Source of the DNA: Candidatus Sysuiplasma acidicola
GTDB lineage: Archaea; Thermoplasmatota; Thermoplasmata; Sysuiplasmatales; Sysuiplasmataceae
Direction of reading: 5' to 3'
Assembly (NCBI GenBank): GCA_019721035.1
Contig: JAHEAA010000001.1
Location: 1 to 39,990 of the forward strand
DNA: 39,990 nucleotides
Within the stretch, counting starts at the first letter, position 1, and each line of letters begins with the position of its first letter. Below, one piece after another: positions 1-39,990 of the stretch. The position numbers were made by a program, and so were the translations under genes. Below the pieces are notes generated by a model. The model was not told where the DNA came from and searched no databases. It saw nothing but the letters and a program-made list of their open reading frames with translations.

Positions 1-258
1 TAAACGGCGACAGGGGGAGGTCGCCGAAACATGTTATTTCCGCACAACACTGACTGTGTTCGCTGCAGTAACCGTGTCGCTGTCTGCAACTGACGACGAG
101 AGGTGTGACTGCAGCGGGCGGAGTACGCAGAAACCATAAAGCTGCTGGAATATCAAGAAAAATTTGACAAGGTCGTTTACCCGCGGATTGCCCTATTTCA
201 CGATCCCCATCACCAAGATTTAAGGTCTACGTGGTGTTAGACCCCGACCGGTGAACAG
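1..258. other. left-edge stretch with no clear gene
   Basis: No complete gene is recognised. A reading frame without a standard start codon runs from about 109 to a TAG at 238-240 on the plus strand. It would encode about 43 residues rich in charged and aromatic residues (it includes KLLEYQEKFDKVVYPRI). It may be the tail of a decayed gene, but I recognise no family. A TATA-like GATTTAAG at 217-224 and a GGTGA at 250-254 lie upstream of the RDD gene and probably serve it. Confidence 0.3.
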
Positions 259-798
259 TTGTTGGCAGGCAGTATTCTCACGCTTTCGACCGCTGGTGAA
301 GAGAGCGGGAGCGGCCAGCAGGAACACGGACGTGCATCACTGACGGAAATGGGGTATGAACTCGCCCCCCTTGCGGACAGGATAGTGAGCCTCATAATAG
401 ATCTTGTCATTGTGGCTGTCATCGGCATACTGATACTCATTGTTGCAATACCGTTCTCTCTGCTCTTCAGACCATTGACCTTCGCCACTGATTTCTCAAC
501 TGACGTGCTGGTCCTCAGCATCATCTACTTCATTGTGTTCGAATGGAACGGACGCCAGACGCCCGGCAAGAGATTCACCGGAATAAGGGTGGTGGACGCA
601 GGTTCAATGAAGGCGCAGGATCACACGCAGGTGATAGTAAGGAATGTTCTGCGTGTCGTTGATTCCTTCCCGGGCAATCTCTACATAGTGGGTTTCTTAA
701 TAGGGTTGTTTACGGAAAGGAAACAGAGACTTGGTGACATACTGGCAGGCACGATGATGGTCAAAGGCGAGCCCAGAATGGTTCGCAGGGAACAATGA
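259..798 (+). CDS. RDD family membrane protein
   Basis: This is a small integral membrane protein of the RDD family. Seen directly: the family arrangement ADRIVSLIIDL (Arg then Asp) at the start of the first hydrophobic helix, a second helix around VLVLSIIYFIVFEW, the GRQTPGKRFTGIRVVD signature, and a C-terminal helix followed by RQRLGDILAGT. Family members have been linked to ion or sodium transport in some bacteria, but the substrate cannot be told from sequence. The TTG at 259 follows GGTGA (250-254) closely, and the adjacent TTG at 262 has better spacing. The ATG at 349 would remove a low-complexity N-terminal 30 residues and begin right at the conserved domain, so the start is uncertain. 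It lies 65 bases before a membrane rhodanese gene on the same strand, and the two may be cotranscribed. Confidence 0.8.
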   Translation: MLAGSILTLSTAGEESGSGQQEHGRASLTEMGYELAPLADRIVSLIIDLVIVAVIGILILIVAIPFSLLFRPLTFATDFSTDVLVLSIIYFIVFEWNGRQTPGKRFTGIRVVDAGSMKAQDHTQVIVRNVLRVVDSFPGNLYIVGFLIGLFTERKQRLGDILAGTMMVKGEPRMVRREQ

Positions 799-863
799 AC
801 TGCATGGAATGTGACGGCGGATTATCGGAAGCGCATGACGGCGCGGGAGAGGTCTGAAGCAGT

Positions 864-1382
864 ATGCGGACGCTGCCGCTGGTACTCACGCTTTTCGCCC
901 TCTGTGCCATGTTTCTTGCCGCACTCTACAACGCATTTGGATTCACTGCCCCGTTCATTGCTCTGACATCTCTCCTTGTTCTGGGCCTGGCAGCAGCACT
1001 TCTGCCGTACAGATATTACGGCTGGCCGTATGCAGAAAAGGGGACATATACCGACCTGGACAGTGCAGCACTCTATGAGTTGATCGGGCGTCAGAAAGAT
1101 CTGAGAATTGTGGATGTTAGATCGAGGTCCGAATTCATGAGAGGGCATATTCCCGGTGCAATTAACATACCGCTCACCAGGATTGAGAGAAATACGCTGT
1201 TTCCTGTTCCGACTGTTTTCGTCTGCTCTACAGGACACAGATCAAGGATGGCGCTCAGAAAGACACGCGGAAAGGAACTGTACAACCTTGCCCGCGGATA
1301 CAGAAAATGGATTGAAGCGGCACTTCCTGTGGAATCCGGAAAAGAGGGGAGCGCGGGAACCGGCGATGCTCAGTTGCCGTAA
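864..1382 (+). CDS. membrane-anchored rhodanese-domain protein
   Basis: The protein has 172 residues. Two hydrophobic helices occupy roughly residues 5-50. A single rhodanese domain follows (about 65-155) with the usual elements: IVDVRSRSEF, HIPGAINIPL and the active-site loop VCSTGHRS with the catalytic cysteine at residue 121. Rhodanese domains carry a persulfide on this cysteine and move sulfane sulfur. A membrane-tethered single domain suggests sulfur transfer or thiol chemistry at the inner face of the membrane, but the partner is unknown. The 3' end overlaps the convergent serB gene by 13 bases (1370-1382). Confidence 0.82.
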   Translation: MRTLPLVLTLFALCAMFLAALYNAFGFTAPFIALTSLLVLGLAAALLPYRYYGWPYAEKGTYTDLDSAALYELIGRQKDLRIVDVRSRSEFMRGHIPGAINIPLTRIERNTLFPVPTVFVCSTGHRSRMALRKTRGKELYNLARGYRKWIEAALPVESGKEGSAGTGDAQLP

Positions 1383-2572
1383 TGCCCGAGACAGTAGAGT
1401 ATAGATCGCAGATCGCTCCTGGAGAGCGAGCCGTCTGCCACCTTCCTGAGCACATCCTTTCCCCTGAAGGCAATGCCGAGGCCCGCATTCTTGACCATGA
1501 TTGTGTCGTTTGCACCGTCACCTACGACAACAACCTCTTTCGAAGAGATGCCCTCGGCCATCATTATTTCCTCGATAACACGCTGTTTCCCTCTGGCGTC
1601 AAGTATTGGTTCCTCCAGATTTCCGGTGAGACGGCCATCCTTCACCTCCAGCCTGTTCCCGAATGCGTAATCAAGGCCAAGCTCCTCTTTCATCTTCTCC
1701 GTGAATTCCGTGAAACCGCCGCTGACCAGAGCGATGCGGTATTTCATCGAGCGGAGGGACGAAATCAACTCACGTGCTCCAGGGTTCAGCGTGAGGGAGG
1801 ATTTCATCTCCTCCAGCACAGATGAGGTCATTCCCCTGAGGAGTCTGACCCGTTCCCGTATGGACTGTATGTAGTCTATCTCCCCGTTCATTGCTCTCGC
1901 GGTTATCCTGCTCACGTCTTCCCCTATGCCCGCAATTTCCGCCAGCTCATCAATGGTTTCGTTGCTTACCAGAGTGGAGTCCATGTCGAAAACTATGAGT
2001 TTTTTGCCCATCCTGAATGTCGACTCCTGCTCAAAAACAATATCCACTTCCAGTCCGGACATAGCCTGCTCAATGCCCTTCCTTGCTTTTTCCGGCGGGC
2101 ATCCGTCCAGATCCACCACGAACTGCATGGCAGAGAGGTCCCCCCTGCTGAGCATATTGATCCTGATGTTGTTGATACCCAGTGAAGCGGCAGTCACCGC
2201 GAATATTCTGAGCATTTCGCCCGATGGCCTGCCTATCATCGTTATAACATACTTTTCCGAGAACGAGTCTGTAACGTATTCTTCTGTTTCATGAACGTCA
2301 ACGGAGAGGTCAAAGCCGGAAAGAGCGCCGATCATCCTCTCTTTGAACGGAACGGCGGCCGACTCGCCTTCCGTGAGTATGAACAGACTGAGTATACCAT
2401 GCACGACGCTCTGCTGTATGTCGACTATGCGTGAACCGCCGCGCAAAACGGAATCGATGGCACGAGCCAGAATGCCTTCCGTATCTCTCCCGAGTATTGT
2501 AACTGCGATATATTTCAAGTTCCGCACCGCCCGGGATCTAAACGAGTCAGCTGCCCCGGCGGCAGACACCAT
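1370..2572 (-). CDS. serB: phosphoserine phosphatase with two N-terminal ACT domains
   Basis: This HAD-superfamily phosphatase removes phosphate from O-phosphoserine in the last step of serine synthesis. Seen in the 400-residue protein: two ACT-like domains (about 20-95 and 107-180, the second starting YVITMIGR), then the HAD core with DMDST at residues 196-200 (nucleophile Asp196, acid/base Asp198), LVSGGF (motif II), and VGDGANDTIM with a conserved GDGAND (motif IV). ACT domains usually bind amino acids, so feedback by serine is likely but inferred. The ATG at 2572 is well supported by GAGGTGA about 4-5 bases upstream, a near-perfect archaeal SD. The HAD domain could also act on other phosphomonoesters. 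The combination with two ACT domains is known from mycobacterial SerB2 and relatives. Confidence 0.93.
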   Translation of the reverse strand: MVSAAGAADSFRSRAVRNLKYIAVTILGRDTEGILARAIDSVLRGGSRIVDIQQSVVHGILSLFILTEGESAAVPFKERMIGALSGFDLSVDVHETEEYVTDSFSEKYVITMIGRPSGEMLRIFAVTAASLGINNIRINMLSRGDLSAMQFVVDLDGCPPEKARKGIEQAMSGLEVDIVFEQESTFRMGKKLIVFDMDSTLVSNETIDELAEIAGIGEDVSRITARAMNGEIDYIQSIRERVRLLRGMTSSVLEEMKSSLTLNPGARELISSLRSMKYRIALVSGGFTEFTEKMKEELGLDYAFGNRLEVKDGRLTGNLEEPILDARGKQRVIEEIMMAEGISSKEVVVVGDGANDTIMVKNAGLGIAFRGKDVLRKVADGSLSRSDLRSILYCLGHYGN

Positions 2573-2617
2573 TTGTCACCTCAATGAAAACCTTTGCCAT
2601 ACGGCGGGAGTGTTCTC

Positions 2618-2825
2618 TTGAATGATTTCACACTGGGACGGCAAGTCATCGACGACTTTTGCACCATGGACAGGTGTAGTTATAGTACAGCAGCAGGAAG
2701 TGCGATGTGTGAAGAGTATAGCACGGAATCGACAGATGCTGGCACCCAGCAGCTTTCATAGCATATGCTGCGTGTCGCAGTCAGCCACTCACACTGCAAG
2801 TACATTTAGTATAAGATGGCATTAG
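2618..2825 (+). pseudogene. possible decayed S-adenosylmethionine decarboxylase (speD) fragment
   Basis: A TTG at 2618 lies 7 bases after GGGAG (2606-2610). Read from there, the frame gives LNDFTLGRQVIDDF, which resembles the conserved SpeD N terminus (GRHVISEL in Bacillus), and later a DAGT segment before a TAG at about 2760. In the next frame, which opens from ATG 2622, the sequence continues with SSFHSI, resembling the SpeD S.FH.F segment. The catalytic ESHxxIHTWPE region is absent. This is a tentative reading of a short region; it may be chance. The segment ends in the promoter of the polymerase gene. Confidence 0.25.
2805..2815 (+). promoter_or_regulatory. TATA box for the polymerase D small subunit gene
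   Basis: TTTAGTATAAG is centred about 25 bases before the ATG at 2835. This spacing predicts transcription starting at or next to the start codon, so a leaderless mRNA is likely. Confidence 0.6.
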
Positions 2826-2834
2826 AGAAGGGGA

Positions 2835-4313
2835 ATGAATTCTTCAACTGAGGAGATACTGAAACTTGCCTCATCCAGGGGCGTCCTGCTTGAGCCTGAC
2901 GCACTGAAGGGACTGAGTGTAAGAATGGACGGTTTCGCGATGCTCCAGTCATATCTCGATTCCCTTGACAGTCCTCCGCTCGTCGTAACGGCTGAAATGA
3001 TATTATCCGCCACTCCGGAAGACACGCAGGCGGCGCCACCCGAAGTGCCGAGAACGGTGGGGCACATATCTTCTGTGCCGGAGGCCCCGCACGTCATCAG
3101 AGATATAACCGGAAACAGCACGACCACCGGTAATGTCAAAGATTTTGCAAAGTATTTCAGCGATCGATTTCACTCGATCAAGAGGATACTGCTGAAGAGA
3201 AAGGACATGGCAGGTGCGATACCAATCTCCAAAGTGGTGCACGTCAACAGAGATGCGAAAGTCATAGGCATAGTCAATTCAGTGCATCAGACAAAGAACG
3301 GCCACAGAATACTGGAGATAGAGGACGAGGAGGAGCGGTGCACTGTTCTGCTGCTGAAGGACAAGGGATTTGACACAATCCTGAAGGATGAAGTCATAGG
3401 CATACACGGCAGGATGGGCAGGGACAGAAAGATGCTGGTGGCCGACTCGCTGATCAGGCCAGATGTGCCGTTCAACAGGGTAACGGAGAAGATAGCCACG
3501 GATTCCAAAGTGGCCGTGCTCTCCGACACACACGTGGGAAGCAGGACATTCCTGAGGGAGGAATGGGACAGCCTGCTCGCCTGGCTCAAGAGCTCTCCTG
3601 AGGCGAGAGACATAAATTACCTGATCGTCTCAGGTGATCTTGCAGACGGCATCGGAGTGTATCCGGATCAGGAGGATGATCTGGAGATAAGCGACGTGTT
3701 CGAGCAGTATCAGCGCGTGTCGCAGTATTTCTCCGAACTGCCTGATTGGGTCAGGCCGATACTCATGCCCGGAAATCACGATGCAGTGAGACCCGCCGAA
3801 CCGCAGCCGACATTTCAGCAGGAGATAAGGAAAATGTTCGACTCGAACGTCACATTCGTCGGGAATCCGTCGCTCATTGAGCTGGAGGGAAGGAGAATAC
3901 TCTCCTACCACGGCAGAAGTTTCGATGATGTCATCAGCACCATCCCCGGACTCTCGTGGGAAAAGCCAATAGAGGCCATGGTTGAGCTGCTGAAGAGAAG
4001 GCATCTGGCGCCCGTCTACGGAGAACGGACACCGCTTGCTCCCGAGAGAAAGGATTACCTGGTCATTGACGAGGTGCCGGACGTGTTCATAACGGGACAC
4101 ATACATTCCTACGGCCTTTCCGATTACAGGGGAGTTAAGCTCGTGAGCGGCAGCACCTGGCAGTCGCAGACTTCATACCAGAAGATGAAAAACATTACGC
4201 CTATTCCTGCCAAAATGCCCGTAATCAGTCTGTCTGATTTGGAACTGAGAGTCGTTAATTTCAGTGATTTCTCGAGAGCCGGCAGGAGGGAACGGAAGGC
4301 CGAAATGCTGTGA
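2835..4313 (+). CDS. polB: DNA polymerase D (PolII) small subunit DP1
   Basis: This is the exonuclease/proofreading subunit of the archaeal replicative polymerase D; the catalytic large subunit DP2 is not in this window. Seen in 492 residues: an N-terminal region, an OB-fold part (about 135-215), then a calcineurin-like (Mre11-type) phosphoesterase domain with SDTHVGS (Asp231, His233), SGDLADG (Asp268), PGNHDA (Asn314, His315, Asp316), YHGRSFDD and TGHIHSY (His422, His424). All metal-ligand motifs are intact, so 3'-5' exonuclease activity is expected. The ATG at 2835 fits the TATA box at 2805-2815. The gene stands alone, with a hairpin after it. No intein is present. Confidence 0.96.
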   Translation: MNSSTEEILKLASSRGVLLEPDALKGLSVRMDGFAMLQSYLDSLDSPPLVVTAEMILSATPEDTQAAPPEVPRTVGHISSVPEAPHVIRDITGNSTTTGNVKDFAKYFSDRFHSIKRILLKRKDMAGAIPISKVVHVNRDAKVIGIVNSVHQTKNGHRILEIEDEEERCTVLLLKDKGFDTILKDEVIGIHGRMGRDRKMLVADSLIRPDVPFNRVTEKIATDSKVAVLSDTHVGSRTFLREEWDSLLAWLKSSPEARDINYLIVSGDLADGIGVYPDQEDDLEISDVFEQYQRVSQYFSELPDWVRPILMPGNHDAVRPAEPQPTFQQEIRKMFDSNVTFVGNPSLIELEGRRILSYHGRSFDDVISTIPGLSWEKPIEAMVELLKRRHLAPVYGERTPLAPERKDYLVIDEVPDVFITGHIHSYGLSDYRGVKLVSGSTWQSQTSYQKMKNITPIPAKMPVISLSDLELRVVNFSDFSRAGRRERKAEML

Positions 4314-4683
4314 TGCGCACCGGGCACCGCAGATGCCGGCAAAAGGAGCGGAGTCCATGCCGCTCCGGCTGTGACTGCATCACGCAATCACGTCCGGCAC
4401 ACAGTTAACATTCAATCGAATATTCTCCATTGCGCAGGCATGTTGTATGGGAAAACCATCATGTCTGCAACCGTCTCAATTACACCAAGGCGTGTGAGAG
4501 GAGGGCAGTGCCGCCTTTCCCCGGCTTCCACTTTATTCGCCGTTTTTCATATGGCGAATGTCCTCCGGATCCCGACCGTTCAGCCCATCGCTGGAGAAAT
4601 AGTTCTGCAGACTGTGGAACACCGGTGCAGCGGGCGGGAAGTGTTCAGTCAGAAGGGCCGAAACATGTTCCGGACAAGGTAAG
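4314..4683. other. non-coding stretch with two hairpins before the ATP synthase operon
   Basis: About 370 bases without a convincing gene separate polB from the ATP synthase promoter. They hold two inverted repeats: GGAGCGG/CCGCTCC (4345-4366) and ATTCGCC/GGCGAAT (4535-4541 and 4553-4559, 11-base loop with a short T run). The reading frames here are short and unlike any family I know. Confidence 0.5.
4345..4366 (+). terminator. hairpin after polB
   Basis: A perfect 7-base inverted repeat (GGAGCGG, 8-base loop, CCGCTCC) starts 31 bases after the polB stop. No long T tract follows, so this is a candidate RNA 3'-end structure and not a proven terminator. Confidence 0.35.
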
Positions 4684-4693
4684 TTTTTTATAA
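4684..4693 (+). promoter_or_regulatory. TATA box of the ATP synthase operon
   Basis: TTTTTTATAA lies about 37 bases before the ATG of atpK. It predicts a leader of roughly 10-15 bases carrying the SD GGTGA at 4714-4718, 7 bases before ATG 4726. The GGAGG at 4694-4698 directly after the box would not be transcribed in this model. Confidence 0.6.
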
Positions 4694-4725
4694 GGAGGTC
4701 AAATAGTGCAGACGGTGAATATTTA

Positions 4726-4962
4726 ATGGTAGCAACCGTAACCACAGTGGATGCTCTTCTCGCAATAGCCGCATCGATTTCCATTGCAGGCGGTCTGATA
4801 GGCACAGGAATGGCACAGCAGGGAATAGGTGCTGCGGGAATGGGAATTATCGCGGAGAAACCGGAGAAGTTCGGGCAGGTACTGTTTTTCTTTGTTATAC
4901 CTGAAACTCTCTGGATACTCGGATTTGTGCTTGGTCTGATTCTGCTGTTACACATACTGTGA
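4726..4962 (+). CDS. atpK: A/V-type ATP synthase subunit K (membrane rotor c ring)
   Basis: This is the proteolipid that forms the ion-carrying rotor ring. The 78-residue protein is a single two-helix hairpin. The loop contains AEKPEKFG, and the second helix carries FVIPETLWILG with the ion-binding Glu60. Gln31 in helix 1 and Thr61 next to the glutamate are at positions used for sodium coordination in some c rings, so the ion specificity (H+ or Na+) is open. It is the first gene of the operon, unusual compared with the common archaeal order H-I-K-E-C-F-A-B-D, because H and I are moved to the end here. Confidence 0.94.
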   Translation: MVATVTTVDALLAIAASISIAGGLIGTGMAQQGIGAAGMGIIAEKPEKFGQVLFFFVIPETLWILGFVLGLILLLHIL

Positions 4963-4971
4963 AGTGCTGAG

Positions 4972-5541
4972 ATGCCACTAGAGAACATCCTCCAGTCAAT
5001 CGAGCAGCGCAAGGCAGCTGAGACAGAGCACATTGCAGCCAGATTTGAAGAACAGATGCGCCTGCTTGAAAAGGAGACGGAAAGGAGGATACAGGAAATC
5101 GCCGCTGCTTCGGCCCGGCAGAGTGCGGAGGAGTGCCGGTCCCTGGAGAACATGGAACAGTCGAATGCGGAAATAGAGGCGAGGAAACTCGTATGGGAAA
5201 AGAGGACGGAACTTGTCGAGGAGATGCTGGCCAAGGCGTTTGACTTCATGAAGGAGATGCACTCCTCCAAATCTTACAAGAAGATGACGACAGAGATGGT
5301 AAGCCTTGCCGTGAAGAAACTGGGCGAGGGATGCACAGTCAGGGTAAACGGTTCCGACGCTCCGCTGATCAAGGGCATAAAGGGAGTCAAAATCAAGGCG
5401 GAGGAAGTAGACCCTTACGGCGGGCTGATTGCAGAGTCGCGCGACGGAAGCATGGAGATTGATCTGACGATCACGACCATGATGAAAGATCTCAGAGACA
5501 GCCTCTCGCTTGAGCTGTATGAGAGAATCGGTGCTAAGTAA
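4972..5541 (+). CDS. atpE: A/V-type ATP synthase subunit E (peripheral stalk)
   Basis: Subunit E pairs with subunit H to form the peripheral stalks that hold the A3B3 head against rotation. The 189-residue protein has a long charged N-terminal helix (about 1-110, rich in Glu, Arg, Gln and Ala, coiled-coil-like) and a globular C-terminal part with VNGSDAPLIKGIKGVKI and DPYGGLIAESRDGSMEIDLT, typical of subunit E. It lies 9 bases after atpK, and its TAA is one base before the ATG proposed for atpC. Confidence 0.9.
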   Translation: MPLENILQSIEQRKAAETEHIAARFEEQMRLLEKETERRIQEIAAASARQSAEECRSLENMEQSNAEIEARKLVWEKRTELVEEMLAKAFDFMKEMHSSKSYKKMTTEMVSLAVKKLGEGCTVRVNGSDAPLIKGIKGVKIKAEEVDPYGGLIAESRDGSMEIDLTITTMMKDLRDSLSLELYERIGAK

Positions 5542-5542
5542 G

Positions 5543-6604
5543 ATGGATTCCACATATTCCGGAAGTTATGGAAGAATAAAGGCAGCAAGAATGGAGTTCC
5601 TCAGCGATGGCTTCATCGCAAACCTCCGTGAAATGGATATTGAGGCGATCACAAGGGCACTGTCTGCAACGGCATACAAGGAGGATATTGACGCCCTCTA
5701 TTCCAGATACAGTAATCCCGAACTGCTTGATATGGCAATCAACAGGAGACTTGTCAGAAGAAACAGAATAGCCCTGTTCGCTCCTCCGCCCAATGCTTCG
5801 GATATGCTGAAGGCCTATCTATCCAAGTGGGACGTCAGGAATATAAAATCAATAATAACCTCGATATACGTTGGCTATTCCCTCAGACAATCGGAGGCTT
5901 TTCTTGTGAGCTTCAGGGATGTACCTGTCGGAGCCTTTGCAGGCAACATGACGGCGGACGATTTCAACATACTCCTGGGCCAGTCCGGAATGGATGCACT
6001 GGTGGAAACCCTTTCGCGATACGGCTATGGTCAGGTTCTCATGCAGGAAATGGAAAAATACCGCAAAGAGGGTGATGTTGCGCCCATGCTGCATGCGCTG
6101 GACAGATTCTATTATAAACGGCTGTTCGCGAGTCTGAGATTCTATCTGGGCAACGAAGGACCGCTTATTCGATACTTCGGTGAGGAAGTTGACGCATACA
6201 ACATCATTGTTCTACTCACGGCAAAACAGATGAAGGTGCAGTTCGAGAGAATAAGGGAATCACTGCTGCCGTACGGAACGCTTTCAATGGAGAACTTCCA
6301 GGCGCTCTACGGATCTGAGAGCGTCGAGGAGATGGCCGGCAAACTCGGAGACAGATTCGGCACCGGTGATGTTGCAGCCAGATACAGGGAAAGCGGCGAT
6401 CTGAATAGTTTTGAATCGGGCATGCGGAACCACATTTATGACAGATATGCAGGCATCCTTTCATCCCAGTCACTGTCCATCGGCTCGGTTTTCGCGTTTG
6501 TGTTCAGGGCGGAGAGGGAGAGAGATGTATTGCGTGCTATCGCCACTAGCAAGGTATACGGCATTGAACCGCAGAAGATAGCGCCGCTTGCTGGAGGGGT
6601 GTGA
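5543..6604 (+). CDS. atpC: A/V-type ATP synthase subunit C (central stalk socket)
   Basis: This subunit (V-ATPase d-like) is the funnel that links the central stalk to the membrane rotor ring. The protein has 353 residues from the ATG at 5543. It is nearly all helical, with the family elements ARRMEFL-like KAARMEFLSDGF near the start, YLSKWDVRNIKSIITSIYVG (the conserved KxDxxNI segment) and a closing VFAFVFRAERERDVLRAIATSKVYGI. An in-frame TTG at 5510 would overlap atpE. I prefer 5543 because it directly follows the atpE stop (TAA 5539-5541) and has GGTG at 5530-5533. Confidence 0.9.
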   Translation: MDSTYSGSYGRIKAARMEFLSDGFIANLREMDIEAITRALSATAYKEDIDALYSRYSNPELLDMAINRRLVRRNRIALFAPPPNASDMLKAYLSKWDVRNIKSIITSIYVGYSLRQSEAFLVSFRDVPVGAFAGNMTADDFNILLGQSGMDALVETLSRYGYGQVLMQEMEKYRKEGDVAPMLHALDRFYYKRLFASLRFYLGNEGPLIRYFGEEVDAYNIIVLLTAKQMKVQFERIRESLLPYGTLSMENFQALYGSESVEEMAGKLGDRFGTGDVAARYRESGDLNSFESGMRNHIYDRYAGILSSQSLSIGSVFAFVFRAERERDVLRAIATSKVYGIEPQKIAPLAGGV

Positions 6605-6607
6605 GTC

Positions 6608-6934
6608 TTGCCCGGAAGCAGTTTCATGGGTGAAGTTGCTGTCATCGGTGAGAGGGAGCTGGCCCTGGGGTTCAGACTCCTCGGCATAGTCGATGCTTTT
6701 CCTGCGGAGGGCGTCCAGGCTGTGGAAAAGTTCAGGGAACTGTACGACGCGGGAAAGCATTCCTTCATCATGCTGTCCGAAAATGTCAGAAAATACATGG
6801 ACAGCAAGACAGTCGATCTGGTGAACACATCCACGACTCCGCTTGTAGTATTTGTTCCTCTTCCGGGCGGAAGTGAGGAAGAGTCGATAGAGAAGTTTGC
6901 AAAGAGGGTTCTTGGCGTCGAAATAGGCAGGTGA
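6608..6934 (+). CDS. atpF: A/V-type ATP synthase subunit F (central stalk)
   Basis: Subunit F binds the central shaft subunit D and moderates rotation. The 108-residue protein shows the family fold: GEVAVIGERELALGFRLLGI at the start, a middle segment FIMLSENVRKYMD, PLVVFVPLPG, and a C-terminal helix EESIEKFAKRVLGVEIG. The TTG at 6608 follows GGAGGGGTG (6593-6601) by 6 bases. The ATG at 6626 matches the family start (MGEVAVIGE) but has a weaker SD. The TTG is therefore a real alternative, and the choice is uncertain by 6 residues. The gene lies between atpC and atpA with gaps of only a few bases. Confidence 0.9.
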   Translation: MPGSSFMGEVAVIGERELALGFRLLGIVDAFPAEGVQAVEKFRELYDAGKHSFIMLSENVRKYMDSKTVDLVNTSTTPLVVFVPLPGGSEEESIEKFAKRVLGVEIGR

Positions 6935-6938
6935 ATAA

Positions 6939-8687
6939 ATGGGAAAAGTTGCAAGAGTTTCTGGACCGGTCGTCATCGCGGAGGATCTGAAAGACGTAAG
7001 GATGTATGACGTCGTCAGAGTCGGAGAGCTCGGACTCGTGGGCGAAGTGATAAGAATTTCCGGCGAACGTGTTACGATCCAGGTCTACGAGGATACGAGC
7101 GGAATACGGCCCGGCGAGAAAGTGGAAAATGTCGGGAAACCACTTTCGGTCGAGCTGGGTCCGGGTCTGCTGAAATCCATTTACGACGGCATACAGAGAC
7201 CGCTCGATGTCATACGTGAAAAGAGCGGTGATTTCATAAGAAGAGGATTTTCCGCCAGCCCGCTGGACGAGACCAGGAAATGGCTGTACAAGCCTTTGCT
7301 GAAGAAAGGAGACAAGGTTTCGACTGGACAGGTAATAGGGGAGGTCCAGGAAACAAGCCTCATAACACACAGGATCATGATTCCATACGGCGTGTCAGGC
7401 ACCTTGGGCGAAAACAGCGAGGGAGAGTACACAGTTTCTGATACGGTTACCACCGTCAAGACAGACAAAGGAGAGGTGCCGGTCAGACTGAAACAGGAGT
7501 GGCCGGTCAGGGAGGCGAGGAAGGTCATGCATAAACTGCCTCCGAACACGCCCCTGATAACCGGCCAGCGGGTCATAGACTCTCTGTTTCCGGTCGCGAA
7601 AGGCGGAACGGTTGCGGTTCCCGGGCCGTTCGGCTCGGGCAAGACCGTCGTTCAGCATCAGCTGTCGAAATGGTCCGACAGCGATATCGTGGTCTATGTT
7701 GGATGCGGGGAGAGGGGAAATGAGATGACGGAGATACTGGCAACATTTCCCGAGCTGCTTGACCCGAAAAGCGGCAAACCGCTGATGGAGAGAACCGTGC
7801 TCATTGCCAATACATCAAATATGCCCGTGGCGGCAAGGGAGGCGAGCATATACACGGGCATAACGATTGCAGAATACTACAGGGACATGGGATACGATGT
7901 TGCACTCATGGCAGACAGCACATCCAGATGGGCCGAGGCGCTGCGTGAGATATCCGGCAGGCTGGAAGAGATGCCTGGAGAAGAAGGATACCCGGCGTAC
8001 CTGGGAAGGAAGGTTTCAGAATTCTATGAACGTTCGGGTAACTCGCGTGTCGTCTCGCCGGACGAACGGTATGGTTCGGTCACAATCGTCGGCGCAGTCT
8101 CTCCCCCCGGAGGGGACATTTCAGAACCGGTTTCACAAAACACGCTTCGGGTTACAAGAGTCTTCTGGGCACTCGACTCGTCGCTCGCCTCGAGAAGGCA
8201 TTTCCCTTCAATAAACTGGCTGAACAGCTATTCGCTTTACCAGCTGGAACTGTCCAAATGGTATGAAAAGAACGTAGCGCAGGACTGGCAGTCCGTCTAT
8301 GCGGAGTCGATGGCGATACTGCAGAAAGAGGCAGAACTGCAGGAAGTCGTTCAGCTGGTCGGATATGATGCCCTCCCTGAGAAGGAGAAGGCAATACTGG
8401 ATATTTCGCGGATGATAAGGGAAGATTTCCTGCAGCAGAGCGCGTTTGATGAAGTCGACTCGTACTGCTCCACCAGGAAGCAGTACGGCATGCTGAAAAC
8501 AATAATCGAGATGTCGCGCTGCCAGAACGAGGCCATCGAGCGCGGCGTTTCCATGGAAAAGCTCGCAGCACTCGAAGTGAGGGGCAAGATTTCCAGGATG
8601 AAGGAAGTCAGGGAAGCTGATTTCCAGCAGTACTTTGAAGGACTGCTCAGCGAAATTAAGGCGCAGGTGGGCGCCGTGGAGGCATGA
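6939..8687 (+). CDS. atpA: A/V-type ATP synthase catalytic subunit A
   Basis: Catalytic subunit of the A3B3 head, which makes or hydrolyses ATP. Seen in 582 residues: the N-terminal beta barrel ([16 protein letters not shown]), the non-homologous insert typical of A subunits (about 110-200, IGEVQET...IPYGVSGT), the Walker A loop GPFGSGKT at residues 229-236 (Lys235), GCGERGNEM with the catalytic Glu, and [29 protein letters not shown]. It is a normal length. The P-loop is uninterrupted, although Thermoplasma and Picrophilus carry an intein at this site. Its stop codon overlaps the atpB start (ATGA at 8684-8687). Confidence 0.98.
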
Positions 8688-10072
8688 ATATGCCGGGTGT
8701 CAGTTACAAGTCGATATCACAGATTTCGGGACCGCTGCTGTTTGTGGAGAATGTGCAGAATGCCGCTTACAACGAACTCGTTGAGATAAAGAGCGGAGAC
8801 GGCATGATCAGGATGGGACAGGTGCTGGATACCAGCGCCGGACTCGCGGTGGTGCAGGTGTTCGGACCTACAGCAGGACTGGATGCGAGCAGGACGCGCG
8901 TGAAGTTTTCGGGCAGCACGGCCAGAATAAACGTGTCGGACGAAATGCTCGGCAGGATATTCAACGGCCTTGGCGAGCCGACGGACGGCGGCCCCAAGAT
9001 CGTAAGCAAGGAGAAGATCGAAATCGTTGGAAATGCCATCAACCCCTACTCGAGAGAAGAGCCGTCGGAATTCATAGAGACTGGCATCTCGACAATAGAC
9101 GGTATGAATACGCTGGTGAGAGGACAGAAGCTCCCCATATTCTCCGGCTCAGGCATGGCGCACAACATGGTCGCGGCACAGATAGCCAGACAGGCAAAGG
9201 TGCTCGGTAAGGGAGAGAATTTTGCAGTCATATTCGGCGCCATGGGAATAACGAGCGAGGAGGCAAACTTTTTCATAAGCGAGTTCAGAAACACGGGCGC
9301 CCTTTCAAGAGCGGTCCTCTTCCTCAACCTCTCCTCCGACCCGTCGATGGAGCGCATCATACTTCCCAAGGTGGCGCTGACGACGGCCGAATACCTTGCG
9401 TATGAGAGGGGCATGCACATACTCGTCATATTGACGGACATGACGAACTACTGTGAGGCGCTGCGTGAGATATCCTCTGCCAGGGAGGAGGTGCCCGGCA
9501 GAAGGGGGTACCCCGGTTACATGTACACTGATTTGAGCACGATATATGAGCGTGCGGGCAAGATACGCGGCAAGAACGGCTCCATAACACAGATACCGAT
9601 ACTCACGATGCCCGGTGACGACATAACGCACCCCATACCTGATCTTACAGGCTACATAACAGAGGGACAGACGGTTCTGAGCAGGGATCTGCAGAGGAAG
9701 GGCATCTACCCCGCAATCGATGTTCTTCCGTCCCTGTCAAGACTAATGAACCAGGGCATTGGGGCAAAGAGGACAAGAGAGGACCACAGGGGCGTGGCAG
9801 ACCAGCTGTACTCAGCCTATGCAAACGGCAAGGATCTCCGTTCGCTCAGCGCCATCGTCGGCGAGGAGGCACTGGGAGCCAACGACAGACTCTACCTGAA
9901 GTTTGCGGACGAGTTCGAAAAGAAGTTTGTGAATCAGGGTGTGTACGAAGACAGGACGATTGAGACTACGCTCGATCTCGGATGGGAGCTGCTCAGCACA
10001 CTGCCCGAAAACGAGATGAAGAGAGTTAAGCGCGAATACATAGGCAAGTACGGCAAGTGGAGGAAAGACTGA
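8684..10072 (+). CDS. atpB: A/V-type ATP synthase subunit B (non-catalytic head)
   Basis: Regulatory nucleotide-binding-like subunit that alternates with A in the head. Seen in 462 residues: [17 protein letters not shown] at the start, [42 protein letters not shown], where A subunits have the P-loop but here the Walker lysine is missing as expected for B, and the [16 protein letters not shown]...[13 protein letters not shown] signature. The ATG at 8684 overlaps the atpA stop; a second ATG at 8690 is also possible. Its TGA overlaps the atpD start (TGATG), which suggests translational coupling. Confidence 0.97.
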
Positions 10073-10719
10073 TGCCTGCACAGCAGATCAAGCCTACGCG
10101 CATTGAGCTTATACGGACAAACAGAAGGATAAAGCTGGCAAAGAGAGGCCTGGATCTGCTGAAGATGAAGAGAAATGCGCTTGTAATGGAATTTTTTGCG
10201 ATTAGCAGAAAGGTGCGCGGGCTCAGGGAAAACCTCAGAGCGGATGTCGGCAGGGCGCTTGAATCCATGAAGATGGCCGAAGTCATGAGCGGCGCGATGG
10301 AAGTGGAGCGCGTGGCACAGATGTCTGCAAATTCGGCACTGGGCGTGGGCGCCAAGAACGTGATGGGCGTCAGGGTTCCGGAACTGAGTTACAGAGCTGG
10401 AGCATCGGTTCTGAGCCCGGAATACAGGGCGACGTCTGTCCCGGCACCGATAAATGATGCTATCAGAAGGTTCGAGACTGTCTTCTCATCGATGATAGAG
10501 ATAGCGGAAAAGGAGAATTCGATGCGCAGGCTGCTGCAGGAAATAGACAAGACAAAGAGGCGGTCCAACGCCATAGAGAATATGCTCATACCTCAGCTGA
10601 GCGCGGCTGCCAAACACATAAGGATGAGACTCGATGAGATAGAGAGGGACACATTCACTACGCTGAAGACAATCAAGAGGAAGATGGTCCAGCGCACCGC
10701 CGCGGAGGAGGGTGCGTAA
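10072..10719 (+). CDS. atpD: A/V-type ATP synthase subunit D (central shaft)
   Basis: Subunit D is the rotating coiled-coil axle inside the A3B3 head. The protein (215 residues from ATG 10072) has long N- and C-terminal helices: IKPTRIELIRTNRRIKLAKR with the conserved KxGLDLLKMKRNAL at the front, and LLQEIDKTKRRSNAIENMLIP...IRMRLDEIERDTFTTLKTIK at the back. An upstream in-frame start at 10057 lies inside atpB. ATG 10072 overlaps the atpB TGA and has GGAGG about 8 bases upstream, so it is preferred. Confidence 0.95.
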   Translation: MPAQQIKPTRIELIRTNRRIKLAKRGLDLLKMKRNALVMEFFAISRKVRGLRENLRADVGRALESMKMAEVMSGAMEVERVAQMSANSALGVGAKNVMGVRVPELSYRAGASVLSPEYRATSVPAPINDAIRRFETVFSSMIEIAEKENSMRRLLQEIDKTKRRSNAIENMLIPQLSAAAKHIRMRLDEIERDTFTTLKTIKRKMVQRTAAEEGA

Positions 10720-10720
10720 A

Positions 10721-10894
10721 ATGAATGTGAAGTACAGGGCGAGAGATTACTACCCCAGGATCACCATAACACGCGAGATGATCAGGCAGAACAGCAAACT
10801 CAGGCTCTTCATCAGGCTGAGGATGCTGTTCCTGGTCCTTAATCCAGTCATTGCGATGGTCGGCATAATAATAGTTATGACAGGGGTGTTTTGA
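10721..10894 (+). CDS. 57-residue single-helix membrane protein in the ATP synthase operon
   Basis: I do not recognise a family. The protein has a basic N-terminal half (VKYRARDYYPRITITREMIRQ, then RLRMLF) followed by one hydrophobic helix LVLNPVIAMVGIIIVMTGVF that reaches the C terminus. ATG 10721 follows a strong SD (GGAGGAGGGTG, about 10704-10714) and is one base after the atpD stop. An upstream in-frame GTG at 10712 lies inside atpD. The TGA stop at 10892-10894 is in the same frame as the next coding region, the H subunit, with no other stop between them. Readthrough would give a membrane-anchored H subunit. On its own it may be an accessory of the membrane sector. Confidence 0.75.
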   Translation: MNVKYRARDYYPRITITREMIRQNSKLRLFIRLRMLFLVLNPVIAMVGIIIVMTGVF

Positions 10895-10897
10895 ATT
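10882..10897 (+). promoter_or_regulatory. ribosome binding site and ATT start for atpH
   Basis: AGGGGTG (10882-10888) ends 6 bases before an ATT codon at 10895-10897. That is the first codon after the in-frame TGA of the upstream gene. This placement is what is expected for a start codon at ATT, although ATT is rarely used. The site overlaps the last codons of the 57-residue gene. Confidence 0.45.
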
Positions 10898-11218
10898 ACC
10901 GACGACATAGAGATACTCAGGACAATAAAAGAGAGCGAACTGAAGGTCGAACACGACCTGCAGGAGTTCTCCAGACAGCAGGAAGAGAAGCTGGAAGCGA
11001 TGAAGAGAGAAATGCAGGCCCGGATTGATGAGGCCGTCAGTAAGGCCGGCAGGGAAAGGGATGAAGCGCTTCAGAAGACAAAGGAGCAGGTGGACAGGAA
11101 ACGTAAGAAAATTCTCTCCGAAGCGAAGCGCAGCACCGAAGACGTCGTGCTCAATATAACAAAGAAGGACATAGAGGGCATAGTCCACACCCTCATCGGA
11201 AAGTATCTGGAGGAATAG
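10895..11218 (+). CDS. atpH: A/V-type ATP synthase subunit H (peripheral stalk), unusual start
   Basis: The 107-residue reading begins ITDDIEILRTIKESELK and continues as an uninterrupted charged helix with heptad-like spacing, ending with NITKKDIEGIVHTLIGKYLEE. Subunit H normally has about 100 residues and forms a coiled coil with subunit E, so this length and composition fit. There is no ATG, GTG or TTG in frame between the TGA at 10892 and the ATG at 11000. Starting at 11000 would lose about 35 residues of the helix. I therefore propose initiation at ATT 10895, supported by AGGGGTG at correct spacing, or readthrough of the TGA from the preceding membrane protein. The gene is followed 2 bases later by atpI. 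Confidence 0.7.
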   Translation: MTDDIEILRTIKESELKVEHDLQEFSRQQEEKLEAMKREMQARIDEAVSKAGRERDEALQKTKEQVDRKRKKILSEAKRSTEDVVLNITKKDIEGIVHTLIGKYLEE

Positions 11219-11220
11219 GC

Positions 11221-13158
11221 ATGCTGCTGCGGTCGGAGAAGATAATCAGGGTCAGGGTTATAGGCTCCAACGGCTGCAGAAAGACCGTGATTTCAGCGCT
11301 GCATGATGTTGGCGTCATGCAGCTTGAGGAACTGAGCGGCGAAGCGGCCGAAATGCTGCAGAAGAGAGTCACAGCCGAGAATGTTGAAGCGCTGAACAGG
11401 GAGATGCTCAGGTTCAGGGGAATGGAGGCAGTCCTGCCACGCCGCAGGGTAGGCGACAGGAAATATTTCAGCTCCACAAAGGAGCTGCTGGAAGCAGCGG
11501 CGAAGGTGAACATAGACGGCGAAATAAAGTCCCTGAAGGATAAGGAGATTGCCCTGAACGCCACATTGAGAGAACTTGAGAACAGACTGAACATAGCTCA
11601 GAAGATGAAGGGACTGGACTGCGATCTGTCGGTGTTCAGATCTGCACACATCTCGTCGTTCATAGCATCCGGCGGTGAAGCAGACATAAAGAGCGCCGTG
11701 AAGGGCGCAATCGACGATGTCATTGTGAGGGACATTGACGGTGCGTACCTCGTCGCAGTCCGTGTCAACAGGGAAACAGAACTCGCGCGTCTCGCGAATG
11801 AGAAGGGCATAAGCCTGGTGGCTATACCGGAAATGAGCGGAACGCCCTCCGAATTCATCGAAAGGACAGATGCCGAAGTGCATTCCCTGAAGGGCGAGCT
11901 GGAGGCCGTTTCAAAGAGGCTAGCAGAGATCGCGGACATGCATTTCGCGACAATAGCGCAGATCAGGGAGCAGCTGGACATCGAGGCGAAAAAATACGAT
12001 GTGTCGGAGAAGCTGGCCGGCACGGTGGACGCTTTTGCACTCGAGGGGTGGATTCCGGCACGCTACTACGGCATGCTCGGTGAAATGCTTGACAGCCTGA
12101 CATCCGGCAACGTCATACTGTCCAAAGTGCAAACGAACGAGGAACCACCGACACTTTTCCGCAATCCGCGCAGCATCAGGCTGTTTGAATTTTTCATCCG
12201 TTTCTACTCACTTCCCAGAGAGTATGAAATCGACCCTACGCTTGTTTTTGCATTTGTATTCCCGCTCTTCTTCGGACTGATGGTCGGCGACTGGGGGTAC
12301 GGACTTGCAATACTGCTGATTTCGCTGTTCATAATTCACAGGCTTGACCATCCTGTGGCGCACAGCCACATACCCGGGTTTCTGAGCCGGTTCGTGCTCA
12401 TGATCATGGGACCAAATGCCCTCAAGACGCTTGCGAAGGCACTTATTCCGTCCTCCATTATTGCAATAGTCATCGGTCTGCTCTTCAACGAGTTTTTCGG
12501 ATTTCAGGTCCTGCCGTTCACCGTATTTGCCGTTGAGCCGGGACTGGCAAAACTGCTGCTGATTTCCGGATACATCGGTCTGCTGCTCGTCTCATTTGGT
12601 CTTGTGCTCGGCGCCGTCAATGAGCACACTGTGGGCCACAGGAAGGGTATCGCAGCCAAGGCCGGCTGGCTCGCATTCGCGTGGGGCATTGCCGTGTTCG
12701 GACTCAACCTTCTGCACCGCGTTCCGATGAACCTGGCCAATCCCTCAGTCTCGGTGCCGATAGCGCTCATTATTGGCGGTGTTGTGACGGTGCTTGCGAT
12801 GGAGGGAACGATGGGCGGGATGGAGATTCCGTCAATAATCAGCCACATTCTATCGTACACAAGGATTGTCGGCATACTCCTTGCCTCCGTCATACTCGCG
12901 AGCGTCATCAACATAGCGCTGAGGGCTTTCGCATCCGATCCGCTGCTCATACCCGTAGGCATCTTCATCGTGATCGTGGGACAGGTTTTCAATCTCATCA
13001 TAGCAGTTTTCGAGTCCGGGATACAGGGCGCAAGGCTTCTCTATGTGGAATTCTTTTCAAAATTCTACAAAGGGAACGGAAGATACTTCAGGCCCTTTTC
13101 CAGCCCCAGAAACTACACGATAAAGCAGTTCGACCTGGACATGAAGGCCGGCAAGTGA
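11221..13158 (+). CDS. atpI: A/V-type ATP synthase subunit I (membrane stator a)
   Basis: Subunit I provides the half channels through which ions reach the rotor ring. Seen in 645 residues: a soluble N-terminal half with coiled-coil segments (about 1-310), then a membrane half starting near FVFPLFFGLMVGDWGYGLAILLISLF with the family GDxGYG motif. It ends with SYTRIVGILLASVILASVIN and GARLLYVEFFSKFYKGNGRYFRPF, where Arg605 is the conserved essential arginine. It closes the operon. In most archaea this gene precedes atpK; here it follows atpH. Confidence 0.96.
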   Translation: MLLRSEKIIRVRVIGSNGCRKTVISALHDVGVMQLEELSGEAAEMLQKRVTAENVEALNREMLRFRGMEAVLPRRRVGDRKYFSSTKELLEAAAKVNIDGEIKSLKDKEIALNATLRELENRLNIAQKMKGLDCDLSVFRSAHISSFIASGGEADIKSAVKGAIDDVIVRDIDGAYLVAVRVNRETELARLANEKGISLVAIPEMSGTPSEFIERTDAEVHSLKGELEAVSKRLAEIADMHFATIAQIREQLDIEAKKYDVSEKLAGTVDAFALEGWIPARYYGMLGEMLDSLTSGNVILSKVQTNEEPPTLFRNPRSIRLFEFFIRFYSLPREYEIDPTLVFAFVFPLFFGLMVGDWGYGLAILLISLFIIHRLDHPVAHSHIPGFLSRFVLMIMGPNALKTLAKALIPSSIIAIVIGLLFNEFFGFQVLPFTVFAVEPGLAKLLLISGYIGLLLVSFGLVLGAVNEHTVGHRKGIAAKAGWLAFAWGIAVFGLNLLHRVPMNLANPSVSVPIALIIGGVVTVLAMEGTMGGMEIPSIISHILSYTRIVGILLASVILASVINIALRAFASDPLLIPVGIFIVIVGQVFNLIIAVFESGIQGARLLYVEFFSKFYKGNGRYFRPFSSPRNYTIKQFDLDMKAGK

Positions 13159-13219
13159 TATCACTCAGCAGCTTTATCGGTCTTACGGAACTCATTGACC
13201 CCCTGAAGCCGGGGGCAGC

Positions 13220-14467
13220 ATGACGCAGTCCACACACTTCGGAAAGAACTCATTCGTGCTCATGGTGACGTCAGTTGCGCATTTTGTCAACGACGGTGAA
13301 AGCGCACTTCTTCCGGTCGTCTTACCCCTGCTTGCGTACACAATTTCGAGCAGTTACGCGCTTGCTGCGGTCGCGGCGTCCTTCTACCTCTTCTCCTCCT
13401 TCGGCAGTCCCGTTGCCGTTTCACGGGTCGCGCGCCTCGGAAACACCGGAAGGGGGCTGGGAGAAGGACTTCTGATACTCGGTATAGGCATATTCCTCAC
13501 AGGCTTGTCAGCCTCATTTCTCGGCACATACACGCAACTTGCCTACGCGGGAATAATAGTCTCATCGTGCATAGCGGGCTTCGGCTCGAGTTATTACCAT
13601 CCAATCGGCAGCGGCATCGTGCAGAAGAGTTTCGGTAACGAGGCGATGGGCGTCGCACTCGGAGTGAACGGATCTCTTGGCAGTTTCGGAAGAGCGATAT
13701 TTCTCACAATCTCAGTAGTGGCTTTCGGAGCGTTCATGCTCTCCGGCGGACTGATGCTCATAGGGACGGCGTGCATTGCTGCCGGTGCGCCGATATTCAT
13801 CTTCTTCCGATTTATTGAAGGAGAAAACGTGCCAGTCCCGGGAAGCGGCAGTGCGCGCAGCTGGGACAGGATAGGACCGGCAGTAAGGGGGACGTGGCCG
13901 CTGATTGTTCTGACTTTTGTGAGGAATGCGGCCTCCACCGGGATCATACTGTATCTGCCAACCTACTTCATAAGGGCACATCTGCTCCCTTACGGCCTGA
14001 GCCTTGGTCTCATGATGACGGTCATACTGTCTCTTCCAATCCCCGGTCAGATCATGATTGGCTGGATTTCAGACAGAATCGGTCTCATCAGGACGCTGTT
14101 CCTGACGACACTGATGTCCGGCGTCTTCGTCATGGTATTCCTGCTCTATCCTCTGAACCTCTACTTCGATGCGGCGTCGCTCGGCCTGTTCAGCCTGTTC
14201 GCTTTCAGCGGTTTCCCGATCCTGTTTCCGATCGCAACGAAAATGGGCAGAGCCGGGGACGCTCATCTGAGCCGGGGAGTAATATGGACAGCAGTAGGTT
14301 CCGGCTCTGCAGCCAGCCCCGTGATCGTCGTCCTGCTGAGCGAGGCGTGGGCGATGGGCAGTCTTCAGGGCGCATTCCTTGTTCTTTCATTGGCTACCGT
14401 AATAGTATCAGCTCTGTCATTTTCGTCAAGGATCGCGCTCAGCGAGAAGAAACACAGCAATCTATGA
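13220..14467 (+). CDS. MFS transporter, fosmidomycin-resistance (Fsr)-like
   Basis: A 415-residue, roughly 12-helix major facilitator protein. The start HFVNDGESALLPVVLPLLAY matches the family pattern HFxNDxxxxxLPxLLPLL seen in Fsr-type exporters, and the loop GWISDRIGLIRT is the repeat of the MFS motif after helix 8. Substrate unknown; Fsr relatives export drugs or sugars. It lies 61 bases after atpI on the same strand and may be transcribed by readthrough. The spacer holds a small CCCCC/GGGGG inverted repeat just before the start, which could act as an attenuator or terminator. Confidence 0.85.
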   Translation: MTQSTHFGKNSFVLMVTSVAHFVNDGESALLPVVLPLLAYTISSSYALAAVAASFYLFSSFGSPVAVSRVARLGNTGRGLGEGLLILGIGIFLTGLSASFLGTYTQLAYAGIIVSSCIAGFGSSYYHPIGSGIVQKSFGNEAMGVALGVNGSLGSFGRAIFLTISVVAFGAFMLSGGLMLIGTACIAAGAPIFIFFRFIEGENVPVPGSGSARSWDRIGPAVRGTWPLIVLTFVRNAASTGIILYLPTYFIRAHLLPYGLSLGLMMTVILSLPIPGQIMIGWISDRIGLIRTLFLTTLMSGVFVMVFLLYPLNLYFDAASLGLFSLFAFSGFPILFPIATKMGRAGDAHLSRGVIWTAVGSGSAASPVIVVLLSEAWAMGSLQGAFLVLSLATVIVSALSFSSRIALSEKKHSNL

Positions 14468-14688
14468 TTTCACGGGAACTGAACCTTTGCCGAATGTGAA
14501 CAGAGAAAGTTGAAGCAGGACAGTGTAGTGCGTCTGTATTCTCTGAAATAAACAAGTCGGTCCGATGCTACCGTGTATGGAGTAGAGTTCCGGCATTACC
14601 CTGAACTCTGCTATATCAAAGATGCTGAGTGGAAGCATTCAAGTCAATGTTTGCAGGCAAAAATAGACAGTATCGCCGAGGCAGTGAG
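14468..14688. other. non-coding spacer upstream of the HTH regulator
   Basis: I see no gene. A CTATATCAAA at 14611-14620 is a second TATA-like sequence, but it would place a transcript start after the GTG at 14629, so it does not support that start. Confidence 0.35.
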
Positions 14689-14695
14689 TTAATAT
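14689..14695 (+). promoter_or_regulatory. TATA-like box for the HTH regulator
   Basis: TTAATAT is centred about 27 bases before ATG 14719, fitting a leaderless transcript beginning at that ATG. Confidence 0.45.
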
Positions 14696-14718
14696 CTACA
14701 GTTGTACATGTTCGGATC

Positions 14719-15405
14719 ATGGAACTGTGGGAACTGACCATAACCCAGACTGACTGTCCGAATATAGAGACAACTGAAACTTTCGAAAATACATGCATAC
14801 TGCTGATGAACACCGAATCATCCGGAAAATACCAGGACATATTCGCAATAATATATTCAACTGAAAAGCAGGAGCTGAATTCCGCACTTAAGTTCCTTTC
14901 ATCGCATCGCAGAGTTTCAAATTTCAACCTGATATCAAAGAAAAGCGGCATTGCCATGGTTTTCTACAGGATGCAGCAGACATCCATGTTCCGCAAGACC
15001 TCGAAACTGGGTTTCCGCATACACCCGATTATGGTGGGCAAAGGGAGGGAGAAGTGGTTCTATATCAACAGCGGGCTGAAACCTCTCACTGAGAAAGACG
15101 TGAATGATAAATTCACAACAATAATCTCCATGAATTCAATAGCACAGGAGGAGTTCTTTCAGCAATATCCGGCATCTTTCAACAGGCTAAACATGGCCCA
15201 TATGATGGCAATGCTCTCGGGAGATGAAGTGAAGCTGATAAGCACAATCAATGAACTTGGATTTTTTGACTGGCCGCGTGGTGCCAGTCTTACACAGTTG
15301 AGCAATAAGATGAAGATGTCGAAGAGCACACTTTCCTACCACGTGAGGGGAGTTGAAAAGAAGATCGCAAACATGCTCACTGAGGAAGCGGGCGTCTGCA
15401 GGTGA
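14719..15405 (+). CDS. transcription regulator with C-terminal HTH_10 (bacterioopsin-activator-like) domain
   Basis: The protein has 228 residues from ATG 14719. The N-terminal part (MELWELTITQTDCPNIETT...) is a regulator module like those in archaeal Bat-type proteins. The C-terminal segment, about residues 165-220 (LSGDEVKLISTINELGFFDWPRGASL followed by TQLSNKMKMSKSTLSYHVRGVEKKI), matches HTH_10 closely: Gx(F/Y)(F/D)WPR then a helix-turn-helix with S-K-S-T. It probably senses a signal through the N-terminal half and binds DNA at the C terminus. An in-frame GTG at 14629 would add 30 residues but lies before the predicted transcript start. The neighbouring transporter genes are possible targets; that is inference only. 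Confidence 0.82.
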   Translation: MELWELTITQTDCPNIETTETFENTCILLMNTESSGKYQDIFAIIYSTEKQELNSALKFLSSHRRVSNFNLISKKSGIAMVFYRMQQTSMFRKTSKLGFRIHPIMVGKGREKWFYINSGLKPLTEKDVNDKFTTIISMNSIAQEEFFQQYPASFNRLNMAHMMAMLSGDEVKLISTINELGFFDWPRGASLTQLSNKMKMSKSTLSYHVRGVEKKIANMLTEEAGVCR

Positions 15406-15754
15406 GATGACACCGGATTTCTGGTTGGATTTGGTCGTTTCCCGTTTGTTCATGCAGCAGGCAGGCCTGCATGCCCGTAGGTTGAGTAGGGCTGAAGCAG
15501 GATGCTCCGCAGCATAGGCCGCCGGTCTGCTGCAAAAGCCCCGGCACATCGCTGCGATGAAGGCCTTTTGAGTAAAGGGTTGTGCCTCATCAATTCCAAT
15601 CGGACAGTAAATCAGGACAACGGCAGATGTTCCGCAACGGAGCGACAGCTTGTCTGTCGGCGCATCAGTGCGCCATAGCATGCGAAAAGAGAGTGCTGGG
15701 CTATCACTCAGGTTGCCTGACGCGGTGCAAAGACCAGAGAACATAGTGTAATGG
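15406..15754. other. hairpin-rich non-coding stretch, possible mobile-element relic
   Basis: No gene is visible. Structures seen: CATGCAG/CTGCATG (15451-15457 and 15467-15473, containing the palindrome GCAGGCCTGC), ATGCT/AGCAT (15502-15515) and ATCGC/GCGAT around 15548-15558. A short plus-strand frame ends LSRAEAGCSAA before a stop at about 15516, which faintly recalls the tail of IS605-type TnpB proteins, followed by hairpins like an element's right end. No transposase core is present, so this is at best a relic. The region may alternatively encode a structured RNA. Confidence 0.3.
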
Positions 15755-16303
15755 TCACTTTCCATTTTTCTCTCTGATTAAGGCTCTGATTGTTGCGGCC
15801 AGTCCTTCTGGATCACGGGCTCCTGCAAACTTAAAGAGCAGCCTGTCGCCCTGAATGAACACAAGATCGCCGACCATCCGGCTGTCTATGCTCACCTTCG
15901 GTTTGCCGAAATTTACCCGCTCTCTGTCCTGGACCGGAAGCGAACGCTTGTTCTGAGCAATAATTTCAACATCTGCAAGATCGAAAGTGCTGACTGGTTT
16001 CCGCTCTCCCCTCTTATCGGCCGCCATCACTATTGCCTTTGTATCTGTTATGACTACGCTGTTTCCCTTGTCAGACCGGGAAGCCCTCCACAAATATATG
16101 AAGTATACAAAGCCCACAAGCCATGGAAACCCTGAGAATCCCTTTGAAAACAGAATTATGCCTGAAACGAACAGAATGGCGACTATTGCAATCTGATAGT
16201 ATTTAAAACCGGAGTGAAATGGCACCGGATAAATCTCCAGAACCTTTTTCCCGGCGTCTCGCTCTGTCTGTGTTGAAGTCAGTCGGCTGCCCGGGAATTT
16301 CAC
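15755..16303 (-). CDS. membrane protein with two helices and a cytoplasmic PH-like tail
   Basis: I do not recognise a named family. The 182-residue protein has a short soluble start, two hydrophobic helices close together (YYQIAIVAILFVSGIILF and FPWLVGFVYFIYLW, about 35-75), and a C-terminal soluble region of about 100 residues. That region contains short beta-rich segments (SVVITDTKAIVMAADKRGERKPVSTFDLADVEII, here cited as residues about 80-115) and ends in a helix. This arrangement resembles bacterial PH-like (bPH2) membrane proteins. The start is GTG 16303, with a TATA-like TTTAATATC about 30 bases upstream on this strand. It points away from the OFA transporter, and the role is unknown. 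Confidence 0.65.
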   Translation of the reverse strand: MKFPGSRLTSTQTERDAGKKVLEIYPVPFHSGFKYYQIAIVAILFVSGIILFSKGFSGFPWLVGFVYFIYLWRASRSDKGNSVVITDTKAIVMAADKRGERKPVSTFDLADVEIIAQNKRSLPVQDRERVNFGKPKVSIDSRMVGDLVFIQGDRLLFKFAGARDPEGLAATIRALIREKNGK

Positions 16304-16751
16304 ACCCCGGTTACTAAAGAAAACAACCTGATATTAAACATGACGCTGAAACAGATTGCCTATATTCAGTTGCAAAAAAACCGCATGTTTGCTTTGAAAA
16401 CGAGCCTGCTAGTGCGCGAGCTGCATGTGTCAGCACAGGATTCCAGTAAGGCAAATTATCTACAGTTTCCACAATTTCTGTCTGCCCCCTTCTCCGCTCT
16501 ATCCGAAAATACGAGCTGTCCTGAGGCAATATAGTTGTGAACAAGCCAGGGAAGGAACAGTAGGTAACTGAAAGGCATCAGCGTGTTCATGCGTGTGTGG
16601 AATGCGGACTAAAGTGTTATTGTGCTGGTCTGCCCCCTTAATCCTCTTGTCCAGAATTAGTGACCAGACCAAATCAGTGATCACCATAAAATAATCTGAG
16701 AGTTTCACGCTGGAATCATGTGCAGAACACTTAAACCTGTACAAGTAAAGC
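16304..16751. other. non-coding stretch with repeats upstream of the OFA transporter
   Basis: About 450 bases without a convincing gene. It holds a 12-base direct repeat GTCTGCCCCCTT (16480-16491 and 16628-16639), with imperfect similarity continuing about 30 bases after each copy. It also has an inverted repeat TGGTCTG/CAGACCA (16626-16632 and 16665-16671) around the second copy. This could be a decayed insertion element or a regulatory region for the transporter. A minus-strand frame here (about 16314-16544) has no family I know. Confidence 0.4.
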
Positions 16752-16757
16752 TTATAA
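16752..16757 (+). promoter_or_regulatory. TATA box of the OFA transporter gene
   Basis: TTATAA is preceded by AAGC (BRE-like). It predicts a transcript start near 16780, giving a short leader with AGGTGA at 16782-16787 just before ATG 16792. The in-frame TTG at 16771 would lie before the transcript start. Confidence 0.6.
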
Positions 16758-16791
16758 TTCAGATTTTTGTTTGACAACACAAGGTGAAGTT

Positions 16792-18273
16792 ATGGGGGCG
16801 GAAACTTCTCAAGTATACAAATCTCCTTATGGTGAGTACCGGATAATTGTCGATGATGCCGGGAGAAAGTACAGAGTGGGAGAAGATGTCAAAGGCATAA
16901 CAAAACGTGTGGGCATCGGCCAGGGCAGGAGAACGCTGCTTTGGGGAGCCTGGATGTGCTTCTTCTTCGGAAGTGTTATTGAATATGGATGGGGAGTTGC
17001 ATCCACAACAGTCATACAGTACTATGGATGGAATTATTCCCTGGCGTTTTTCAATTACACGGTATACGTTCTGTTCGAAGCGACTATAATCGCATACACA
17101 TACAGTTGGCTGCGTGAAAAGGGTCTCATATCTCCAAGAAGGACGATGCTTATGGCTGTCCCTCTTGTTGCAGTATGTTATTATTTTCTCGCACATTCGT
17201 TTGCACCTTGGATTTCTTATGCGGGCTACGCTGCCATTGGCGGCTTTGGTTCAGGCGCGGGGTATGCGACAGGGGGCCATGTTGTAACCAAATGGTTCCC
17301 GGACAAGAGAGGATGGAGATTGGGATTCGCCGACGGTGCATGGGCCTACGGTTCAGTTCCGTTCATTATTTACTACGCAGCCTATTTCCACACGAACGAT
17401 TTCATTCCAGTGCTGTACGCAACTGGCATAATTCTTGGCATCGGCATGCTTATCGCAAGTTTCCTTGTCTGTGATCCACCGAAATACTGGTGGCCGAAGG
17501 ATGTGGACCCCATTGCAGCCAGAAAAGGCAAATTAAAGTCAAGAGAGCTTAAAAACAATCCCCCGGCGGTTGCCCAGTTTGAAACGCGTGAATTCTGGGC
17601 CTCAAGAGCGGGAAATGCACTAATTGCAGCCTTTACTCTCGGACTGTGCGCATCTCTTTTCAATGTCGGGTTCTATGCGCCATTCGGTGTTGCCATGGGA
17701 CTTAAGTCCGGCATTGTTGTGTTTACAGTCGGCGCGGCTGGATTTGCATTCACTGATGGCATTGGCCGGCCAACGATGGGCTACATATCGACCATCATTG
17801 GAAGAAGAAGGATGTTCTACATAGCATACCTGATAATGGGTCTGGGTGGTCTGGCAACGCTTTATGCAGGTGAGATTCATGACGCGATGCTCTGGGCATT
17901 CTTCGCGGTTGTGAGTGGTGCAGTATCCGGTGCTTGCTTTGTCTTCGCTCTGCTGATTGCAACAGACTACTATGGAGAGAACAACGCTGCAAAGAACTGG
18001 TCAAGCAATTATGTCTTCAAAGTCATAGGCGGTGCTTTCGCAGGCATTGTTGCAGCGGCAATCCTCGCGGCAACCAATAACTGGCCGCTCGTATTCTATC
18101 TGGGCGCAGGCTTCTCACTGATAGGTGCCTTCCTGATATGGGCATTTGTGAAGCAGCCTACCGAAGAGGAATACGCAAGGATCAGACAGAAACTGAACCG
18201 ACCCGTTCCTGCTGAGATAATGAACAAGATCACAGCCACACGCACTGAACAGGTGAAGGGGGGAGACGAATGA
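16792..18273 (+). CDS. OFA-type (oxalate/formate antiporter family) MFS transporter
   Basis: The 493-residue, 12-helix MFS protein belongs to the oxalate:formate antiporter (OFA) family. Seen: a soluble start, then WGAWMCFFFGSVIEYGWGV in helix 1, GGFGSGAGYATGG and VVTKWFPDKRGWRLGFADG in the helix 4-5 region (the KWFPDKRG motif is typical of OFA proteins), and TDGIGRPTMGYIST for the MFS loop. The start at ATG 16792 is set by the promoter and SD. The gene is coupled (ATGA) to a small membrane protein, and the next operon encodes an oxalate-oxidoreductase-like enzyme, so oxalate uptake, perhaps in exchange for another acid, is the most likely role. Other OFA members carry other carboxylates, so the substrate is inferred. 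Confidence 0.88.
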   Translation: MGAETSQVYKSPYGEYRIIVDDAGRKYRVGEDVKGITKRVGIGQGRRTLLWGAWMCFFFGSVIEYGWGVASTTVIQYYGWNYSLAFFNYTVYVLFEATIIAYTYSWLREKGLISPRRTMLMAVPLVAVCYYFLAHSFAPWISYAGYAAIGGFGSGAGYATGGHVVTKWFPDKRGWRLGFADGAWAYGSVPFIIYYAAYFHTNDFIPVLYATGIILGIGMLIASFLVCDPPKYWWPKDVDPIAARKGKLKSRELKNNPPAVAQFETREFWASRAGNALIAAFTLGLCASLFNVGFYAPFGVAMGLKSGIVVFTVGAAGFAFTDGIGRPTMGYISTIIGRRRMFYIAYLIMGLGGLATLYAGEIHDAMLWAFFAVVSGAVSGACFVFALLIATDYYGENNAAKNWSSNYVFKVIGGAFAGIVAAAILAATNNWPLVFYLGAGFSLIGAFLIWAFVKQPTEEEYARIRQKLNRPVPAEIMNKITATRTEQVKGGDE

Positions 18274-18512
18274 CCGAAGAGATGGAATACACCGATCACA
18301 AAGGTCTGATTGACGTTTCTGACACGGTCGTGTTCATATTGGGTTTTGTCATCATGGCGATCGGTTTCCTGATTAGCGTCGTCGGGGTTGATGGCAGTTC
18401 GCAGGTGGTTGTAGGGGTCGGGATAGCACTCATCTGGGTAGGTGTGGCAACTGCATTCTTCAGCGGCCTCATCGGAAACAGAAAAATACCGACCGGCTAT
18501 GAAAAACGGTAG
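18270..18512 (+). CDS. 80-residue two-helix membrane protein coupled to the OFA transporter
   Basis: I recognise no named family. It has a short acidic N terminus (MTEEMEYTDHKGL), two hydrophobic helices (VVFILGFVIMAIGFLISVVGV and VVVGVGIALIWVGVATAFFSGLI) and a basic tail IGNRKIPTGYEKR. The ATG overlaps the transporter's stop codon (ATGA, 18270-18273), so the two are translated together. Small membrane proteins encoded beside MFS carriers often act as a small subunit or regulator; that is an inference here. A strong terminator follows 28 bases downstream. Confidence 0.8.
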   Translation: MTEEMEYTDHKGLIDVSDTVVFILGFVIMAIGFLISVVGVDGSSQVVVGVGIALIWVGVATAFFSGLIGNRKIPTGYEKR

Positions 18513-18540
18513 TTCGGGAGAAGCCTGAAAAACAAACACA

Positions 18541-18596
18541 CCGGGATTGCGGACGTGCCGCATTCCCGGCAAACATTATTTTTATACATTTTTTAT
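18541..18596 (+). terminator. strong hairpin terminator after the OFA operon
   Basis: CCGGGA (18541-18546) pairs with TCCCGG (18564-18569) and GCGG (18549-18552) with CCGC (18558-18561) around an ACGTG loop. T-rich sequence (TTATTTTTATACATTTTTTATT) follows; its runs lie between 18577 and 18597. It separates the transporter operon from the oxidoreductase operon. Confidence 0.7.
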
Positions 18597-18750
18597 TCAC
18601 ATATACAGATTTAGCTTCAGGGGACGTTTGCCACCGTCTTTGTAAACTCCGAAATCGGTTTATCAACTGTTGCCTCTACGTACCACCCGGTGCACCGTTG
18701 AATGCCAGTTCAGAAGAAAAACAGAGGTTGGTACCTGTTCAACATAAAAT

Positions 18751-18758
18751 CTTTATTG
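18751..18758 (+). promoter_or_regulatory. TATA-like box of the oxidoreductase operon
   Basis: CTTTATTG is centred about 46 bases before ATG 18801. It predicts a leader of about 20 bases containing AAAGGCGA (about 18787-18794), a weak SD. The enzyme operon thus appears to have its own promoter. Confidence 0.45.
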
Positions 18759-18800
18759 TTAGAGCATGAATCCAACTAAAATCGGTAAAGGCGAATCGAT

Positions 18801-20018
18801 ATGGGCGGAAATAATCACAGTAAGGAAAACGGTACAGTTTCCACGGCGGATTTGGAAAAGTCGGTACTCCGGCTTGAGGTCAATTACAGGGGCATATTCC
18901 AGAAGTCATTGGCATACAGAATTACAAATGACCTGGTCTATGCTGCACATTCTGAGGGAAAAACAGCCTTCTCCAACGGCAGGTACAGCGACGACCCGCA
19001 GAGAAATGGTGTGCCGTGTGCCAACTTCGCTTTCTTCTCCGACAAACTTTCAGAGGATGATCTTGAAGCTGTTGCAAGCGCAAGCATGGACATCGACAGG
19101 GCAAATGTTGTTGTCGTGCTGGACGACACAATGGTAAAGGGGCTGGAGCCGTGGGGGCACTACGGGATAAGGCCGATTAACGAAAAAGTAATCGCAGGCG
19201 GTACGCTCCTTGTCATTTCACGGAGAAAACCGGAGGAACTTATAAAACATCTGGAAAAGAAGCCGTTCAGTTACAACATTGCAATCCTGCCAGGCGATCA
19301 GAGTTTTGCAGGTCTCTGGTATTACAGGGACGATTTGACAGATGTCAGGACGCTTGCGGCGATTGCGAGGGTTGCACCTGATGTAGTAGGCATTAAGACC
19401 GTTGAAGAATACGTCAGGAAGAAGTACGTCGACGAAGGAAAGGTAAAGGGCGTCCAGGAAGCTTATGACTCCGTTGCAGTCAGGGAAGTGCATCCCAGCG
19501 AAGGGATAGTCTGGCCATATCCGAAACCGAAACTCCCGTCCTGGGAGAATTTCGAGGAAGGGATCGCTGTGAAGAGTGTTGCGAGAGGATTCAAGATGGG
19601 ACCGAGGGGACAGAACAGGAATCCAGATTTCAAGCGTGGAACAAGCAAGACGCAAAGGCCCGTAATACGTTTTGACACATGCATCAAGTGCACACTGTGC
19701 TGGTACGACTGCCCCGACGAGTGCTTCGATCCAGCAGCCGATGGATTGTATGATGTCAACTATGAATACTGCACAGGCTGCGGTAGATGCGCACAGGTCT
19801 GCCCTGTGAATGACTGCATAGTCATGGTGGATGAGCTTAACTTCGACAACAACAACAGCCCGTGGGAATTATACAAAAAGAATCCCGAGGCCTATGTGAA
19901 AATGATTGAAGAGAAGAAGGGGACGGCTCGCTTCATGCCTTCGCCGGTTACCGGCAAGGGGGAGAAGCATACGGAGATCAAGGTTCCTGTGCCCTTCAAA
20001 GCAAGTGGAGGGAATTGA
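18801..20018 (+). CDS. oxalate-oxidoreductase-like 2-oxoacid:ferredoxin oxidoreductase, fused gamma-delta subunit
   Basis: The 405-residue protein fuses the gamma domain (about 20-200, with LEVNYRGIFQKSLAY...VVVVLDDTM and a Rossmann-like ending) to a ferredoxin-type delta domain. The delta domain has two 4Fe-4S motifs: Cys294, Cys297, Cys300, Cys304 and Cys324, Cys327, Cys330, Cys334 (CxxCxxCxxxC twice). These clusters pass electrons from the active site to ferredoxin. In many members gamma and delta are separate genes; a gamma-delta fusion with separate alpha and beta is the layout of the oxalate oxidoreductase of Moorella thermoacetica. The order here is gamma-delta, alpha, beta. A linker of about 90 residues (about 200-290) joins the two parts. 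ATG 18801 follows AAAGGCGA. Confidence 0.85.
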   Translation: MGGNNHSKENGTVSTADLEKSVLRLEVNYRGIFQKSLAYRITNDLVYAAHSEGKTAFSNGRYSDDPQRNGVPCANFAFFSDKLSEDDLEAVASASMDIDRANVVVVLDDTMVKGLEPWGHYGIRPINEKVIAGGTLLVISRRKPEELIKHLEKKPFSYNIAILPGDQSFAGLWYYRDDLTDVRTLAAIARVAPDVVGIKTVEEYVRKKYVDEGKVKGVQEAYDSVAVREVHPSEGIVWPYPKPKLPSWENFEEGIAVKSVARGFKMGPRGQNRNPDFKRGTSKTQRPVIRFDTCIKCTLCWYDCPDECFDPAADGLYDVNYEYCTGCGRCAQVCPVNDCIVMVDELNFDNNNSPWELYKKNPEAYVKMIEEKKGTARFMPSPVTGKGEKHTEIKVPVPFKASGGN

Positions 20019-21284
20019 ATGGTTACAGAGCTCGTTGACAGAAAGATCTATGAAAGTGAGGAACTTGCGACTGGAACCGATGCCGTTGCGCATGCGGTTA
20101 GGCTTGCAGATATCGATGTATTCTCGGCGTACCCGATAAGGCCGTACACGGGTGTCATGGACAGGCTTGCCAAGTTCATTGCTGACGGGAAGTTTGATTC
20201 GGAGTACATTATCGCGGACGGAGAACATTCACAGTTCGAGATCGCGAAGCATGCATCCTCGGTTGGTGCGAGGGCTTTTGCGGGCAGCAGCGGCACAGGG
20301 TGGCTGTATGCCACTGAAGCGCTTGCTGCGACAGCCACTGACAGGCTGCCGCTGGTGGCACTTGTAGGAAACAGGGCACTCGATGACCCGGGAGCGTTCG
20401 GAGTGGAGCACAACGATGCTATGCTTGTCAGAGACCTCGGGTGGCTCATCGTATGGGCATCGACTGCACAGGAAGCTCTGGATACGACACTTATTGCATA
20501 CAGAGTGGCAGAAGACCCTTTGGTCATGATGCCATGCGCAGTCGCAATTGATGGCGGCTACCTTACACATTCGCAGCACATTGTGAAAATACCGACGAAG
20601 GAAGCCGTTCAGAAATTCCTTCCTCCATACGACCTGGGCAGCAGGCGTATGCATCCCGACAATCCCGTTTCCATTGCGCCGCAGATAAATGAAGACTGGG
20701 GAATGGAAATAAGAAGACAGAACTGGGAAGCTGCCAGGAGAGCCAGAGGGGTCATATACAAAGCTTACAAGGAATACAATGAGGTCTTCAAGAGCTCCTA
20801 CCAGAATCCGTTCTTCGAGGAATTCATGATGGAAGATGCGGAGATAGCACTCATTGGAATGGGTACAGTGTCATCCGCCGCCAAAGCGGCAGTAAAGCTT
20901 CTCAGGGAAAAGGGGCAGAAGGTAGGGTACATAAAGCTGAGATGGTTCCGGCCGTTCCCGGCCGAAGAACTGAGGGAGAGCCTCTCCGAAGTTGCGGCAA
21001 TCGGCGTGATAGATCGTGACTTTGCCCACGGAGGCCCGGATGACGGGGGCGTGCTATTCAACGATGTGCGCTCGGCACTTTACAATTCCAGGAACAGACC
21101 GAGAATTGTAGACTTCATAGGCGGTCTCGCAGGCAGGGAAATATCGATTGAGGACGTTGCAAGAATGGCCGAGATAACAAAGAACCATAAAGGGGAAGGC
21201 AACCTGGTCACATGGATAAGAGTAAGGGAAGGCAGCGAAAAGGGCGATATCAAAGTACGAATGAATAATAAGAGAGGTGAGTAA
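20019..21284 (+). CDS. oxalate-oxidoreductase-like 2-oxoacid:ferredoxin oxidoreductase, alpha subunit
   Basis: The 421-residue alpha subunit binds the pyrimidine end of thiamine diphosphate and the substrate carboxylate. In pyruvate enzymes the motif is YPITP; here it is YPIRP with Arg41 replacing the threonine. Other key residues are Glu69 (ADGEHS), Arg119 (VGNRAL) and the segment DDPGAF with Asp122 and Phe127. In the characterised oxalate oxidoreductase I recall Arg31, Arg109, Asp112 and Phe117 in these places; each is offset here by 10. A second arginine and the loop change make room for the two carboxylates of oxalate. ATG 20019 directly follows the upstream stop and has GGAGG 7 bases before it. 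The protein could still use another small diacid or glyoxylate. Confidence 0.85.
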   Translation: MVTELVDRKIYESEELATGTDAVAHAVRLADIDVFSAYPIRPYTGVMDRLAKFIADGKFDSEYIIADGEHSQFEIAKHASSVGARAFAGSSGTGWLYATEALAATATDRLPLVALVGNRALDDPGAFGVEHNDAMLVRDLGWLIVWASTAQEALDTTLIAYRVAEDPLVMMPCAVAIDGGYLTHSQHIVKIPTKEAVQKFLPPYDLGSRRMHPDNPVSIAPQINEDWGMEIRRQNWEAARRARGVIYKAYKEYNEVFKSSYQNPFFEEFMMEDAEIALIGMGTVSSAAKAAVKLLREKGQKVGYIKLRWFRPFPAEELRESLSEVAAIGVIDRDFAHGGPDDGGVLFNDVRSALYNSRNRPRIVDFIGGLAGREISIEDVARMAEITKNHKGEGNLVTWIRVREGSEKGDIKVRMNNKRGE

Positions 21285-21285
21285 A

Positions 21286-22293
21286 ATGGCAACTACGACG
21301 GGAGTGTCCAAAGAGGAATTTAAAGACGCGAAGCTCTACAAGAGCGTCCATGGAATTGACATGGAGGAATTCTATACATCGGGCCACAGGACCTGTCAGG
21401 GATGTGAGTCTGCACTTGTGATGCGTGACTTTGCAAAGGCATCCGGACCGAGAACTGTTGTTACAGGCGCGACAGGGTGCATGTATGTGGCTAACACCAG
21501 CTACATGACAACACCCTGGGTCGTCCCCTGGATGCATACACAACTCGGGGGCGGCGGGGCATCGGCCGTCGGTATGGCTGCGGGTCTGAAGGCGCTGATG
21601 AGAAAAGGCAAGATTCCCCAGGAGAAGATTAATGTAATCAACTTTTCCGGCGACCTGGGCGGGGGCGACATGGGCCTGGGAGGCATATCCGGTGCGATGC
21701 AGACGGATTATGACATGCTGATAATCATCTATGACAACGAGTCTGCAGCCAACACGGACATACAGGCAACAAACATGACGCCCTGGGGCGCACAGACCAC
21801 ATTCACTCCGACGGGTTCAAAGAAGAGAATAATGCACGAGAAGTGGAAGAAGAATCTCGCGCCCATGATAGCCATCGGCCATCCAAACTGCAAGTATGTC
21901 GCAACAGCCTGCGCAACATTCCCGCCCATGGATTACATGAACAAGGTGAAAAAGGCGCTTTCTGTTGGCGGACCGACACTGATACACACGATGGATCCCT
22001 GTCCGAAAGGGTGGGACTACCATCCGCGTTACTCCGGTGATTTGGGCCAGCTGGCAATCAAGACAGGCATTTTCCCCCTCTATGAAATCATAAAGGGAGA
22101 AGTGGTTTACACATACGATGCGCGTAAAACGAAACGCGTGCCGGTAAGGGAGTACCTGGAAAAGCAGGGAAGATTCTCGCACTTCATAGACTCTGATTTT
22201 GAGTTTGTGCAGTCCAAAGTGGACGAGATGTGGAACGACTGGGAGATTCCTGGCGTTGCGCCCATAAAGGGATGGCTTTCAGTTAGACAGTGA
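21286..22293 (+). CDS. oxalate-oxidoreductase-like 2-oxoacid:ferredoxin oxidoreductase, beta subunit
   Basis: The 335-residue beta subunit holds thiamine diphosphate and the proximal 4Fe-4S cluster. Seen: HRTCQGCES (Cys37, Cys40), ATGCMYV (Cys65) and MDPCPKGW (Cys239) as cluster ligands; the thiamine-diphosphate motif FSGDLGGGDMGLGG (Gly122, Asp123) ending at YDNESAANTDIQ, where Asn156 matches the conserved asparagine of the family. The motif differs from the pyruvate type (GDGxxxDIG...NTGxQ) in GDLGGGD and NTD. The start at ATG 21286 has GAGGTGA 5 bases upstream, overlapping the alpha stop; an in-frame GTG at 21277 is less well placed. A hairpin follows the gene. Confidence 0.87.
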   Translation: MATTTGVSKEEFKDAKLYKSVHGIDMEEFYTSGHRTCQGCESALVMRDFAKASGPRTVVTGATGCMYVANTSYMTTPWVVPWMHTQLGGGGASAVGMAAGLKALMRKGKIPQEKINVINFSGDLGGGDMGLGGISGAMQTDYDMLIIIYDNESAANTDIQATNMTPWGAQTTFTPTGSKKRIMHEKWKKNLAPMIAIGHPNCKYVATACATFPPMDYMNKVKKALSVGGPTLIHTMDPCPKGWDYHPRYSGDLGQLAIKTGIFPLYEIIKGEVVYTYDARKTKRVPVREYLEKQGRFSHFIDSDFEFVQSKVDEMWNDWEIPGVAPIKGWLSVRQ

Positions 22294-22303
22294 TGGACCG
22301 GAA

Positions 22304-22321
22304 GCCCTTGCTACGCAGGGC
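22304..22321. terminator. hairpin between convergent genes
   Basis: GCCCT (22304-22308) pairs with AGGGC (22317-22321), with TGC/GCA adding inner pairs around a short loop. It sits in the 42-base gap between the oxidoreductase operon and the convergent MFS gene, so it could end transcripts from both sides. Confidence 0.4.
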
Positions 22322-22335
22322 AGATTCGCAGGCAC

Positions 22336-23634
22336 TCATTCCGTAATGAGGTCCAGTTTCCCCGCGTCATCCCTTGCAGACCAGATGCTGAGCGATAGTG
22401 CCGTTCCGGCCATCATGAGCACACCGGCGACCAGTATATTTGATATCCAGGCTGTTCCCCAGCCGGCAATAGAGGCGGTCAGTGGAACGATCACCAGCGC
22501 AAAGGCACCGAATGTGGCGCCGAGGTTGTATGCGAAACCGACTGCCGTGGTCCTGTATCTTTTGCTGAATGCTTCCGACATGAGAGCAGGCAATGTGGAG
22601 AAGATCATTGCCTCAAAGAAAGCCTGGACCGAGAAGAGAGACATGACCAGGAACACATTTCTGCCGAATGCAAACAGATCTACGGGGAGCGAAATAACCA
22701 GAAAGAGCACTGTGTACTTGAGTATGTAGCCGGCCCTGTCCCTTGTGCGCGCTGCAAAAAAACCTCCCAGTATCACGCCTGCGATTGAGATGAGGTTTAT
22801 GACTATGAGAGCGATGCCCGAGATCCCGTTCTTGAAACCGTTTACGGTTTCCAGTATCAGCGGATACAGCGAAAAGGTGGAAGCATTTATGTAAAGGAGG
22901 CCCGCGGTAATCATCACGACAGCAGCGAGTCGCCCCCACACTTCTCTGAACATCTTCAGCAGAGGGGTCTTTTCAACCGCGCCTTTACGCTCCGTCTCCT
23001 CAAATACCTGCGACTCGGGCGTGAGGGAACGTATGAATAATGTGAGTATACCAGGCACGAGCGTAGAGAGGAAGAGCAGTCTCCATCCAATGGTTGCGTA
23101 TCCAGCGGGGCCCGTCAAAAGGTAAATGAGCGTGAAGACTCCGGCGAGTATCGCGTAGCCGCAGCCAAATCCGCTCTGGACAAACGCACCGTAAAGGTTT
23201 CTCTTTTCGGGAGGGACGCTTTCCATCGAGAGCGCTGTGCCTCCGCCATATTCCGCACCGGCAAATATACCCATCAGGAAGAGAAGAACAAATACGGCAA
23301 CAGACACGATGATCCCAGCCTGCTGGTATGTGGGCAGGAGGCCGAGCGAGGCGGTAGAAAGGGAGAAAAGACCCACTGTTAGAACTAGCATTCTCTTCCT
23401 GCCTATCCTGTCTCCGATGAAATTGCCCAGGACAGCTGAGCCCAGGGCTCTTGCGACACCGTTGACGCCGAACGCAAGAAAATAGAACAGGCTCAGTGAG
23501 GCGGGGAAGAAAAGCGGGCTGACCGTACCGACCTGAATCAGATAGCTTATGGTCACATAACCATCCATGAGCCAGCCGAGCCATGCTGCAAATACAATTC
23601 TGTTCGGATTGCCATAATGCGGCGCTGCGGTCAA
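22336..23634 (-). CDS. MFS transporter, sugar/metabolite:H+ symporter type
   Basis: A 12-helix major facilitator protein of about 432 residues. Signatures seen: WLGWLMDGYVTISYL in helix 1, GNFIGDRIGRKRMLVLTVGLFSL for MFS motif A, AGAEYGGGTALSMESVPPEKRNLYGAFVQSG for the helix 4-5 region of metabolite:H+ and sialate/lactate symporters, and FAARTRDRAGYIL for the central loop. The GGAEY/PE.RG-type pattern suggests carboxylate or osmolyte uptake. TTG 23634 has GGAGGA 6 bases upstream, and a TTTAAA at 23668-23673 gives a fitting short leader. A TTG at 23658 would lie upstream of this SD, so it is less likely. It is convergent with the oxidoreductase operon, and its role with it is uncertain. Confidence 0.82.
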   Translation of the reverse strand: MTAAPHYGNPNRIVFAAWLGWLMDGYVTISYLIQVGTVSPLFFPASLSLFYFLAFGVNGVARALGSAVLGNFIGDRIGRKRMLVLTVGLFSLSTASLGLLPTYQQAGIIVSVAVFVLLFLMGIFAGAEYGGGTALSMESVPPEKRNLYGAFVQSGFGCGYAILAGVFTLIYLLTGPAGYATIGWRLLFLSTLVPGILTLFIRSLTPESQVFEETERKGAVEKTPLLKMFREVWGRLAAVVMITAGLLYINASTFSLYPLILETVNGFKNGISGIALIVINLISIAGVILGGFFAARTRDRAGYILKYTVLFLVISLPVDLFAFGRNVFLVMSLFSVQAFFEAMIFSTLPALMSEAFSKRYRTTAVGFAYNLGATFGAFALVIVPLTASIAGWGTAWISNILVAGVLMMAGTALSLSIWSARDDAGKLDLITE

Positions 23635-23760
23635 ATGTAGTCCTCCGGTAGGAATCAAAAGCCCTGTTTAAAGGTTATGGGGAACACCGGCAATGGTCTG
23701 TGTATATGCATGCGTCCCTGTCCGTTGCCTGGGACCCAGCCCGGCGATGTGCCAGTTAAA

Positions 23761-24723
23761 TCATATTTTTCTCATTCGGACGCCGGTTATGCTGTGATCG
23801 CTTCCCTTCTCCAGTATAAGATGTGCATGGTGCCTGGTTGGAGCTATGTTCTCACGCAGGTTCACCGCATTTATCTCATCCCAGATTCTCGATGCGATAG
23901 CATCCGCCTCATTATCTGACAGACCGGCCATGCCGTGAAAATAGGAGTCCTCGCGACGGAAGGCTGTGTCTCTCAGCACCCTGAAGCGTTCCATATACCA
24001 CTTCTTTACAAACGCTTCTTCCGCGTCGATGTAAACGGAAAAGTCGAAGAAGTCGGACACGAGAAGTTCCGGTTCCTTTGCCGATTTCACGCTCCTGGTC
24101 TGGAGCACGTTGAGCCCCTCGAGTATGACTATGTCAGGCGAGCTCACAGTTGTGTATTCTCCTGGAACAATATCGTAGCGCACATGGCTGTAAACCGGCA
24201 CTGAAAGACTGTCTTCTCCCGATTTCAGTCTGTAAAGGAAATGTATGAGCTTCCTCAGATCGTAGCTTTCCGGGAAGCCCTTCCTGTTCATCAGTTTCCT
24301 GCTTTCCAGCACGCTGTTCGGAAAGAGAAAGCCGTCAGTTGGAATCAGATCGACGACGGGTGAGGAGGGCCATGCGGATATGAGCGCCTTGAGTATTCTG
24401 GATGTGGTGCTCTTGCCGACGGCCACACTTCCGGCAACACCGATAATGAAAGGTATGCGCTCGTGGTCAGTGCCCAGGAATGTCCTCCTTGCTTCATACA
24501 GCTCCCTGGAGCCGCGATAGTAGAGGTTAAGGAGACGGGATATAGGAAGGAATATGTCCTCCACTTCAGCAATGGAAATCTTTTCATTTATTCCCCTTAT
24601 GCTTTCAAGATCCGACGGGGACAGCGAGAGGGGAGTAGAATCACGGAGCCTCTTCCACTCCTCCCTTGAAAATGAAATATAAGTGGAACCTTCCGGGCCA
24701 CCCGATGCAGTTGTTTGACTCAT
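23761..24723 (-). CDS. coaA: type I (bacterial-type) pantothenate kinase
   Basis: This enzyme phosphorylates pantothenate, the first step to coenzyme A. The 320-residue protein follows bacterial CoaA motif by motif: EVEDIFLPISRLLNLYY, PFIIGVAGSVAVGKSTTSRIL (P-loop with GSVAVGKST), DLIPTDGFLFPN, LMNRKGFPESYD, YSHVRYDIVPGEY, DIVILEGLNVLQ and a C-terminal RHHAHLILEKGSDHSI. Archaea generally use pantoate kinase and phosphopantothenate synthetase instead, and the Picrophilus kinase reported earlier is a different type, so this gene was probably acquired from bacteria. It has its own TATA-like TATTTAA (24754-24760) 34 bases before the start. Its codon use does not look unlike its neighbours. Confidence 0.95.
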   Translation of the reverse strand: MSQTTASGGPEGSTYISFSREEWKRLRDSTPLSLSPSDLESIRGINEKISIAEVEDIFLPISRLLNLYYRGSRELYEARRTFLGTDHERIPFIIGVAGSVAVGKSTTSRILKALISAWPSSPVVDLIPTDGFLFPNSVLESRKLMNRKGFPESYDLRKLIHFLYRLKSGEDSLSVPVYSHVRYDIVPGEYTTVSSPDIVILEGLNVLQTRSVKSAKEPELLVSDFFDFSVYIDAEEAFVKKWYMERFRVLRDTAFRREDSYFHGMAGLSDNEADAIASRIWDEINAVNLRENIAPTRHHAHLILEKGSDHSITGVRMRKI

Positions 24724-24753
24724 TGCCTCTGTGCCCGATTACATATGTGTTCG

Positions 24754-24760
24754 TATTTAA
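24754..24760 (-). promoter_or_regulatory. TATA-like box of coaA
   Basis: On the minus strand the sequence is TTAAATA, about 30-34 bases before ATG 24723, predicting a leader of a few bases. It lies in the 91-base gap after the 3-hydroxyacyl-CoA dehydrogenase gene, so coaA is probably transcribed separately. Confidence 0.45.
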
Positions 24761-24767
24761 CCTGTCT

Positions 24768-24797
24768 CCAGACTGGGCGTGGTTCCGGGGGGTCTGG
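24768..24797 (-). terminator. possible hairpin after the 3-hydroxyacyl-CoA dehydrogenase gene
   Basis: CCAGAC (24768-24773) can pair with GTCTGG (24792-24797) around an 18-base loop just beyond the stop of the dehydrogenase gene. The stem is short and no T tract was seen, so support is weak. Confidence 0.25.
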
Positions 24798-24814
24798 CGT
24801 TGAGCGGCGATGTG

Positions 24815-25657
24815 TCAATAACGGTAGAATCCTTCTCCACTCTTCCTTCCCAGTTTTCCTGCATTGACCATGTTGACAAGAAGAGGAGCGGGTCTGAATT
24901 TCGGATCTTTGAAACCGGAGTATAGAACGTTGAGTATGTCGAGACATACATCGAGTCCTATGAAATCGGCAAGTTCGAGAGGGCCCATCGGATGGTTCAT
25001 TCCGAGTTTCATGACGCCGTCGATGCCTTCACGTGTGGACACGCCTTCCATGAGAGCGAATACGGCTTCGTTTATCATAGGCATGAGTATCCTGTTGGAT
25101 GCGAAACCCGGATAGTCCATGACTTCAATGGTCTGCTTCTTCATGCTCTTTGCCAGCGATACGGCTGCAGACACCGTCGAGTCGGATGTGAGGTAACCCC
25201 TGACGATTTCCACGAGCGGCATCAGCGGCACTGGATTGAAGAAGTGCATCCCGACGAAATTTTCCGGCATTTTCGAGTATCTGGAAAGAAGGGTGATGGA
25301 AATTGAGGAGGTGTTTGTGGCAATCACGGTGCCGTCCCCGACCGAAGCACTTATTTTCTCAATCGCTGCCTTCTTCAGTTCCTGCTTTTCGAATACAGCC
25401 TCGATGACAAACGAACATCCGTCCAGTTCGCTGAATTTTGTCGTTCCATGGATACTGGCCATCGCGAACGCAGCAGACCGGGCATCGAGCTTCCCCTTTT
25501 CCACCCGCTTGTCCAGCCCCTGTTTAACTCTCTCCAGGGCCAGGGCAACAATTTCCTCGGAGACATCGATGGCCACAACGTTGCATCCTGCTTCTGCGCC
25601 CGATTGCACTATACCAGCCCCCATCGTTCCCAGCCCGATCACGCCAATCCTTTGCAT
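24815..25657 (-). CDS. 3-hydroxyacyl-CoA dehydrogenase (3-hydroxybutyryl-CoA dehydrogenase type)
   Basis: This NAD(P)-dependent enzyme interconverts 3-oxoacyl-CoA and (S)-3-hydroxyacyl-CoA. The protein has 280 residues from ATG 25657: the Rossmann motif IGVIGLGTMGAGIVQ at the start, ATNTSSISITLLS, the catalytic region MHFFNPVPLMPLVEIVRG (His in HFFNP) and the C-terminal domain beginning DYPGFASNRILMPMINEAV, with the family's GPLELADFIGLD. The length matches single-function short-chain enzymes (Hbd/PaaH). An upstream ATG at 25702 lies inside the thiolase gene. ATG 25657 has AGGTG 6 bases upstream and is one base after the thiolase stop, indicating coupling. It works with the thiolase on acetoacetyl-CoA. 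Confidence 0.93.
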   Translation of the reverse strand: MQRIGVIGLGTMGAGIVQSGAEAGCNVVAIDVSEEIVALALERVKQGLDKRVEKGKLDARSAAFAMASIHGTTKFSELDGCSFVIEAVFEKQELKKAAIEKISASVGDGTVIATNTSSISITLLSRYSKMPENFVGMHFFNPVPLMPLVEIVRGYLTSDSTVSAAVSLAKSMKKQTIEVMDYPGFASNRILMPMINEAVFALMEGVSTREGIDGVMKLGMNHPMGPLELADFIGLDVCLDILNVLYSGFKDPKFRPAPLLVNMVNAGKLGRKSGEGFYRY

Positions 25658-25658
25658 T

Positions 25659-26852
25659 TCAGCACCTTTCAAAGAGCATCGATACGGCATTTCCTCCGCC
25701 AAGACAGAGTGTGGATATGCCCCTGTCTTTCTTCAGCCTCTTCATATTGTGCAGCAGTGTTGTCGTAATCTTTGCGCCGCTGGCGCCCAGAGGGTGGCCC
25801 ATCGCCACAGCACCGCCCGTTATGTTGAAGCGTTTTTCATCGACGCCGAGCGCTTTTCTCACGGCAACGCTGGCGGTTGCATACGCCTCATTGTGCTCAA
25901 ACAGGTCTATGTCGTCTATGCTCATGTTGTTGCGCTTCAGCAGCTTCCTTGTTGTTTCAATGGGCGCCTCCATAACCCATTCGGGCCTTGTGCCCCCGGT
26001 GACATAATCCACAATCCGGGCAAGCGGTTCTATGCCTATTTTTTCGGCCCTCGCTGAGGACATGACGGCAAGCGCTGAAGCGCCGTCGCTGAGCTGTGAG
26101 GAGTTGCCAGCGGTGCATATTCCACCCTTCTTGAACTTTGCCTCCAGCGAGGAAAGTTTCTTGATTGTTGAATCCGGACGTATGCCCTCGTCTTTTGTCA
26201 TCGCCACCTTCTCACCGGCACGCAGCACATGAAAAGGCAGCATCTCCTCCCTGAAGAATCCCTCTTCAGTCGCCATGGCCGCTTTCATGTGACTCTGGTA
26301 TGCAAACATATCGGCCTCCTCCCTCGTCACATTGTGCCTCTCGGCAACAATTTCTCCCGTGATCATCATGTGGAAATCATTGTAAGCGTCCCATAATCCG
26401 TCATGTATCATGGAGTCCATGAGGAGGAGATCGCCGTATTTACTTCCCCAGCGGGTTGATGCAGAGAGATATGGCGCCATACTCATATTCTCGATGCCCC
26501 CCGCAACAATAATCTCATGTTCTCCTACACGAATCGAGTTTGCTGCCAGCATGAGTGCCTTGAGGCCGGAACCGCATACCTTGTTAAGCGAGAACGCACC
26601 GGAGGCAACGGGCACGCCGGCGCCGAGTGCACACTGTCTCGCGGGCGACTGCCCCAGGCCAGCTGGCAGAACGTTTCCGAGTATCACTTCATCCACATCG
26701 GAGGGAGACAGAGATGCTTTTTCAATGGCGCCTTTCACCACGGCTTTCCCTAGCTCAACTGCAGATGTTTCCCTGTAAGCTCCGCCAAATTTGCCTACAG
26801 GAACCCTGACCGCAGAGACGATAACTGCATCCTCAAGCGTTTGTTTCACCAT
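25659..26852 (-). CDS. acetyl-CoA acetyltransferase (thiolase)
   Basis: Thiolase joins two acetyl-CoA to acetoacetyl-CoA, or cleaves it. The 397 residues contain LNKVCGSGLKALMLA with the nucleophilic Cys, HNEAYATAS (the usual NEAFA is NEAYA here), GGAVAMGHPLGASGA with the catalytic His, and LCLGGGNAVSM with the second Cys (commonly CIGGGQG). All catalytic residues are present. ATG 26852 has no SD; a TATA-like AATTA/TAATTAG about 30 bases upstream fits a short leader. Paired with the dehydrogenase gene, it suggests a C4 acyl-CoA route, such as fatty-acid breakdown or hydroxybutyryl-CoA formation; no crotonase lies here. A direct role in the mevalonate pathway is also possible. Confidence 0.94.
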   Translation of the reverse strand: MVKQTLEDAVIVSAVRVPVGKFGGAYRETSAVELGKAVVKGAIEKASLSPSDVDEVILGNVLPAGLGQSPARQCALGAGVPVASGAFSLNKVCGSGLKALMLAANSIRVGEHEIIVAGGIENMSMAPYLSASTRWGSKYGDLLLMDSMIHDGLWDAYNDFHMMITGEIVAERHNVTREEADMFAYQSHMKAAMATEEGFFREEMLPFHVLRAGEKVAMTKDEGIRPDSTIKKLSSLEAKFKKGGICTAGNSSQLSDGASALAVMSSARAEKIGIEPLARIVDYVTGGTRPEWVMEAPIETTRKLLKRNNMSIDDIDLFEHNEAYATASVAVRKALGVDEKRFNITGGAVAMGHPLGASGAKITTTLLHNMKRLKKDRGISTLCLGGGNAVSMLFERC

Positions 26853-26899
26853 GCAGATCGTATGGCACTAGGTGCGAAAGGCTAATTATCACTTTCCCG

Positions 26900-28243
26900 T
26901 TAATTATTGGCTGCCTTCTCAATGACACGGCCAACCATGAGCTCCGATGGCTCTGAAAGATGCCTTCGTGAAGAGGTGGTTGTAGAATAAACACCTGTTG
27001 AGAGTTCGCAATCGACTTCCCTGAGCCTGGGCTCATAAGCCTTCGTTCCGCAAGCCCTGCACCGATAGCCCATCCCTCTGCCGATCGACTCCATGCTTTT
27101 TCCACAGTTCGTGCACAGGGGATTTCCTACCTTTACGAATCTCTTCACCAGAGAGAGTATCTGGATCTTCTCTAAATTCAAAGCGGCGCCTTTCAGTCCT
27201 GCCTTGTATGCACCCCAGACCGTGATGTCGTCGCCCGGAACCAGCTTTCTCACAGTGTTACGGAGATTCTTTGTCTCTTCGAACGCAGCGCAGGTAATGG
27301 TGCGTGTCCCGTACCGGAGTTCAAAGAACACATGACCGCCAGGGATTGTCGCCGGTTTTGTAGCAACCTGCCCGGTAACGGCATATGAGCAGAATTGCTC
27401 CGGTTCCTGTGACAGTCTGATGATGTGGTCGTCGGTACCCTGATTGGATTCAAATATAAGCCAGCGGTCAATGTGCTCGGATCGTATGGATTCCATGGCA
27501 CCGGGGAGAACGGCAGGATCGCTGCCTCTTATGCCGAACAGGACGGGGCAGGGGGATGCGGGGGATATGCACATGTGTCTAGTTTCGGTGTCATAATTGT
27601 TGAATGTTGAGGGAAACCGCTCATCGAGCATTGATGCGTCTTCCTCGCTCACCTGTCTGGCCCTGCCCCATCGAGCCCTGTCCCTGTAGGTGATGACTTC
27701 ATATGTCCTTCTTCCGGGCTGCCATGCCACTGCAGCCGAAGCGCCGATGATGCCCCTTCCATTTTTCCATTCTGTGACGATCGCGTCAGCCGTTCTGCAG
27801 GCAGCTACAGCCTCCTCTCTGTCCACAACATATCTCACAGCCCTCCAGTAAAGTGAAGAAGGCGGTCTTGAGGCACAGACAATGACTCCGGGATTCGTAT
27901 TTTCCTCATCGAGTTCCGCAATCTCTCCAATGGCTGCGGACACTTTTTCTGCAATGTTGCGCGTGTCCAGGCTCTCTCCGTCTGCCTCGAACGACGCAAG
28001 GACTGGTTTACCGGCAATTTCACCAATCCTGAATGCTGTTTTAGCCGCCCCGCCGATGGTAAACGAGAGGGCGCCGTTGCCGCGTGTCTTCCACGGTATG
28101 TTGGGATTCAGGCGTACCAGGCGCGGGTAGCCGAGAAGTACAGGGTAATCTAAAACCCTTATAAGTTCGGTGACCGCGTATGTTGTGCACATGCCTTTCG
28201 CCGAATCTGTGTCGTCGAGGCCAATGTGTATGCACATCCTCAT
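26900..28243 (-). CDS. tiaS: tRNA(Ile2) 2-agmatinylcytidine synthetase
   Basis: TiaS attaches agmatine to C34 of tRNA-Ile(CAU) so that it reads AUA; the enzyme is archaeal. The 447-residue protein begins with IHIGLDDTDSAKGMCTTYAV (the LDDTDS signature), followed by RLVRLNPNIPWKTRGNGA, an OB-fold part about 280-370 (KPATIPGGHVFFELRY), and a zinc ribbon with CTNCGKSMESIGRGMGYRC and CRACGTKA. It ends with the short C-terminal tail usual for the family. The ATG at 28243 has AGAGGAG only 3 bases upstream, while the ATG at 28237 gives 9-base spacing and a family-like MCIHIGLDDTDS start. Either is possible. Confidence 0.96.
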   Translation of the reverse strand: MRMCIHIGLDDTDSAKGMCTTYAVTELIRVLDYPVLLGYPRLVRLNPNIPWKTRGNGALSFTIGGAAKTAFRIGEIAGKPVLASFEADGESLDTRNIAEKVSAAIGEIAELDEENTNPGVIVCASRPPSSLYWRAVRYVVDREEAVAACRTADAIVTEWKNGRGIIGASAAVAWQPGRRTYEVITYRDRARWGRARQVSEEDASMLDERFPSTFNNYDTETRHMCISPASPCPVLFGIRGSDPAVLPGAMESIRSEHIDRWLIFESNQGTDDHIIRLSQEPEQFCSYAVTGQVATKPATIPGGHVFFELRYGTRTITCAAFEETKNLRNTVRKLVPGDDITVWGAYKAGLKGAALNLEKIQILSLVKRFVKVGNPLCTNCGKSMESIGRGMGYRCRACGTKAYEPRLREVDCELSTGVYSTTTSSRRHLSEPSELMVGRVIEKAANN

Positions 28244-28319
28244 ACGCTCCTCTTGCTGTCATATCAATCTTCCCCGGGTTAAAAAATCTGGCTGTGCGAG
28301 GCGGAGCGGATATGAATCG

Positions 28320-28330
28320 TTTAAATATAG
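28320..28330 (+). promoter_or_regulatory. TATA box of the DUF3198 gene
   Basis: TTTAAATATAG is centred about 28 bases before ATG 28353, so the mRNA is probably leaderless. It lies in the divergent region between tiaS and this gene. Confidence 0.6.
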
Positions 28331-28352
28331 TATGGACTCTTGATGTTACCCG

Positions 28353-28733
28353 ATGGCAAAAGCTTTCACCAGGGAGTTCAGATTCGAGTTGTCTGTGCTG
28401 ATGCTTGCGATAGGTGTTGTGATCACGTTCGTGTCAGCACTAGGGCTGTTTGTACCAAAACTGCCTGCATACCTGTTGGGTTTTCAGCCGGCAATAAAGG
28501 CGATTGGTTCATGGCTCTACTGGTTGCTTGTCATCGGACCGATCATGCTCGTCGGTGGCCTATGGTGGTTTGTCGACTCTGTGAAAAAGACGTTTGAGCT
28601 CATGAAATATCTCAAAGTGGACAGCAAGGCCAAATTTGTCAAGAATCTCGAAGAAATAGAGTATCTTGCCTGGGTTCTCCCGCGAAAATATGAGGATATG
28701 GTTATTGACAAGAAGAGGCAGTTTAAAATCTAA
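28353..28733 (+). CDS. DUF3198 membrane protein
   Basis: A 126-residue protein of unknown function that I place in DUF3198, a family known from Thermoplasma-type archaea. Two hydrophobic helices (LSVLMLAIGVVITFVSALGLF and WLYWLLVIGPIMLVGGLWWFV, about 12-70) are followed by a soluble helical tail (VDSVKKTFELMKYLKVDSKAKFVKNLEEIEYLAWVLPRKYEDMV). That tail corresponds to the soluble domain studied in a Thermoplasma relative. The gene lies directly before the putative replication origin and is leaderless by promoter spacing. No function can be assigned. Confidence 0.78.
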   Translation: MAKAFTREFRFELSVLMLAIGVVITFVSALGLFVPKLPAYLLGFQPAIKAIGSWLYWLLVIGPIMLVGGLWWFVDSVKKTFELMKYLKVDSKAKFVKNLEEIEYLAWVLPRKYEDMVIDKKRQFKI

Positions 28734-28760
28734 ACCTGAAGTTGAATAAGAGAGAGTACC

Positions 28761-28775
28761 GTTTCCTGTGGAAAC
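28761..28775. repeat. ORB-like dyad 1
   Basis: GTTTCCTGTGGAAAC is a perfect 6-base palindrome around TGT. It matches the dyad core of the archaeal origin recognition box (TTCCAGTGGAAAC) with one substitution, T for A in the centre. It is 232 bases from the second element. Confidence 0.6.
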
Positions 28776-28992
28776 AGTTATTTTGTGTTCGTGATCTATT
28801 GGTCTGATTGTTTGTTTTGTGTTTATGATTGAATAATTGTAAAATTATAACTTAAATGCAAAATGTACTGTGAATGTAGTTGTCAGGTAATTGTTATTTT
28901 ACAACGCGTAAAATGCACGCGATCCAACCATAGTTTCAACTCATTCGATTAAGGCAGAGAAGGTAATTCCGATAGTAAGACACATCTTCAAT

Positions 28993-29012
28993 GGTTCCAG
29001 TGGAAATGGTGG
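28993..29012 (+). repeat. ORB-like element 2 with G-rich side
   Basis: The dyad TTCCAGTGGAAA matches the ORB core exactly and is followed by TGGTGG, comparable with the G-string on one side of full ORB elements. It stands next to the most AT-rich stretch (29047-29095), a likely unwinding site. Confidence 0.65.
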
Positions 29013-29201
29013 ACTCTCTATTCTTGCTGTTATCGCAAATTACTCCTTTCGGAATATTTTCAAATAATTTTATTTTATTATATCATTAGATGTTTGGGAG
29101 TTACTAATTTAGTCGAAGAGAGAGATAATAAGAACGTTTTAGTATAACCGAATTTTTACTGTTCTCTTACCTCTTAGACTGGTGGGAGTTATTGATTTTT
29201 G

Positions 29202-30467
29202 ATGAATGAACAGGAAGCCGTATACGAATCGACCGCCCGCCCCAACATATTCGAGAAGTATATTACAATCGGTTCGCTTTTTAAGAGCGATCGGGAGATG
29301 CTTCGGCCATCATATTTACCCAAGGCTCTTCCTCACAGGGAGAAGGAAATAGACCAGATGGCTGCAATAATCTCAACAGGTCTGAGGGGTGACAGGCCCT
29401 CAAACGTGCTCATATTCGGAAAGACAGGGACAGGCAAGACGGCAACTGTAAAATTCATCGCAAATGAAGCCTCGAAGGCTCCTTCGGCAGTCAGGCATAT
29501 GGAGTTCGTGTATGTGAATTGCTGCGAGGCCGATACAAATTACAGCGTTGTTCAGTTCATAGTCAACAAATTCATTGAAGATCCGGAAGAGCGGGCGCCA
29601 TACAACGGCTGGAGCATGGAACGGGTGTATTCGTTATTCAGGGAGAGGGTTGACGCACTCAAGCGGCTGGTGATCGTGGTTCTGGACGAGGTTGACAGGC
29701 TCGTCTACAAAGCGGGAGACGATCTGCTTTATAATCTTTCCAGAATAAATGACGATCTGAAATATTCAAAACTCTCCATCATCGGCATTGCCAACGACCT
29801 CAAGTTCACAGATTTCCTGGATGCCAGGGTCAAGAGCAGACTCGGGGAAGAAAGGATCGTCTTCGCACCGTATGATGCAGCCGAACTCGGCGACATATTG
29901 ACTGCACGTGCAAGGCTGGTTTTTCATGAAGACAGTCTCGTGCCCGACGTCATACCGTTGTGCTCAGCGCTCGCGGCCCAGGAACATGGCGACGCCCGCA
30001 GGGCGCTGGAACTGCTCAGGGTGGCAGCCGAGTCCGCCGAAAGGGAGGGCAGGACGACGGTGCTCGCCGACGATGTGTACAGGGCAAAGAATAAAATCGA
30101 ACTCGATACCGTGACTGAGACCGTACGCACTCTTCCGTACCAGTCCAAACTGCTCCTCCTCTCAATGGTTATAAATGCCGAGAAGAGGAAAATAATGACC
30201 ACAGGCGACATATATGTCACCTATCACAGTCTCTGCCTCTCCATCGGCGTACAGGCACTTACTCAGCGGAGGATTGGGGATCTCATTTCTGAACTCGACA
30301 TGCTCGGCATAGTTCGTGCCAGGGTGCGCTCGTTCGGACGTGGCGGGCGTACGAAGGAAATCGAGCTTGCCGTTCCCGCTACCGAAACGCGCGATCTGCT
30401 CGTGAGTGACGAACTGCTGAGCGACTACAAGAACACACATGCGAGGCTGCAGACCACGCTAATCTGA
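29202..30467 (+). CDS. Orc1/Cdc6 replication initiator
   Basis: AAA+ ATPase that binds origin recognition boxes and loads the MCM helicase. The 421 residues from ATG 29202 contain PHREKEIDQMAAII, the Walker A motif GKTGTGKT (residues 73-80), Walker B VIVVLDEVDRL (Asp162, Glu163), sensor-1 GIANDLKFTDFLDARVKSR with the arginine finger region, and sensor 2 EHGDARRALELLRVAAESA. A winged helix (about 320-410) binds DNA; it includes LTQRRIGDLISELDMLGIV. A TTG at 29199 directly precedes the ATG. The gene follows the putative origin and overlaps signal peptidase by 9 bases at their 3' ends. Confidence 0.96.
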   Translation: MNEQEAVYESTARPNIFEKYITIGSLFKSDREMLRPSYLPKALPHREKEIDQMAAIISTGLRGDRPSNVLIFGKTGTGKTATVKFIANEASKAPSAVRHMEFVYVNCCEADTNYSVVQFIVNKFIEDPEERAPYNGWSMERVYSLFRERVDALKRLVIVVLDEVDRLVYKAGDDLLYNLSRINDDLKYSKLSIIGIANDLKFTDFLDARVKSRLGEERIVFAPYDAAELGDILTARARLVFHEDSLVPDVIPLCSALAAQEHGDARRALELLRVAAESAEREGRTTVLADDVYRAKNKIELDTVTETVRTLPYQSKLLLLSMVINAEKRKIMTTGDIYVTYHSLCLSIGVQALTQRRIGDLISELDMLGIVRARVRSFGRGGRTKEIELAVPATETRDLLVSDELLSDYKNTHARLQTTLI

Positions 30468-31358
30468 CCGTTCTTTGTCCTCTGGTTTGGCCTCGTCTTC
30501 GCTCTTTTCGGCTCTCAGAGACTTCCAGTATTCAAACACGAATTCAGACGCGATGGCTCCTCCGACGACCGCAACAATGATGATCACGAGCGCGTACACA
30601 CTGTTCCGTGGTGTGCCGGGAGGCAGCCCTCCGCTGACCATGAGCTTCACCAGCCCGACATAGGGAAGCAACCCCTGCGCAACGCCCTCGACCCATTGTA
30701 TCTTTACCGGCAGCGGAAAAATCCCCAGTGCCTGATCAGTTGCGTTCTCGCCGAATACTGCATGATTGTGATCGCCCATTGTTATGAATCCGCTGGATTT
30801 TGCCTGCTGTATCATCAGAGCGATGGGTATGATCACGGGTGAATGTGTATACCCGACGTCCAGGATTTTCACATTGTACTTGATGTTGTAGATATAATGA
30901 GCCTGCCCCTGCGGGGACATGACATACCACTGCGACTGCGGAATGTCCCGAAGGGAGGGTATGTTGTATCCGCCTCCGCTGCTGTTATACTGGATATAGA
31001 CAATTGCACGGTGTATTATCGGAACGACAGCATCGCTCCCGTACGGTCTGTAGATGATCACGTTGCCTGCTTCGCCATACGTGGAGTAGGAACGGGACAC
31101 CCCCTGCACATAGGTGACAACCTGTGATGGAGAGGAGACCTTCTTGACCAGAACCATGTCGCCAATGTTCAGGTCTCCGAGGTATGCATAAGTGGAACTG
31201 TGCTGCATGCTTCCTGATTCAACAACGACCATGGGGGGCCAGTTTCCCGTGTAGGCATACATGCCTGCGAGCAGGACTGTAACAATCAGAATCGATGAGA
31301 TTACTGTCAGTATGACTTCCTTCTGCTCCGCCTTCGAGCCCCAATCCATCTTGACCAT
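30459..31358 (-). CDS. archaeal signal peptidase I (S26B)
   Basis: Membrane serine peptidase that removes signal peptides from exported proteins. The 299 residues from ATG 31358 contain an N-terminal membrane helix (VILTVISSILIVTVLLAGMYAY), the nucleophile in ESGSM (Ser50), PIIHRAI with the His that replaces lysine in archaeal and ER-type enzymes, FITMGDHNHAVFGEN with the conserved GDH/Asp region, and a C-terminal helix (VYALVIIIVAVVGGAIASEFVF) followed by a charged tail. An in-frame start at 31400 would precede the predicted transcript start; a TATA-like TTATTA is centred at about 31388. The tail is rich in Glu, Lys and Asp. Confidence 0.92.
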   Translation of the reverse strand: MVKMDWGSKAEQKEVILTVISSILIVTVLLAGMYAYTGNWPPMVVVESGSMQHSSTYAYLGDLNIGDMVLVKKVSSPSQVVTYVQGVSRSYSTYGEAGNVIIYRPYGSDAVVPIIHRAIVYIQYNSSGGGYNIPSLRDIPQSQWYVMSPQGQAHYIYNIKYNVKILDVGYTHSPVIIPIALMIQQAKSSGFITMGDHNHAVFGENATDQALGIFPLPVKIQWVEGVAQGLLPYVGLVKLMVSGGLPPGTPRNSVYALVIIIVAVVGGAIASEFVFEYWKSLRAEKSEDEAKPEDKERSD

Positions 31359-31421
31359 CCGTGAGCATACCTTATGCACACTCCCTAATAAGGCTAGCAA
31401 TCCGGTTATCCTGCGCTTACA

Positions 31422-31429
31422 TTTTTAAT
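31422..31429 (+). promoter_or_regulatory. TATA box of the dCMP deaminase gene
   Basis: TTTTTAAT is centred about 29 bases before ATG 31455, fitting a leaderless transcript. It shares the 96-base divergent region with the signal peptidase promoter. Confidence 0.5.
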
Positions 31430-31454
31430 CCCCTGCCGACATGGTCCTGGTGTC

Positions 31455-31952
31455 ATGAAAACGGACAGCCATGCCGCAGAGAAGAAGCACCGGACGCCCC
31501 GCGATGTGTACTACATGAAGCTCGCCTATGTAATATCCGAGAGGAGCACGTGTGTGCGTAACGGGAGGCAGATAGGCGCCGTTATTGTTGATGACATGAA
31601 TCACATAGTGAGCAGCGGCTACAACGGCAATCCCAGAAACATGAAACACTGCGACGATATAGGCTGCATCAGAGACATCCTGCAGATACCTTCCGGCACA
31701 AAGATGGAGATATGCACGGCCGTTCACGCGGAACAGAATGCAATAATACAGGCCGGTCCCGGCGCCTTTGGTGCAACGATATACTCGACCATTCTTCCAT
31801 GCAACACGTGTGCAAAGATGATTGTAAACGCCGGCATTGGACGCGTCGTTTACAGCGAAGACTATCCTGAGCATATGGGACTCGAACTCATGAAGGAACT
31901 CGGTGTGCGTGTTGAAATGGTACCGGTCGAAAAACCGCCGAGAATAAGCTAG
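31455..31952 (+). CDS. deoxycytidylate (dCMP) deaminase family protein
   Basis: Zinc deaminase that converts dCMP to dUMP for thymidylate synthesis. Seen in 165 residues: YYMKLAYVISERSTCVRNGRQIGAVIV, SSGYNGNPRNMKHC (with the family's second metal-site His/Cys), the catalytic HAEQNAIIQAG (His and Glu) and STILPCNTCAKMIVNAGI (PCxxC zinc ligands). It closely follows the ComEB/dCMP deaminase type. The start at ATG 31455 fits the promoter. It is the first of two same-strand genes, but the M20 gene has its own promoter-like sequence. Confidence 0.94.
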   Translation: MKTDSHAAEKKHRTPRDVYYMKLAYVISERSTCVRNGRQIGAVIVDDMNHIVSSGYNGNPRNMKHCDDIGCIRDILQIPSGTKMEICTAVHAEQNAIIQAGPGAFGATIYSTILPCNTCAKMIVNAGIGRVVYSEDYPEHMGLELMKELGVRVEMVPVEKPPRIS

Positions 31953-32014
31953 ATCGGAGACACGCCGCGGGCAATGTTTATCACTTACCCGGTGCTTTTC
32001 CCCACGGTATCGCA

Positions 32015-33244
32015 ATGGAAATCAACAACAAGCTGGTAAGCGCAGTCGCATCATTTGAGAAGGACATGGTCCGCTCCCTGGCCGACATGGTTCGCATCCC
32101 GGCCATAAGCCCGGAGTCCGGGGGCGAAGGGGAATATGACAGGGGAGAATTCCTCGTTTCCCTGCTGAAGGAAAATGGCCTGACGGATATAAACAGATTT
32201 GATGCACCAGACAGGAAGGCAAAGCGCGGCCTGCGGCCCAACATCGTCGCAACCCTCGGGAAGGGAAAAAAATCCCTGTGGGTGATATCACACATGGATA
32301 CGGTTCCGGTCGGCGACAGGAAGCTGTGGAATCACGACCCGTTCGATCCTCTGGTGAGGAACGGAAAACTCTATGGAAGGGGTGCCGAAGACAACGGGCA
32401 GTCTCTCATAGCGTCTCTATATGCCGCAAGGGCAGTGCTCGAGGCCAATCTGGCTCCCGCGGTGAAGATTGCCTTTGTGAGCGATGAGGAGCTCGGCAGC
32501 GCGAAAGGCATAGGATATATGGCAGCACAGCACGCATTTTCACAAGGGGATGAGTTCCTCGTTCCCGATTCCGGAAACGAGAAGGGAGATGAAATTGAGA
32601 TAGCTGAGAAGAGCTCCCTCTGGGCCAGGGTACGCACCACGGGCAGGCAGACGCACGCAAGCCGCCCCGATTCGGGCATAAACGCGGGCCTCGCCGCTTC
32701 GAGATACATGGCGTTTGCGACCGACTATCTCTATGCGAAATACGATGCAAGGGATCCGCTCTTTGACCCTGTTCAGCATTCGACGTTCGAACCCACAAAA
32801 CGCCTCTCCAACGTGGAAAATGTCAATACCATACCGGGCACCGACGAATTCTATTTTGATTGCAGAATTCTTCCATCGTACAGCATTGCAAAGGTGCTCT
32901 CGGACATGAGGAATCTGGCACATATATTCGGAGAGCAGACAGGCGCAAAGATAGCTGTTGATGTTTTTAAGAAGAGCACGGCCGCAGAGCCGACGTCCCG
33001 GAAATCCGGCATAGCCATGAGGACATTCGAGGCCGTTAGCGAATTGAGGGGCATAGAGCCGCACTTCGTCGGCATCGGCGGCGGAACATGCGCAAACATC
33101 GTGCGCATGAGAGGTTTCCAGGCCGCAGTCTGGAGTACCGAATGCGGTATGGCTCATCAGCCGAATGAGTTCTCGCTCGTCAGCAATCTTGCCGCAGATG
33201 CAAAGGTGATGGCCGCTATATTCTCATCCATGACTGCCGCATGA
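32015..33244 (+). CDS. M20 family metallopeptidase or deacylase (DapE/ArgE type)
   Basis: Zinc hydrolase of the M20 family. In the 409 residues I see SHMDTVPVGD (His and Asp ligands), GRGAEDNGQSLIASLYAARA with the bridging Asp, SDEELGSAKG with the catalytic Glu-Glu, a dimerisation insert (about 200-320) and GIGGGTCANIVRMRG with the C-terminal end containing the final His (GMAHQPNE). The family cleaves acyl-amino acids or dipeptides; the exact substrate (succinyl-diaminopimelate, acetylornithine or a dipeptide) cannot be told from these motifs. A TTTAT at 31977-31981 could be its promoter, giving a leader of about 10 bases with no SD. Confidence 0.87.
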   Translation: MEINNKLVSAVASFEKDMVRSLADMVRIPAISPESGGEGEYDRGEFLVSLLKENGLTDINRFDAPDRKAKRGLRPNIVATLGKGKKSLWVISHMDTVPVGDRKLWNHDPFDPLVRNGKLYGRGAEDNGQSLIASLYAARAVLEANLAPAVKIAFVSDEELGSAKGIGYMAAQHAFSQGDEFLVPDSGNEKGDEIEIAEKSSLWARVRTTGRQTHASRPDSGINAGLAASRYMAFATDYLYAKYDARDPLFDPVQHSTFEPTKRLSNVENVNTIPGTDEFYFDCRILPSYSIAKVLSDMRNLAHIFGEQTGAKIAVDVFKKSTAAEPTSRKSGIAMRTFEAVSELRGIEPHFVGIGGGTCANIVRMRGFQAAVWSTECGMAHQPNEFSLVSNLAADAKVMAAIFSSMTAA

Positions 33245-33257
33245 GACATGCGCTCAA

Positions 33258-34511
33258 TCAGAATACCATCTCTTCCGTGTCGGCCTTTCTGTTAATGTAG
33301 CCCAGCGCCGCGGTCCTGACTGAAGTGCCGTTGCCCAGATCCGCTTTTTCGAGTCCCATGCACAGTGAGGCCGCCACTCTGCCGGTGGCGTAGCTTTTGA
33401 GTATGCCGCTTCCGCTCATGCCTGTGACCACGATCATGCCGTATTCGTCGAAAACGATTGGACTGCCGTCGAAGCTGTTGATTATGTACTGGCCCGCCCA
33501 GCTTCCGGAGGGCCTGATTCCACTGAACTGCGGAAAATATTCCTTCAGGGGCGGCCTTATGTTGAGTTCAAAAAAGCTCTCCTCCGGTTTCGGCTCCTCT
33601 TCGAAGCCGTATTGTCTGCCGAACTCGTCCGAAAAACCAATGTCGAAAGCCTCCTCGCCGGCTTCCGGTCTCAGATAGACGCCCCCGGGCAGGAAGGTGA
33701 ACGGAAGTATGCCCTCACTGCTGAAGCCGCCCGTCCTGTACAGGGGCGATATCTCCTTCCCCCTCATCACGAATATCTGTCTCGTCTTTGGCCTCGCCCT
33801 CGCGTCGATACCCAGCTGGTTGATCAGTGCAGGCGCCCAGGTTCCTGCCGCCACCACCACCTTTCCCCTGATATTGCCCCTCGCCGTTGAAACGCCCTTT
33901 ACCAGTGCATTCTGCCACGCGAACGGCTCGCCGGGAATACCAAGCGGTCTGTCGGCCTCAGCGATGAATCCAGTGACCGGCGTGTTGAACTGAAACACCA
34001 CCCCTCTCTTCAGGCACTCGGCGTAATAGTGTTCGCAAAGTTTAACCGGATCAAGTATGCCGGCCTCTCTGTCGTACAGCGCACCACCTATGGCTCTCAG
34101 TCCCATGAGGGCTGCGTCCTCCGTGACCGGCCTCAGCACGAGTCCGGGCAGTCTTCCTGCAAGTTCAGGCGGGTCAAACCTCTCTATTGCATGGTTGTGC
34201 TTCTCCAGTTCACGCGATACCGAAAAAAAATGTTCAACCCTGTCCTCAGGCAGCAGGAAAAGATATCCGACCTGCCTTAGCCCTATGTCCGTGCCCGAGG
34301 AAGCGATTTTCAGCAGATAGTCTGCGGTAGCTTTCGCAAGCATCCTGTTGATGCCCGATGTGAACGACGTTCTGAATCCGGAGGCACTCTTCGACGTGTT
34401 GCCCATGGCGATGCCTGCACTTCTCTCGACAACGCATATGTTCAGTGAAGCGTCAAGCTCTTTGAGATTCATGGCGGTCGAAAGCCCTGTTACACCCGCG
34501 CCAACAATCAC
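33258..34511 (-). CDS. FAD-dependent oxidoreductase (DAO/glycine-oxidase type)
   Basis: Flavoprotein of the D-amino-acid oxidase superfamily. The 417-residue reading begins IVGAGVTGLSTAMNL (the FAD GxGxxG motif) and includes the ADP-binding acidic end VVERS, a second FAD segment GVSTARGNIRGKVVVAAGTWAPALINQLGI, and VTGMSGSGILKSYATGRVAASL near the end. It should oxidise an amine or amino acid with FAD. The GTG at 34511 starts the protein inside the first beta strand; the reading frame stays open upstream (residues ...DFLADFDVV), so the true start may be earlier at a rare codon such as CTG. It lies 53 bases after ftsY on the same strand. Confidence 0.85.
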   Translation of the reverse strand: MIVGAGVTGLSTAMNLKELDASLNICVVERSAGIAMGNTSKSASGFRTSFTSGINRMLAKATADYLLKIASSGTDIGLRQVGYLFLLPEDRVEHFFSVSRELEKHNHAIERFDPPELAGRLPGLVLRPVTEDAALMGLRAIGGALYDREAGILDPVKLCEHYYAECLKRGVVFQFNTPVTGFIAEADRPLGIPGEPFAWQNALVKGVSTARGNIRGKVVVAAGTWAPALINQLGIDARARPKTRQIFVMRGKEISPLYRTGGFSSEGILPFTFLPGGVYLRPEAGEEAFDIGFSDEFGRQYGFEEEPKPEESFFELNIRPPLKEYFPQFSGIRPSGSWAGQYIINSFDGSPIVFDEYGMIVVTGMSGSGILKSYATGRVAASLCMGLEKADLGNGTSVRTAALGYINRKADTEEMVF

Positions 34512-34564
34512 AACATCAAAGTCTGCCAGAAAATCCCCTGCCTCTCCAGCGCACCTCGCCCGTC

Positions 34565-35491
34565 TTACGAGACGAGCCTGCCTGCCATCCAGTCCGCGTC
34601 GAACGGTATGAGGTCGTCATACTTCTGTCCTGTACCGAGGAAGGCAATGGGTCTGTTTATCGTCTTTGCTATCGAAAGTGCGCTGCCTCCCTTTGCATCC
34701 GCGTCTATCTTGGTGAGAACGACCATGTCTATCCCCACCGTTTCATTGAATGACTTCGCCTGTTCGATCATGTCGTTTCCCGCAAGCGAATCTCCAACGA
34801 ACACCACGATATCCGGCTCAGCGACCCGCCTGATCTTCTTCATCTCGTCCATAAGGTTGTTGTTTGTCTGCATTCTGCCCGCCGTGTCAATGAGGACGAA
34901 ATCGCGGTGCCTTGCCTTTGCATGCTCAATCGCATCGAACGCAACGGCTGCAGCGTCCCCCCCGTGTTCGTGCGAAACTACACGCACATCTAGCGCATCA
35001 CCATGCACTTTCAGCTGTTCTATGGCTCCGGCACGGAAGGTGTCTCCGGCCGCAACCGCAACGGTGTACCCCCTCTTTTTCAGCATGCTGGCAAACTTTG
35101 CTACAACGGTTGTTTTTCCCGTTCCGTTTATGCCCACAAACATGATCACTGTCGGTCTTTTCAACCCGCCCACAACACTGTAAAAATCAACGACATACTG
35201 CTTGAGGATGCCCTTAACGGCATCCCTGAGAGCAGCAGTGACCGCCTCCTCCAGGTCCCGCCCCCTCGCGATCTTCCTGCCGCTCAGCTCCTTCTTCATG
35301 GATGCAACGATCTCTTCGGCTACAGGCTGGGCAACATCAGACTCGAGAAGACCGAGTTCCAGTTCCCAGCAGATCTCGGCCAGCTTTTCTTCCCTGATTT
35401 TTTTCCCGTCTTCCCCGATGGCACCGCTGAGCTGTTCATCTTCAGTTCGTTCTTTCAGCAGACCGAGCCTTTTTTTCAGGGCGGAAAACAT
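34565..35491 (-). CDS. ftsY: signal recognition particle receptor FtsY
   Basis: GTPase that docks SRP-ribosome complexes at the membrane. In 308 residues: an N-terminal helical N domain (LKKRLGLLKERTEDEQLSG...EEIVASMKKEL), then the G domain with GINGTGKTTVVAKFASML (G1), DTFRAGAIEQLKVH, DTAGRMQTNNNLMDEMKKI (G3), VLTKIDADAKGGSALSI (G4) and FLGTGQKYDDLIPFD (G5). It lacks the acidic A domain of bacterial FtsY, as in archaea. It follows pfdA by 6 bases and ribosomal protein LX, the order LX-pfdA-ftsY common in archaea. Confidence 0.97.
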   Translation of the reverse strand: MFSALKKRLGLLKERTEDEQLSGAIGEDGKKIREEKLAEICWELELGLLESDVAQPVAEEIVASMKKELSGRKIARGRDLEEAVTAALRDAVKGILKQYVVDFYSVVGGLKRPTVIMFVGINGTGKTTVVAKFASMLKKRGYTVAVAAGDTFRAGAIEQLKVHGDALDVRVVSHEHGGDAAAVAFDAIEHAKARHRDFVLIDTAGRMQTNNNLMDEMKKIRRVAEPDIVVFVGDSLAGNDMIEQAKSFNETVGIDMVVLTKIDADAKGGSALSIAKTINRPIAFLGTGQKYDDLIPFDADWMAGRLVS

Positions 35492-35497
35492 GCAGCA

Positions 35498-35926
35498 TCA
35501 GCCTGCCTGACGCCCCCGCTCCATCTCTGCTTCCTGCTCTATCATGGCCTGAAGGCCGTTAATCTGCCTCTGCATTTCCCCCATGCGGTCATAAACCTTC
35601 TGTGAGGCCTCTACGAGTTCCTTGATCCTGGCATCCATTATTTCTACGATGTTGTTCAGAGGCTCCTCGAACGTGTAGCCGGCGCCCGTCGAAACGAGTC
35701 CTCTGCCTGTATTCACCGCCCTTGCCGGCAGATATACCCCTCCGCCCACGGGTATCATCACTTCCACATTCTCCTCAACAGATGAATAGCTGCTCGCCGT
35801 GTCCCTTGCTCTTGAAAACTCGCCTATGGATGCCTGGATAAGCTGCAGCTGCTCGGACAGCGCCTCCAGCTGCGCCCTCATCGTATCCATTGCCGAGACA
35901 GCCTGCCTCAGCTCGTCGTCATTCAC
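35498..35926 (-). CDS. pfdA: prefoldin alpha subunit
   Basis: Subunit of the hexameric chaperone that holds unfolded proteins for the thermosome. The 142-residue protein has two long coiled-coil helices (about 1-50 and 95-140) joined by a beta-hairpin region with EVMIPVGGGVYLPARAVNTGRGLVSTGAGYTFEEPL, matching alpha-type prefoldin. GTG 35926 overlaps the TGA of the LX gene, so the two are translationally coupled. Confidence 0.95.
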   Translation of the reverse strand: MNDDELRQAVSAMDTMRAQLEALSEQLQLIQASIGEFSRARDTASSYSSVEENVEVMIPVGGGVYLPARAVNTGRGLVSTGAGYTFEEPLNNIVEIMDARIKELVEASQKVYDRMGEMQRQINGLQAMIEQEAEMERGRQAG

Positions 35927-36156
35927 GCGTCGGCACCGACCTGATGTTTCACTACCGGATCGGTTATGTCGGCGTTAGCAAGCTGTGTGACCGTATCTAT
36001 CCTGACGAGTCTGCGCGGAACCTTGTGTCTGCTTCCCAGAATGGTCAGTAATTTCTCTCTTGCAGCTTCTTCATCGGCAGATGCTACTTCGATACTGAAC
36101 GCCTGCCATCTTCTCTCCGATATCTTGAACGTACCTTTTATTGTGAATGCTTTCAT
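35923..36156 (-). CDS. ribosomal protein L18Ae/LX
   Basis: Archaeal large-subunit protein of about 77 residues: KAFTIKGTFKISERRWQAFSIEV at the start and KLLTILGSRHKVPRRLVRIDTV with the conserved GSRH..PRR.V.I segment. The family usually starts MKxF; ATG 36156 gives that. A longer in-frame reading exists (ATG 36258 or GTG 36240), and a TATA-like ATTTATAC at about 36259-36266 would suit the longer form as a leaderless transcript. The family comparison favours 36156 with a leader of roughly 80 bases. In most archaea eIF6 and L31e precede it; here an unrelated membrane protein does. Confidence 0.88.
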   Translation of the reverse strand: MKAFTIKGTFKISERRWQAFSIEVASADEEAAREKLLTILGSRHKVPRRLVRIDTVTQLANADITDPVVKHQVGADA

Positions 36157-36254
36157 TCCTTTCATCCCGTAAGTTCTGTTAGCAACAGGTGTCATAAACG
36201 CTTTTCCACGGGCGGTGTTGACGATTCCTGCTCCAGCCACTGTAGACGTTGCAA

Positions 36255-37082
36255 TCATGTATAAATTGTTTCGGACTTAAGCAGACCCATCTCCTTTCTT
36301 GAGCTGGCTGCAAGATATCCCGAGGCGGGTATGATGCCTATAGCCAGTATGAACGCATCCAATATCGAGGGAGAGGCTTTCATGTCCAATGTATATCGCG
36401 CCTGCACTCCGCCGGAGCTTGAGAAAATCACAATGTAGTAATGTGCGTTGGGTACCGTGCTTATCTGTGCAGTCGTTGTCCCGCCCGCTGGTACGAAATC
36501 GTTTCCCCCCGCCAGATTCGAATTTATGAGCAGACTCTCGTTTGCCGATTGTGGCGTCGCCCCGGAAGACAAATAATCACCGGACGACACGATAACAAAT
36601 GTCAGGTTGTTTCCGCCCTGATTGTTTATGGTGACTGAACTTACGGTGAAAAGACCGAACACAGTTCCTGTGGAGAACTGTGCAGTTCCGACATTGCCCG
36701 AAACCGCACCATGGACGTCAAAGACCGGTGTATAGTTGGCCACGAAGAGTGCAGCAACAAACAGCACGCCCAGCACTGTCAGGGCTGTTGATGTTCTGAA
36801 CGCTCTCTTTGCAATCAGGAACATGACGCCCTTCCTCTTTCCGTACTTCATGGAAAGCCTGAAGAAAAATATCCGTTCAACCGCGAGGATCAGCACTATG
36901 AAAATTACCATCAGCACTACATTGTAAATTGGGAAGTACGGCGGCTTCAGAGAGAGGCCGTTCAGAAGCATTATGAGCAATGCGAAGAGAACTATGATGC
37001 CCGTCTGGATACCAAAAAGCAGACTCCGTGTCCTCAGTATCCTGAATAGCCGTGGATCGTTCTCAAGATCTCTTGCTTTCAT
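36255..37082 (-). CDS. membrane protein with an extracytoplasmic domain, function unknown
   Basis: I recognise no family. The protein has three N-terminal hydrophobic helices (LFGIQTGIIVLFALLIML, YNVVLMVIFIVLILAVERIFFF and TALTVLGVLFVAALFVANY), followed by a Thr/Ser/Gly/Asn-rich region of about 120 residues that looks like an outside beta domain, and a last helix near the C terminus (ILDAFILAIGIIPASGYLAA). The TATA box at 37107-37114 lies too close to ATG 37094 and fits a leaderless start at ATG 37082 (residue 5 of the longer form). The gene is transcribed toward the LX-pfdA-ftsY group, with LX beginning about 100 bases downstream. Confidence 0.7.
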   Translation of the reverse strand: MKARDLENDPRLFRILRTRSLLFGIQTGIIVLFALLIMLLNGLSLKPPYFPIYNVVLMVIFIVLILAVERIFFFRLSMKYGKRKGVMFLIAKRAFRTSTALTVLGVLFVAALFVANYTPVFDVHGAVSGNVGTAQFSTGTVFGLFTVSSVTINNQGGNNLTFVIVSSGDYLSSGATPQSANESLLINSNLAGGNDFVPAGGTTTAQISTVPNAHYYIVIFSSSGGVQARYTLDMKASPSILDAFILAIGIIPASGYLAASSRKEMGLLKSETIYT

Positions 37083-37106
37083 TGGCTCTACCATTTTTGC
37101 GGACTT

Positions 37107-37114
37107 TTTATATA
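37107..37114 (-). promoter_or_regulatory. TATA box for the membrane protein gene
   Basis: On the minus strand this reads TATATAAA within a longer ACATATATAAAAAG. Its distance to ATG 37082 (about 28 bases from the centre) is typical for a leaderless start. Confidence 0.55.
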
Positions 37115-37150
37115 TGTTTCTGAACGGTTATCAGAAAATCTTTCCTGCGT

Positions 37151-38425
37151 TCATTGCACGGGCCCGGGCTCCAGCCTGACCTGTCTCCTGAGTATTAGAA
37201 ACAATGCCAGATTGACCGGAAGCGAGTTTGTGCCACTGCTTATGTGCACCGACTCTCCGCCCAGCGGGGTGGCATCGAAGTCGCTGTCTGAACGGACCGT
37301 AACTTCCTCCTTTCCCAGCCCGGGCAGCGCGTCCACAAGCGGGTCGAACATGTCAAGGCTGTTCCTTGTGAGCGAAACCACCTTGAGACCGGTCTTGCCA
37401 TGCAGCGAACCGGGTATGCGGATAAGTCTGTGCGTATCGCTCGTGACCGGCTCATCTGTCTGGCCCGCCTTTGTCTCCGTCACGCGCTTTCTCAGTACTT
37501 CCATGAAAGCGGCGTTGTCGTCAGTCCGTCCGGATCTGTCAAACACATCCGCGAGCCCCGTTCTCAGCATTATATCCCTTCCTCCGGCTGCAAGCTTTGA
37601 AGCCATGCGTCTGGCCTGCTTCTCGCCGATGCCCGCGGAAACCAGCGCAGAGAACGCATGGTCCTCATCGCCGAACTCTCCAAGAAGGGTGTGAAGCGCC
37701 TCCGCAGTCTTGCCGTACCATCCGCCGTCGTCCGCCGAGGGCAGCCGTCTTCTGGTAATTTTTCTCCTTCTTTCCTCATCTGTGCCGACTATGTCTGTTT
37801 TCAGCAGCAGACTCATATCCAGTTCGGATGCCGTGATGTAATCTACAATCTCTCTCCGTTCATGGCTTCCCATCTTGCGCACATTTTCACTGTAGACATG
37901 TATGTGATATCCCCTTCCGCCGGAGAACACTATTTCTGTCTCATCTTCGTCGAATCCGAGGTCTGAAATAACAAAATCATCGTACAGCTTTATCATGACC
38001 TCCTTCACCCTTGCCAGCATCTTCTCGTAAGGGAGCTTTTCCGAACCTGTGACATGGTCCGCATCCAGGTCAAAAATGAGATCGGCACCAAGCCATCCCT
38101 TCTCATTCATCGTATGTGCGTCCGGATCGTTGTAGTATGCCACCGAATAGTACGCATGGGAGGGCGCCCTCGTTGACAGGTAGCGGCTCAGCTCGTCTAC
38201 ATTTGCGAAACCGACATGCCTGTGCACAAAACCCCTGTCGAAGAACATGAAACCGAACTCCCTTGCCGCCAGGTCCACCATGGGGGGTATGGCTGTGTTC
38301 CTGTAATACTGTGAAAACACCTCCTTTGCAAAAACTAGCTCTGGTGGCGTCTGTTCAACCGGCAATGTCGCACCAGGGCTGTCATGTGTCAGAGGAATAA
38401 AAGGATAATCGCCGACTGACCGCAT
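37151..38425 (-). CDS. priS: DNA primase small (catalytic) subunit PriS
   Basis: Makes RNA or DNA primers with the large subunit PriL, which is not in this window. Seen in 424 residues: VFAKEVFSQYYRNTAIPP, GWLGADLIFDLDADHV with the catalytic aspartates Asp119 and Asp121, IVFSGGRGYHIHVYSENVR (the SGGRGYHIH motif of the nucleotide site) and RLIRIPGSLHGKTGLKV near the end. The protein starts about 30 residues earlier than the usual family start, with no other ATG to choose; the extra N terminus may be real. It is 15 bases from the epimerase gene on the same strand. Confidence 0.95.
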   Translation of the reverse strand: MRSVGDYPFIPLTHDSPGATLPVEQTPPELVFAKEVFSQYYRNTAIPPMVDLAAREFGFMFFDRGFVHRHVGFANVDELSRYLSTRAPSHAYYSVAYYNDPDAHTMNEKGWLGADLIFDLDADHVTGSEKLPYEKMLARVKEVMIKLYDDFVISDLGFDEDETEIVFSGGRGYHIHVYSENVRKMGSHERREIVDYITASELDMSLLLKTDIVGTDEERRRKITRRRLPSADDGGWYGKTAEALHTLLGEFGDEDHAFSALVSAGIGEKQARRMASKLAAGGRDIMLRTGLADVFDRSGRTDDNAAFMEVLRKRVTETKAGQTDEPVTSDTHRLIRIPGSLHGKTGLKVVSLTRNSLDMFDPLVDALPGLGKEEVTVRSDSDFDATPLGGESVHISSGTNSLPVNLALFLILRRQVRLEPGPVQ

Positions 38426-38440
38426 CGAAATTACGCCGGC

Positions 38441-39400
38441 TCACCGGGCAGTCCTTGCCGCAGCGGCACTGTACCGTTCTATGACTCTGTTGAGCCCCTC
38501 TGCGAGCGGTGTTCTCGTTTTCCACCCGAGCAACTGGCCCGCTTTCCTTATGTCCGGTCGTCTTCTTACAGGGTCGTCTCCAGGCATTTCCTGGAACACA
38601 ATCTTGCTCTGGGAACCGGTCGCGTCCCTCACCATGTTGGCCAGCTGCAGGACAGTTATCTCCTTGTCGCTTCCGAGATTGATCGGTCCGGCATTCCTGA
38701 GACCGTCCCTGTCCATCAGCCTCATGAGCCCGTCCACCATGTCGTCAATGTAGCAGAAACAGCGCGTCTGTGAACCGTCGCCGTTCACAGTGATGGGTCT
38801 TCCGGCAATAGCCTGAGACACAAAATTTGGCACCACTCTTCCGTCTCCGGGTCTCATCGACGGTCCGTATGTGTTGAATATTCTTGCAATCCTTACGTCG
38901 ATGTCATGCGTGCTGCCGAACACAGTCGTAAGCATTTCTGAAAAACGTTTGGACTCGTCGTAGCACGACCTGACGCCGACCGGATTGACGTTTCCCCAGT
39001 AATCTTCTGACTGCGGGTGTCTGGCCGGCTGTCCGTAGACCTCGGATGTCGACGTGAAGAGAAGACGTGCTTTCTTCTCCTTTGCAAGCTGCAATGCATT
39101 GAGTGTGCCAAGGGAACCCGTAAGCGCAATATCCAGTGCGTGCGTCATGAAATCTTTAGGCGAAGCCATGGACGCCAGATGATAAACATTGTCAATTCTT
39201 CCCTCGATGTGCAGCGGCTCCGTTATATCGTGTTTCACGAACCGCATTCTTTCGTTGGTCTCCATATGCGATATATTGATCCTTCTTCCGCTCGACAGAT
39301 TGTCAACACAGACTACTTCATCCCCTCTTTCAAGCAGTTTTTCGCAGAGTGAATTGCCAATGAATCCTGCTCCTCCTATGACCACAGTCCGCGTCATCAT
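38441..39400 (-). CDS. NAD-dependent UDP-sugar epimerase/decarboxylase (UXS-like)
   Basis: Extended short-chain dehydrogenase acting on a nucleotide sugar. In 319 residues: the NAD motif VIGGAGFIGNSL, NVYHLASMASPKDF, LLFTSTSEVYGQP with the catalytic Ser/Thr, SCYDESKRFSE (Tyr and Lys; the YDExKR pattern typical of UDP-glucuronate decarboxylase), RIFNTYGPSMRPGDGRVVPNF and a C-terminal substrate part DDPVRRRPDIRKA. UDP-xylose formation or C4 epimerisation are both possible. Its ATG overlaps the stop of the galU gene (ATGA), so the two form a sugar-nucleotide unit for glycans of the surface. Confidence 0.88.
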   Translation of the reverse strand: MMTRTVVIGGAGFIGNSLCEKLLERGDEVVCVDNLSSGRRINISHMETNERMRFVKHDITEPLHIEGRIDNVYHLASMASPKDFMTHALDIALTGSLGTLNALQLAKEKKARLLFTSTSEVYGQPARHPQSEDYWGNVNPVGVRSCYDESKRFSEMLTTVFGSTHDIDVRIARIFNTYGPSMRPGDGRVVPNFVSQAIAGRPITVNGDGSQTRCFCYIDDMVDGLMRLMDRDGLRNAGPINLGSDKEITVLQLANMVRDATGSQSKIVFQEMPGDDPVRRRPDIRKAGQLLGWKTRTPLAEGLNRVIERYSAAAARTAR

Positions 39401-39990
39401 GCACCACCAAAGTATTTTCTCAGCCGCCCGCCGTACTTCTTGCTTCTCAGTGTCAATTCTATGTTCACCTTCATCCAGAGCAGCATGTCGCCGATGTCGT
39501 ATCTGGTGCCATCGAAGAGATAGCCATAAATCTTCTCCTTCTTCCCGAGGAGCTCAAGCGCGTTGGTGAGCTGTATCTCACCGTTGGCATCCGGCTCTGT
39601 GTGCTCAAGCGCGTCGAATATGGCGGGTGTGAGCACGTACGTGCCTGTTATGCCCATATCCGACGGAGCACTGGACGGGTTAGGCTTTTCGACCAGTTTC
39701 TGTATTTCGACCGTTCTCCTGTCTTTAAGAGTTCCCTTGATTATGCCGTAGTCCCTGATTTTTTCGTAAGGCACATGCTCCACGGCAATCACCGACGCGC
39801 CGAGTTTTCTGTGCGCATTCATGAGCTGCTTCACGACAGGAACACCTGATATGTTTATCGTGTCTCCAAGCATGACTGCAAAGCTCTCTTCTCCTATGTG
39901 GTGCCTGGCGCAGTAAACAGCATCTCCGAGCCCTTTCGGCGCCTTCTGCCTGATATAATGAAGATGTGCGAGCGATGTAATCCTCCTTAT
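39397..39990 (-). CDS. galU: UTP-glucose-1-phosphate uridylyltransferase (GalU), 5' part outside the window
   Basis: The C-terminal part (about 197 residues) of a nucleotidyltransferase that makes UDP-glucose. Seen: YIRQKAPKGLGDAVYCARHHIGEESFAVMLGDT (here split for reading; the RQ...GLGDAV and LGDT elements of the family), KLVEKPNPSSAPSDMGITGTYVLTP and GEIQLTNALELLGKKEKIYGYLFDGTRYDIGDMLLWMKVN. The frame is open to the right edge, so the N-terminal G-G-x-G-T-R loop is beyond the window. It is the first gene of the pair with the UXS-like epimerase, which suggests a UDP-glucose-derived sugar. Confidence 0.9.
   Translation of the reverse strand: MRRITSLAHLHYIRQKAPKGLGDAVYCARHHIGEESFAVMLGDTINISGVPVVKQLMNAHRKLGASVIAVEHVPYEKIRDYGIIKGTLKDRRTVEIQKLVEKPNPSSAPSDMGITGTYVLTPAIFDALEHTEPDANGEIQLTNALELLGKKEKIYGYLFDGTRYDIGDMLLWMKVNIELTLRSKKYGGRLRKYFGGA

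Follow-up and report, generated by a model that had tools for sequence, protein, structure and literature searches.

A probable oxalate:ferredoxin oxidoreductase gene cluster, sister to the Moorella enzyme, in a Thermoplasmata archaeon

The genes at positions 16792 to 22293 of the window (the whole 39,990-nucleotide stretch of DNA that was analysed) most probably encode an oxalate:ferredoxin oxidoreductase (OOR) from a clade sister to that of Moorella, together with a probable oxalate importer. The genes, their homology and phylogeny, the active-site residues, the genomic context and the presence of complex I and oxidases in the genome are established directly.

There are five ORFs in the cluster, all read in the same direction (+). 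The first (16792..18273) encodes an MFS transporter that is a distant relative of the oxalate/formate antiporter (OFA) group, and the second (18270..18512) a small protein of 80 amino acids with two hydrophobic stretches. The small-protein gene overlaps the transporter stop by four bases, a translational overlap of the pair that the initial annotation described as coupled. The small protein, predicted to have two helices, matches no family in NCBIfam and Pfam searches and is a possible partner of the transporter. There is then a gap of approximately 290 bases (18510..18800, +) which, on reading the sequence only, holds a GC-rich hairpin with a T-rich stretch after it. The transporter pair may thus be transcribed separately from the genes for the enzyme. 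The enzyme genes follow without gaps: gamma-delta (18801..20018), in which domain III is fused to a 2[4Fe-4S] ferredoxin domain and followed by a C-terminal extension; alpha (20019..21284; domains I-II), which carries YPIRPY and the switch loop LDDPGAFG; and beta (21286..22293, with the start at 21277 or 21286), for thiamine diphosphate and one [4Fe-4S] cluster. The earlier reading of these genes as a fused gamma-delta, alpha and beta set of a 2-oxoacid:ferredoxin oxidoreductase is confirmed, and the best matches are to Moorella OOR.

Upstream of the cluster there is an HTH_10-type transcriptional regulator (14629..15405, +; Pfam PF04967), probably the regulator of the locus. Each of the seven related archaeal loci whose sequence reaches that far upstream (L053 to L059) has a homologue there. 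On either side of the cluster there is another MFS transporter, at 22336-23658 (-) and 13220-14467 (+). OxlT Arg272 or Lys355 is kept in neither, and a homologue of the gene at 13220-14467 lies upstream of the enzyme in L053, L055, L056 and L059. We asked whether the contig might be a contaminant and rejected this, since archaeal genes for Cdc6, the primase small subunit, a DNA polymerase small-subunit-like protein and A-type ATPase are also found in the window. The nearest genome record, with an alpha 94% identical to that of the window, is a Thermoplasmata archaeon; the archaeal assignment therefore stands.

All three subunits resemble the OOR of Moorella thermoacetica (5c4i, 5exd, 5exe), which is the best match in both sequence and fold. 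Among solved structures, alpha matches Moorella OOR with an E value of 8e-97 (43% identity to 5c4i_A), and the next match is the pyruvate:ferredoxin oxidoreductase of Methanosarcina acetivorans (9bt4; 1.5e-60, 33% identity). The best NCBIfam model for alpha is that of OOR (NF045791), at 381 bits and under the cut-off of 500; PorA_Arch scores 338 bits. The template-free predicted model of alpha (mean pLDDT 75) is nearest to 5c4i_A (TM 0.84/0.90, E 5e-40). Segment 118-134, which includes the switch loop, is of low confidence in this model, which is compatible with mobility but no proof of it.

For beta the best solved structure is again Moorella OOR (E 3e-79), with 48% identity to 5c4i_C versus 41% to the pyruvate enzyme, and the OOR model NF045792 is best in NCBIfam (330 bits, under the cut-off of 590). 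The cluster cysteines Cys38, Cys41, Cys66 and Cys240 and the thiamine-diphosphate ligands Asp124 and Asn152 are conserved (beta residues are counted from window position 21283). Gamma-delta is less similar (E 4e-15; 28% identity to 5c4i_B). Its best NCBIfam model is nonetheless OxalOxreddelta (NF045790; 95.7 bits, under the cut-off of 230), its eight cluster cysteines are conserved, and the eight best fold matches of its predicted model, which is of modest confidence (mean 66), are all Moorella OOR chains. The subunit plan of Moorella OOR (alpha with domains I-II, beta, and a gamma-delta in which domains III-V are fused) is present in full, as are its cluster and thiamine-diphosphate ligands. 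The differences from Moorella lie in the identities of 43, 48 and 28%, which go with scores under the curated equivalog cut-offs, in a longer gamma-delta and in two switch-loop residues discussed below.

Within the clade, beta varies at two positions beside the ligands. The thiamine-diphosphate motif GDG is changed to GDL at residue 125, and the Tyr of NESY is changed to Ala at residue 155, each change affecting roughly half of the clade (33 and 34 of 66). Such nearly equal counts suggest that the two substitutions are paired.

The residues of the active site point in the same direction as the matches. Arg41, Arg119, Asp122 and Phe127 of alpha align without gaps, with a shift of 10, to Moorella Arg31, Arg109, Asp112 and Phe117, as had been proposed at the outset from the sequence of the window. 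YPIRPY is present in 59/59 clade alphas, whereas position 41 is Thr (YPITP) in all 31 pyruvate-type alphas, so that the Thr expected of a PorA is lacking in the window alpha and the contrast drawn in the initial annotation between YPIRP and YPITP is upheld. Arg41, Tyr43, Met47, Gln72, Asp122, Gly125, Phe127 and Gly128 are invariant in the same 59 alphas and identical in Moorella. Five of these (Arg41, Tyr43, Asp122, Phe127 and Gly128) are absent in all 31 pyruvate-type alphas, and the other three nearly always differ there. The initial annotation had also counted Arg119 as diagnostic. Asp122 and Phe127 are indeed absent from the pyruvate-type alphas, but Arg119 is common to the OOR-clade and pyruvate-type alphas compared and is not diagnostic; its counterpart is the conserved carboxylate-binding Arg described with the Sulfolobus structure (PMC5020499). 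Over the two catalytic subunits, the window clade and Moorella OOR share residues at 18 alpha and 27 beta positions that the pyruvate-type enzymes rarely have.

The switch loop differs from that of Moorella. The bait-and-switch mechanism of Moorella OOR has been described as depending chiefly on Arg31 and Asp116 (PMC5020499). Asp116, which the initial annotation had not listed, is replaced by Ala126 in 59/59 clade alphas, and Pro113 by Asp123. This suggests that the gating aspartate may have been relocated within the loop. A deeper YPIRPY alpha (47% identical) is found with a beta in another Thermoplasmata family (genome G509, L155:45-2251), and a gamma-delta-like gene of the same genome lies on a separate small contig (L154:2063-3455). 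With Asp at 113 and Asn at 116, the loop of this alpha is intermediate between Moorella and the window clade.

Trees were built for alpha (91 and 47 rows) and beta (45 rows). In a comparison set made up of pyruvate-type enzymes only, the window alpha and beta each join Moorella OOR, apart from the pyruvate-type enzymes, with support of 100/99, Moorella OOR being represented by one sequence on a long branch. When the beta tree is midpoint-rooted the pyruvate enzymes are not a single clade. Neither alpha nor beta is placed among the pyruvate-type enzymes. A search of plasmid records for a second Moorella-type reference returned only pyruvate-type or more distant relatives.

These results bear on whether the enzyme could be a ferredoxin oxidoreductase for pyruvate, or for 2-oxoacids in general, with a drifted active site. 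The window enzyme has much in common with archaeal PorA and the Methanosarcina enzyme, including superfamily, fold, the Arg109 equivalent and the cluster ligands, and the match to PorA_Arch at 338 bits is in keeping with this. It differs from them in having YPIRP for YPITP, in its switch loop and in the separate delta of those enzymes, and it stands apart in the trees. Against a drifted pyruvate enzyme, the trees and the 45 shared positions point to OOR, the Thr of YPITP that is replaced by Arg is essential in the Sulfolobus enzyme (PMC5020499), and there are two further oxoacid oxidoreductase alpha genes in the genome that could serve pyruvate and other oxoacids. We regard this explanation as very improbable. 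Judged by its sequence, the window enzyme is a sister form to Moorella OOR rather than a Moorella equivalog. Because the scores are below the equivalog cut-offs and the loop Asp116 is lacking, 'OOR-like sister clade' is a safer description than 'Moorella enzyme'.

The clade includes sequences from Acidobacteria, Chloroflexi/SAR202, Actinobacteria and MAGs labelled Deltaproteobacteria. Those of Thermoplasmata type make up a single group, whose sister comprises genomes labelled Acidobacteria, Chloroflexi, Gemmatimonadetes and Deltaproteobacteria; Actinobacteria and a SAR202/Dehalococcoidia branch fall outside this grouping. Gene transfer between the domains is likely. Two records, labelled Nitrososphaerales (L057) and bacterium (L058), may be mis-binned archaeal contigs.

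The transporter matches OxlT (8hpj) and SfMCT (6g9x) in a search against solved structures. Like OxlT (8hpj, 8hpk; PMC10070484) it has the MFS fold, and Arg326 and Lys410 correspond to OxlT Arg272 and Lys355, the residues that bind the two carboxylates of oxalate (PMC10070484). Tyr35 and Tyr124 are also kept, and at the Lys355 position a lactate transporter has Cys. Unlike in OxlT, the aromatic box is kept only in part (Trp324 is lost and Tyr150 is changed to Trp), and the scores are far below the NCBIfam cut-offs for the OFA group (TIGR00890, 106 bits versus 375; TIGR04259, 97 versus 335). The name 'OFA-family' given to it in the initial annotation is therefore too strong as a family assignment, but the equivalents of both oxalate-binding residues are there. 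The transporter is a probable oxalate importer. Formate exchange, in contrast to the OxlT antiport, is unlikely because an oxalate oxidoreductase route would be expected to yield no formate. In L053, the closest relative, where alpha is 94% identical, the transporter gene (L053:3872-4603) is nevertheless a truncated fragment with 41% identity to that of the window, reflecting gene replacement or decay. An OFA-like gene was looked for near the enzyme in the sister genus and none was found.

Additional evidence comes from the neighbours of the enzyme in relatives. The gamma-delta, alpha, beta set is present in bacteria in most of 70 loci, a few of which are cut by contig ends. There are GGT-family genes near four copies of the enzyme (L058:2275-3930, L083:8688-10532, L156:3-668 and L057:8320-8895), and L057, L058 and L156 are of the archaeal group. 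The catalytic chain scores far better against 5hft_B than against true GGT small chains in L058 (161 versus 101 bits) and L156 (104 versus 38), and the L083 gene has no preference for 5hft_B over true GGT small chains. We take 5hft to be the oxalate-releasing oxamate amidohydrolase of Klebsiella, which suggests oxamate as a source of oxalate near the L058 and L156 copies. Beside bacterial copies, the oxalate/formate antiporter TIGR04259 is above its cut-off in L062 (572 bits), L063 (592 bits) and L118 (418 bits), with partial copies near the enzyme in L065 and L068. Formyl-CoA transferase (TIGR03253) is above its cut-off near the enzyme in L063, L065, L100 and L119 and partial in L082, and related acyl-CoA ligases are found in L064, L068 and L118. 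The majority of bacterial neighbours are non-oxalate genes, and a survey has cautioned that frc also occurs outside oxalotrophy (PMC10192776). In the window, no formyl-CoA transferase or oxamate-type gene was identified. Taken together, the neighbours in relatives give support for oxalate as the likely substrate that is independent of Moorella and, with the binding residues of the transporter, favour the substrate proposed in the initial annotation.

In L088 to L117 (SAR202/Dehalococcoidia) the recurrent neighbours are genes of an FMN-dependent 2-hydroxyacid dehydrogenase family, of thiamine salvage (TenA) and of a thiamine-diphosphate enzyme resembling acetolactate synthase. Together they may form a module for C2 acids.

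The oxalate reading has points against it: the equivalog scores below cut-offs, the change of Asp116 to Ala, the weak OFA transporter and its patchy presence, and the few oxalate neighbours. The same Arg41 pocket might instead accept a different small molecule that bears a second acidic or polar group (glyoxylate, mesoxalate or oxamate, for example), with oxalate at most a side substrate. The clade-invariant change of the substrate gate (Asp116 to Ala with Pro113 to Asp) would fit this, as would the many SAR202 copies that lie near the 2-hydroxyacid dehydrogenase and thiamine-diphosphate enzyme and not near oxalate genes. However, oxalate antiporters and formyl-CoA transferases recur by the bacterial copies and the window transporter keeps both basic residues with which OxlT binds oxalate. 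We consider another substrate unlikely and prefer oxalate.

We infer the substrate, direction, electron route and physiological role as follows. Oxalate, an acid common in plants and fungi, would enter via the MFS transporter and bind at the thiamine diphosphate that lies between alpha and beta, where Arg41 would hold the charge of the substrate. It would be split into two CO2, possibly without CoA as the initial annotation had proposed, and the two electrons would pass from the beta [4Fe-4S] cluster through the gamma-delta ferredoxin domain to ferredoxin. Reduced ferredoxin would then most likely feed a complex I without NADH module and aerobic respiration. There are two haem-copper oxidases (two COX1) and a nuo operon in the genome, and a search of the genome for the NuoF family found none. 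Respiration driven by ferredoxin is plausible given these oxidases and a complex I of this kind. In this the host, an uncultured archaeon with terminal oxidases, differs from the acetogen Moorella. The classical frc route was considered and rejected: the sole CoA-transferase III gene in the genome best matches succinate-glutarate transferase and is below the formyl-CoA transferase cut-off.

The enzyme is present in 6/8 genomes of the order and also in two other Thermoplasmata families: when 400 genomes of the class were screened for the YPIRPY pattern, it was found in two genomes of one such family and in one genome of the other. Many other hits of this pattern lay outside oxidoreductases and were rejected as chance matches, several of them to Ser codons that the pattern permits. 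Two genomes of the host's own genus, 95-97% complete, lack the enzyme. Such patchiness is what might be seen if oxalate were oxidised mainly for detoxification or supplementary reducing power and not for growth, and since oxalate yields CO2 only, growth on it alone would need CO2 fixation. The adjacent regulator and probable importer suggest use over passive removal. A mainly protective or supplementary role seems doubtful but deserves some weight; it concerns the role of the enzyme and overlaps with the preferred explanation, oxidation of oxalate by an OOR.

The chances are about even that the clade is a second, distinct class of OOR whose switch loop has been rebuilt (a second Asp next to Asp122, and Ala for the Moorella gating Asp), and that it serves archaea that respire as well as bacteria of soil and sea such as Acidobacteria and SAR202. 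In the archaeon, ferredoxin would then deliver electrons to the NADH-module-less complex I, and aerobic respiration would draw its electrons from oxalate. With its gating aspartate lost or shifted, the clade is a natural test of the bait-and-switch mechanism. It is also a little-noticed branch of the enzyme outside the acetogens in which the enzyme was characterised. A survey of oxalotrophy was centred on oxc and related pathways and assigned other routes to eukaryotes or specific bacteria, e.g. acetogens (PMC10192776). If the clade oxidises oxalate, there would be a direct ATP-free route in archaea, soil Acidobacteria and marine SAR202 that oxc-centred surveys would miss. In the literature searched on oxalate in Thermoplasmata, Thermoplasmatota and SAR202 and on archaeal oxalotrophy the enzyme is unreported, which is weak evidence as little of the subscription literature was covered. 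Two cultured Dehalococcoidia (Tepidiforma) were reported without growth on oxalate (PMC10284905), which would count against the reading only if these strains carry the gene set.

Finally, two groups of loci differ in the genes next to the oxidoreductase. In a second Thermoplasmata family, peptide-type ABC transporter genes, as read from the sequences, lie directly upstream (L156:798-6512 and L157:1-4903) and may be an alternative uptake system. In Actinobacteria (L101, L102 and L103) there is a NuoF-like (Complex1_51K) gene directly after the oxidoreductase, e.g. L102:8284-9588, which suggests that in these bacteria the oxidoreductase is coupled to NAD.
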